NCBI GenBank assembly: GCA_027619225.1
Contig: JAQCFW010000015.1
Coordinates: 1-44,805, forward strand
Length of the DNA stretch: 44,805 nucleotides
Direction: 5' to 3'
DNA from: Bacteroidota bacterium
GTDB lineage: Bacteria; Bacteroidota; Bacteroidia; Flavobacteriales_D; Sanyastnellaceae
Shown: positions 1 through 44,805 of the stretch, in pieces
Numbering within the stretch: the stretch's first letter is position 1
Layout of the letters: each line of letters opens with the position of its first letter
Made by a program: the position numbers and the translations under genes
The notes under the pieces: model-generated
The model's input: only the letters and a program-made list of their open reading frames with translations
Told to the model about the DNA's origin: nothing
Databases searched by the model: none

Positions 1-46
1 TAGACAGAATTGATAATATGAATCCAATTAGGTAGTGTAATTTCAT
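1..46 (-). CDS. 5' end of an exported protein gene (partial)
   Basis: On the minus strand an ATG at 46 opens a frame that runs off the window edge. The 15 readable residues are MKLHYLIGFILSILS, a short charged start followed by a hydrophobic stretch, as in a signal peptide. It begins 4 nt after the stop codon of the arylsulfotransferase-like gene, so it is probably the third gene of the adenosine deaminase operon. Nothing can be said about its function. The reading rests on the open frame, the spacing and the hydrophobic start only. Confidence 0.5.
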   Translation of the reverse strand, partial: MKLHYLIGFILSILS

Positions 47-50
47 TATA

Positions 51-1709
51 TTAAATTTTCAATAAAGTTGTAATTGCAGTTTTATATCCGTTTTCCATTC
101 GCAAGATATAGCAGCCATTAGGTAAATCCGCACCAATTTCAAGCATATCTCCTTTTTCTGATGACCCTTTTTCTATGAGTTTCCCATCAAGGGTGTGAAT
201 AAACCACTCACCTTTATCTTCAAACCTCAACCACACCACATCTGTAAAAGGATTAGGGTATGCCTCGATTTCTGTTAATTCGACAACGCTGAGATCACTG
301 GTGCAGTTGTCTATCCAGTTCTCCAATTCGATCACATCTCCCGGGGTCATGTCTCTCCCGATAAATCCTGGGTAATCGATAGCGTATCTAGGGATGCGGA
401 ATACTGCGTTGTTGCCAGCATCGCTCCCTTGGGTTGTTGCTCCAAAGGCTGTAACGGGATTCACGTAATCCCAAACGATCTCCTCATCTGGCGTAACCTC
501 AAACCCATACCCGGCCGGGCCGTTGCAGATCAAAGTATTTCCGTTAGGAAGGCGTGAAGCACCAGAAATTTGTTGGGCGTAAAAAAGTTCATCAAGCTCA
601 GCAGATTCTGGGTACCTCCAAGAATATGTTTCTGGCAAGAAAGGAGAGGTGGTATTTTCGAGATGGTACGTTCCGTTTAGGAGGGTAGGAGTCTCGATCT
701 CATCTACTGAACTTAGATTTCCCTCGGGTCTATTTCTACCATTGTTAAATACGAGAATTCTGCTAGACTGACCGCTGCCTCCTTCTGTATCATCAATCCA
801 CTGACAATCGTGCTGAAAGAATAGTTTTCTGTCCTCGATTGTTCCTCTTCCGTATGTTTCAGGATTGCCATAGCGCCAAAGTAAATCGCCTGAATTTGTG
901 GCTGTTTCTTGTGTAGATAAATGGTGTGGAATAATGAAGATTTCGTTGAACTTGGCAGAACTAATTAAGATTTGGTCTAAAGAAGAATTGTAATCAATGG
1001 CATTGCAATGCATCCAGTCAGGGTTAAGTGCGTTAGGGCCCTGGGACGTATAGTTAATGTTAAACTTGCGGGGCGCATCAGAAATGGAGGCCGAGAAATT
1101 AGGTAGCAAGCTGTCTGTGTTTTGCACGAGGTGATCCCAAGCGCTCCATTGCCAAATCACTTCTCCACCATTTTCACCATATGGCATTATTTCAGTTACT
1201 TGGCAACACCACACAGAGTTCTCTTCCGCGTTAGGTATTTTCCCTAAGGAAATAGCCTCCTCGTAAGAGTGGCTTTCCCAGGCGAGAATCAGAATGTTTC
1301 CGTTGGACATCATTTCAATATCGTGATGCTGGTGTTGCGATGTGTCAGCCCAAACAAATGACCATGTCAAATCCCCTTCCCAATCAAACATTTCCAATCT
1401 TCCTCCAGTACCGCCTCCAGAAAAAGTTGAGGTCGAACCTGATCCAAGTTGCCCTGTTCTGAGTAAGCCTCCGTCTTCGAGGAGGTAAGCTGAAAGCCCT
1501 ATTCTATAGTCGCTTTCCCACTCGTTAACGACTCTTCCACAGTTGTCTATAAGGTAGGTGTTAAACGAAGATTGTGGGGCGATTAAGTTGTAGCCATCAA
1601 ACGCTTGGGAAGAGTTGATGAAGTTTCCAACAGTCTGGGTTTGGGCTCGTGTCTCAGTGAAAGTAACAAGCGAAAAAATCACGCTAACTAGAAATATTTT
1701 TTTCAGCAT
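51..1709 (-). CDS. Secreted arylsulfotransferase-like protein with T9SS type A sorting domain
   Basis: A 552-residue exported protein. Residues 1-22 are a signal peptide ending at TRAQ. The body resembles the arylsulfotransferase (ASST) beta-propeller family: repeated blade-like segments such as LTWSFVWAD, a His cluster (SQHQHHDIE) followed by MSNGNILIL, VIWQWSAWDH, and NPDWMHCNAIDY. Family members move sulfate between phenolic compounds, but the catalytic His was not verified here, so only the fold is supported. The last 70 residues (from AYPNPF at about 483 to TLLKI) are a canonical T9SS type A sorting domain, so the protein should be exported through the outer membrane and anchored or released. 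It starts 3 nt after the adenosine deaminase stop codon, so the two are probably co-transcribed. Confidence 0.8.
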   Translation of the reverse strand: MLKKIFLVSVIFSLVTFTETRAQTQTVGNFINSSQAFDGYNLIAPQSSFNTYLIDNCGRVVNEWESDYRIGLSAYLLEDGGLLRTGQLGSGSTSTFSGGGTGGRLEMFDWEGDLTWSFVWADTSQHQHHDIEMMSNGNILILAWESHSYEEAISLGKIPNAEENSVWCCQVTEIMPYGENGGEVIWQWSAWDHLVQNTDSLLPNFSASISDAPRKFNINYTSQGPNALNPDWMHCNAIDYNSSLDQILISSAKFNEIFIIPHHLSTQETATNSGDLLWRYGNPETYGRGTIEDRKLFFQHDCQWIDDTEGGSGQSSRILVFNNGRNRPEGNLSSVDEIETPTLLNGTYHLENTTSPFLPETYSWRYPESAELDELFYAQQISGASRLPNGNTLICNGPAGYGFEVTPDEEIVWDYVNPVTAFGATTQGSDAGNNAVFRIPRYAIDYPGFIGRDMTPGDVIELENWIDNCTSDLSVVELTEIEAYPNPFTDVVWLRFEDKGEWFIHTLDGKLIEKGSSEKGDMLEIGADLPNGCYILRMENGYKTAITTLLKI

Positions 1710-1712
1710 ACT

Positions 1713-2753
1713 TTATTTATTAGACCAAACCTTTATCTTTTTAGCCTCAGGGATATATGATGCTTCAGCCGCCCAAGTGTTGCACTGATTCATTTGATCG
1801 AAAGACATTCCTAAGATATTATGTGCGATGTGATACTCATCCATCAGGTCGATTCCCATTGCTCCTGGATCATCACTATTTATCGTAGTCCTGACGCCCA
1901 TCTCCATGAGTTTTTTTAAAGGATGAGCTGCTAAATTAGGTACAGCTTGAGTAAGCCAGTTGCTTGTAGGGCAAAGCTCAAGAGGAATCTTTTCATCGAC
2001 GAGTCTTTGGATGACTTTTTCGTTGTGTATAGCTTGTACTCCGTGACCTATCCTGTCAGCATGAAGAAGGTCTATGGAAGTAATAATGTTCTGCGCTGCT
2101 TGTGGCAAATTGGGCTCCCCTGCATGAATTGTAACCCCGAGACCTGCAGCTTTGGCCTTGTCGAAAATAGGAGCGAAGGGCTCAGGTGGATATCCCACTT
2201 CGTCGTCTGCAAGATCGACCGCTAAAAACTCCCCTTTATGCTCTATCGCAAAATCACACCAATACATGTTCTCTTTATGTGTCTTAATCCTTTGGAGTAA
2301 ACAAATAAGCCCCACAGCCATAGGATACATCATCTCCGCCCTTGCGCACCCCCTCATGATCGCCTCGTGTAATCCTTCTGCTCCAAGCTCTGGGAAAACT
2401 TCTAGTGTGAAACTCGGGGCATACCTAAGCTCAAGCAGCCTCACATTGCTCTTCAGATACATGTCCTCACATGCTTCAAATGCCAGCCTCTCAATCCTTA
2501 CAAGTGACGACAATCTATCACGGGTCTGAAGAAATTTATTCAATACCGTAGGAAGATCATCCATAGGTTCTAATATTAAAAACGCTCTCTCGAAATCTTC
2601 GTTAGAGGCTACGTCCATACCATCTTCAATAGCCCATTCACGAAGAGTTGAAGGTCTAAATGCCAGTTCTAAATGGCAATGCAGTTCAACCTTGGGAATC
2701 TCGTATAATCTTTTGTTAATCTCCTCTAAATTCATCGTCGTAAGGTCGAACAT
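1713..2753 (-). CDS. add: Adenosine deaminase family protein
   Basis: A 346-residue cytosolic amidohydrolase expected to deaminate adenosine to inosine in purine salvage. Metal and catalytic motifs are complete: HCH (His25, His27), IHAGE (His210, Glu213), RIGHG (His237) and NSDDPG (Asp294-Asp295). The first motif reads HCHLELAFRP rather than the classical HVHLDGA, so adenine deaminase or a modified-nucleoside deaminase is possible. The start at 2753 leaves 42 bp to the divergent smpB. A second Met at residue 7 is an alternative start. It heads a minus-strand unit with the arylsulfotransferase-like gene, an unusual pairing of a cytosolic enzyme with a surface protein. Confidence 0.85.
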   Translation of the reverse strand: MFDLTTMNLEEINKRLYEIPKVELHCHLELAFRPSTLREWAIEDGMDVASNEDFERAFLILEPMDDLPTVLNKFLQTRDRLSSLVRIERLAFEACEDMYLKSNVRLLELRYAPSFTLEVFPELGAEGLHEAIMRGCARAEMMYPMAVGLICLLQRIKTHKENMYWCDFAIEHKGEFLAVDLADDEVGYPPEPFAPIFDKAKAAGLGVTIHAGEPNLPQAAQNIITSIDLLHADRIGHGVQAIHNEKVIQRLVDEKIPLELCPTSNWLTQAVPNLAAHPLKKLMEMGVRTTINSDDPGAMGIDLMDEYHIAHNILGMSFDQMNQCNTWAAEASYIPEAKKIKVWSNK

Positions 2754-2783
2754 ATTTCATAGCACACAAAACTTTATCCTCAC

Positions 2784-2791
2784 TACCTTCG
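2784..2791 (+). promoter_or_regulatory. -7 element of smpB (leaderless-type)
   Basis: TACCTTCG fits TAnnTTnG. It is followed by CATC and then the GTG start, so the predicted transcript begins at or next to the start codon. The 12-mer TACCTTCGCATC is repeated exactly in front of pyrD. Confidence 0.6.
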
Positions 2792-2795
2792 CATC

Positions 2796-3233
2796 GTGGC
2801 TCTACAGATTAAAAATAAAAAGGCATCCTTTACTTACTTCCTCGAAGATGAGTTTACCGCGGGTATTCAATTAAATGGTAGCGAGATAAAGTCCATTCGA
2901 GCATCTAAAGCTTCGATAGGAGAGTCGTATTGTCGATTCGATAAGGGTGAATTATATGTTTTCAATATGTACATCTCAGAATATCCCAATGCCGGATATA
3001 TTATTCAATCTCCTCGTCGGCCTCGAAAACTGCTTCTTCAAAAGAAGGAGATTAAAAAGTTGGATAAGAAGCTGAAAAATGTGGGGATCACACTTGTTCC
3101 AACACTCCTTTTTATTTCAAAATCAGGTTATGCAAAACTTAAATTTAGAATTGCAAAGGGTAAGAAAATGCATGATAAACGTGCGACTTTAAAAGAAAAA
3201 GATATTGCGCGAGATTTAGATCGCTTAAGCTAA
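2796..3233 (+). CDS. smpB: SsrA-binding protein SmpB
   Basis: A 145-residue small RNA-binding protein that delivers tmRNA to stalled ribosomes in trans-translation. The family core is visible: FTAGIQLNGSEIKSIR near the N-terminus, SYCRFDKGELYVFNMYIS, the RPRKLLLQKKEI segment, and the C-terminal HDKR motif followed by the basic/acidic tail ARDLDRLS. Length is normal for the family. The start is GTG at 2796, chosen because the reading begins MALQIKNKKAS and because the promoter box ends 4 nt before it. Its 3' end overlaps the convergent gene at 3225 by 9 bp. Confidence 0.95.
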   Translation: MALQIKNKKASFTYFLEDEFTAGIQLNGSEIKSIRASKASIGESYCRFDKGELYVFNMYISEYPNAGYIIQSPRRPRKLLLQKKEIKKLDKKLKNVGITLVPTLLFISKSGYAKLKFRIAKGKKMHDKRATLKEKDIARDLDRLS

Positions 3234-3830
3234 GATTTCTTCTTGATTAGAGCCTTTCACATCCTCTTGCGTAATGACTACTTTGTACTTGTCGCAAATG
3301 ACTTCATCCCAATCCCAATAAAAGTTAGTTACAACATCTCTTAACCCCGCCATAATAATCGGGTTAGGAACGTTCATGTCTCTAAAGTATTCATCTTGGG
3401 ATGCAATTAAGTGATATTTATAAAATATGGCCCTAGTCATTGCCGTGACAGAATTTGTTGAAGGATGATTAACTTTCTTCATAAAAGCCTTAAACTCTTT
3501 TACTTTCTTAGCGAAATCTTCTTTAGGCACGCCTAGAGCTCTGCCAAACTTAGCACAAGATCTTTTGATGATAGCTCTATCCACTCCGGGGTCAAAGTGT
3601 TTAGGCACAGCGCTTAAATTAGCGGATACAACGATCATCAAGAATCTCCCGTAATCCTTAGGGTCTAGTTCGGGGCATTTTTCAAATTCCGGAGAGGCGT
3701 TCAGAAGCTCTACTATTTTAGGCCAACCTTCTTCAACGATCTCTAAAGATGTGTTCACAAAGATGTTCGCCACCTTTTCGTCGGTGAGTTTTCGCTTAGA
3801 GAGCCAGTTGAGTAGTCCGAGGTTTTTCAT
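3225..3830 (-). CDS. Conserved-looking hypothetical cytosolic protein
   Basis: A 201-residue protein that I do not recognise. It has no signal peptide or membrane segment, is predominantly helical and charged, and contains blocks such as SLEIVEEGWPKIVELL, DPGVDRAIIKRSCAKFGRALG and YWDWDEVICDKYKVVI. Codon use and base composition match the neighbours. It has its own TAACTTTG box 10 nt before the ATG and converges on smpB with a 9-bp overlap of the coding ends. No function can be assigned. Confidence 0.75.
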   Translation of the reverse strand: MKNLGLLNWLSKRKLTDEKVANIFVNTSLEIVEEGWPKIVELLNASPEFEKCPELDPKDYGRFLMIVVSANLSAVPKHFDPGVDRAIIKRSCAKFGRALGVPKEDFAKKVKEFKAFMKKVNHPSTNSVTAMTRAIFYKYHLIASQDEYFRDMNVPNPIIMAGLRDVVTNFYWDWDEVICDKYKVVITQEDVKGSNQEEILA

Positions 3831-3840
3831 CCTTGGGAGT

Positions 3841-3848
3841 CAAAGTTA
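3841..3848 (-). promoter_or_regulatory. -7 element of the 3225-3830 gene
   Basis: On the minus strand TAACTTTG matches TAnnTTTG exactly and ends 10 nt before the ATG at 3830, giving a very short predicted leader. Confidence 0.5.
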
Positions 3849-3900
3849 AACCAGACAAACAAGCCATGTTAGAACTTTTTTATGTCCGCTATTAACAGGG

Positions 3901-3909
3901 TTATCCACA
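3901..3909 (+). promoter_or_regulatory. DnaA-box-like 9-mer
   Basis: TTATCCACA is the exact consensus DnaA box. It lies in the 118-bp divergent gap between the unknown gene and pyrD, about 48 bp before the pyrD start. A single box could be chance. No origin-like cluster surrounds it. Confidence 0.3.
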
Positions 3910-3936
3910 ATTTACCGTAATCCTTCCTCTTCTTCT

Positions 3937-3944
3937 TACCTTCG
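3937..3944 (+). promoter_or_regulatory. -7 element of pyrD (leaderless-type)
   Basis: TACCTTCG followed by CATC and ATG. Box and spacer are identical to those of smpB, and the predicted transcript start falls on the ATG. Confidence 0.6.
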
Positions 3945-3948
3945 CATC

Positions 3949-4974
3949 ATGTATAAAAACATCCTGAAACCCTTGTTATTTATGCTAACTCCGGAGAAGG
4001 CTCACTATTTTTCAATGGCGATGTTGAGTTTTGCAATTGGCATTCCTGGTGTTGCATGGGTCTTAAAGCAATGCTTTAAGTCAGACGATTCTTGCAAGCG
4101 TGTGACTATTTGTGGAATTGCGTTCCCAAACGTTGTAGGTCTTGCTGCTGGGTTTGACAAAGACGCACTTTGGCTGAAGGAATTACAAGTATTGGGATTT
4201 GGCCATGTAGAGATTGGAACGTTAACACCCTTGCCTCAATCGGGCAATCCTTCGCCTCGTCTGTTTCGCCTTCCGGAAGATTCAGCTCTGTTAAATCGCA
4301 TGGGCTTTAACAACGGAGGAGTAAACGATGCTGTGTCAAGACTTAAGCGCCGTCCAGCTAATCTTATAGTTGGAGGTAACATAGGACGCAATAAGATTAC
4401 ATCAAACGAAAATGCCATCTCAGACTATCTCAACTGTTTAGAGTCTCTTCATCCTTATGTAGATTACTTCACTGTCAATGTAAGTTCACCCAATACCCCT
4501 GGCCTGCGTGAACTTCAAGATCGAAAACCACTTGCCGCATTACTCCGTGCTGTCGTTAAGCTCAACTTAACGAAAACGTCGCCCCGACCGGTTTTCCTCA
4601 AAATAGCTCCAGATTTGACAGATGCTCAACTCGATGATGTTGTATCAATCATCCTCGAGGAAGGTGTAGATGGCCTTATCGCTACAAATACGACCGTTAG
4701 TCGCGACAGTCTATTTACAAATTCAGCTTCAGTCGCTACTCTGGGTTCAGGTGGAATATCAGGTGCACCAGCTCGTCACCGATCAACCGAAGTAATTAGA
4801 TACGTCCACGAAAAATCTGGCGGAGCCTTCCCCATTATTGGAGTCGGTGGAATAGATTCCGTCGATTCTGCTCAAGAAAAACTCGATGCAGGAGCCTCCT
4901 TGGTCCAAATCTATTCCGGAATGATTTACGAAGGGCCCACTCTTGCTAAGAAAATCGCGAACGGTGTAAAATAA
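3949..4974 (+). CDS. pyrD: Dihydroorotate dehydrogenase (quinone), class 2
   Basis: A 341-residue FMN enzyme that oxidises dihydroorotate to orotate in pyrimidine synthesis and passes electrons to membrane quinone. The class 2 N-terminal extension (LLFMLTPEKAHYFSM) that forms the quinone tunnel is present. FMN and substrate motifs include VGLAAGFDKDA, GTLTPLPQSGNPSPRLFR, NRMGFNNGG and VNVSSPNTPGLR, where Ser179/Ser180 supplies the class 2 catalytic serine. NTTVSR and the GGI/IYSG phosphate-binding loops are near the C-terminus. The stop codon abuts the stop of the convergent MBL gene with no spacer. Confidence 0.95.
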   Translation: MYKNILKPLLFMLTPEKAHYFSMAMLSFAIGIPGVAWVLKQCFKSDDSCKRVTICGIAFPNVVGLAAGFDKDALWLKELQVLGFGHVEIGTLTPLPQSGNPSPRLFRLPEDSALLNRMGFNNGGVNDAVSRLKRRPANLIVGGNIGRNKITSNENAISDYLNCLESLHPYVDYFTVNVSSPNTPGLRELQDRKPLAALLRAVVKLNLTKTSPRPVFLKIAPDLTDAQLDDVVSIILEEGVDGLIATNTTVSRDSLFTNSASVATLGSGGISGAPARHRSTEVIRYVHEKSGGAFPIIGVGGIDSVDSAQEKLDAGASLVQIYSGMIYEGPTLAKKIANGVK

Positions 4975-5838
4975 TCATCTGCTAAAAACCTCCCCCAACT
5001 TCATCACTTGATCAAGTCGGGGTCCTTTCTCAGTCTGCAGTAAAGTACACACCTCGTTTGCGGCATCGTGCTCTAAGAAGAGATGATATCCTTTGTCAGC
5101 AGCCTCGTTGAATATTCGCCCTCGCTCTTCTAAAGTTAGTAGAGGCCTCGTGTCGTACCCCATTACATACGGAATGGGGATGTGCCCAACAGAAGGGAGT
5201 AGGTCAGCCATAAATACGAGGGTTTTGTCACCCATTGTGATGATGGGACACATCTGAGCGTCTGTGTGACCGTTCACAACGAAGGCGTCGAAGCCTAATC
5301 CGGTTGTGATTCGCAGGTCATCATCTGCAGCGTCAACAAACTGGAGTTGACCAGATTCATGAAGCGGCATAATGTTTTCGTTCAGGAAGCTGGCACTCTC
5401 GCGTGGGTTTGGCTCGGTGGCCCATTTCCAATGGCGAGAGTTGCTCCAATACGTTGCGTTCTTAAACGAAGGCCTGTATCCGCTTCGAGATTCGTTCCAC
5501 TCTACAGCTCCTCCTACATGGTCGAAATGAAGGTGAGTCAGAAAGACGTCGGTAATATCGTCGTGAGAGAATCCTGCTTTAGCTAGAGATTTATCTAAGG
5601 AGTCGTCACCGTGTGGGTGATAGTGTCCGAAAAACTTCTCACTTTGTTTGTCGCCTAACCCGCAGTCGATAAGCACCAAGCGGTCACCATCTTCTATGAG
5701 TAAAGATCGCATTGCCCAGGGGCATAAATTATTTGAGTCTGCCGGATTTGTTCTGGACCAAAGCTTTTTAGGCACTACACCGAACATTGCTCCGCCGTCT
5801 AACTTGAAATTCCCGTTGTGAATTGTATGAAGTTGCAT
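4975..5838 (-). CDS. MBL-fold metallohydrolase (lactonase-like)
   Basis: A 287-residue metallo-beta-lactamase-fold hydrolase. The dinuclear metal site is complete: THLHFDH (His102, His104, Asp106, His107), NGHTDAQ (His191), MADLLPS (Asp212) and LEHD (His257). There is no signal peptide, so it is probably cytosolic. The layout resembles the quorum-quenching lactonase / alkylsulfatase-like branch of the superfamily, but the substrate cannot be deduced. The start at 5838 is supported by a TACCTTAG box ending 4 nt before the ATG. It is divergent from purB and directly abuts pyrD at its 3' end. Confidence 0.85.
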   Translation of the reverse strand: MQLHTIHNGNFKLDGGAMFGVVPKKLWSRTNPADSNNLCPWAMRSLLIEDGDRLVLIDCGLGDKQSEKFFGHYHPHGDDSLDKSLAKAGFSHDDITDVFLTHLHFDHVGGAVEWNESRSGYRPSFKNATYWSNSRHWKWATEPNPRESASFLNENIMPLHESGQLQFVDAADDDLRITTGLGFDAFVVNGHTDAQMCPIITMGDKTLVFMADLLPSVGHIPIPYVMGYDTRPLLTLEERGRIFNEAADKGYHLFLEHDAANEVCTLLQTEKGPRLDQVMKLGEVFSR

Positions 5839-5842
5839 ACGT

Positions 5843-5850
5843 CTAAGGTA
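5843..5850 (-). promoter_or_regulatory. -7 element of the MBL hydrolase gene (leaderless-type)
   Basis: On the minus strand TACCTTAG, then ACGT, then ATG. Spacing is the same 4 nt seen at smpB and pyrD. Confidence 0.55.
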
Positions 5851-5859
5851 TGTAAATCG

Positions 5860-5867
5860 TATCTTTG
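5860..5867 (+). promoter_or_regulatory. -7 element of the purB operon
   Basis: TATCTTTG is an exact TAnnTTTG match 34 nt before the purB ATG. It shows that the in-frame codons upstream of 5902 lie outside the transcript. This is one of the few boxes here with a real leader. Confidence 0.55.
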
Positions 5868-5901
5868 GTCTTTGAATTCTAGAACAAAAATTCTATCTCA
5901 C

Positions 5902-7263
5902 ATGCAGCTTTCTCAATTGAATGCTATTTCCCCAGTTGACGGTCGTTACAGAAGACACACTTCAGCACTTGCGCCGCTGTTGTCTGAATTTGGATTAATA
6001 CTTCACAGAGTTGAGGTGGAGGTGAAATATTTTATAGAATTGGTTAAGATTCCACTTCCACAACTGGGCGATTTCCCCAAAGAGAAATTAACAGCAATGC
6101 ACAGTCTGTATGAGAATTTCTCTGAGGACAACGCACAGAGAATTAAAGATCTTGAAGCGACAACTAACCATGATGTTAAGGCGGTGGAGTATTGGATTAA
6201 GGAGGAGCTTGAGAAGTTGGGGCTGAGCGAGTGGAGTGAATTCGTACACTTCGGTTTGACATCACAGGACATCAATAACACTTCAATTCCGCTTTCGCTC
6301 AAAAGGGCGACTGAAGATGTTTACTTGCCCCTTATCGATGAAGTGCTGTCCACATTACATGGTCTAGCAATCGAGTGGAAGTCTATTCCGATGCTTGCGA
6401 GGACACACGGACAGGCTGCATCTCCAGTTACACTCGGGAAGGAAATCCGCGTATTTGAAGATAGACTTAGGATTCAGAGAGACCAAATTGCTGGTGCTAC
6501 TTATGCTGCGAAATTCGGTGGGGCAACTGGTGGATTTAATGCCCACAAGGTTGCTTACCCGGCAATTGATTGGCCCTCTTTCGGGACCAAATTTGTAGAG
6601 GAGAATTTAGGACTCCACAGGAGCAAGGTGACAACGCAGATTGAACATTACGATCATTTGGCTGCTTGGTGTGATTCGCTCAGGAGAGCACACACCGTCA
6701 TGATGGATTTGGATAAGGATGTTTGGACTTACGTATCTATGGATTACTTCAAGCAGAAAATTGTGAAGGGAGAAGTCGGCTCGTCTGCTATGCCACACAA
6801 GGTGAACCCCATCGATTTCGAAAACTCGGAAGGGAATTTTGGCATGGCGAATGCCGTGTTAGGATATTTTTCTGAGAAGTTGCCAGTGTCTAGAATGCAA
6901 CGCGATTTGACGGATTCGACGGTGTTGCGGAATGTTGGTGTGCCTCTAAGTCACGGCGTTATTGCTATGAATTCATTGTTGAAGGGGCTGTCTAAATTGG
7001 TTTTGAATAAGCCAGCCTTGGAAGCTGATCTTGAAAACAATTGGGCAATTGTTTCTGAAGGAGTCCAAACAATCCTGCGCCGCGAAGGCTACCCTAAGCC
7101 ATACGAAGCATTGAAAGCTCTCACAAGGACTGGTGAGAAAATAGATGCTGAATCAATGAGAACTTTCATCGATTCTTTAAATATATCTGACTCCATTAAG
7201 CAGGAGTTAAGACAGATTACACCCTCTACTTACCTTGGGTATTCGGAGGATTTAGTTGATTAG
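5902..7263 (+). CDS. purB: Adenylosuccinate lyase
   Basis: A 453-residue fumarase/aspartase-superfamily enzyme for two steps of purine synthesis: SAICAR to AICAR and adenylosuccinate to AMP. The start MQLSQLNAISPVDGRY fits the E. coli-type PurB. Further motifs are EATTNHDVKAVEYW, FGLTSQDINNTS, ARTHGQAASP and the flexible signature loop SSAMPHKVNPIDFENSEGN at about residues 292-310. The frame is open back to 5818, but those codons precede the promoter box and do not look like PurB. Its TAG stop is followed at once by the ATG of the ABC exporter, so translation is probably coupled. Confidence 0.95.
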   Translation: MQLSQLNAISPVDGRYRRHTSALAPLLSEFGLILHRVEVEVKYFIELVKIPLPQLGDFPKEKLTAMHSLYENFSEDNAQRIKDLEATTNHDVKAVEYWIKEELEKLGLSEWSEFVHFGLTSQDINNTSIPLSLKRATEDVYLPLIDEVLSTLHGLAIEWKSIPMLARTHGQAASPVTLGKEIRVFEDRLRIQRDQIAGATYAAKFGGATGGFNAHKVAYPAIDWPSFGTKFVEENLGLHRSKVTTQIEHYDHLAAWCDSLRRAHTVMMDLDKDVWTYVSMDYFKQKIVKGEVGSSAMPHKVNPIDFENSEGNFGMANAVLGYFSEKLPVSRMQRDLTDSTVLRNVGVPLSHGVIAMNSLLKGLSKLVLNKPALEADLENNWAIVSEGVQTILRREGYPKPYEALKALTRTGEKIDAESMRTFIDSLNISDSIKQELRQITPSTYLGYSEDLVD

Positions 7264-9087
7264 ATGAATAGACGGGTCACACTTTTACCGTTTTTCAGAG
7301 CGTATAGATGGAATCTCGTATCTAACGCTGTGCTGAACGCTTTCGGTGCCGTGCTGTCGCTATTTTCTTTTTTAAGCGTGGTTCCGTTTTTAAGAATATT
7401 ATTTGCAGGTAAGGCAACGGAAGTTGAGACGGAATTTATTCCAGCGGCTGATGATTGGCCTGGTATGATTGGTGCTTGGTTTGATAATTTCGTTCTTGAA
7501 GTTGGAACGGGTCAAGCGCTGTTGATAGTATGTATCACGGTTATTATACTCGCAATTTTAAAGAATGCTGTGTCGTATTTAGCGATGTATAGCTTAGCTA
7601 CAATTCGGACAGGAGTGAGTAGAGATTTGAGGAATAAAACGTACAATCGAGTTTTAGGAATGAGCATGGGTTGGTTTACGGACTCTCGAAAGGGGGACGT
7701 TTTGAGTAGGTTGACTGTAGATTTAAACGAGGTAGAAATCAGTATCGTGGGTTCGATAGAGGTGTTATTTAAGTCCCCTTTAATCGTACTCATTTCTATA
7801 GGAGCACTTTTCGCATTGAGTTGGGAATTAACGATTTTCGCTTTGATTTTTCTTCCAGTAAGCGGAGTTTTAATCAGCCGTATAGCTAAGAAATTAAAAC
7901 ACTCAGCTCTGAAGGGAAAGGAAGAGCTTGGCTCATTGGTGAATATTTTAGAAGAGACCTTGAGTGGAGTGAGAATAATAAAAGCTTTCGGTGTTGAAAG
8001 ATTATTCTTAAAAAGATTTAGCGATAGGAATGAGCGACACTTTAAGGCTATGCGTAAAATGTATAGAAGGGAATATTTAAGCTCTCCTGTAAGTGAAGTT
8101 ATTTCAATTAGTGTGATGGCTATCCTGTTAGGTTATGGAGGCAGAATAGTCCTTGAGGGAAGTACTGGGTTGACCGGAGATTGGTTTATAGGTTATTTGG
8201 TGATATTTTCTCAAATTATCCCACCAGCAAGAGCATTTAGTGATGGTTGGTTTAGGATACATAAAGGTGTAGCTTCATTAGATCGTCTCGAAGAAATGTT
8301 AGAAGTGGCTAACCCCGTTCCTGATGCACCTAAAGGCTCTGCCCAGATGTCAGATTTGGAGAAGGGGATCTCGTTTAACAATGTTAGCTTTTCATATGGT
8401 GAAATGCCCATACTTTCTAACTTAAGCCTCGAGATTAATAAAGGGGAAGTTGTGGCTCTTGTGGGAGCTTCGGGATCAGGTAAGACAACGCTTTCGAATC
8501 TGCTCATTAGATTTGATGATCCTTCTGATGGTCATATTTTTATCGACGGTAGAGACTTAAGAGATATCCCTGTGGGATCTTGGCGTGAAAAGTTAGGCGT
8601 TGTAACCCAGGAGTCAATTTTATTTCACGGGTCAATTGCGTCTAATATAGCATTGGGAGATGAAAATATTGATCAAGAGCGACTTTTTAGAGCATCCGAA
8701 ATTGCTCAGGTTTCAGAATTTTCAGATAAATTCCCTCAAGGTCTTGATACTCCAGTGGGTGATAGCGGGTGTAAGCTAAGTGGTGGTCAGCGTCAGAGAG
8801 TAGCTCTTGCTAGAGCACTTTATCGCGACCCTTCTATTTTAGTTCTAGATGAGGCAACTTCTGCATTAGATGCAGCTTCGGAACACGAAGTCCAAAAGGC
8901 GTTAGATGCCGCCATGGAAAATCGCACCGTTTTAGTCATCGCTCACAGGCTGTCTACTGTTTCTAAAGCAGATAAGATTATTCTTCTTGACAATGGTCAA
9001 GTTTCAGAGCAAGGAAGTCACGAAGAGTTGATTGCTAAAAATGGTGCCTATGCTGAGCTTGTGCGATTACAATCATTTTCGAGATGA
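7264..9087 (+). CDS. MsbA-like ABC exporter (fused permease-ATPase)
   Basis: A 607-residue half-transporter expected to dimerise in the inner membrane. The N-terminal half has six membrane helices, the first being the stretch around SNAVLNAFGAVLSLFSFL. The C-terminal ATPase has Walker A GASGSGKTT (residues 401-409), a Q-loop at VTQES, signature LSGGQRQR (from 505), Walker B ILVLDEATSALD (Asp529-Glu530) and an H-loop at AHRLS. The family flips lipids such as lipid A core or exports drugs, and lipid A/phospholipid flipping is the likeliest role in a Bacteroidota core locus. It has no spacer to purB and a 4-bp ATGA overlap with the next gene, so it sits in the middle of a three-gene operon. Confidence 0.88.
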   Translation: MNRRVTLLPFFRAYRWNLVSNAVLNAFGAVLSLFSFLSVVPFLRILFAGKATEVETEFIPAADDWPGMIGAWFDNFVLEVGTGQALLIVCITVIILAILKNAVSYLAMYSLATIRTGVSRDLRNKTYNRVLGMSMGWFTDSRKGDVLSRLTVDLNEVEISIVGSIEVLFKSPLIVLISIGALFALSWELTIFALIFLPVSGVLISRIAKKLKHSALKGKEELGSLVNILEETLSGVRIIKAFGVERLFLKRFSDRNERHFKAMRKMYRREYLSSPVSEVISISVMAILLGYGGRIVLEGSTGLTGDWFIGYLVIFSQIIPPARAFSDGWFRIHKGVASLDRLEEMLEVANPVPDAPKGSAQMSDLEKGISFNNVSFSYGEMPILSNLSLEINKGEVVALVGASGSGKTTLSNLLIRFDDPSDGHIFIDGRDLRDIPVGSWREKLGVVTQESILFHGSIASNIALGDENIDQERLFRASEIAQVSEFSDKFPQGLDTPVGDSGCKLSGGQRQRVALARALYRDPSILVLDEATSALDAASEHEVQKALDAAMENRTVLVIAHRLSTVSKADKIILLDNGQVSEQGSHEELIAKNGAYAELVRLQSFSR

Positions 9088-10145
9088 TAAATTTCGAAAA
9101 ACGCCCGGTTTTAATATCGGGTCCTTGTAGTGCGGAATCTAGAGAGCAGGTGATGTCTACCGCTAAAGCTTTACAATCCACAGCGCACTATTTTCGTGCA
9201 GGACTGTGGAAGCCCAGAACCCGCCCGAATGAATTTGAGGGAGTGGGAGAGAAGGGACTCCCGTGGTTAAAAGATGTGCAGGAAAGTTTAGGATTGCCTG
9301 TTATGACAGAGGTCGCAAATGCTGAACATGTGGATTTGGTTTTAAAAAATGGAATTGATGCAGTTTGGATAGGAGCTAGGACTACCGTAAGTCCGTTTGC
9401 TGTACAATCAATTGCCGATGCGTTAAAGGGAACGAATATTCCGGTTTTTGTGAAGAACCCTATGCACGCCGATTTAAAGCTGTGGATAGGAGCGATTGAA
9501 AGGATTGAGAGTGCCACTAAAGGAGATGTAATTGCTTTACATCGAGGTTTCTCAAGTTATGGGTTGAAAAAATTTCGCAATGCCCCTATGTGGGAGATCC
9601 CTATCGGCCTCAGGTCTGAGATGCCTGATATAAAGCTGTTTTGTGACCCGAGTCATATTTCTGGTAAACGAGATTTGATACAGTCCATAGCTCAGAAAGC
9701 GATGGATTTAGGAATGGATGGATTGATGATTGAGTCTCATATTAATCCTCAAGTGGCTCTAAGCGATGCCCATCAGCAGCTTACTCCCAAGGATCTGATT
9801 TCTCTAATAAGTTCATTAGAAATCAGGGACTTGACTTTAGACAAAGCCCAAACATTAGATCTTCGGGATCTCCGTATCGAGCTGGACTCTATAGATGAGC
9901 GACTTGTTGAACTTCTTAGCGGCAGAATGAATATCTCTAGGGCAATAGGTAAATACAAGAAGGACAATGGACTTACAGTGTTTCAGCTATCTCGATGGAA
10001 GGAGATCATGAGCTCGCGTAAGGTTTGGTCTGAAGAAATGGGGATAGAACAAGACTTCCTTCGCTTGGTGCTCGAACAAGTTCACAAGGAAAGTATCAGG
10101 ATACAGACCGAGATATTAAATTCAGGACTCGGTGAAGGAAGCTAG
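9084..10145 (+). CDS. Bifunctional DAHP synthase / chorismate mutase (type II fusion)
   Basis: A 353-residue fusion. Residues 1-250 are a KDO8P-synthase-like DAHP synthase: SGPCSAES at 12-19, FRAGLWKPRTRPNEFEG, IGARTTVSPF, VKNPMHAD, HRGFSSYG and CDPSHISG. It condenses PEP and erythrose 4-phosphate, the first step of the shikimate pathway. Residues of about 258-345 are an AroQ-class chorismate mutase (LRIELDSIDERLVELLSGRM, then KYKKDNGL), which commits chorismate to phenylalanine/tyrosine. Such fusions are common in Bacteroidota and may allow prephenate feedback through the mutase domain. ATGA overlap with the ABC exporter gives translational coupling. Confidence 0.92.
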   Translation: MINFEKRPVLISGPCSAESREQVMSTAKALQSTAHYFRAGLWKPRTRPNEFEGVGEKGLPWLKDVQESLGLPVMTEVANAEHVDLVLKNGIDAVWIGARTTVSPFAVQSIADALKGTNIPVFVKNPMHADLKLWIGAIERIESATKGDVIALHRGFSSYGLKKFRNAPMWEIPIGLRSEMPDIKLFCDPSHISGKRDLIQSIAQKAMDLGMDGLMIESHINPQVALSDAHQQLTPKDLISLISSLEIRDLTLDKAQTLDLRDLRIELDSIDERLVELLSGRMNISRAIGKYKKDNGLTVFQLSRWKEIMSSRKVWSEEMGIEQDFLRLVLEQVHKESIRIQTEILNSGLGEGS

Positions 10146-10149
10146 CTCA

Positions 10150-11565
10150 TTATTTCAATGTGCTAGGACAGACATATTCAGTAATTGGAATACCCGTTTT
10201 TGCGATTGCGCCATATCCTCCAAGTACATCAATTCCGTTGTGAATGCCGTGGGCTTTTAAAATAGAGTGAGCAATCACAGATCGATATCCTCCTGCACAG
10301 TGGATGTAAAACTCTCCCTCGCTGGGGTATTCTTCTAAGTGGTCGTTTAAGGAGTCTAATGCTGTATGCTTCGCTTCTTTGATATGTTCAGCAGTGAATT
10401 CCTCTGATTTTCTCACGTCGAAAACAGCCAATTCAGAATCCTCTTTCATCTCTTTCTCTAACCCTTCAGCACTTGTGGTTTTAATTGTGTCTACTTCTTT
10501 CCCTGCCTCAGACCAACCTTTTATTCCTCCATCTAAAATTCCGATGACGTTGTCAAAACCTACCCTGGAGAGTCGGATCACAGCTTCTTCTTCCTGTCCT
10601 TCATCGACAATAAGTAAAATAGGCGTTTTTACATCCACAAGTAGCGTTCCAACCCACGGTGCAAATCCTCCTTTTAATCCGATGAAGATAGATCTTGGGA
10701 CGAATCCTTGAACGAAATCGGTTTGGTGCCTAACGTCAAGAATTACAGCTTTCGTAGTCTCAGCAGCTTTCTCAAATTGATCAGGCGTTAGCATGTTACA
10801 GCCATTTTTAATCACTTCCTCGATGGACGTATAACCCGTTTTATTCATCTGCACATTAAACCCGAAATACTCTAGTGGGGGCATCAAACCATCTAAAACT
10901 TCATTCACAAATTCTTCTCGCGTCATATCGGCTCTTAAAGCGTAGTTGGTTGCTTTTTCGTGCTCTATGCTTCCCACCGTTTCCTTACTCATGTTCTTTC
11001 CGCAAGCAGATCCGGCACCGTGACCTGGGTAGATAATCACATTGTCATTCAGAGGCATAATCTTTGCTCTTATACTGTCAAATAGCATTCCGGCAAGATG
11101 TTCTTGAGTCATGTCGTCTGCCTTTTGGGCCAAATCAGGACGCCCTACATCGCCTAAGAATACGGTGTCTCCAGAAAATAATGAGTGCTGCTCACCCCGC
11201 TTGTCGTAAAGTAAAAAGCAAGAACTTTCTAAAGTATGACCAGGAGTGTGGAGCACTTCAATTTCTAACTTCCCCACTTTAAACCTCTGCCCATCTTCAG
11301 CGATAATTGAATCGAACCCTGTTTTTGCTGTTGGACCGTAGATGATCTCAGCTCCAGTTTTCTCAGCGAGAGTGACATGCCCAGAAACAAAGTCAGCGTG
11401 GAAATGCGTCTCGAAAACGTACTTGATCTTCACCCCATCCTTCTCAGCCATGTCTATGTACTGCTGAACCTCCCGAAGCGGGTCCACAATCGCAGCTTCA
11501 CCATTGCATTTAATGTAGTAAGATCCTTGTGCTAGGCAACCTGTATATATCTGCTTAATTTCCAT
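10150..11565 (-). CDS. MBL-fold persulfide-dioxygenase-like protein with two rhodanese domains
   Basis: A 471-residue cytosolic protein. Residues 1-240 are an ETHE1/CstB-like MBL domain with ETHFHADFVSGH (His54, His56, Asp58, His63), HTPGHT and LFSGDTVFLGDVGRPDLA. Relatives oxidise glutathione or bacillithiol persulfide to sulfite. Two rhodanese domains follow, at about 265-365 and 375-465. The second has the active cysteine (YIHCAGGYRS, Cys423). The first has IVDEGQEEEA at the equivalent loop and no cysteine, so it is probably structural. It lies 10 nt after a SulP permease gene, which suggests a shared sulfur role. Bacillithiol (bshA is in this window) is a plausible thiol partner, by inference. 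Confidence 0.88.
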   Translation of the reverse strand: MEIKQIYTGCLAQGSYYIKCNGEAAIVDPLREVQQYIDMAEKDGVKIKYVFETHFHADFVSGHVTLAEKTGAEIIYGPTAKTGFDSIIAEDGQRFKVGKLEIEVLHTPGHTLESSCFLLYDKRGEQHSLFSGDTVFLGDVGRPDLAQKADDMTQEHLAGMLFDSIRAKIMPLNDNVIIYPGHGAGSACGKNMSKETVGSIEHEKATNYALRADMTREEFVNEVLDGLMPPLEYFGFNVQMNKTGYTSIEEVIKNGCNMLTPDQFEKAAETTKAVILDVRHQTDFVQGFVPRSIFIGLKGGFAPWVGTLLVDVKTPILLIVDEGQEEEAVIRLSRVGFDNVIGILDGGIKGWSEAGKEVDTIKTTSAEGLEKEMKEDSELAVFDVRKSEEFTAEHIKEAKHTALDSLNDHLEEYPSEGEFYIHCAGGYRSVIAHSILKAHGIHNGIDVLGGYGAIAKTGIPITEYVCPSTLK

Positions 11566-11575
11566 CTTTTGTATT

Positions 11576-13300
11576 CTATGACTCCTTACTTTCCTGCGTA
11601 GCTATCTTTCTTAGCCCTTCACCTAAAGTACCGGGGTTGTTAATATCTTCAATAGCTGTTGCTATACTTGTAAAGCACCTTGTTTTTCCTATCTTATTGA
11701 TTAGTTCAGAAGACCCAATGACATCTCTAACCGGACCAATAGCGGCTGAAAGTCGGAAGCTTACACCTCTTTTTTCAAGTTCGTCTATCAAGTTTTCTAA
11801 TCCGGCTAATCCCGAAGCGTCGATATATCCAATTGACTCAGCGCATAGAATTGTTGTTTCTACTTTTCCATTTCTGGAGTCAATCAGGTTTTTGATAGAA
11901 GAATTTAAAAATCTATGGTTGGCAAAATTTACAGAAGCGTCAAACCTTACAATCAGCAAATCCTCCCTTACTACAGCATTTTCAAATCTCTTTACGTTTC
12001 TAAAGACTCCCTCAATTTCACCCAATTCAGCAAAATGCGGTCTCATCTGCTTGAATACGAGTACCACGATAGATAATCCCACTCCAACTCCTATTCCCTG
12101 AGTCATCCCCACTGTTGCGGTTACAAAGAAAGTCACAAACAAAAGTCCTGCTTCCACTTTGTGATTTTTCCACAGCACAATAGGTAGCTTCATATCCACA
12201 AGTCCTGAAACAGCAACGATGACGATGGCCGCTAAGACGGCTTTCGGCAAGTGGTAAAATAGAGGTGTTAGAAATAAGAGTGTCAGAGCTATTAAAGCAG
12301 CAGAAATTAAAGATGCCATTGGTGAGACAGCTCCAGCCTTCTCATTTATGGCTGTCCTTGAAAATCCTCCTGTTGTAGGATATGATTTAAAGAATGCCCC
12401 GAAAATATTTGCCAGTCCCAATGCTCTTAATTCTTGATCAGCATCGAGTTTATAGTCGTGCTTTTCTTCAATTGTTTTTGCTATAGAATACGCCTCCATA
12501 AATGCGATAAGAGCTAATGTTATCGCAATAGGTAGTAGTTGCGTAAAATCTGAAGCGTCTATAGTTGGAGATGAGAAGGAGGGAAGACCTTCAGGAATGA
12601 CACCTACGATATCCACGCCCTCTTCATTCAATCCAAGTTGTTTAACCAGCACAATCCCCAGAACAACAACAACTAGCGTTGCAGGCACTTTTATCTTCCC
12701 CTTGTATTTAGAAAGTACCACTAGAAGTGCCATTGAACCTGTACCTATTAATAAGGTATTTAGATGCAATTCTCCTAAAGCTTCTGACAGTGAGAATATT
12801 AATTTGTGAAATTGATTGTTTTGGGGAATATCTATTCCCAAAAGATTCGTCATTTGATTTGCTCCGATAATGAGCGCGGCAGCAGACGTAAACCCACTAA
12901 CAATAGGCTTAGAAAGGAAGTTTACAAGAAACCCTGCCCTCACAATGCCTAGCAGAAGTTGAATGGTTCCCATCATAAGTGCAAGCGCAATTGCAAGTTC
13001 GATATATCTATCCGACCCTGCTGCTGCTATGGAAGTCAGTCCAGCTGCCACAAGCAAAGAGTCCATTGCAACGGGTCCCACGGCGAGTTGCCTTGAAGTC
13101 CCCGTAAGAGCGTATATAATTTGAGGGACCAGTGAGGCATATAGCCCGTAAACCATAGGCAAACCAGCTATTAACGCATACGCCATCCCCTGAGGAATAA
13201 GCACAATTCCAACGGTAATTCCCGCAGGAAGATCCTTAAAAAAATCTGCTTTAGAATAGTTTGGAAGCCACTCTAGTATGGGAAGGAATTTTTTAATCAC
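11576..13300 (-). CDS. SulP family anion permease with STAS domain
   Basis: A 574-residue inner-membrane transporter. The N-terminal signature is PAGITVGIVLIPQGMAYALIAGLPMVYGLY, spread over the first two membrane helices, then about ten further helices, then a cytosolic STAS domain (about 440-560) with SIGYIDASGLAGLENLIDEL. Family members carry sulfate, bicarbonate or other anions. Substrate is open, but the downstream persulfide dioxygenase-like gene favours a sulfur oxyanion (sulfate import or sulfite/sulfate export). The start is GTG at 13300, forced by an in-frame stop just upstream. Its promoter box lies in the 18 nt between the tRNA terminator and the GTG. Confidence 0.9.
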   Translation of the reverse strand: MIKKFLPILEWLPNYSKADFFKDLPAGITVGIVLIPQGMAYALIAGLPMVYGLYASLVPQIIYALTGTSRQLAVGPVAMDSLLVAAGLTSIAAAGSDRYIELAIALALMMGTIQLLLGIVRAGFLVNFLSKPIVSGFTSAAALIIGANQMTNLLGIDIPQNNQFHKLIFSLSEALGELHLNTLLIGTGSMALLVVLSKYKGKIKVPATLVVVVLGIVLVKQLGLNEEGVDIVGVIPEGLPSFSSPTIDASDFTQLLPIAITLALIAFMEAYSIAKTIEEKHDYKLDADQELRALGLANIFGAFFKSYPTTGGFSRTAINEKAGAVSPMASLISAALIALTLLFLTPLFYHLPKAVLAAIVIVAVSGLVDMKLPIVLWKNHKVEAGLLFVTFFVTATVGMTQGIGVGVGLSIVVLVFKQMRPHFAELGEIEGVFRNVKRFENAVVREDLLIVRFDASVNFANHRFLNSSIKNLIDSRNGKVETTILCAESIGYIDASGLAGLENLIDELEKRGVSFRLSAAIGPVRDVIGSSELINKIGKTRCFTSIATAIEDINNPGTLGEGLRKIATQESKES

Positions 13301-13306
13301 GTACGG

Positions 13307-13314
13307 CGAAATTA
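13307..13314 (-). promoter_or_regulatory. -7 element of the SulP operon
   Basis: Minus-strand TAATTTCG fits TAnnTTnG and ends 6 nt before the GTG start. Upstream promoter sequence must overlap the tRNA terminator hairpin. Confidence 0.45.
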
Positions 13315-13317
13315 AGC

Positions 13318-13348
13318 AAAAAAAAACGAGCCGCTTTCTGCAACTCGT
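13318..13348 (-). terminator. Rho-independent terminator of the tRNA unit
   Basis: On the minus strand a 9-bp stem ACGAGTTGC / GCGGCTCGT (with two G-T pairs) encloses an AGAAA loop and is followed by nine T residues. It lies 5 nt after the 3' end of tRNA-Leu, so it ends the tRNA-Lys/tRNA-Leu transcript. Confidence 0.85.
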
Positions 13349-13352
13349 CTAG

Positions 13353-13436
13353 TGCCCAGAGCGGGACTCGAACCCGCACGCCCTAACGGACACATGGCCC
13401 TCAACCATGCCTGTCTACCAATTTCAGCACCTGGGC
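13353..13436 (-). tRNA. tRNA-Leu (anticodon GAG)
   Basis: An 84-nt cloverleaf on the minus strand. Acceptor GCCCAGG pairs with TCTGGGC (one G-T). The anticodon stem-loop is CATGG-TTGAGGG-CCATG, giving anticodon GAG. There is a class II variable arm (TGTCCGTTAGGGCG region), and the T-arm has GGTTCGAGTCC. The discriminator is A, as expected for leucine. The 3' CCA is not encoded and must be added after transcription. Confidence 0.95.
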
Positions 13437-13481
13437 GGTGCGTTTCGGCGGTGCTTAACTCGCGTCATCTTAAAGATTGTG

Positions 13482-13555
13482 TGACCTGGCTGGGACTCGA
13501 ACCCAGGACCCTCTCATTAAAAGTGAGATGCTCTAACCAGCTGAGCTACCAAGTC
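13482..13555 (-). tRNA. tRNA-Lys (anticodon TTT)
   Basis: A 74-nt cloverleaf on the minus strand. Acceptor GACTTGG pairs with CCAGGTC. The D-arm is AGCTCAGCTGGTTAGAGC. The anticodon stem-loop is TCTCA-CTTTTAA-TGAGA, giving anticodon TTT. The T-arm is CTGGGTTCGAGTCCCAG. The discriminator is A and CCA is not encoded. It is the first gene of the tRNA unit, 45 nt before tRNA-Leu. Confidence 0.95.
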
Positions 13556-13559
13556 AATT

Positions 13560-13573
13560 CCCCCTTAAGGGGG
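13560..13573. repeat. Perfect 14-bp palindrome in the pre-tRNA leader
   Basis: CCCCCTTAAGGGGG lies between the tRNA promoter and the 5' end of tRNA-Lys. The predicted transcript start falls at its edge, so the pre-tRNA leader would be essentially this palindrome plus AATT. It could influence 5' processing or be a protein-binding site. The function is unknown. Confidence 0.6.
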
Positions 13574-13575
13574 TG

Positions 13576-13605
13576 CAAAGATAGTTAGGATCTTTATTTT
13601 CCAAA
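13576..13605 (-). promoter_or_regulatory. Promoter of the tRNA-Lys/tRNA-Leu unit (-33 and -7 elements)
   Basis: On the minus strand TTTG (13605-13602), an 18-nt spacer, then TATCTTTG (13583-13576). Both match the Bacteroidota sigma-ABfr type promoter (TTTG / TAnnTTTG), and the transcript would start about 5 nt further on. This is the best complete promoter in the window. Confidence 0.75.
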
Positions 13606-13655
13606 GAAGTTTTGAATATTATTTTTTTACGTTTCATTAGCTATCATTCATTGAT

Positions 13656-13663
13656 TATCTTGC
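13656..13663 (+). promoter_or_regulatory. -7 element of the 13682 exported-protein operon
   Basis: TATCTTGC, with a TTTC about 20 nt upstream as a weak -33 element. It ends 18 nt before the ATG. Confidence 0.4.
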
Positions 13664-13681
13664 AACATCATTACCTACATT

Positions 13682-14080
13682 ATGAAACACATTTTTCTTA
13701 TTTTTTCGGCAGTTTTACTGATGACTCTGTCTTCAGGTAATCTTACAGCCCAAACAAATACCGACCTGCCCGGTTCAGACGTTATAACCTCTTTGTATCC
13801 GGAACTGTCACTTCATTCTGCTGAAGGCGTGCGTCTTTGCTGTTTTGCGGCTTATGGATGGCACTCTGCTTCAGAATTAAAGTTTAACACAGAGACTCTA
13901 CCCCTTCCTGGAGAAGGTGATAATATTGCAAAGAGACTTATAAGTGGTGGTATTGTTTCTGCATTAGCTGATCAGTTCTTCATAATGGAAGACGACAGTT
14001 ATGTGGTAGTTTCTAAAATTAACACATTTGAAAAACTATTGAGCAGATATATAATTAACTCAAACGTGAAGAAAAAGTAA
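13682..14080 (+). CDS. Small exported protein of unknown function
   Basis: A 132-residue protein with a clear signal peptide (MKHIFLIFSAVLLMTLSSG, cleavage near LTAQ). The mature part is about 108 residues and has an adjacent Cys pair (VRLCCFAAYGW) and a basic tail NVKKK. It has no T9SS sorting domain and no recognisable family. The gene lies 2 nt before the large T9SS protein gene, so the two are almost certainly co-transcribed, and a chaperone, partner or processing role for that protein is possible but unproven. Confidence 0.75.
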   Translation: MKHIFLIFSAVLLMTLSSGNLTAQTNTDLPGSDVITSLYPELSLHSAEGVRLCCFAAYGWHSASELKFNTETLPLPGEGDNIAKRLISGGIVSALADQFFIMEDDSYVVVSKINTFEKLLSRYIINSNVKKK

Positions 14081-14082
14081 CC

Positions 14083-16179
14083 ATGAAAAAATCATTGCTA
14101 CTTCTTTTTGTTTTTTCTTTAGCATCTAACTTTAATGCCCAAGAAATCAGTATTGCTGCTACAGATTCTTATACTTCATGTTTAGGCGCAGTTGTAGATT
14201 CAGGGCTAAGTGCTGGTGATTACGGTTCTAATGAAAATGAAACAATTACTTGGTGTCCTGAAGCTCCCGAAACTGTTCTCAACTTTTATTGGGTAGTTTT
14301 CGATTTAGACGCTGCTTCAACGATAACCTTGTATGATGGGGATAACAACACTGCTCCATTCATTGGCTCATATTCAGGAGATGAACTTCAAGGTCAAGAT
14401 ATTTTCTCTAGCGTGGACAATGTCACTGGATGCATCACAGTAGAATTTACTTCTGGAGCTGGGAGTTCTGGTAACTTCGCAGCCTATGCTTCGTGCGGAT
14501 ATCCTTGTGACCGTCCTTTTGCCATTGTAAACCCCACAGAATTACAACCTCATTATTCCTGTTTAAATGAGCCTGTTTATCTTGAAGCACTTTCTTCAAC
14601 CGTTGCTGATGGCCAGGAACTTGTTAGTTGGGTATGGGATTTGGGTGATGGGAACATCGACAATACCTCAGGGCCTATACTCGAACATATGTATACTTCT
14701 CCGGGACTGTATACGATGAACCTGTCTCTTACTGATGACAATGATTGTTCAAACAACAACATCCTTGACTATAAAATTTTAGTGTCTACGAACGCTGACT
14801 TCACAGGAACATCTTCAGATTTAACGATGTGTGTAGGAGATGAGGTTGATATCACGGGAATGATTCAGGGTGTGCTTTACAGTGCCGAGCCTTCGGTAGA
14901 TTTCGGAGATGGATTATTTATCCCCGATGATCAAGGTCAATGTTTTTCAAGCCAATTGACCTTTACTAGTTTTAACCCGGGTGCTGTTGTAAATGATGCT
15001 AATGCGGACATCATGAATATTTTCATGAACTTTGAGCATAGCTATATGGGCGATATTACAATTACGTTTATATGCCCAAGTGGACAAACGATACTTGTTC
15101 ATCAACAAGGAGGCAACGGTACTTTCCTTGGCATTCCCGTTGATATTGATGCATTGCCAAATGACCCAGGTATAGGATGGGATTACTGGTGGGAGCCAGG
15201 AGCTACTAATGGCACTTGGGCTGACAATGCTGGAGGAACTCTTCCTTCTGGTGTTTACGAATCTGTTCAGCCATTTACGAACTTCAACGGCTGTCCTTTG
15301 AATGGTACTTGGGAAGTAGAGGTGTGTGATTTATGGCCTTCAGATAATGGCTTCATTTTCGACTGGTCTATTGAATTTGCTCCGGAACTTTACCCTGAAG
15401 CAGTGTCCTTTACTCCGACGTTTGGACCTGAATGTGATTCAACATATTGGGAGGGCCCTTCAATCATCGATGATGGAGGAGATTGTAATATTGTCACTAT
15501 TTCGCCTCAATTTATAGGAGAAGAGTCTTACACATATAGAGGTCAAAATGACTTCGGGTGTTATTATGAGAGGACTATCGATGTGACTGTTGTAGGTACG
15601 ATCCCTACCGTTACTGCAAACCAGACCCAGTACTGCGGCTCTCCTGTAATCATGACTGCAAACGTTGGAGATGTTGATCCAGATGATTGCGATTTCACTT
15701 GGACTCCAACGGACTATCTAAACGCTTCAGATATACAGTCTCCTACCATTGATGGTTTAGAAACAACAACAACGTACACTGTTTCTGTCAGTTATTCCAC
15801 CAATGGTCTTACTTGTGTTAGCGAAGCAGCAATTGATATAGAAACTTGCGAGATTACCATTCCTGATGTTTTTACCCCGGACAACTTAAATGTTGGAGGA
15901 AATAACACTTGGCGCGTAGAAGGTCTGGGAGGATTTGATGGAGTTCAGTGTTACATCTACAACCGTTGGGGTACGATTGTATTCGAGCACATTGATTTCG
16001 GTAATTCCGCTGGATGGGATCCAGGAGTTGATGGAGCACCTGAAGGGGTTTATTACTACGTACTTGAAATCCCTTGTAATGAAGGAGACCAAATCGTAAC
16101 TGAGCAAGGTGACGTAATCACTGAATTCGACTGCGATGGTATGGTTCCATTCACAGGTACGATACACCTATTCCGCTAG
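14083..16179 (+). CDS. Multidomain T9SS type B cargo: CUB-like, PKD, P-domain
   Basis: A 698-residue surface or secreted protein. Residues 1-19 are a signal peptide. Residues of about 25-145 look CUB-like (ITLYDGDNNTAPFIGSYSG). Residues of about 150-235 are a PKD domain (VSWVWDLGDG, then LYTMNLSLTDDNDC). Residues of about 300-430 are a proprotein-convertase P-domain (MNFEHSYMGDITITFICPSG, then GTWEVEVCD). An Ig-like stretch follows. From about 594 comes a gliding-motility-type (type B) T9SS sorting domain (IPDVFTPDNLN, YNRWGTIVFE, APEGVYYYVLEIP). No protease domain is present although the P-domain usually accompanies one, so an adhesive or matrix role is more likely. The last 12 bp overlap the convergent DUF4494 gene. 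Confidence 0.85.
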   Translation: MKKSLLLLFVFSLASNFNAQEISIAATDSYTSCLGAVVDSGLSAGDYGSNENETITWCPEAPETVLNFYWVVFDLDAASTITLYDGDNNTAPFIGSYSGDELQGQDIFSSVDNVTGCITVEFTSGAGSSGNFAAYASCGYPCDRPFAIVNPTELQPHYSCLNEPVYLEALSSTVADGQELVSWVWDLGDGNIDNTSGPILEHMYTSPGLYTMNLSLTDDNDCSNNNILDYKILVSTNADFTGTSSDLTMCVGDEVDITGMIQGVLYSAEPSVDFGDGLFIPDDQGQCFSSQLTFTSFNPGAVVNDANADIMNIFMNFEHSYMGDITITFICPSGQTILVHQQGGNGTFLGIPVDIDALPNDPGIGWDYWWEPGATNGTWADNAGGTLPSGVYESVQPFTNFNGCPLNGTWEVEVCDLWPSDNGFIFDWSIEFAPELYPEAVSFTPTFGPECDSTYWEGPSIIDDGGDCNIVTISPQFIGEESYTYRGQNDFGCYYERTIDVTVVGTIPTVTANQTQYCGSPVIMTANVGDVDPDDCDFTWTPTDYLNASDIQSPTIDGLETTTTYTVSVSYSTNGLTCVSEAAIDIETCEITIPDVFTPDNLNVGGNNTWRVEGLGGFDGVQCYIYNRWGTIVFEHIDFGNSAGWDPGVDGAPEGVYYYVLEIPCNEGDQIVTEQGDVITEFDCDGMVPFTGTIHLFR

Positions 16180-16632
16180 GACGGGCTCAGTCACCGGTGT
16201 CCATTCCTCAAGAGGGAATACCTCAGCAATCTTTTGATAAACTACGGAAGGGATAATGTATCCTACTTTAACGGCGTTCATATGTCCTGAAGCTTTGTCA
16301 TACGCATCTCGAACATCGGCTGCTGAAACGAGGATATATTGATTGGCCTCTTTTTCAACACCCTTGCTTTCGTCAACGGTAGTAAGCGATATTTTCACTC
16401 TAAACCACTTGTCGCACTCAGCAAAACGGATAACTTCGATCACAGTAGTCTTCGTTATTTGGGTTATTTCAAAAGGTCTAATACCCTCACATTCAAGTAT
16501 TTCAACCATGCGAGTCTCCGCCTCTGTATAGGTGTATGCGTCTAAAACAAACTGCTCTGTTTTCTTCGTTTCATTGCCCTCTGAATCGGGCTTCATATAA
16601 CCAACCTTACAATTAAACCAATGCTTTTTCAT
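16168..16632 (-). CDS. DUF4494 domain-containing protein
   Basis: A 154-residue cytosolic protein matching the Bacteroidota-specific DUF4494 family. It begins MKKHWFNCKVGYMKPDSEG and continues EQFVLDAYTYTEAETRMVEI and SAADVRDAYDKASGHMN. The family function is unknown. The start is supported by TAATTTTA ending 4 nt before the ATG. It converges with, and overlaps by 12 bp, the large T9SS cargo gene. Confidence 0.85.
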   Translation of the reverse strand: MKKHWFNCKVGYMKPDSEGNETKKTEQFVLDAYTYTEAETRMVEILECEGIRPFEITQITKTTVIEVIRFAECDKWFRVKISLTTVDESKGVEKEANQYILVSAADVRDAYDKASGHMNAVKVGYIIPSVVYQKIAEVFPLEEWTPVTEPVLAE

Positions 16633-16636
16633 AAAG

Positions 16637-16644
16637 TAAAATTA
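16637..16644 (-). promoter_or_regulatory. -7 element of the DUF4494 gene (leaderless-type)
   Basis: Minus-strand TAATTTTA (the final G of the consensus is A), then CTTT, then ATG. The spacing is the same 4 nt as at other heads. Confidence 0.45.
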
Positions 16645-16714
16645 GGTGGCTTATTCACAAATTGATTTTTGAGAATTCCCACAATCTTTCCACAATTTTA
16701 CCAAATCACTTCAC

Positions 16715-16722
16715 TATCTTTC
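16715..16722 (+). promoter_or_regulatory. -7 element of pcm (leaderless-type)
   Basis: TATCTTTC (the final consensus G is C), then TTCTT, then the GTG at 16728. It supports that start over the longer open frame from 16662. Confidence 0.45.
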
Positions 16723-16727
16723 TTCTT

Positions 16728-17390
16728 GTGAAACGTGAAGATAATTATAGGCACAAAGGCCTCCGCAAACAGCTCGTAAAAGAGCTCCGATCTCAAAAGA
16801 TTTGTAGTGAGAAAACCCTTGCTGCCATTGAGAATGTGCCCCGCCACTTCTTCTTAGATTCTGCCTTCGAACAATTTGCATACACGAATAAGGCGTTTCC
16901 TATCCCTGCAGGCCAAACGATCTCTCAACCTCAAACCGTAGCACAACAAACCGATCTACTTCATTGCTCCCCCGGAGATAAAGTCCTCGAAATCGGTACC
17001 GGTTCAGGATATCAATGTGCAGTTCTGTGTGAGCTTGGTCTGAAAGTGTATTCTATTGAACGTCAAAAGGAACTCCACAACCTAGCTGGACCACTCCTCG
17101 CAGAAATGGGCTACGAACCCACACTCTATTATGGTGATGGGTATAAAGGAAAAGAAGTGTTCGCTCCTTACAAAGGGATCATCGTTACATGCGGCGCACC
17201 TGAAGCCCCGAGGGCCCTTCTAAGTCAACTCGCAATAGGTGGACGACTTGTCATCCCAGTGGGAGATTCAGGCAAGGGGGGGAAGCAGCGAATGCTGACC
17301 TACGATCGTATCTCGGAAACAGAGTTCACAAAGCAGGATCATGGCGCCGCTGCATTCGTCCCCATGCTCGTGTCTAAGTCGCGGGGATAA
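16728..17390 (+). CDS. pcm: Protein-L-isoaspartate O-methyltransferase
   Basis: A 220-residue SAM-dependent methyltransferase that starts repair of isoaspartyl residues in damaged proteins. Family blocks are YRHKGLRKQLVKELR, RHFFLDSAFEQFAY, the substrate loop PAGQTISQPQTVAQQT, SAM motif I LEIGTGSGYQCAVL, YSIERQKEL, and GGRLVIPVGD. The frame is open from 16662, but the family normally begins near VKREDNYRHKGL and the promoter box ends 5 nt before that GTG, so GTG at 16728 is chosen. It is convergent with the YrdC-like gene, 7 nt away. Confidence 0.9.
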   Translation: MKREDNYRHKGLRKQLVKELRSQKICSEKTLAAIENVPRHFFLDSAFEQFAYTNKAFPIPAGQTISQPQTVAQQTDLLHCSPGDKVLEIGTGSGYQCAVLCELGLKVYSIERQKELHNLAGPLLAEMGYEPTLYYGDGYKGKEVFAPYKGIIVTCGAPEAPRALLSQLAIGGRLVIPVGDSGKGGKQRMLTYDRISETEFTKQDHGAAAFVPMLVSKSRG

Positions 17391-17396
17391 TCCCCG
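17382..17396. repeat. Short hairpin between pcm and the YrdC gene
   Basis: CGGGG-ATAAT-CCCCG spans the pcm stop codon in a 7-bp convergent gap. It could pause or end transcription from both sides, but there is no T-tract on either strand. Confidence 0.35.
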
Positions 17397-17397
17397 A

Positions 17398-18018
17398 TTA
17401 AAGGATGCTTTCAATATCGCCTCTCCCTTCTCTGATTACCTCTGGAGTTCCACTCGTGCAATCTATTACCGTCGAGGCATAGAGCTCACCAAATCCACCT
17501 TGGATAACAGCATCTACATGATGTCCGTGTTTCTCTTCGATGAGTTCTGGGTCGGCCGTGTATTCTAAAATTTGGTCTTCATCATGAACAGAAGAAACCA
17601 CGAGAGGCACCCCTGTCTCTTCTAAAATAGCTTGAGCCACATTGTTGTCAGGAATACGAATACCGATCGTCTTCTTCGAACTGCGAAACATCTTAGGAAT
17701 ATTTCCGCTCGCTTGAAGAATAAATGTGAAAGGACCAGGTAAAGCTCGCTTCATAAGTTTAAATACATCGTTAGAAACGGGGCTAGTGTAATGACTTAAA
17801 TCACTGAGATCCTTACAAAGGAGGGAGAAATGCGCTTTGTTTGGTCGAATACCACGAATTCGTGCGATACGGTCAAACCCTTTGCTATTACCTAGCATAC
17901 TCGCGAAACTGTAAACGGTATCTGTAGGCATGACAATAACTCCACCATTTTGAAGAATTTTTACCGCCTCCCGAACTTTTCTTGGGTCTGGGTTGTCAGG
18001 ATGAATAGATAAAAGCAA
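17398..18018 (-). CDS. YrdC/Sua5-family L-threonylcarbamoyladenylate synthase
   Basis: A 206-residue protein of the YrdC/Sua5/YciO family, which makes threonylcarbamoyl-AMP for the t6A37 modification of ANN-decoding tRNAs. Visible are LQNGGVIVMPTDTVYSFA near the N-terminus, SLLCKDLSDLSHYT, LPGPFTFIL, IGIRIPDN and STVIDCTSG near the C-terminus. PTDTVYSFA rather than PTDTVYGL is closer to the YciO-type branch, so the t6A role is likely but not certain. The frame is open further upstream inside the transaldolase gene. The likeliest start is TTG at 18018 (LLSIHPDNPDP), 7 nt after the transaldolase stop. Confidence 0.82.
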   Translation of the reverse strand: MLLSIHPDNPDPRKVREAVKILQNGGVIVMPTDTVYSFASMLGNSKGFDRIARIRGIRPNKAHFSLLCKDLSDLSHYTSPVSNDVFKLMKRALPGPFTFILQASGNIPKMFRSSKKTIGIRIPDNNVAQAILEETGVPLVVSSVHDEDQILEYTADPELIEEKHGHHVDAVIQGGFGELYASTVIDCTSGTPEVIREGRGDIESIL

Positions 18019-18025
18019 GTTTGTT

Positions 18026-18682
18026 TTAGCTGTTGGTCTTTGCGTGGTCAGCAAGGAATTGAGCAAGGCCAGCATCAGTGAGTGGGTGCTTGAGCAATCC
18101 AAGGATGACGCTTAAAGGACCAGTCATAACGTCAGCGCCAATTTGGGCACAGTTAACAATGTGCATTGAGTGACGAACGCTTGCAGCTAAAATTTGTGTA
18201 GAAAACTCGTAGTTGTCGTAGATCTCACGGATTGATTCGATGAGTTCCAAACCATCTGTAGAAATATCATCTAAGCGGCCTATGAATGGACTCACGTATG
18301 TAGCTCCAGCTTTAGCTGCTAGAAGAGCTTGTCCAGCAGAGAATACGAGCGTACAGTTCGTGCGAATGCCCTTTGAAGTGAAGTAAGAAATAGCACGAAT
18401 ACCATCCTTAATCATAGGGATTTTAACAACGATATTTTCGTGGAGTGCGGCGAGAACTTTTCCCTCTTTAATCATTCCTTCGTAATCGGTAGCGATAACT
18501 TCCGCGGAAACATCACCGTCAACAATTTCACAAATGGCTTTGTAATGTGCGATTACATTGTCGTGACCACTGATACCTTCTTTCGCCATGAGTGAAGGAT
18601 TGGTGGTAACTCCATCAAGGATTCCGAAGTTTTGAGCTTCACGAATTTGGTCTAAGTTAGCGGTGTCGATGAAAAATTTCAT
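18026..18682 (-). CDS. Transaldolase (short MipB/TalC type)
   Basis: A 218-residue class I aldolase of the pentose phosphate pathway. Motifs are [27 protein letters not shown], the Schiff-base lysine in NIVVKIPM (Lys87), [19 protein letters not shown] and SPFIGRLDD. The residue in VSAEV (Glu61) is Glu, as in true transaldolases, where fructose-6-phosphate aldolase has Gln; this favours transaldolase. It has a TAATTTTG promoter box and a leader of about 35 nt, and it is followed by the YrdC-like gene in the same operon. Confidence 0.93.
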
Positions 18683-18723
18683 TAAATGAAAAATTGAATT
18701 GTTAGAAGGATTGTTTTAGGGTG

Positions 18724-18731
18724 CAAAATTA
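18724..18731 (-). promoter_or_regulatory. -7 element of the transaldolase operon
   Basis: Minus-strand TAATTTTG is an exact TAnnTTTG match, 41 nt before the ATG. It lies only 2 bp from the divergent box of the DksA-like gene. Confidence 0.5.
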
Positions 18732-18733
18732 GC

Positions 18734-18741
18734 CATCTTGT
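18734..18741 (+). promoter_or_regulatory. Possible -7 element of the DksA-like gene
   Basis: CATCTTGT is a partial match (first T and last G of the consensus absent), then GGTC, then ATG at 18746. It was noticed through the common 4-nt spacing and is weaker than the others. Confidence 0.3.
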
Positions 18742-18745
18742 GGTC

Positions 18746-19078
18746 ATGTTAAGCAAGAAAGATAAGATAGATATTCGTGGGCGAATTGAATTGAAGATGG
18801 TGGAGGTCTCAGAGCGCATCCAAGAGTATAAGGAATTGACAAAGCCGATACCTCCATCTGTTGCTATAGGTAGAGTTAGCAGGATGGATGCGATTAATAA
18901 CAGGAGTATAAACGAGGCAGCACTGAGGCAGTTGGAAGTGAAATTGAAAGGGTTAGAGTCAGCAATTTATAGGTTGAATGATGATAAGTTTGGTCGATGT
19001 CTAGGTTGTGGCGAGATGATTCCAATCGGTAGGATAATTCTTGTTCCTGGAGCTACGAAATGCGTGCGTTGCAGTTAA
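18746..19078 (+). CDS. TraR/DksA-like C4 zinc-finger protein
   Basis: A 110-residue cytosolic protein. The N-terminal two thirds form a likely coiled coil with the block AIGRVSRMDAINNRSINEAALRQ split over its tip and return helix. The C-terminus is a C4 zinc finger CLGCGEMIPIGR, then CVRC. DksA/TraR relatives enter the RNA polymerase secondary channel and modulate transcription with or without ppGpp. It is shorter than E. coli DksA and lacks the DxxDxA coil tip, so direct DksA activity is uncertain. ATG at 18746 is preferred to GTG at 18740. Its stop TAA forms the start of the next gene's promoter box. Confidence 0.8.
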   Translation: MLSKKDKIDIRGRIELKMVEVSERIQEYKELTKPIPPSVAIGRVSRMDAINNRSINEAALRQLEVKLKGLESAIYRLNDDKFGRCLGCGEMIPIGRIILVPGATKCVRCS

Positions 19079-19083
19079 CTTTG
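19076..19083 (+). promoter_or_regulatory. -7 element of the 19088 lipoprotein gene (leaderless-type)
   Basis: TAACTTTG is an exact TAnnTTTG match whose first three bases are the stop codon of the DksA-like gene. CCTT follows, then the GTG start at 19088. Confidence 0.6.
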
Positions 19084-19087
19084 CCTT

Positions 19088-19969
19088 GTGAAATTTAAAA
19101 ATATTTATTTGTTTGGTGTGTTATTCTCTGGTCTATTCACTGTTTTAAGTATAGGTTGTGGACTTTGGGATGATAAAATGGTTGAGCCCCATACGATCAT
19201 AGTACCTTCCTTTAATCTCACTACATATGAGGATGAAGGGACAGACTCAAATAACATTGCTGAGGTTTGGGTTTATTCTGAAACAGATGTTTTGGGGGTA
19301 TTTCCTCTTCCTGCAACAATTCCTGTCTTACAAGAAAATGGAGAAGATGTGGTTCATATCACACTTCTTCCAGGTGTGAGAGTAAATGGGATTTCTTCTA
19401 CTCGCAAACCTTATCCATTTTATGAAGTTTTAGAATTGGATTTTAATTATGTGCCGGGAGGAGTTGATACGGTAGAATTTCATTCTAATTATGTGTCAGG
19501 AGTTGAGGTTGTTTTAGCTGAAAACTTTGAGTCTGCGAATAGATTTCAGGCCAGTTCGACAAGTACTGCTGAAGTCGTTCGAACTTTTGATCCCGCTTGG
19601 GTTTTCGAAGGAGCGGTCAGTGGTTTGATCATGTTGTCTGAGGACGCTTCACATGTTACCTCGACTACGCAAGAGCAACTTTATGATTTAACAGGCGATG
19701 TTGCCACTTTCTTAGAGTTTAATTACAGATGTGACAACTCATTTGCTGTGGGAATGGAAGCCATTGGGGGAATTAATCCTGAGCGGACGCCTATTATTGT
19801 ACTTAACCCTACTGGGGAAGAATGGCATAAAATGTATCTAGATTTAGGTCCTTTTTTAAGATCTACGCCAACTGCTTATGGATATGAAGTGACACTTGAT
19901 GCAATTTTAGATATGGGGGAAAAAAGTGGGTATGTCGTTGTTGATAATTTTAAAATAGTCCATTATTAA
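19088..19969 (+). CDS. Hypothetical lipoprotein
   Basis: A 293-residue protein that starts with GTG. The N-terminus (MKFKNIYLFGVLFSGLF, then LSIGCGLWDD) is a lipoprotein signal with the lipidated Cys at about residue 24. The mature protein is beta-rich with no named domain that I recognise. Blocks include PSFNLTTYEDEGTDSNNIAE, LPGVRVNGISSTRKPYPFYE and a C-terminal jelly-roll-like half (TFLEFNYRCDNSFAVGME, then YVVVDNFKIVHY). It overlaps the sugar transferase gene by one base (TAATG), so translation is coupled and a role in envelope polysaccharide or surface assembly is possible. Confidence 0.8.
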   Translation: MKFKNIYLFGVLFSGLFTVLSIGCGLWDDKMVEPHTIIVPSFNLTTYEDEGTDSNNIAEVWVYSETDVLGVFPLPATIPVLQENGEDVVHITLLPGVRVNGISSTRKPYPFYEVLELDFNYVPGGVDTVEFHSNYVSGVEVVLAENFESANRFQASSTSTAEVVRTFDPAWVFEGAVSGLIMLSEDASHVTSTTQEQLYDLTGDVATFLEFNYRCDNSFAVGMEAIGGINPERTPIIVLNPTGEEWHKMYLDLGPFLRSTPTAYGYEVTLDAILDMGEKSGYVVVDNFKIVHY

Positions 19970-21399
19970 TGATGCAGGCGCAAAGGAATGATAAGATACT
20001 CCCATGGATCTACATTGCAACCGATATTGTAGCTGCGGTAATTTCATGGACAGGTCTGTTTATTCATAGAAAGGTGAATATAGAAAGGGTTTGGTCTATG
20101 AAATTAGACACCTGGTTATTTGACAATAATTACTACTTAGGAATTTTATTCGTACCCATTTTCTGGATGAGTTTATATGCTGTTTTAGGAATGTATACTG
20201 ACCCTATAAGAAGGCATAAAGCATTAGAGATTGCGCAAACCTCAAGAGCTACTGCTTTAGGTTCGATCGCTCTTTTTTTCGTTTTGTTGTTAGACGATGT
20301 AGTGATTGATTACAATCATTATTACTCGTCTTTGGGAGTTCTGGTTGCGTTGCACTTTAGCTTAACGTCTGTAGGACGTTGGTTGATCGTCTCAAGAACT
20401 TTAAAGCACATAAGACATGGTTCTTGGGCATTTAGAACATTATTGGTGGGTGGAGCAGAAACGGCAGTTCAGTTTGCTGCAGATTTGAAAGAGGAGGCTT
20501 TGAGTTCAGGATTTAATCTACTTGGATTTATTCAGGTCAATAGTGAGGGTCCCGCAATGGCTTTGGAACTCAATAGACTTGGTGGAATAGATGATATTGA
20601 TGATGTTTTAAAGAAATACGATATCGAAGAGGTAATCGTTGCTGTAGAACCCGCTGACAGAGAAAGAACTGTGCGACTGATTGTAAATTTAGAAGGCCGG
20701 GGGGTGTCGATTAAAGTTGTGCCTGGACTTTATGATTTGTTAAGTGGAAATGTGAAAACGGGAGCGGTTTATGGTACGCCATTAATCCATGTTGATAGAT
20801 TGGTCATGCCGCATTGGCAAATCGTTGTTAAAAGGGCAATTGACATATTTGCTTCGATTTGTGCGTTAATCGTGTTGTTCCCTCTTATGGTTTTTCTTGC
20901 GATTTCTGTAAAGCGATCATCTAGGGGTGGTGTGTTTTATACCCAACAGAGAATAGGAAGGTTTGGGCTGCCTTTTAACATTATTAAGTTCAGGACTATG
21001 GTTGTTGATGCTGAGCGTGGCGGGTCTCCTCAGCTTAGTTCTGTTACAGATCCGAGGGTTACTTCTTCAGGTCGTTGGATGCGTAAGATGAGGTTTGATG
21101 AACTTCCGCAGTTTTTTAATGTTTTGGTAGGTGAAATGTCATTGGTTGGACCTCGACCAGAACGCCAATATTTTATTGATAAAATCAAAGAAAAAGCGCC
21201 TCATTTTTCACACCTTCAAAAGGTAAGGCCAGGGATAACATCTTGGGGTCAGGTGAAATATGGCTATGCGGAAAACCTTCCTGAAATGCTACAAAGACTA
21301 CGTTTTGACATCATGTACATAGAGAATATGTCTTTGGCTTTAGATTTTAAAATCTTAGCTTATACCGTGAGAACTGTTTTGAAAGGCCAGGGCAAGTAA
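19969..21399 (+). CDS. Polyprenyl-phosphate glycosyl-1-phosphate transferase (WbaP/WcaJ type)
   Basis: A 476-residue inner-membrane enzyme that transfers a sugar phosphate from a nucleotide sugar to undecaprenyl phosphate, the first step of exopolysaccharide or O-antigen repeat synthesis. Four N-terminal membrane helices (within about residues 10-140) precede a nucleotide-binding-like middle domain (about 155-260, FRTLLVGGAETAVQF). A fifth helix (IDIFASICALIVLFPLMVFL) and the catalytic domain follow: FYTQQRIGRFG, FNIIKFRTM, ELPQFFNVLVGEMSLVGPRPE and PGITSWGQV. The sugar cannot be read from sequence. No other polysaccharide genes are nearby except the coupled lipoprotein. Confidence 0.9.
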   Translation: MMQAQRNDKILPWIYIATDIVAAVISWTGLFIHRKVNIERVWSMKLDTWLFDNNYYLGILFVPIFWMSLYAVLGMYTDPIRRHKALEIAQTSRATALGSIALFFVLLLDDVVIDYNHYYSSLGVLVALHFSLTSVGRWLIVSRTLKHIRHGSWAFRTLLVGGAETAVQFAADLKEEALSSGFNLLGFIQVNSEGPAMALELNRLGGIDDIDDVLKKYDIEEVIVAVEPADRERTVRLIVNLEGRGVSIKVVPGLYDLLSGNVKTGAVYGTPLIHVDRLVMPHWQIVVKRAIDIFASICALIVLFPLMVFLAISVKRSSRGGVFYTQQRIGRFGLPFNIIKFRTMVVDAERGGSPQLSSVTDPRVTSSGRWMRKMRFDELPQFFNVLVGEMSLVGPRPERQYFIDKIKEKAPHFSHLQKVRPGITSWGQVKYGYAENLPEMLQRLRFDIMYIENMSLALDFKILAYTVRTVLKGQGK

Positions 21400-21410
21400 C
21401 CAATGTCTTG

Positions 21411-21439
21411 AAACGATTTTCGTAATCATTCGTTTTTTT
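21411..21439 (+). terminator. Probable terminator after the sugar transferase gene
   Basis: A 6-bp stem AAACGA / TCGTTT with a 13-nt loop runs into a T-tract. The stem is A/T-rich and the loop long, so this is a modest candidate. Confidence 0.4.
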
Positions 21440-21452
21440 ACATAATTTTTCC

Positions 21453-21460
21453 GACCTTAG
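21453..21460 (+). promoter_or_regulatory. Possible -7 element of the OmpA-family gene
   Basis: GACCTTAG (first T of the consensus is G) lies 61 nt before the first ATG. At 4 nt downstream there is an in-frame ATC (see the findings). Confidence 0.3.
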
Positions 21461-21521
21461 TTCTATCATACGTAACATTCATCTCCGGACTTACGATTCT
21501 AGACACAGTATTCTGTTTACA

Positions 21522-22664
21522 ATGCTGTGGTGGTTTGCGGTGTTTTCACTTTCCATGGATACGCTTCAAGCCCAAACCGATCATTCTCGATTAGTTGGGT
21601 CAAGAGAGGGTAAATTGATTGTGAACTATTGGAGTTCTGCTACAGATCCAGAGGTTGATCAGTTAAAAAGTCTTATGGTTGATGCTATTGAGACATACTT
21701 GAATGGAGCTGTTGATGTGGTAGAGGGAGATGTGACATGGAAGGCCAGCATAAGAGTCATCAAAAAGGACATAAATAAAATCGTTCGTGACATGATGGTT
21801 TTGCGAAAGTTTAAAGAAAAAGTACCTTTTGCAGGGTTTTCTGATGAAGTAGATGTCTTGCTGCTTGATGTCCAGGAATTAGACGCGAGAGATGTAACTC
21901 GCTACAAGAGCTCATCAGATATTCCCTTCGAAAAGCGTTTTTACTTTTTAGTCCAATCTCGGATTCAGGAAGTCATACTTCAAGCAGGGATAGAATTGGG
22001 GAGTTTTGTAAACCATGGACTCCTTGCATTGGTGGGAGTGACTGAAGAGGCACTTAGCACAAATGAAATAGAAGACTGGCAGAATTTTGATCCCAACTCA
22101 CCATTAAAACCTATCGAAATAAATTTTTCATTAGAAACAATGAGCCTCGTAAACTCATCTGATCACAGTGTTCTACCTTCTTTGGGTAACACTCCAGAAT
22201 CTTCCCTTGAATCAAGCTTGTTAGAAAGGGTGATCATGCTTCTTGAAGAAAATTCACGAAGAATACAAAATCTTGAGGACAGACAGGGGAACAATCTCTC
22301 ACAAGGTTTGTCATCAACAACCAATATTCCAGCTATAAATAATATACCTGACAAGTTCGACATTAGATTTTATAATGGAAGCTATGATTTGTCATTGAAT
22401 GCTCAGCTATACCTAAATGAGGTCGTAGGCTTATTGTTTAGACATCCTCAAGTCAGGGCGTTGTGTTCAGGACATGCTGGTGTTTTAGAAGAAAGTGTGG
22501 ATAATTTGGACTTGTCTAAAGCAAGAGCAAAAGCAGTGCGTGAATACATCTTAGAAAGTGGATTGCCACCTGAAAGAGTTGTTATGAATTTCTTTGGAGA
22601 AGAACACGCTGAAAATAATGGTTCGACAGATAGAAGAGTAATTGTTACTTTCTTTGCAGACTGA
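21522..22664 (+). CDS. OmpA-family C-terminal domain protein
   Basis: A 380-residue exported protein. The annotated ATG gives a short signal (MLWWFAVFSLSMDTLQAQ) with no charged n-region. Residues of about 25-230 are an unknown domain with many charged segments. A short coiled coil (ERVIMLLEENSRRIQNLEDR) precedes a C-terminal OmpA-like peptidoglycan-binding domain at about 270-380 (CSGHAG, then LDLSKARAKAVREYILESGL, then STDRRVIVTF). It likely tethers an envelope component to peptidoglycan. The frame is open without a stop upstream to beyond 21465, so the true start may lie further upstream. It is followed 11 nt later by the FAH-family gene. Confidence 0.8.
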   Translation: MLWWFAVFSLSMDTLQAQTDHSRLVGSREGKLIVNYWSSATDPEVDQLKSLMVDAIETYLNGAVDVVEGDVTWKASIRVIKKDINKIVRDMMVLRKFKEKVPFAGFSDEVDVLLLDVQELDARDVTRYKSSSDIPFEKRFYFLVQSRIQEVILQAGIELGSFVNHGLLALVGVTEEALSTNEIEDWQNFDPNSPLKPIEINFSLETMSLVNSSDHSVLPSLGNTPESSLESSLLERVIMLLEENSRRIQNLEDRQGNNLSQGLSSTTNIPAINNIPDKFDIRFYNGSYDLSLNAQLYLNEVVGLLFRHPQVRALCSGHAGVLEESVDNLDLSKARAKAVREYILESGLPPERVVMNFFGEEHAENNGSTDRRVIVTFFAD

Positions 22665-22675
22665 TAAGTGAACAC

Positions 22676-23293
22676 ATGAAGATTATTTGTATTGGTAGGA
22701 ATTATTTAGAACACGCTCGTGAATTAAACAATGAGGTTCCTTCTGAGCCCTTGTTTTTTCTAAAGCCAGAAAGTTCAGTCCTTCATAAGCGTCACGCATT
22801 TTATATTCCCGAATGGACATCTGATGTCCATTATGAAGTAGAGCTGGTGGTGAAGATTTTAAAACGTGGAAAGACAGTTTTAGAAAAATTTGCTTCTAGA
22901 TATTATTGTGAAGTGGGATTGGGAATAGACTTTACAGCAAGAGATGTACAAACAGAATTAAAGCAAGCTGGTCACCCTTGGGAGAAGGCAAAAGCTTTTG
23001 ATGGATCAGCTGTGATTTCCGAGAAATTCATTCCATTAAATGAGCTTGGGAAAGACATTCAGGACTTGCATTTCTCGTTACTTATTAACAACAGTGAAGT
23101 TCAGTTAGGGCACACTTCAGACATGATTTTTTCAGTCAACGAGCTTATTGTGTATTTGTCTAAGTATATGACTCTTAAGACAGGTGATTTACTATTTACG
23201 GGTACGCCAGCAGGAGTGGGGAGTGTGACTGCTGGAGATAAAATAACAGGGTTTTTGGAGGGTGTTCAGATGCTCTCCGTTAATGTTAAGTAA
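22676..23293 (+). CDS. Fumarylacetoacetate hydrolase family protein
   Basis: A 205-residue cytosolic FAH-fold protein, the length of the short acylpyruvase/FAHD1 branch. It starts KIICIGRNYLEHARELN and has LFFLKPESSVL, the metal-binding YEVELVVKI, GLGIDFTARDVQ, PWEKAKAFDGSA and FTGTPAGVGSV. Relatives hydrolyse acylpyruvates or decarboxylate oxaloacetate. The exact substrate is open. It sits 11 nt after the OmpA-family gene and about 40 nt before aroK on the same strand. Confidence 0.9.
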   Translation: MKIICIGRNYLEHARELNNEVPSEPLFFLKPESSVLHKRHAFYIPEWTSDVHYEVELVVKILKRGKTVLEKFASRYYCEVGLGIDFTARDVQTELKQAGHPWEKAKAFDGSAVISEKFIPLNELGKDIQDLHFSLLINNSEVQLGHTSDMIFSVNELIVYLSKYMTLKTGDLLFTGTPAGVGSVTAGDKITGFLEGVQMLSVNVK

Positions 23294-23325
23294 TGCATAA
23301 TTTATTAGTTTACCATTTTATGCTG

Positions 23326-23333
23326 TACACTTG
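23326..23333 (+). promoter_or_regulatory. Possible -7 element of aroK
   Basis: TACACTTG matches TAnnTTTG except for one position, with TTG and then ATG at 23337. It would place the transcript start at the start codon. Confidence 0.3.
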
Positions 23334-23336
23334 TTG

Positions 23337-23864
23337 ATGCATTTGATATTAATTGGATTTATGGGGAGCGGGAAGTCTACGTTGGCAAAACGTATTTCTG
23401 ATCAGACTGGGAGACCATTGATAGATATGGATTCTCGTTTAGAGGAGGTTTTTGGATGCTCAATAAGTGATTTTGTAGCCGAATTTGGAATGGAATCCTT
23501 TCGAGTTGAAGAAGCAGATTTATTGCGTTCCTTGATGGAAGAGCCAGAATCTGTTATCGCAACAGGAGGAGGCACAGCGTGTGCAGATGGGGCTATGAAG
23601 TTGATGCGAAGCCATGGTGTTGTAATTCATCTGTCAGTTCCTGTGCCTGAATTAGCTCACCGCTTAAAAGATAATTTGTCTACACGTCCTATGCTTTCTG
23701 ATGTGGCCCCTCAGGATCTTGAAAGGGCAATAGGAAGACAGCTGCTTGTACGTGCCGCCTGTTATTCTGGCGCTCATGTAAAGTGGGAAAACATTCAATG
23801 GGATGACGATCAATTAACCAGCAAGTTGAACTCAATTGGTTGGCGCTTGAGAGAAGCGCTTTAA
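23337..23864 (+). CDS. aroK: Shikimate kinase
   Basis: A 175-residue P-loop kinase that phosphorylates shikimate at O3 with ATP. Motifs are Walker A GFMGSGKST (residues 7-15), LIDMDSRLEE with the substrate-binding Asp, FRVEEADLL (Arg), the ATGGGT loop and the lid arginine in STRPML. Two TTG codons precede the ATG at 23337. The ATG is chosen because family members start at the first beta-strand (HLILIGFMG). With aroQ and the DAHP synthase fusion it is one of three aromatic-pathway genes scattered over the window. Confidence 0.92.
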   Translation: MHLILIGFMGSGKSTLAKRISDQTGRPLIDMDSRLEEVFGCSISDFVAEFGMESFRVEEADLLRSLMEEPESVIATGGGTACADGAMKLMRSHGVVIHLSVPVPELAHRLKDNLSTRPMLSDVAPQDLERAIGRQLLVRAACYSGAHVKWENIQWDDDQLTSKLNSIGWRLREAL

Positions 23865-23884
23865 GATAATTGTAGTAATACGAA

Positions 23885-24400
23885 TCAGGTATCTAAGTAA
23901 ACAGCGTCATTCATTGATTTGCCCGATTTACTAAGATTTACGGTAATATTCTCCTTAAGATGTGTTGATAGGGTCAAACCGTAATAATCAGCGCGAATCG
24001 GAAAAGATCTGTGAATCCTATCAACTAAGACAGTTGTGTAGACTCCTTTAGGATCGGAATCTAAAATATGTTTAACAGCATAAATCAATGTCTTCCCTGA
24101 GTACAGAACATCATCTATTACGATGACCACTTTGTCTTTCAAATCAGCTTGTGAGAAACTGCAAATAATTTCAGATTTTAATGGTGCTGCTTTATTTAGC
24201 TTTATTTTTTCTAAGCGAACTTTAAGTTTACTTAGAGATTTTACGATATCGTGTAATCTAGATGCCATCTCCAGACCTTGACCTTCAATCCCAATTAAAA
24301 TCAACTCTTTTTCACTGTGATGAGCCTCAATAAATTCACGAGCTATTCTCTGTAATTTTCTTTGAATTTGGTCTGAATCCAGAATTTTATTCTTTTTCAT
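23885..24400 (-). CDS. Phosphoribosyltransferase family protein (PyrR-like)
   Basis: A 171-residue type I PRTase. The PRPP-binding motif VVIVIDDVLYSGKTLIYAV begins at residue 91, and the flanking blocks LILIGIEGQGLEMA and YTTVLVDRIHRSFPIRADYYG resemble PyrR. PyrR-type proteins can be uracil PRTases or RNA-binding attenuators, and only the PRTase fold is supported here. It lies 33 nt after the RlmD-like gene on the same strand, with no promoter box of its own, so the two probably form an operon. Confidence 0.85.
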   Translation of the reverse strand: MKKNKILDSDQIQRKLQRIAREFIEAHHSEKELILIGIEGQGLEMASRLHDIVKSLSKLKVRLEKIKLNKAAPLKSEIICSFSQADLKDKVVIVIDDVLYSGKTLIYAVKHILDSDPKGVYTTVLVDRIHRSFPIRADYYGLTLSTHLKENITVNLSKSGKSMNDAVYLDT

Positions 24401-24433
24401 GAACGTGGTTTTATTGAATCAGTGATCGTGTAT

Positions 24434-25912
24434 TTACTGATTTCTCATATTAATAATCGGCACAGACCCCGGAATACGCTCAAATAAAGCAATTGACTCT
24501 ACATGTGCTGTGTGCGGGAATTGATCTACTAATTTAATAGAAATAAGTTGATATCCATTCTCTTCAAGGGTAGCCATATCTCTCGCTTGTGTGGCAGGAT
24601 TACAAGAAACGTAAACAATTCTATCGGCAAGTAGTCTGATTACTTTGCGTAATGATTTCGGTGAAATACCCGCTCGAGGTGGATCCATGACAAGCGTCCG
24701 GATTCTGCCCTTGTACTCAGGGTATTCTAACAAAAATTTTCCTACATCAGCGGCGTGGAAGGTGATGTTATCTGCTCCATTATTCGCCGCGCTTATGCGA
24801 GCATCTTCAATCGCAGATTCAACGATATCCACACCTATTATTTCTCCTTCGTGATGTTTTGCAAGAAGTTGAGAAATCGTTCCTGTTCCACAAAACAGGT
24901 CTAGGACGATATCATCCTTGCCCCCCATATCCTTTTTAATGGCAAGGTTTATCACCTCGGTATATAATCTCTCAGCACATTGTGAGTTTGTTTGGAAAAA
25001 ACTACTCAGGCTTATGTCGAATTTAAGACCGTGAAGCACTTCTGTGATTCTATCCACCCCGTAAATGAGTTTACTCAATCCTTCTCTGGCCTCTACTCTT
25101 TCACCGATATTGTCATTAATGGTATGAAGAATTCCAGCAACTCGACTTCCCCATAGGCTTAAGATAAAGTCAACAAATTCAGATTCTATAAAGGCATCTT
25201 CTCCTCCTGAAGTTGTCACCATGTTGATGAGAAGTGTATTATTTGCAATACTTCTTCTTATGACAAAGAACCTAAAAAACCCTTTTCTTTTAGGAGGATG
25301 CCAAGCTGGTAATCCCGTCTTTTCACACCAAAGGCGAACTTTATAAATATCATCCTCAATTTGTTTGTCGAACAGCCCTGAGTCACGATCGAGGTTCTCA
25401 ACAGCCCACCATGTACCTCGATGTTTAAACCCGAGCCCGAAATCATCAATTTTTTGATCGGTCTCTATATCGTGCCTGATTTCAGAAAAGCTGTATTCCA
25501 TCTTATTTCTGTAATGTTGGTAGCTCGGAGACCCAACAATGCCAGTGTATTTATCTCTTACGTCTTTTACACCACCTATACGCTCAAATATATCGAGCGC
25601 AGTTTCTTCCTTGTATTTGTGCTGAATATCAATGGGGAATGTTGAATATGGAGCTCCCGGAATATTTTGGAATTCAGTTTTAATCTCGTCGGGAGATGGT
25701 TCTATCACATGACATAATCTACATTCGGCATAACGGTTTTTACACTTAATGACCTGAGCCCTAACTTTCTGGCCAGGGTATGTGTTTTGCACGAAAATTG
25801 TAAAATCTCCTTTGTCTGTGGGGATCCTTGCAACACCTTTGCCTCCGAACGCAGCAGACACGATTGTCACCTCTAAAAACTCGCCGAGCTTAAACATTTT
25901 TTGTTTTGCCAT
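24434..25912 (-). CDS. RlmD/TrmA-family RNA (uracil-C5) methyltransferase, Fe-S motif altered
   Basis: A 492-residue SAM-dependent enzyme expected to make 5-methyluridine in 23S rRNA (U1939-type). The TRAM-like N-terminus is at about 10-70. The catalytic domain has VLDLFCGTGTISQLLA, VMDPPRAGIS and the nucleophile loop VSCNPATQARD. The usual CX5CX2C iron-sulfur motif, expected near residues 78-90, is replaced by EFQNIPGAPYS. A CX6CX2C triplet (Cys57, Cys64, Cys67) lies just before it. The start at 25912 (MAKQKMFKLGEF) is chosen over an open extension to 25951 because a TACCTTTG box ends 5 nt before it. The exact target nucleotide is not certain. Confidence 0.85.
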   Translation of the reverse strand: MAKQKMFKLGEFLEVTIVSAAFGGKGVARIPTDKGDFTIFVQNTYPGQKVRAQVIKCKNRYAECRLCHVIEPSPDEIKTEFQNIPGAPYSTFPIDIQHKYKEETALDIFERIGGVKDVRDKYTGIVGSPSYQHYRNKMEYSFSEIRHDIETDQKIDDFGLGFKHRGTWWAVENLDRDSGLFDKQIEDDIYKVRLWCEKTGLPAWHPPKRKGFFRFFVIRRSIANNTLLINMVTTSGGEDAFIESEFVDFILSLWGSRVAGILHTINDNIGERVEAREGLSKLIYGVDRITEVLHGLKFDISLSSFFQTNSQCAERLYTEVINLAIKKDMGGKDDIVLDLFCGTGTISQLLAKHHEGEIIGVDIVESAIEDARISAANNGADNITFHAADVGKFLLEYPEYKGRIRTLVMDPPRAGISPKSLRKVIRLLADRIVYVSCNPATQARDMATLEENGYQLISIKLVDQFPHTAHVESIALFERIPGSVPIINMRNQ

Positions 25913-25917
25913 ATCTA

Positions 25918-25925
25918 CAAAGGTA
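25918..25925 (-). promoter_or_regulatory. -7 element of the RlmD-like gene (leaderless-type)
   Basis: Minus-strand TACCTTTG (exact consensus), then TAGAT, then ATG at 25912. It shares a 33-bp gap with the divergent EEP gene. Confidence 0.6.
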
Positions 25926-25933
25926 ATAGCAGG

Positions 25934-25941
25934 TACATTTG
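25934..25941 (+). promoter_or_regulatory. -7 element of the EEP phosphodiesterase gene (leaderless-type)
   Basis: TACATTTG (exact consensus), then TAAG, then ATG at 25946. It fixes the start at the signal peptide Met. Confidence 0.6.
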
Positions 25942-25945
25942 TAAG

Positions 25946-26800
25946 ATGCACACTTTTGCTTCCTCTTTTAAAACCATTTTCACAACTGTTCTGCTGGCTT
26001 TTTTTTCTTCACTTCTTTTATCACAATCAGCAGCAGAATTCTCAGTTTCAACGTTTAACATTAGATACGATAATCCCACCGACCCTCTACTTTGGATTGA
26101 TAGGGGAGAGGACATCGCTAAAGCGATAGCATTCTTTGATATAGTGGGATTGCAAGAGGTTCTGCCTAACCAGCTTCAGGATATCAAGGGTGACCTGCCA
26201 TGGATGTCTTCCTACTCAGTTAACAGAGACGGCAATGGTAAAGGCGAAGCGTGTCCTATTCTCTGGCAAACCAAATCTTTCGACTTACTTCATTCAGAAA
26301 CCAGGTGGTTGTCTGAATCTTGGAGTGACACAGCTTCTGTTGGATGGGATGCTGTAATGCCTAGAATAGCTTCAATAGTTTCTCTTCACCATGTAGCATC
26401 AGGTAAGATAATTAGAGTCATTAATTCTCATTGGTCTCACATCAGTGATAAAGCACGAAGAGCTTCTGCAGCACTTATTCGAGGTTGGGCATTGGGAAAT
26501 GGAGCTGATATAGTCATTGTTTTAGGAGACTTTAATGCTGAGCCTGATTCCGAAGAAATAAAATATCTACTCAACTCCGGTTTAGATGATACATATGAAG
26601 TTGCTGAAACAAGATGTAAAAAGAAGTTTGGCACCTTTACTGGATTTGACCCTGCGGGCTATGCAGGTCCTCGAATAGATTATATCTTAGTTGATGGAGC
26701 AGAAGTGAATTGGGTGTGCGCAGATGAGCACATTAAAAATGGATTTTACATTTCTGATCACCTGCCAGTTCACACATTTATTTCCTTAACGAAGCCTTAA
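25946..26800 (+). CDS. Exported endonuclease/exonuclease/phosphatase-family hydrolase
   Basis: A 284-residue exported metallophosphodiesterase. Residues 1-27 are a signal peptide (FKTIFTTVLLAFFSSLLL). The EEP catalytic set is complete: STFNIRYD (Asn), GLQEV (Glu), NSHWSH, VLGDFNAEPDS (Asp/Asn), RIDYILV and SDHLPV (catalytic His). Such proteins cleave nucleic acids, phospholipid head groups or inositol phosphates. The substrate is unknown. There is no T9SS sorting domain, so it is probably periplasmic. The frame is open back to 25901, but the promoter box sits inside that extension. Its stop TAA begins the promoter box of the next gene. Confidence 0.87.
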   Translation: MHTFASSFKTIFTTVLLAFFSSLLLSQSAAEFSVSTFNIRYDNPTDPLLWIDRGEDIAKAIAFFDIVGLQEVLPNQLQDIKGDLPWMSSYSVNRDGNGKGEACPILWQTKSFDLLHSETRWLSESWSDTASVGWDAVMPRIASIVSLHHVASGKIIRVINSHWSHISDKARRASAALIRGWALGNGADIVIVLGDFNAEPDSEEIKYLLNSGLDDTYEVAETRCKKKFGTFTGFDPAGYAGPRIDYILVDGAEVNWVCADEHIKNGFYISDHLPVHTFISLTKP

Positions 26801-26805
26801 TTTCG
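26798..26805 (+). promoter_or_regulatory. Possible -7 element of the permease gene
   Basis: TAATTTCG fits TAnnTTnG and starts with the stop codon of the EEP gene. It ends 6 nt before the ATG at 26812. Confidence 0.35.
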
Positions 26806-26811
26806 TTTTAG

Positions 26812-29055
26812 ATGAAAGTAGTAGAACAATTTAAAACTATGGGCACCTGGCCTGTCTTTCTGACGGCTATTTCTACAATATTAGGGGCTATTTTATTTTT
26901 GAGATTTGGTTATTCTATTGCTCATATAGGATTATTCCAAACCTTACTCATCATTCTACTAGGCCATTTAGTTACAGTCCCCGCAGCTCTTGCAGTTGCT
27001 GAAATTGCTACCAACCAAAAGGTAGAGGGAGGTGGAGCCTATTTTATGATTTCAAGATCATTTGGTTTGAATATTGGTGGTGCCATAGGGATTACACTCT
27101 TCTTGAGTCAGTCTATTGCTGTTGCATTTTATATCATTGCTTTCACGATTTCAAGTAGATCTGTTATTTCATGGGTTGATCTCAATTACGGGATATTAAT
27201 TGAACCTCTTTGGATCAACCTCACGATGATGGGGCTTCTTACCCTTTTGATGCTCACTAAGGGAGCTAATCTGGGAGTAAAGGCATTGTATTTTGTGGTA
27301 GCAGCTCTTTGCACAGCTCTTTTGTTTTTCTTCTTAGGGACAGGTCCGGGAAACCCGGTTTTAGATCCGACGGCTACAATTCCTGAATACATTACAGTTG
27401 CTGAAACAGGTGAAGTCATTAAGAGATTTACATTCTTCCAAGTTTTCACTTTTATATTTCCTGCATTCACAGGAATCGCAGCTGGATTAGGTCTTAGTGG
27501 TGATTTGAAAGACCCTAGAAAAAGTATTCCTCGAGGGACTATTTACGCAACCGTAGTGGGTATTGTCGTTTATGTTGCTGTTGCTTTAAAACTTTGGTAC
27601 TCGGCACCTTTAGAAAGCTTGGCTACGGATGAATTGTTTATGGAACAGATAAGTATTTGGCCTCCAATGATTGCCATAGGACTTGCTGCTGCTGCTATAA
27701 GTTCTGCTTTAGGTTCTGTCATGATTGCGCCAAGGACACTACAGGCTTTAGCTGTAGATGGTGTGTTCCCAGGGAAAATGTCTAAGTGGTTAAGTGTTGG
27801 GAAAGGAGAAAGGCAAGAGCCTGTTAGAGCTTCTATTGCAACATGTATCATAGGATTTGCTTTTGTTGCCATTGGAGATATTAATGCCGTAGCTGAAATT
27901 ATTTCCATGTTCTTTATGGTTACCTATGGTGCTATTTGTCTTGTTTCCTTTTTAGAACAAATGGCTGCTGACCCTAGTTATAGACCAACTTTTAAATCTC
28001 ATTGGTCTATTAGTTTAGTTGGTGCTGTTCTTTGTTTTGTTCTGATGTTTGGTATGAATGCACCTTATGCGATAGCAAGTATTGTTGTTATGATCTTAAT
28101 CCATGCTTGGATTTCAAGAAGAGGTGGAGGTACTCAAGGGGGGATGGTGAGATTATTTAGGGGGATAATATTCCAGATCACCCGATCTCTCCAGCTCGCT
28201 CTGCAGATGAATGACGAGGATGATTTAAAATCTACAACCGGATGGAGGCCTTTTGTTTTATCTATAAGTCCTGATAGTTTTAAAAGGAAAGAGGGCTTTG
28301 ACATGACAAGGTGGATTGCACATAAATATGGGTTTGGCACCTATATGCATTATATCAAGGGATTTTTAAATGAAGACACTAGTAAGGAAGCTCAGATTGC
28401 TCATAAAGACCTGGTTGAGTGGTCGAGAGGTGGGAGTAGTAGGGTTCAATTGGACACGATTATTTCGCCCTCATATACTTCAGCGATTGCTCAATGTGTA
28501 CAATTACCTGGTTTAAGCGGTAAGGGAAATAATTTATTTTTGATGGAATACGACCCTGGAAATTTCGAGAATAGGGACCAACTTTTGAATAACTTAAATA
28601 TTCTTAAAGCAGTAGACTTAGACCTTTTGCTTCTTAGAAGCAGCGGCAGGTCATTCGGTACGAGGCATGATATACACCTTTGGATCACCCCTGAAGATAA
28701 ATCGAATGCAAGTTTAATGATACTCTTGTCTTATATACTTCAAGGTCACCCAGATTGGAGCGAGTCAAGTATTTCAGTTTTCTTTATTTGTGAAGGTTCA
28801 GATGATCAGCATGCCACACATTTGCAAGCTCAGATTGTCGAGGGACGAATTCCGATATCCGAGCAGAATATTGAAATTGTCGAGGCAAATAATCAAAATG
28901 AAAAAGTAAGCCACATTCTCAATCGTTCAGGAGGTGCTGACCTTGTCATTCTGGGCTTTGATTTTGATTCGAGTAAGGCTGAAGATTTTGAGATTTATCA
29001 TGGTTTAGGTGATACGATGTTTGTTTATGCTTCTCTTCCTAAGCTGATTCAATAA
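26812..29055 (+). CDS. APC/SLC12-like permease (cation-chloride cotransporter type)
   Basis: A 747-residue inner-membrane transporter. About 12 membrane helices span residues 15-430, starting with GTWPVFLTAISTILGAILFLRFG. The SLC12-like features are the helix-1 ILGAILFLRFGY segment and VEGGGAYFMISRSFG between helices 2 and 3, and FPAFTGIAAGLGLSGDLKDPRKSIPRGT is split across helix 6 and the following loop. The C-terminal 300 residues are cytosolic (KRKEGFDMTRWIAH, LILLSYILQGHPDW-type segments, GADLVILGFD), as in Na-K-Cl cotransporter relatives. Ions or amino acids may be carried. It starts 11 nt after the EEP gene. Confidence 0.85.
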   Translation: MKVVEQFKTMGTWPVFLTAISTILGAILFLRFGYSIAHIGLFQTLLIILLGHLVTVPAALAVAEIATNQKVEGGGAYFMISRSFGLNIGGAIGITLFLSQSIAVAFYIIAFTISSRSVISWVDLNYGILIEPLWINLTMMGLLTLLMLTKGANLGVKALYFVVAALCTALLFFFLGTGPGNPVLDPTATIPEYITVAETGEVIKRFTFFQVFTFIFPAFTGIAAGLGLSGDLKDPRKSIPRGTIYATVVGIVVYVAVALKLWYSAPLESLATDELFMEQISIWPPMIAIGLAAAAISSALGSVMIAPRTLQALAVDGVFPGKMSKWLSVGKGERQEPVRASIATCIIGFAFVAIGDINAVAEIISMFFMVTYGAICLVSFLEQMAADPSYRPTFKSHWSISLVGAVLCFVLMFGMNAPYAIASIVVMILIHAWISRRGGGTQGGMVRLFRGIIFQITRSLQLALQMNDEDDLKSTTGWRPFVLSISPDSFKRKEGFDMTRWIAHKYGFGTYMHYIKGFLNEDTSKEAQIAHKDLVEWSRGGSSRVQLDTIISPSYTSAIAQCVQLPGLSGKGNNLFLMEYDPGNFENRDQLLNNLNILKAVDLDLLLLRSSGRSFGTRHDIHLWITPEDKSNASLMILLSYILQGHPDWSESSISVFFICEGSDDQHATHLQAQIVEGRIPISEQNIEIVEANNQNEKVSHILNRSGGADLVILGFDFDSSKAEDFEIYHGLGDTMFVYASLPKLIQ

Positions 29056-29075
29056 TTTAATGACTCATTACCCAC

Positions 29076-29504
29076 ATGTCTAAGCTGAATATTTTAATAT
29101 TAAACGGACCAAACCTCAATATGCTTGGTGTAAGGGAACCTGGCATCTATGGAGAGAACAGTTTATTAAGTCTAATAACAGATTTAAAGACTAAATTTTC
29201 TGACGTTGTTATTTCTCATCATCAATCGAATGTCGAAGGGGAACTCATATCTCTTATTCAAGATTTCGGAATGCGATACGATGGTATCGTTTTTAACCCT
29301 GGTGGGTTTTCACATACTTCTGTGGCGATTCGTGATGCGGTTTCTTCAGTTTCAGCTAGAGTTATTGAAGTTCACATTTCGAATATTCACGCAAGAGAGG
29401 AGTTCAGGCGTATTACTATTGTCGGTGGTGCTTGTGAAGCCGTGATTTCCGGATTTGGAGTGAGAGGCTATCAGATTGCGGTAGAGCATTTAATCAAGCT
29501 TTAG
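29076..29504 (+). CDS. aroQ: 3-dehydroquinate dehydratase, type II
   Basis: A 142-residue enzyme of the shikimate pathway that dehydrates 3-dehydroquinate to 3-dehydroshikimate, usually as a dodecamer. Motifs are ILILNGPNLNMLGVREPGIYG (starting at residue 5, with the catalytic Tyr in IYG), HHQSNVEGELI, VFNPGGFSHTSVAIRDA, EVHISNIHAREEFR and the C-terminal GFGVRGYQIA. It lies 20 nt after the permease gene and its last 15 bp overlap the convergent lipase/beta-helix gene. Confidence 0.95.
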   Translation: MSKLNILILNGPNLNMLGVREPGIYGENSLLSLITDLKTKFSDVVISHHQSNVEGELISLIQDFGMRYDGIVFNPGGFSHTSVAIRDAVSSVSARVIEVHISNIHAREEFRRITIVGGACEAVISGFGVRGYQIAVEHLIKL

Positions 29505-32500
29505 GTGTTTATAGACCTGACCGTCACTTCTCCTTTTGAAATACATGCCCGATTTATTTTTCTCTAAAATAATCTCTCTTCCCAGTAGGTCAAAGCCAGA
29601 ATTTTCTAGATAATTTTTTTTCCCATCATTGCTTGTCGTGGTGTTGTCGTCATTGCATGAGATTACAATCTCATCACTTAGACTAATTGAGGTTGCTATT
29701 GATGTGCTTAAACAGTTTGGGTTGCAATTAAAGATGTTAAAACCAGACTGTGTGACATTGAAATTATTTCCCTCTAAATGAAAGATGTTATTACAAATAC
29801 TTTTCAGAGTTCCACTAAAATAAAATGTTCCATATGTCCCAAAGGTGTTTCCCCCCTGGTGAATTGAAGGTGTGTCAGAGCAGTCAAAACTTAAGTGTAA
29901 TCCATTGTTTTCAAATGTATTATACCCTCCGCCTGTTCCAGGGCTCATAAAAGTCGAGTTTTTCCCACGCAATGTTAATGCGACATCGAATCCTGAAAAT
30001 CTGTTACACTTCAAAGTAGATTTTGCGTTGTCTAGAACAAGACCTAGTTCGCCTTCGGAAAAAATATTTTCTTGAATATTTATCGGAGTTCCTGAAATAA
30101 ACTCGACCGCTGCACCCATAAGTCCATATTCACTTTCTATATTATTTCCAGAAAAATGATTAACACCGTTGTGATTTATAGACTTGAATATAGAATAATA
30201 GATGTTACAATTTGACACATTAAATGTCGTGTTATTAAGATTAATTATTGCTCTAGATATATTATTTTCATACAGAAATAGGCGTGTGTTTGAGCTGTTT
30301 AGTTTCACTCTATTCCAATCGCATTCTGTTACGTACAATTTATTTTCTGATTTCCATGTGCCGTAAATTGAGCCGTTTATTGAAGTATTAATTAGTTGAA
30401 TATGACTGGTGTGGTATAACACAGATTCTGGATTGAAGTCCACAGTACCCTCAGTAACAATGAAAGTTCCGGCACCAATTATTGAGCATTGACTTTCTTC
30501 GTCTAAGATCACGTGATTGTTTCCTAAAAGCTTTAGTTTACTATTCGTTTTGTTGTCTATTGTAGCATTAATTCCCTCAATTTTAATCTTTGCTAGTGTT
30601 GAGGTGTCTCCTCCATGGAAAATCTTCGAGATTGTATTTTCATCATTAATTATAGTTCCTTGTAAGGTCACTTCGCATCCATCACCTTCAAAAACTAGAT
30701 TTGCATTATTTCTAAATCTAAGTATTCCCCCTTTTTTTATGATTAAGTTGCTTTCATTCAACATGATTAGGGTTGTGCCGTCAATTACCAACTCCGCACC
30801 CTCTTCAACGATGATCGTACTTCCTGGATGAATGTTTAATGACCCCTCGTTGTTTGTGTATAGATAACTCCCCTCAGTAAGCCTTAATGTTGCAGTTGCT
30901 AAACCCAATTCCCCTCCGATATTCATCGTCCCTCCACTGTTTATTTCTACCGTCGTCCCACACATTAATGTTTGTATTTCAATTGATTCATTGATAGTAA
31001 GATCTAGATCGTCACCCAATTGCAACAATCCACCATTCTCTATGGTCGTATTTCCTAGCCAGGTTTTTGAAGGGTTAAGATGATTGTAGGTGTACACATT
31101 TTCTGTCGCCGTATCACTTAATAAATATGGAGCCATCTTATCACCCTGAATAATCTTATCAAGTATCAAGGTTCTATGATCTATCGTTAAAGCAACATGT
31201 TCTTCGGGTGAATTCCACTCAGTAGCGTATGACATGAAATCGAAACTCGATGGTTCACCTTCAGAGACATTACAGTTTAGAGCACTCGATGTAGGGATGA
31301 ATCCGGCATCTCCTTGAAAGTCAGATTCTGAAATCTCCATCATGCCCGATGCGTTAATCGCTTCTACTAAAAGCCTCATGTGATGTCCTACCGATGATGG
31401 GGTGATGTCTAAATCAGTTGTGGGGTAGTATCCGTATATTTCATCTTCATACCACAGAGCTGTCCCGTTAAATGGTATAAAATCGATTGGGAGTGCACAG
31501 GATGCAGATATCGATAGCCCGGAATTTGGTGTTGGATGTCTATTTGCTGTTAAATGTGCTGTACCTAACCACCACCACGATTCTGACCAATCAAGTAGTG
31601 GTTCATCTGCCAATTCTAACTCTACATCTGGATGACTATTTGCTATTGCAACATTTATTGACTTTTTAGGAAGTCCCAAATCTTCGAGCATTTGCATCGC
31701 TTCTTGATGTTCCATTAATCCGGTTGGAGTAGAAATCAGTAGTTGTTTTGCAGCTATAGAAGTTAAGCTTTCATAGAACATGGCGGCCTCAGCTGAAGGG
31801 ACTGAAAGCAGGGAAACGAGCCCATTGAGTCCCAGTGGGATGTTTGCGCCCCTATGCGGAGAGTCTATACTTACAAACAACCTGGTACAGTGATCTATTT
31901 GTTGTTGCTCCATCAGACAAAGAGTATGTCTTCCGACAATTCCTCCCATGCTGGCACCAATAACGATTAAAGGGTTATTCCCCTGCTTATATGAGTTGCA
32001 TAATTCGATTGCCTTTTGGGCAAACTTAGATTTTATTTCTATGCTTGTGGTCCCACGTGCAAAATCAACAAAAACGATGTCGTACCCCAAATTACCTAGA
32101 CTATCAATTAGTATGGGGTATGCTTCAGTTCCTGGAAATGCATCTAAATCACAACCGTAAAGAGAATGCCAGCCAAAACTACCATGTCTGTAACTGCTGA
32201 AATCGCCTCCTACTCCAAAATCAAATCCTTCTAGTACAATGATGGGTTTGTTAAACACTCCATCATTTCCTAATTTCGTGTAAATACTGCCATTAGAGGG
32301 GCCTAATTCTGTGTCTAATTCGATATACCACGGAGAAAACTCTTCAGAACATTCATCTATCCATGGCGGCAAATCAGGCTCGGGTCCACAATCACTAATT
32401 TGTAGAATAGGGGAGTACATAAAGGAAACAGAATCGCCTGGGCAATTTCCCTTCCATGATCCATTGTTTTCTATCCAGTCAGTGGGTTCCCATGGGTGTC

Positions 32501-32771
32501 TTGGTGACAAAGGTGGTGAGAGGAGCCCTGTTGCGCCTTTGTTTCGAAGTAGCATTGCCGGACTGCCATCAGTGGGACAGAAAGCAGAAAATTCTCTTTT
32601 CCAATGAAGTGAGTCTAATAGCTCTACGATTGATGTAGATAGCGTAGGGTTTTCAATCCATTTCTCGTGATAAGCTTGACGAGCGATTGCCGAAATTTCT
32701 GTTTGAGCTAAAACTGTAAAACAGTTAGCATAAAGGGCAATAAAAATGATGAGGGTATTTATTCGCAACAT
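29490..32771 (-). CDS. Giant exported lipase-like / beta-helix protein with short T9SS sorting domain
   Basis: A 1093-residue exported protein. Residues 1-23 are a signal peptide. An alpha/beta-hydrolase region (about 165-420) has VLEGFDFG, the nucleophile elbow IGASMGG (Ser274) and SIDSPHRGANIP, resembling PGAP1-type or lipase-like hydrolases. Residues of about 560-1010 are a long parallel beta-helix with repeated short strands (INSGGTMNIGG, LNIHPGSTIIVEEGAELVIDG). The C-terminal end (GFDLLGREIIL, then SGMYFKRRSDG, then YKHLKL) looks like only the second half of a T9SS type A sorting domain, with no YPNP-like start. Its start overlaps the upstream lipoprotein gene by 13 bp, and it is the last gene of the long minus-strand train. 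Confidence 0.8.
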   Translation of the reverse strand: MLRINTLIIFIALYANCFTVLAQTEISAIARQAYHEKWIENPTLSTSIVELLDSLHWKREFSAFCPTDGSPAMLLRNKGATGLLSPPLSPRHPWEPTDWIENNGSWKGNCPGDSVSFMYSPILQISDCGPEPDLPPWIDECSEEFSPWYIELDTELGPSNGSIYTKLGNDGVFNKPIIVLEGFDFGVGGDFSSYRHGSFGWHSLYGCDLDAFPGTEAYPILIDSLGNLGYDIVFVDFARGTTSIEIKSKFAQKAIELCNSYKQGNNPLIVIGASMGGIVGRHTLCLMEQQQIDHCTRLFVSIDSPHRGANIPLGLNGLVSLLSVPSAEAAMFYESLTSIAAKQLLISTPTGLMEHQEAMQMLEDLGLPKKSINVAIANSHPDVELELADEPLLDWSESWWWLGTAHLTANRHPTPNSGLSISASCALPIDFIPFNGTALWYEDEIYGYYPTTDLDITPSSVGHHMRLLVEAINASGMMEISESDFQGDAGFIPTSSALNCNVSEGEPSSFDFMSYATEWNSPEEHVALTIDHRTLILDKIIQGDKMAPYLLSDTATENVYTYNHLNPSKTWLGNTTIENGGLLQLGDDLDLTINESIEIQTLMCGTTVEINSGGTMNIGGELGLATATLRLTEGSYLYTNNEGSLNIHPGSTIIVEEGAELVIDGTTLIMLNESNLIIKKGGILRFRNNANLVFEGDGCEVTLQGTIINDENTISKIFHGGDTSTLAKIKIEGINATIDNKTNSKLKLLGNNHVILDEESQCSIIGAGTFIVTEGTVDFNPESVLYHTSHIQLINTSINGSIYGTWKSENKLYVTECDWNRVKLNSSNTRLFLYENNISRAIINLNNTTFNVSNCNIYYSIFKSINHNGVNHFSGNNIESEYGLMGAAVEFISGTPINIQENIFSEGELGLVLDNAKSTLKCNRFSGFDVALTLRGKNSTFMSPGTGGGYNTFENNGLHLSFDCSDTPSIHQGGNTFGTYGTFYFSGTLKSICNNIFHLEGNNFNVTQSGFNIFNCNPNCLSTSIATSISLSDEIVISCNDDNTTTSNDGKKNYLENSGFDLLGREIILEKNKSGMYFKRRSDGQVYKHLKLD

Positions 32772-33481
32772 GACATCGTGTAATTTGTGTAAAACTCGAA
32801 CTTATCAACGTTCTCATTAAGAGCCAATGCGTAGAATCCATTAGGTAGCCATTCTCCATTATATAAACGAAATAAGTGGGCGTACAAGGTGCTGAATTCG
32901 TCAAATTCAATTTGGGCTAACAATGAAGTGATATTCCCTTCAGCAAAGGAGATGTCATTGAATCGAGTTCTTGCATTGCTAGTATCGTCCAACGGCTCCA
33001 TAACATCTTTTAGTGGGCTGATTACCATACCCCAAGCATGTGATGGGGTTTGGTTTTGATTAAAGCTTCGAACAGTTATTCTTACTGATCTAGATTGAAT
33101 GAAAGAAAGCTCGATTTCAGGTGTCCCAGAATCAAGAGAATACCACTCATAACGCAAAGCATCGTTCGTGAGCTTTTCAGGCGAAAAACATCCAATTGTG
33201 AGAGAATGCTTAGGGCATTCGTTTACATCTGTCCACAATATTTCATCATCTTCCCATCTTAACGTATCGCTTATTGGGATGCGTAAGCTGGCAATCCCTG
33301 TTGTCGAGTCTAAGTGTTTTTCATAAATGAGAGCATAGCCGGATTGGGGAGTAGTCCCATCAGGTTGAGTGAGCTTGAATGAATATAGGGTAGTGTCTGC
33401 CCCATAGCCACGATTGCAACTTTGGAAGCCTACAAGAAAGACTCCGCAAAGACCGGTTAAAAGAAGTAATTGTTTTTTCAT
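32759..33481 (-). CDS. Hypothetical lipoprotein
   Basis: A 240-residue protein. MKKQLLLLTGLCGVFLVGFQSC is a lipoprotein-type signal across the first 22 residues. The ATG at 33481 is preferred; an in-frame ATG at 33499 (MRQYCP) would add six residues. The mature protein is beta-rich with segments such as YGADTTLYSFKLTQPDG, ALIYEKHLDSTTG and RVFDDTSNAR-like strands; I recognise no family. It ends CCE, and its stop lies inside the start of the lipase/beta-helix gene, so the two are co-translated and may act together at the cell surface. Confidence 0.72.
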   Translation of the reverse strand: MKKQLLLLTGLCGVFLVGFQSCNRGYGADTTLYSFKLTQPDGTTPQSGYALIYEKHLDSTTGIASLRIPISDTLRWEDDEILWTDVNECPKHSLTIGCFSPEKLTNDALRYEWYSLDSGTPEIELSFIQSRSVRITVRSFNQNQTPSHAWGMVISPLKDVMEPLDDTSNARTRFNDISFAEGNITSLLAQIEFDEFSTLYAHLFRLYNGEWLPNGFYALALNENVDKFEFYTNYTMSCCE

Positions 33482-33500
33482 GGGGCAATATTGCCTCATG
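33479..33500. repeat. Near-perfect 22-bp inverted repeat at a start site
   Basis: A perfect GGCAATATTGCC core (33484-33495) is extended by near-matching arms that contain both candidate ATG codons of the lipoprotein gene. In mRNA it could fold over the start at 33481. Confidence 0.5.
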
Positions 33501-33537
33501 AATTGAGTGAAATCCCAAGCACTTTGTATCCGTGTGC

Positions 33538-34101
33538 CTACACTTTGTCTTCGTACTTCTTCATGGCTTTATTTACCACATTTGCAAGTTGAGATGAGTC
33601 GTGATTTTCTAATTGCTTACCGAAAACGTGAGTTTTGGCCTCGTAAGAAAAGTGCAAAGTATCACCACCTAAAATCCAGTAGCTGGTATCTAATTGTTGT
33701 AGAAATGAAAAGGGTTCGCGTTTCTCAAATTTTACTTCACCCATTTTAGAAATCACAAAAACCCTTTCTCGTCCTTTCTTGCCGAAGGCATTCTTCATCA
33801 TTACTCGCCCTCGGCTAATAACGATTACTTCTTTGCCAATTCTCCTCCACGCTACGACCTTGGCGATTCGTATCCAGAAAAAGCCCCAGAAAAGTAGACT
33901 CCCTATATAAAAGAGTCTTTCATCTCCTGCAAACGTAAACGCCCCGTAGCCCAGTAAACACCCAAGGCCTGTCCATCCGCCTAACCACATTTCAAGTGAA
34001 ATCTGTTGGGCTTTTGTGATGGTTGATTCGATAACTACTGTTGTGGCGTCTTTATGCTCAGCGATTGAAATCCTCTTTCCTATCGATTTAACTCTCCCCA
34101 T
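33538..34101 (-). CDS. Small membrane protein of unknown function
   Basis: A 187-residue protein that I do not recognise. Two adjacent hydrophobic segments at about 36-55 (MWLGGWTGLGCLLGYGAF) and 62-82 (RLFYIGSLLFWGFFWIRIAK) form a hairpin. A beta-rich cytosolic part follows (VIVISRGRVMMKNAFGKKGRERVFVI, split by turns), reminiscent of membrane-anchored PH-like domains. The start overlaps the bshA stop by 14 bp, so it is translated in the same operon. It ends 38 nt before the next gene. Confidence 0.7.
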   Translation of the reverse strand: MGRVKSIGKRISIAEHKDATTVVIESTITKAQQISLEMWLGGWTGLGCLLGYGAFTFAGDERLFYIGSLLFWGFFWIRIAKVVAWRRIGKEVIVISRGRVMMKNAFGKKGRERVFVISKMGEVKFEKREPFSFLQQLDTSYWILGGDTLHFSYEAKTHVFGKQLENHDSSQLANVVNKAMKKYEDKV

Positions 34102-35218
34102 TTAGTACTTTATTATATAATGCCAAATATTTAGGTAAAACCAATTCAGATCTAAAGTTTTCTGAGTGTTTTTTAGCTCCCTCTTTGAAGCTATTTAGAC
34201 TTTCTGGGCTTTCTAAAATCTTAATCGCATCTTCTGCCATTCCTTTTACATCACCCACATTTCGTAGAAATCCAGAAACACCACTTTTATTTAATTCCGG
34301 TATTCCTCCTGCATTTGAAGATATGACAGGCACATTTGAAGCCATAGCTTCAAGAGCTGCTAATCCAAAGCTTTCAGTATTTGAGGGTAGTAAAAATAAA
34401 TCGCTTACTTTGAGTATCTCTATTGGATTTATCACCTTGCCTAAGAAGGTGACTTTCGATTCTATACCGAGTTCTCTACATCGCAGTTCAGCGGCAAACC
34501 TTTCAGGCCCATCACCCACAAGCAATAGTCTTGCATCGATTTTCTTTAACACTAAAGAGTAAATATCGATGACATCAATGATCCTTTTAACTGGTCTGAA
34601 ATTTGAAATATGTGTAATAATAGGCTGTCCTTTTGGTGCAATCTGCTTTCTGAACTCTTCATTAGGAGATACATCGTAATTCGAAGGACAAATAAAATTG
34701 GGGATAACCTCCATTTCCCTATTTACTCCGAACAATTTGTAGGTGTCTTTTTTTAAATCTTCAGAAACTGCGGTTACAGCATCGCTTTTATTTATGCAAA
34801 AGGATATCACGGGCTCAAATGCAGGTGATTTCCCCAAGAGTGTAATGTCAGTTCCGTGAAGCGTTGTAATTAATGGTAATGCAGCACCTTCTTCAGCAAG
34901 GATTTTCTTTGCCATAAGACCAGCACTGGCGTGTGGAATTGCGTAATGCACATGGAGAATGTCCAGTTTGTGATCCCTTGCCACCTCTACTATTTTGCTT
35001 GTTAAAACGAGTTCGTATGGAGGGTAGTCAAATAGAGGGTAGTCGGAGATGATAACTTCGTGATAGAAAACGTTTGGCCTAAAACTGCCAAGACGTACTG
35101 GGGTATTGTAGGTTATAAAGTGGACTTCATGCCCCATTTTAGCAAGCCATTTGCCTAATTCTGTTGCTACTACGCCGCTTCCTCCTAATGTAGGATAGCA
35201 AACCATTCCTATTTTCAT
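34088..35218 (-). CDS. bshA: N-acetyl-alpha-D-glucosaminyl L-malate synthase BshA
   Basis: A 376-residue GT4 glycosyltransferase that joins N-acetylglucosamine from UDP-GlcNAc to L-malate, the first step of bacillithiol synthesis. Diagnostic blocks are KIGMVCYPTLGGSGVVATELG at the N-terminus, FITYNTPVRL, LHVHYAIPHASAG, TLHGTDITLLG, ISNFRPVKRI, LVGDGPER and the GT4 motif SFGLAALEAMASNVPVI. Length is normal. The start overlaps the upstream GH3 fusion gene stop by 4 bp (ATGA). The presence of bacillithiol in the cell fits the persulfide dioxygenase-like enzyme at 10150. Confidence 0.93.
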   Translation of the reverse strand: MKIGMVCYPTLGGSGVVATELGKWLAKMGHEVHFITYNTPVRLGSFRPNVFYHEVIISDYPLFDYPPYELVLTSKIVEVARDHKLDILHVHYAIPHASAGLMAKKILAEEGAALPLITTLHGTDITLLGKSPAFEPVISFCINKSDAVTAVSEDLKKDTYKLFGVNREMEVIPNFICPSNYDVSPNEEFRKQIAPKGQPIITHISNFRPVKRIIDVIDIYSLVLKKIDARLLLVGDGPERFAAELRCRELGIESKVTFLGKVINPIEILKVSDLFLLPSNTESFGLAALEAMASNVPVISSNAGGIPELNKSGVSGFLRNVGDVKGMAEDAIKILESPESLNSFKEGAKKHSENFRSELVLPKYLALYNKVLNGES

Positions 35219-38200
35219 CTCAAAGTTGTGTTTAGCTGTTCCATAATAACCCTTTGAATTTCTGTCCTAACATCCATAGTTATGAGTTTTGTATTCTCAG
35301 AGTCTGGATATGTTCTGTTGCTGAGGAAAACATAAACTAGATCGTATTGAGGATCAACCCACAACAATGTCCCCGTAAAACCTGAATGACCGAAGCTCGA
35401 CTTACTCGCTAAGTTACACGTTGGGCCATTATCGTACTCTAATGCTGGCTTATCAAATCCTATACCTCTACGGTTATCACCTTCTGGGAATGCTCTTTGT
35501 GTCCATTTTTTAATAGTATTTTCTTTCAAATCGAAAAAACTTGTGCCTAAATAAGAGCCCCCATTTAAGAGCATTTGGCCTAACCTCGCTAAATCATGAG
35601 CATCACTAAAGACACCAGCATGCCCACACACTCCGCCAAACAAAGCCGCCCCAGGATCATGAACATACCCTTGAATAGTACCCTTTCTGAAAATTGTATC
35701 TACTTCAGTTGGAGCAATATCCACAAGGTTAATTCCAGGAGTTTCTAATGGATTAAACCTCATACTGAATAATCCCATAGGATTGTAAAACTTAGCCGCT
35801 GCTAGTGAATCAATTGCATTGTCTGTTCCATAGCTGCTATTCAGCATTTTATGGATGAGATAATAGCCAAGGTCGCTATATCGATACTCACCAGAGGGTC
35901 TTAATTCAGATGTAATTATTCTTTTGTAGATCGTGTCTATAAATTCTTTACATATAAAAAGTTCAGGGTTGATACATATGTTTTTATCACATATAGGTCT
36001 GTCACTTAGTAGGTTTAAAGAGTCACTAAGTGTTTCTAAATAAAATGGAATCCAAGGGGTTAGTCCTGCTTGATGCGAAAGAATTTCCCTGTAGGTCCTC
36101 GTTCCCATCTCTGCAGTATCGAGATGAGTTAGTTTTTTAAAAAGCGGCTCGTCAACATCAAGGCTCCCCGCTTCTTCTTCTGCCATTAAGCAAAGAGTGG
36201 TAGCTGCAATTTTTGTGATGGAAGCCAAGTCGTAAATAGTAGTTTCCTCTACTTTTACTGTCCCGTCTGTCGTTCCGTAGACTCCATCGTGCATAACGCG
36301 TCCCTTATGAGCTACGACAACTCTACATCCAGGAAAAGCACCAGCTTCGAGGGCCTCGTTGACGATAGAATCGATTTTTGCACGTGCTCCCCAACTCCCC
36401 CTGCAAGCTCCGTTATCCCAACCCAATCGCTCCCCAACTTCAACATCTAAACCCAATCCATCCCCTTCTTGAAAATCCAATCCAATGGGAGTGACGGGTA
36501 GCTTTCCATTTGCTGAGCCCACACCTGTAATGGCATTGACTGCTGCTTCTTGGGTTCTGAAATCATCTTGATAGGCTACCAGTAATACATCAGTCAGACC
36601 CTTTATCTCCCTCCAGTTGTCATTTAGTGCATATGGATTGGCAAATATATTTACTGCCCATTTGGTGAAGTTGAGCGAGTCAGATTTAGATTTAGATATT
36701 CTAGAGTGGCACTCTTTTACCGCCGAGTCTACTATTCCGTAGTCACGCGAAGGTTGATTGCTCGTCTCTAGGAAGTTTACAATCACCAAGTCGGCTTCAT
36801 CACATGAATGCCCGATTTCACTTGTAGCCCAACCTACACAGTCTTTTCCGACCACATACGAATCGACTTTATATGACCGTCCCAATGTCTTTTTCAGGTG
36901 ATCAACGAATGGTTTGCCCGATGAAGGTTTGTTCGCAACGTTGATCACAGTAATGTTTCCATGAGGTAGAAGCCAAGGAAGTACCCCTCCCTTGTTTTCA
37001 AGCAAGGTCATCGATGATTCCAGAATTTTTCTATGAATTGCTTCTGCATTTTCAGGCTCCCAGTTTTCTCCGTGCTGAGGTATTTCCTCATCAGCTTTAG
37101 ACCAAACCTTTACTTGCAAAACCCTTCGACATTTCGCAGCAATCAATATCGAATCCATTTCCCCATTTTCGACAGCAAGCCTTATTTCTTCAATCACTTT
37201 TACAGGATCTCCCGGGAAGAGTAGGATGTCATTTCCTGCGATAAGAGCATCACGAGCTCGAGGACGATCTCCGGCAAAGTCTGCAAAACCCTTCATAGAA
37301 AGCGCATCTGTAAATGCCAGTCCCTCAAATCCCAGTTCTTGACGAAGCAGGGTGTCTACAATTGCAGGGGAGAGGGTTGAGGGTTGGGAAGCTGTGCTGT
37401 CTAAGGCAGGAACATCTAAGTGAGCAATCATCACGGCGCCGACACCACCATTTATCAATTTGTGAAATGGAGCCAATTCTACAGAATCCAATCTTGAACG
37501 GTCGCCTGAAATTCTAGGCAGTGTTTTATGTGAATCTGAATCGGAATCCCCGTGACCAGGAAAATGTTTTGCTGTAGCGAGCACGTATTCATCCTGTAAG
37601 CCAAGAGCATATGCTAACCCCAAGTCACCGACTAACTCCACATTTTCACTAAAGCTACGACTTCCAATTACGGGATTTAGTGGGTTAGAATTCACATCTA
37701 CTACAGGTGCGAAATTTACTTGAATTCCTGTGCTCCTCAGAGACTCGCCTACAATTCGCCCGAATTGCCTTACAAGTTCTGCATCTCTCGTTGCACCAAG
37801 AGTGAGTGCTCTGGGAAAGCTCCTCGTAGAATCTAATCTCATGCCCAACCCCCATTCCGCATCTGATGCTACCATTAATGGAATCTCTGAAAATTCTTGC
37901 AGTCGTTTAATTCTAATTCTTTGGTTTTCAGGCCCACCTTGCATGCATATAACCCCTCCCAATCCCAAGTCCCGCACCAAATTCTCAGCTTCTTCCCAAT
38001 CAGTTCTATCTGCAAGAGAGTAGATGGGGACCATTAAAAGTTGAGCTATTTGCTCCTCAATAGATAGCGTCGATAGTATGCTGTCAATATATTCAAGCTC
38101 AACATTTAAAAATGCTGGCTTAACAATCTTCTCAGCAACTTGTTCAATAGCGTCTGATTGCTGAGCACAACTAACATAGGTAAATGAACAAGCAATTACA

Positions 38201-38235
38201 GTGAGGACATCTCGGAATAGTTTAATAGGCGTCAT
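35215..38235 (-). CDS. GH3 beta-N-acetylhexosaminidase fused to serine hydrolase (beta-lactamase-like)
   Basis: A 1006-residue exported fusion. The N-terminal hydrophobic segment (VLTVIACSFTYVSCA) is a signal peptide, perhaps lipidated. The GH3 domain (about 50-390) has KHFPGHGDSDSDSH (catalytic dyad region, 223-236) and the nucleophile Asp310 in TDALSMKG. A GH3 C-terminal domain follows. From about 620 comes a serine beta-lactamase/DD-peptidase-like domain with SxxK in LASITKIAATT (Ser near 672), RYSDLGYYL and HSGFTG. The pairing suggests peptidoglycan turnover and recycling. It overlaps cmk and bshA by 4 bp each, so the three are tightly coupled. Confidence 0.9.
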   Translation of the reverse strand: MTPIKLFRDVLTVIACSFTYVSCAQQSDAIEQVAEKIVKPAFLNVELEYIDSILSTLSIEEQIAQLLMVPIYSLADRTDWEEAENLVRDLGLGGVICMQGGPENQRIRIKRLQEFSEIPLMVASDAEWGLGMRLDSTRSFPRALTLGATRDAELVRQFGRIVGESLRSTGIQVNFAPVVDVNSNPLNPVIGSRSFSENVELVGDLGLAYALGLQDEYVLATAKHFPGHGDSDSDSHKTLPRISGDRSRLDSVELAPFHKLINGGVGAVMIAHLDVPALDSTASQPSTLSPAIVDTLLRQELGFEGLAFTDALSMKGFADFAGDRPRARDALIAGNDILLFPGDPVKVIEEIRLAVENGEMDSILIAAKCRRVLQVKVWSKADEEIPQHGENWEPENAEAIHRKILESSMTLLENKGGVLPWLLPHGNITVINVANKPSSGKPFVDHLKKTLGRSYKVDSYVVGKDCVGWATSEIGHSCDEADLVIVNFLETSNQPSRDYGIVDSAVKECHSRISKSKSDSLNFTKWAVNIFANPYALNDNWREIKGLTDVLLVAYQDDFRTQEAAVNAITGVGSANGKLPVTPIGLDFQEGDGLGLDVEVGERLGWDNGACRGSWGARAKIDSIVNEALEAGAFPGCRVVVAHKGRVMHDGVYGTTDGTVKVEETTIYDLASITKIAATTLCLMAEEEAGSLDVDEPLFKKLTHLDTAEMGTRTYREILSHQAGLTPWIPFYLETLSDSLNLLSDRPICDKNICINPELFICKEFIDTIYKRIITSELRPSGEYRYSDLGYYLIHKMLNSSYGTDNAIDSLAAAKFYNPMGLFSMRFNPLETPGINLVDIAPTEVDTIFRKGTIQGYVHDPGAALFGGVCGHAGVFSDAHDLARLGQMLLNGGSYLGTSFFDLKENTIKKWTQRAFPEGDNRRGIGFDKPALEYDNGPTCNLASKSSFGHSGFTGTLLWVDPQYDLVYVFLSNRTYPDSENTKLITMDVRTEIQRVIMEQLNTTLR

Positions 38236-38930
38236 ACCTCTTCCATTCTCTTTTTTGCGAGATTTAACATAAACACGTATTGCTCTTCCATGGTAAGATT
38301 GCTATTGTCAATAACCACTGCGTCTTCAGCTTGTTTTAAAGGTGCCACAGCTCTCTCAGAATCTAAGCGGTCTCTGTTGAGTACATTCTCTAACACCTCA
38401 TCATAGGTCACTTCTTTGCCAGCAGCTTTCAGCTCTCGGAGTCTCCTCCAAGCTCTAACTTCTGGGTCTGCTGTCATAAAAATTTTTAATTCTGCTTTAG
38501 GAAGAACGACTGTTCCAATATCTCTACCGTCCATAACAACTCCAGATCCTTCAGCTAATCTTCTCTGAATGGCTACAAGTTTAGTTCTTACCGCAGGAAT
38601 CTTTGCGACCAAGCTAACATTGTTCGCGACTTCCATCGTACGTATTTCTTTTTCGATATTTACGCCGCTTAAATGCATCTCGGAACATTCAGTATTTGGG
38701 TTATAACGAAAACTTAAATACATCCTTTCTAAGGCTTGCTCAAACTCAGGAATATCAATAACATTGCTTTTTATCAGCCTTTCTTTCATTGCGAAGAGTG
38801 TGGCTCCTCTATACATAGCTCCGGTGTCAATGTAAACATAGTTTAATTCCTTAGCTATGGATTTTGCCATTGTGCTCTTCCCTGCAGAAGAGTGTCCGTC
38901 AATTGCTATGGTTATACGATGCTTTGCCAT
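38232..38930 (-). CDS. cmk: Cytidylate kinase
   Basis: A 232-residue (d)CMP kinase of pyrimidine nucleotide metabolism. The P-loop is IAIDGHSSAGKSTMAKSIA. Further motifs are YVYIDTGAMYRGATL, GSGVVMDGRDIGTVVLP, KIFMTADPEVRAWRR, LNRDRLDSERAVAPLK and the C-terminal DNSNLTMEEQ. The frame is open to a TTG at 38951, but the family starts just before the first beta-strand and a TATCTTCG box ends 4 nt before the ATG at 38930, so that ATG is chosen. It has its own promoter inside the train, 40 nt after porQ, and an ATGA overlap with the GH3 fusion. Confidence 0.95.
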   Translation of the reverse strand: MAKHRITIAIDGHSSAGKSTMAKSIAKELNYVYIDTGAMYRGATLFAMKERLIKSNVIDIPEFEQALERMYLSFRYNPNTECSEMHLSGVNIEKEIRTMEVANNVSLVAKIPAVRTKLVAIQRRLAEGSGVVMDGRDIGTVVLPKAELKIFMTADPEVRAWRRLRELKAAGKEVTYDEVLENVLNRDRLDSERAVAPLKQAEDAVVIDNSNLTMEEQYVFMLNLAKKRMEEV

Positions 38931-38934
38931 GGTT

Positions 38935-38942
38935 CGAAGATA
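38935..38942 (-). promoter_or_regulatory. -7 element of cmk (leaderless-type, internal to the gene train)
   Basis: Minus-strand TATCTTCG, then AACC, then ATG. It would give cmk and the genes after it a promoter independent of lon and porQ. Confidence 0.55.
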
Positions 38943-38970
38943 ATCACCCAACTTTAATCATTGACCTAAA

Positions 38971-40020
38971 TTACCCAGGAAGTGCAATTGCTATTGAAAG
39001 ATGTGTCGATGATCCAGCAAAATGGTATGTGTTTCTTGCTAAACCGATATCCGTTTCTCTAATTCTTAGATTTACGCCCATAGAAAATCCATTTGTCCCC
39101 TTCCTTCCCATAGAGACCATTTCTATACGCCTTCTGTGGTCGTAACCAATCTGAGCAGCTAAACCACTTCCGAGACTAATTTCAACTCCAGCACTGATAT
39201 GTCTCATAAATTGATCACCAAATTCCCAAGTACTGTTTTGTATTATTTCCCCTGTTAGAGGGTCAATACCATCAGCATAAACTCCTTCTGGTGCAAGTTC
39301 CCATTGCTCTAAATTCTGGGCTTTTAGATACAATTGAAATGGTGCGTTTTCGAAACCTTTTGTAAAGCCTATCTGCAAATTGACAGGCATAGCTCCTACG
39401 GGTTGACTGCCAGTTCCTGCGAATTGCCTTCCAAAACTTGAAAGTAAGATGCCCGCAGCAAATTTTCTATTGGGCCAACGTCCTGTGAGAGCAGCGTCAA
39501 TGCCTATAACTCCAGCATTTTCTAACGCTAAGTTCCTAAATCCACCCCACCCCGTTATTCCTATAGACCAAACAGAATCTAATTCCCATTTAATTCCAGA
39601 TTGCAACACATAATCTCCACCGGAAAAATCACCTGTCGGCGAACCAGAAATATCATATCCTGAGAATTTGCCAAAGGAAGCAAATCTAGCCCCCACATGT
39701 ATGGTGTGTTTTTCGCCAGTTTTAATTACAGCATCTACAGCACCAATTTGAATTGCTGCATAATAGTTTAAATAAGAAGTGTGGATTATCCCGACAGCAG
39801 AACTGTCAACAGAAACAGGATTGTATGCAGATGCATGTCCATCTGGCTTTAAATCTGCAACTACTTTGCCACCTAAAGCTGCACTTCTCGCATCAATTGC
39901 TAAGTCTAATGGCATAGAGCCAGAGACAGTGCTTTGGCCATTTGCAACGAATTGAATCCCTGTGAATGCAAAAGTTACAGCAAACTTGATTAGAGATGAA
40001 TACGATCGGGGAGTGGGCAT
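38971..40020 (-). CDS. porQ: Type IX secretion system protein PorQ
   Basis: A 349-residue outer-membrane beta-barrel protein. The signal peptide ends near FVANGQ. The body is made of amphipathic strands of the PorV/PorP-like kind, with the PorQ-type start SMPLDLAIDARSAALGGKVVADL and repeated GxxxxxGFG/GAR-type strands (GARFASFGKFSGYD, AAGILLSSFGRQFAGTG). In the T9SS, PorQ is part of the surface attachment complex with PorU, PorV and PorZ, which removes the sorting domain and anchors cargo. It lies 4 nt after lon. At least three T9SS cargo genes are in this window, which fits. Confidence 0.9.
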   Translation of the reverse strand: MPTPRSYSSLIKFAVTFAFTGIQFVANGQSTVSGSMPLDLAIDARSAALGGKVVADLKPDGHASAYNPVSVDSSAVGIIHTSYLNYYAAIQIGAVDAVIKTGEKHTIHVGARFASFGKFSGYDISGSPTGDFSGGDYVLQSGIKWELDSVWSIGITGWGGFRNLALENAGVIGIDAALTGRWPNRKFAAGILLSSFGRQFAGTGSQPVGAMPVNLQIGFTKGFENAPFQLYLKAQNLEQWELAPEGVYADGIDPLTGEIIQNSTWEFGDQFMRHISAGVEISLGSGLAAQIGYDHRRRIEMVSMGRKGTNGFSMGVNLRIRETDIGLARNTYHFAGSSTHLSIAIALPG

Positions 40021-40024
40021 AAAT

Positions 40025-42487
40025 TTACAGCTGTGAATTTGTTGGTTTAATACCGAAGTCTATTGGTGAATCAACTTTAGTTGATAGCAACGCACGTCTA
40101 ACTACTTCGTTCATTTTGTTTGCGTAGGTGAACTTCATGCCCCTGACATAACGTGCGTCTATTTCTTCTATGTCTTGACGGTTTCTTTCACATAGAATAA
40201 TTTCTTTAATGCCAGCACGTTTCGCTGCTAATATTTTCTCCTTAACTCCTCCAACTGGCAGCACTTGTCCTCTAAGTGTAATCTCACCGCTCATAGCAAG
40301 GTATTTCCTCACTTTTCTTTGAGTAAATGCGGAAGCAAGAGCAGTAAGCAAAGTGATTCCGGCGCTTGGCCCATCTTTTTTAATAGCACCTTGTGGAACG
40401 TGTACATGGACATTCCACTTTTCAAATATCTTAGGGTCTAAACCCAACTCTACAGCATGAGCTTTGAGATATTCATGTGCGATAATGGCACTCTCTTTCA
40501 TGACTTCTCCCAAGTTCCCCGTAAGAGTAAGTTTGCCTTTACCAGGGGTGAGAGATGTTTCAATAAATAAGATGTCTCCACCTGTAGGAGTCCAAGCTAA
40601 TCCTGTAACGACTCCTGCGATATCATTGTTTGTATATTTATCTCTCTCTCTCGGTCTACCCAAGATGCCAGATAAGTCCTCTGATTTTACCTCTGGAGAA
40701 TAAGGTTCCTCCATGGCGATCTCCTTAGCTCTGTTCCTGACGATTTTAGCAACTCTCTTGTCAAGTCCCCTAACTCCCGATTCATTTGTGTAAAGCTCTA
40801 CAACTTTTTCAAGAGTGGCTAAAGGCATAGAGATCTCAGATTTCTTTAAACCAGTGTCACTTACAATTTTAGGTAATAGATGTCTCTTGGCAATTTGAAC
40901 TTTTTCTTGAATGGTGTAGCCAGAGACTTCAATTATTTCCATTCTATCACGAAGAGCAGGATGAATAGTGGACAGGTCATTACATGTAGCGATAAACATC
41001 ACTCTACTTAGGTCGTAATCTAAATCTAAGTAATTGTCGTGGAAAGTACTGTTTTGTTCTGGATCAAGTACTTCGAGAAGGGCAGATGATGGGTCACCGT
41101 GGTTGTCTCGAGTAAGCTTATCAATTTCATCTAAGATAAACAATGGATTTGAAGTTCCGGCTTTCTTAAGGTTTTGTAGAATTCTCCCAGGCATGGCGCC
41201 TATATATGTCTTTCTATGACCTCTGATTTCAGCTTCATCTCGCATTCCACCAAGACTCATCCTGACATATTTACGCCCCAAGGCTTCCGCGATACTTCTC
41301 CCCAGTGATGTTTTACCTACTCCAGGTGGGCCGTATAAACAAAGTATTGGCGCTTTCAGATCTCCTTTTATTTTCAGAACGGCTAAGTGTTCAACGATTC
41401 GTTCTTTAACTTTATTTAGCCCATAGTGGTCGCTATCTAAAACTTTAATGGCATTTTTTAAATCAAAATTATCTTTAGATACTTCGTCCCAAGGAAGTTC
41501 AAGAAGTAAATCGATGTAATTTGACTGCATACTGTATTCAGCAGCTTGTGGATTCATCCGTTCTAGCTTTTGAATCTCTTTTTCAAAAAGGGATTCAGCT
41601 TCTTCGGGCCATTTTTTCTTTAGAGATTTAGCTTTCCGTTCCTCTATCTCCTCCTTTAAGGGGTTAGCTCCTAACTCTTCCTGTATTTTCTTGATTTGTT
41701 GATTTAGAAAATATTCCTTTTGTTGTTGATTAAGGTCACTTTGAACTTTATTCTGAATGTCATTTTTAAGCTCTAAATGCTGTTTCTCTTTGAGAAGCAT
41801 CTCCAGTAACTTATTTGCTCGCTGTTCAAGACCTTCCACCTCCAAAAGTTCCTGCTTCGACTGTACTGTAACATTCATGTTTGATCCGATGAAATTTACA
41901 AGGAAACTAAGTCGTTCTATGTTTTTTATTGCACCTGCAGCTTCTGAGGGGATGGTGGGGCTCATCTGGATAATCTCAATGGCTAGATCTTTTAAACTCT
42001 CAATAAGAGCTTCCCTTGATTTTGTGTCGGGTAAATCTTCGACTTGCCCGAAAGCTTTTACACTTGCTTTAAGGTATGGTTCTTCTTGGACGATGATGTC
42101 CCAAGTAAACCTTCTTTGGCCTTGTATGATGACAGTCTTAGTCCCATCAGGCATTCTAAGCATTTTAATAATGCGAGCAATGGTCCCAACTTTATTTAAA
42201 TCAGAGCCAGCGGGAATCTCGACTTCAGGATCAATTTGGCTAACGACACCTATGCTTAAAGATCCATTATTTGCTTCCTTAATTACTTTTAGTGAGCTGT
42301 CGCGCCCAACTGTGATTGGAATCACTACCCCAGGAAAAAGGACAGTGTTCCTAAGGGACAGTAGTGGAAGAGACTCGGGCACGTCTTCTTCGTGCATCGC
42401 TATTTCATCCTCTTCAGAAATTAATGGAATAAACTCACTGTCTTGAGATTCAGTAAGTAATTGAAAGGGAGATTTTAAATTAATCAT
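40025..42487 (-). CDS. lon: ATP-dependent protease Lon
   Basis: An 820-residue AAA+ serine protease that degrades misfolded and regulatory proteins in the cytosol. The N-terminal substrate domain ([19 protein letters not shown], from about residue 38) and a coiled-coil linker precede the ATPase with Walker [10 protein letters not shown] (about 387-395), Walker [10 protein letters not shown] and [16 protein letters not shown]. The C-terminal protease domain has the catalytic Ser in KDGPSAGIT and Lys in [15 protein letters not shown]. Length is normal. The upstream 61-bp gap holds no clear TAnnTTTG box, so it may be read through from the GlmU-like gene. Confidence 0.96.
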
Positions 42488-42538
42488 TTAGTTTGTGTAG
42501 GCTGTGTTCTTTGCAAGGGGCGTGCCATTGGGGTTTTG

Positions 42539-42551
42539 TGACACGGTGTCA
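42539..42551. promoter_or_regulatory. Perfect palindrome TGACAC-G-GTGTCA, possible operator
   Basis: A 6-bp inverted repeat with a one-base centre overlaps the stop codon of the GlmU-like gene, about 50 bp before the lon ATG. The size suits a dimeric regulator binding site. No identity can be given. Confidence 0.35.
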
Positions 42552-43688
42552 TGTTCTGTCTGCGGATGTGTCATTAAAAAGCTTTTCTATTGAAGCCTCT
42601 TCTTTAAAAGTCATTTCGATATTGCGCCGATCCATTGCTTTTTTGGCTGTGCTTATAGCTTGCTCTACTCTGTATTCTTTCACGCCTTCAGAACCACCCC
42701 AAGTAAATGATGGTATGTGTTTTTCTGGCGCTCCTTTGCCGAAAATATTGCAAAATGCGCCTACGACAGTCGCAGTGTTGAAAGCTGTGTGTATTGCAGT
42801 TTTACTGTGGTCCCCCATTAATAAGCCGCAGAAAACGCGGCCTCCATTAATCAATTTACGTTCTTTAGCGCTATAGAGTTTTACCTCTCCGTAGGTGTTT
42901 TTTAAATTACTTGAAGTCGTTTCTGCTCCTAAGTTGCACCAGGATCCAATTACACTATTTCCCACAAAACCACCGTGACCTTTGTTTGAATAATCATGCA
43001 TTACGATGTTATTTACTTCACCTCCAACTTTACAGTGTTGGCCTATAGAAGTTGGGCCGTAAATCTGACTTCCCATTTTCACAGTACTATTTTCTCCAAG
43101 GGCAAATGGCCCTCTAATACATGACCCTTCCATAATCTCTGAATTGGGACCTATAATAACATCACCACTTTCTGTATTTATCGTACAGCTCCTGATTTTT
43201 ACTCCGGGTGATATATGAACTTGTTCTAAATCACCATGAAAAAACACACCATTCATCGCCCAAGATTCTCGCTCAGATTCATTTAAACTCCTTGCTCCCC
43301 ACACGAGCTTTAACCGATCCAGATCTGTTCTAATTCCCTCACCACATAGCTCGAAATAATCTGCAGCAGATTTTGTTAAGATAGCTGAGACATCACCACC
43401 AATTTCTTTGCTTACATCCCCTTCAATTTCTGCAAGGGTTTCTCCATTTACAACCCATTTTTGACCAGAGTTCATTTGACACACAAATTCTACAGACGCA
43501 TTTGTAGGCATAAGCCTAGAATTGAGTTTAATGTTAGAGGTGTTTTTATTTTTATTTTTTGCGATCGCCTCAGTCCATTGAGTTGAGACAGATCTTACCC
43601 CAAAATGGAGTGTTGACGGACATTTCCCAAGGTTAAGAGGATATAAATTAATGCTTTCAGAGTCCGAGAAAAATATGATGTTTGTCAT
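42549..43688 (-). CDS. GlmU-like putative sugar nucleotidyltransferase
   Basis: A 379-residue protein of the GlmU-related family typical of Bacteroidota. The N-terminal domain (about 1-160) is diverged and lacks the GxGTRM pyrophosphorylase loop; instead it reads LYPLNLGKCPSTLHFGVRS and has VNGETLAEIEG. From about 165 on is a left-handed beta-helix acyltransferase-like domain with hexapeptide repeats (VIIGPNSEIMEGSCIRGP, NSTVKMGSQIYGPTSIGQ) and the GlmU-like end IHTAFNTATVVGAFCNIFG. Sugar-phosphate activation is inferred only from the fold. It heads the lon-porQ-cmk train and has a leaderless-type box. Confidence 0.82.
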   Translation of the reverse strand: MTNIIFFSDSESINLYPLNLGKCPSTLHFGVRSVSTQWTEAIAKNKNKNTSNIKLNSRLMPTNASVEFVCQMNSGQKWVVNGETLAEIEGDVSKEIGGDVSAILTKSAADYFELCGEGIRTDLDRLKLVWGARSLNESERESWAMNGVFFHGDLEQVHISPGVKIRSCTINTESGDVIIGPNSEIMEGSCIRGPFALGENSTVKMGSQIYGPTSIGQHCKVGGEVNNIVMHDYSNKGHGGFVGNSVIGSWCNLGAETTSSNLKNTYGEVKLYSAKERKLINGGRVFCGLLMGDHSKTAIHTAFNTATVVGAFCNIFGKGAPEKHIPSFTWGGSEGVKEYRVEQAISTAKKAMDRRNIEMTFKEEASIEKLFNDTSADRT

Positions 43689-43692
43689 GTCG

Positions 43693-43700
43693 CAAACTTA
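43693..43700 (-). promoter_or_regulatory. -7 element of the GlmU-like gene (leaderless-type)
   Basis: Minus-strand TAAGTTTG (exact consensus), then CGAC, then ATG at 43688. Confidence 0.6.
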
Positions 43701-43727
43701 GGGATATAATTTGTTTGAGAAAAAGCT

Positions 43728-43735
43728 TATCTTTA
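43728..43735 (+). promoter_or_regulatory. -7 element of the choice-of-anchor-L gene
   Basis: TATCTTTA (the final consensus G is A) ends 14 nt before the ATG at 43750. Confidence 0.4.
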
Positions 43736-43749
43736 TTCAAATTACTGTG

Positions 43750-44805
43750 ATGAATTTAACGCCTTTTTTATCTGTTTCGCGTATAGTTTTTGCATTAAGT
43801 TTCCTATTAACTTTTTCGCCTAGTTCTATCATAGCCCAGAATGTCTCTCAAGTTATGACTCCGACACAATACGTTAACGATGTACTTCTTGGAGAAGGTG
43901 TCACAGCTACGAATGTTCAGTTCACAGGCTTAGATATTCAACTAGGTTATTTGACTGGTGGCTCAGGCGACTTTCTAGAAAGCGGTTTAATGCTCAGTTC
44001 AGGAAATGCTAGTAATATTGAAACTTGTGCTCTCGATCCGTTTGCGGGATCAGGAGGTGTTACGGGAGAACCCGACCTATTGACAATAGCAAATTCTGTA
44101 CCTCCTTTAATTGGACAAACTTTTGCAGTAGGTTCTGTAAACGACGTTTGTATTCTTGAATTTGATTTTCAACCTTCAGGAGATTTTGTATCGTTTAATT
44201 ATATTTTCGGATCGGATGAGTACCTTACATACGTAAACACTTCATTCAACGATATTTTTGCTTTTTTCCTATCTGGCCCTGGAATTACAGGTCCTTTTGC
44301 TTCTCCCGCAGGATTCCCAAATGGAGCTGTGAACATTGCTTCAGTACCAGAATCAAATCCGGAACTTCCTATTACAATAAGCTCTGTCAACGATGTCACT
44401 AACCCTGCGTATTACATAGATAACCCCAATGCTGGTGATGCTCCGTGCATTAATGGCTATACCGTTCCTTTCACAGCATCTCATCCTGTAAGTTGCGGAC
44501 TTACGTATCACATTAAGCTTGCCATTGCAGATGGGAGTGATAGTTATTTAGAATCAATTGTAGTTCTTGAGGAAGGAAGTTTCGGATCCCCTATACCTAC
44601 AGCTTACGAAGCGACAGCCTCTCCTGAATGCGACCCCGACCCTCTTGACGATATTGTTATTTACTGTGCTTGGGAAGATTGCGGCATTTCGACAATTACG
44701 ATTAGCCGTCCATGTCTTGTTCCTTCTGTCTATCCGTTTGCCTTTGATATAAACGTCGACCCTCTGTCAGAAGCTTCCTTTAATGAGGACATTGTAGGTT
44801 TGCCA
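43750..44805 (+). CDS. Choice-of-anchor L domain surface protein (3' end outside window)
   Basis: An open frame of 352 codons that continues past the window edge. The signal peptide (IVFALSFLLTFSPSSIIAQ) ends at about residue 31. The following 200 residues match the choice-of-anchor L domain: SQVMTPTQYVNDVLLGEGV, LESGLMLSSGNASNIE, and the hallmark FNYIFGSDEYLTYVN with NDIFAFFLSGPGI. Such proteins in Flavobacteriales are usually long repeat-rich adhesins ending in a gliding-type T9SS sorting domain, which would lie beyond this window. It is divergent from the GlmU-like gene. Confidence 0.88.
   Translation, partial: MNLTPFLSVSRIVFALSFLLTFSPSSIIAQNVSQVMTPTQYVNDVLLGEGVTATNVQFTGLDIQLGYLTGGSGDFLESGLMLSSGNASNIETCALDPFAGSGGVTGEPDLLTIANSVPPLIGQTFAVGSVNDVCILEFDFQPSGDFVSFNYIFGSDEYLTYVNTSFNDIFAFFLSGPGITGPFASPAGFPNGAVNIASVPESNPELPITISSVNDVTNPAYYIDNPNAGDAPCINGYTVPFTASHPVSCGLTYHIKLAIADGSDSYLESIVVLEEGSFGSPIPTAYEATASPECDPDPLDDIVIYCAWEDCGISTITISRPCLVPSVYPFAFDINVDPLSEASFNEDIVGLP

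Follow-up and report, generated by a model that had tools for sequence, protein, structure and literature searches.

At two junctions between same-strand genes in the 44,805-nt stretch of DNA analysed here (hereafter, the window), the TAA stop codon of the upstream gene also forms the first three bases of a -7 box placed just ahead of the start codon of the downstream gene. From the sequences compared, we estimate with a probability of about 70% that these boxes are ordinary sigma-A leaderless promoters, the TAA of which captured the upstream reading frame as the spacer shrank. The genome holding the window (2.03 Mb in 49 contigs, 97% complete) has Flavobacteriales MAGs (e.g., SZUA-1004, UBA974) as the nearest named relatives found.

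At the first junction (junction A), a DksA/TraR-type zinc-finger gene of 112 aa (18740..19078, plus strand; Pfam zf-dskA_traR, E 1.2e-7; low coding score) ends with the TAA at 19076-19078, and these same letters open the box TAACTTTG (19076..19083, plus strand), which is an exact match to TAnnTTTG. The box is followed by CCTT and then by the GTG at 19088, for which the shared TAA is also the last in-frame stop upstream. This GTG starts a gene of 293 aa (19088..19969, plus strand) that is predicted to be leaderless and aligns from residue 1 in the genomes G010, G006, and G009; no Pfam family matched its product, and the N-terminus suggests a lipoprotein. At the second junction (junction B), the TAA at 26798-26800 ends an endonuclease/exonuclease/phosphatase-family gene (25946..26800, plus strand; ATG start by the gene finder; Pfam PF03372, E 9.1e-19 on the longer ORF) and opens the box TAATTTCG (26798..26805, plus strand), which has one mismatch to TAnnTTTG (TTCG). 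TTTTAG follows, and then the ATG at 26812 of an amino-acid-permease-family transporter gene of 747 aa (26812..29055, plus strand; Pfam PF00324, E 8e-45), likewise predicted to be leaderless. The sequence-only reading from which this work started was accurate about the positions and letters at 19076 and 26798, and also about the start codons following within 4-6 nt of the box (4 nt at 19088 and 6 nt at 26812).

To describe where such boxes lie relative to gene starts, we counted TAnnTTYG, a pattern slightly wider than the consensus Bacteroidota -7 box (TAnnTTTG), in 834,805 bases of the own genome (the window and 40 further stretches, ∼41% of the genome), which yielded 713 called genes, 664 with an upstream neighbour, which shared the strand of the gene in 476 cases. 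Gene calling relied on a hexamer model of our own making, which set starts from the coding score and the leftmost ATG; the cut-off for this score differed between runs (12, 7, and 5), and the box statistics used 5. The DksA-like gene, with an ORF score below 0, was absent from the calls at cut-offs 12 and 7 and was added through its Pfam match. Ahead of the 664 starts, the box occurred 39, 10, and 6 times at gaps of 4, 5, and 6 nt, respectively, over a background averaging 1.9 per position for gaps of 11-59 nt; the gap at 19088 is thus inside the peak and that at 26812 on its shoulder (6/664 genes). Across the whole genome TAnnTTTG-N4-ATG was found 70 times versus 28 for the reversed control pattern, and TAHHTTTG-N4-ATG exceeded its control in 40/40 genomes searched, the excess being clear in 25 genomes of the same family (G000-G024) and weak in some others (e.g., 38 vs 36 in G028). 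In a pool of eight genomes with 1,457 genes having an upstream neighbour, the box at gap 4-6 was about threefold more frequent where no same-strand upstream neighbour existed (65/432 genes) than where there was one (51/1025), as is expected of a promoter.

A -33 element (TTG) is expected at a spacing of about 17-23 nt ahead of the -7 box. On reading the sequence, no TTG was present at this spacing at either site, and no -33 element was evident in 49 boxes of the own genome. In the part of the Flavobacterium johnsoniae study available to us, this element is much less evident as well (PMC6847099), and the -33 element is therefore a weak criterion. The same part of that study describes a sigma-A promoter (-33/-7) with the same -7 consensus and 4-5 nt from the -7 element to the transcription start (PMC6847099), which matches the 4-nt peak found here; with such spacing, the transcript of a gene that has a box 4 nt ahead of its start codon is predicted to be leaderless. 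A host using this promoter type is expected to have a short primary sigma factor lacking region 1.1; the genome has one Sigma70_r3 match, in a 289-aa ORF that, judging by its length only, may lack this region. Scanning for promoter-like sites with the sigma-70 consensus of E. coli, the wrong one for Bacteroidota, returned 25 versus 21.5 expected in shuffles. In view of the 4-nt peak and of the matching spacing in F. johnsoniae, both elements are very probably leaderless sigma-A promoters.

We then compared the two junctions across related genomes. For junction A, 26 loci were found and 14 were compared (the own genome, 12 others of the genus, and one from another genus of the family), omitting 12 more distant genomes in which no end of a zinc-finger gene was seen before the start. 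In all 14, a similar zinc-finger C-terminus precedes the stop, which may be TAA, TAG, or TGA, and one TAnnTTYG lies between this stop and the aligned next start (14/14). The offset of the box from the stop is 0 in G000, G010, G006, and G009, 9 in G015, 19 in G012 and G003, and 23-24 in seven genomes. The sequence-only reading had taken the boxes for promoters and was probably right, given the peak of boxes 4 nt before starts and the retention of this box at varying distances from the stop. On the lipoprotein tree, the overlap at junction A corresponds to one change on a branch uniting the four genomes (support 100/99), where G022 and G017 are included in the tree and excluded from the count of changes, and the ancestral spacing is deduced by parsimony only. 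The distance from box to start at this junction is 4-6 nt in G000, G010, G006, G009, G012, and G003, whereas G002 has about 19 nt and G005 27 nt on a reading of the sequences; the predicted leader of the lipoprotein-like gene thus changes readily in length.

Junction B was found at 13 loci, nine of which were compared and eight gave a result. The overlap occurs in the same four genomes as at junction A: in G010, G006, and G009, TAACTTCG lies 5-6 nt ahead of the ATG and overlaps the stop. In G005 and G004, TAACTTCG, again 6 nt ahead of the ATG, is instead 33-34 nt past a TAG stop; no TAnnTTYG was found at this junction in G012 or G015, and in G003 the end of the upstream gene was not found. As the box stands away from the stop at both junctions in some relatives, and at variable distance at junction A, it is not tied to translation termination. 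A sequencing artefact was rejected because both overlaps recur in G010, G006, and G009, the permeases of which are 91-95% and the lipoproteins 78-93% identical. A ribosome-binding motif was likewise rejected, because the box-to-start distance is not fixed across the relatives at junction A.

The overlap is real but rare in this genome. The loose pattern TAAnTTYG-N4-6-RTG matched 93 times in the whole genome versus 87 times for its control, which is not above control. All 93 matches were inspected, the search for overlaps covering the TAAnTTYG form: 42 precede a coding ORF (at least two of them, C5:4934 and C27:15000, being doubtful as gene starts on account of long open frames upstream) and 51 do not. 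Only in 3/42 does the TAA end a coding ORF, and the site at 19076 is a fourth by virtue of its Pfam match; at C21:2674, one of the 51, the TAA ends a coding ORF that has no gene after it. The other two overlap junctions are at C37, with a kynureninase-like gene ahead of a TrkA-like one, and at C35, with a Ppx/GppA-like gene ahead of a response regulator gene, all four being named from their translations. Among the relatives read, the overlap recurs in only one of six at C37 (G006) and only two of 11 at C35 (G006 and G009), all of them within the four-genome clade; this comparison omitted a second G012 match and a truncated G013 match, and no upstream ORF end was found in G007. Outside the clade, an exact box was present in the 130 nt before the C35 start in 0/9 relatives; at C37, two of five had no box, and in the other three the only boxes lay 33-54 nt upstream, within the preceding gene. 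With no exact box near the start outside the clade, the box at C35 and C37 cannot be shown to be older than the overlap. That two of the four overlaps fall within one 45-kb window is probably a coincidence, helped by the choice of sites in the sequence-only reading.

These figures bear on another explanation, in which each gene pair forms a plain operon, termination-reinitiation over the 9-11 nt gap accounts for translation of the downstream gene, and the TTTG or TTCG after the stop is there by chance. The excess of the loose pattern over its control is slight enough that such strings evidently arise by chance too, the same-strand spacing is tight, and a terminator scan returned no terminator-like hairpin at either junction. 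We nevertheless regard plain operons as unlikely, since a ribosomal signal would hardly tolerate the shifts in distance to stop and start alike that the box shows at junction A, the partners in all four overlapping gene pairs look functionally unrelated, and boxes at gap 4-6 are commoner where a same-strand upstream neighbour is missing.

If the boxes are leaderless promoters, the coincidence of stop and box could be either mechanical or selected. In the eight-genome pool, 30 of the 51 same-strand boxes at gap 4-6 start between -13 and +20 nt from the upstream stop, and five of these 30 coincide with it (the site at 19076 is not among the five). Offset 0 is the commonest single offset (5/51), with none at each of -9 to -1 and 1 to 3, and under a flat null, with 0.76 expected per offset, the excess is significant (Poisson p 0.001; p 0.008 without the case from the window). 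A promoter box with A as its third base is also commoner in same-strand genes (24/51) than among other boxes (18/65, p 0.035), and the four overlaps are kept in those members of the four-genome clade where the junction was found. Such observations would fit selection favouring the sharing of stop and promoter, by which genes with independent promoters are packed. However, the flat null is wrong, because the box, by its own sequence, places a stop at offset 0 and permits none at the adjacent offsets. For a null of frame capture, we used genes without a same-strand upstream neighbour, in which no adjoining stop codon can have influenced the box. When arbitrary frames were read from 24, 36, or 48 nt ahead of the box, 16/195, 14/195, and 12/195, respectively, terminated precisely there, versus 17/1023, 13/1023, and 13/1023 at this position in the absence of a box (p 1e-5 at 24 nt). 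The share of offset 0 within -13 to +20 is thereby predicted at 16/86 or 14/63 (19-22%), and the observed 5/30 (17%), a small number, matches it.

TTYG follows in register 5/42 TAAs that serve as a neighbour's stop and 37/231 that do not (p 0.64). Against the mechanical reading, TTYG is three times as frequent after a stop TAA as the base rate (5/42 vs 168/4145 gene-by-gap cells, p 0.028), and without the window's case this becomes 4/41 (p 0.086). The third-base bias, too, fades to 19/46 vs 18/65 (p 0.16) once the offset-0 cases are removed. With only four overlaps found in the genome, selection for sharing seems to us improbable, even more so than plain operons; a promoter that begins with TAA would, under gene packing, produce overlaps at about this rate. 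The sequence-only reading implied a favoured or widespread arrangement, which the rarity of the overlap and a rate no higher than the box's own TAA would give do not bear out. In the comparison which that reading proposed, TTYG does not distinguish TAA stops from the others (5/42 TAA vs 0/10 TAG/TGA, Fisher p 0.57), the stops being few. Its further statement that the arrangement has no intergenic cost is true of the three bases of the stop codon and goes too far beyond them.

Under the preferred reading, that of leaderless promoters capturing the upstream frame, the -7 box TAnnTTTG would set the transcription start on the start codon or no more than about two bases from it, and the downstream gene would thereby get a leaderless transcript of its own. 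As the box starts with TA and its third base is often A, it offers a ready-made TAA. When a same-strand spacer shrinks, conceivably by deletion, or when the reading frame of the upstream gene extends into the promoter, the TAA of the box would end that frame, and a single TAA would then be both a stop codon and a part of a promoter. More generally, and tentatively, since we hold this at somewhat less than even odds, the primary promoter box of Bacteroidota could be regarded as itself a translation stop (TAA in one frame), which would make the sharing a recurrent and largely neutral route of compaction in these small genomes. If the box is itself a stop signal, promoters would cap upstream frames and allow the complete deletion of a spacer without gene fusion or loss of independent transcription. 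This is a simple explanation, open to testing, for the takeover of a translation signal by a transcription signal where genes are packed together, and it points to a class of leaderless genes in this flavobacterial family (Sanyastnellaceae).

A comparable case is the ampC promoter of E. coli, which lies within the end of the frd operon and likewise overlaps the end of the previous gene; the sigma consensus differs. Shine-Dalgarno sequences can overlap the stop codon of the upstream gene, according to the portion of the study available (PMC2784483); there too, a downstream initiation signal shares the bases of a stop, but the signal is a ribosome-binding site and here it is a transcription promoter. 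By sequence, about 8% of the genes in the own genome look leaderless (55/664), whereas in F. johnsoniae leaders exceed 10 nt in 87% of those predicted transcripts that have a probable promoter, as given in the accessible part of that study (PMC6847099). In the sections seen of a Flavobacterium psychrophilum study, leaderless mRNAs are a minority class too (5.5% of those mapped), most promoters are variants of the same box, and no overlap with a stop codon is described (PMC9723704). An earlier survey, again as partly available, reported leaderless genes in only 1/37 Bacteroidetes/Chlorobi genomes and warned of underestimation there (PMC3160421); because Pribnow-like boxes were sought, genes with TAnnTTTG were presumably largely out of its reach. 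In the literature on stop codons, promoters, and leaderless genes, coverage of which was partial and thin for subscription journals, we found no description of a Bacteroidota promoter that includes a stop codon.

Other leaderless-looking starts were noticed in the window. The start of the phosphatase gene in the ORF list (TTG at 25901) is probably wrong, the ATG at 25946, 4 nt past the box TACATTTG (25934..25941, plus strand), being a better fit. This box stands back to back with TACCTTTG (25918..25925, minus strand), which is 5 nt ahead of the ATG (25912) of the divergent minus-strand neighbour, so that 33 bp separate the two start codons and both genes are predicted to be leaderless. Among 94 divergent pairs in the sample, three have both genes leaderless-looking, with back-to-back boxes on both strands and 31-33 bp between starts in all three (window 25910-25948; L009 12925-12961; L013 16445-16481). 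A strict pattern of this layout (4 nt on both sides), met by one of the three own-genome pairs, was found at 87 sites in 53/199 genomes of the order and at none for the reversed control; the 87 is a forward-strand sum, each site matching on the reverse strand also, and several of the sites look like one locus in close relatives, coding on both sides having been checked for the three own-genome pairs. On the minus strand, TAAGTTTG is placed 4 nt ahead of an ATG (window 43686-43700), a leaderless-looking start outside the 42 coding starts, and TAATTTCG appears once more 6 nt ahead of a GTG (window 13298-13314), giving another start of leaderless appearance.
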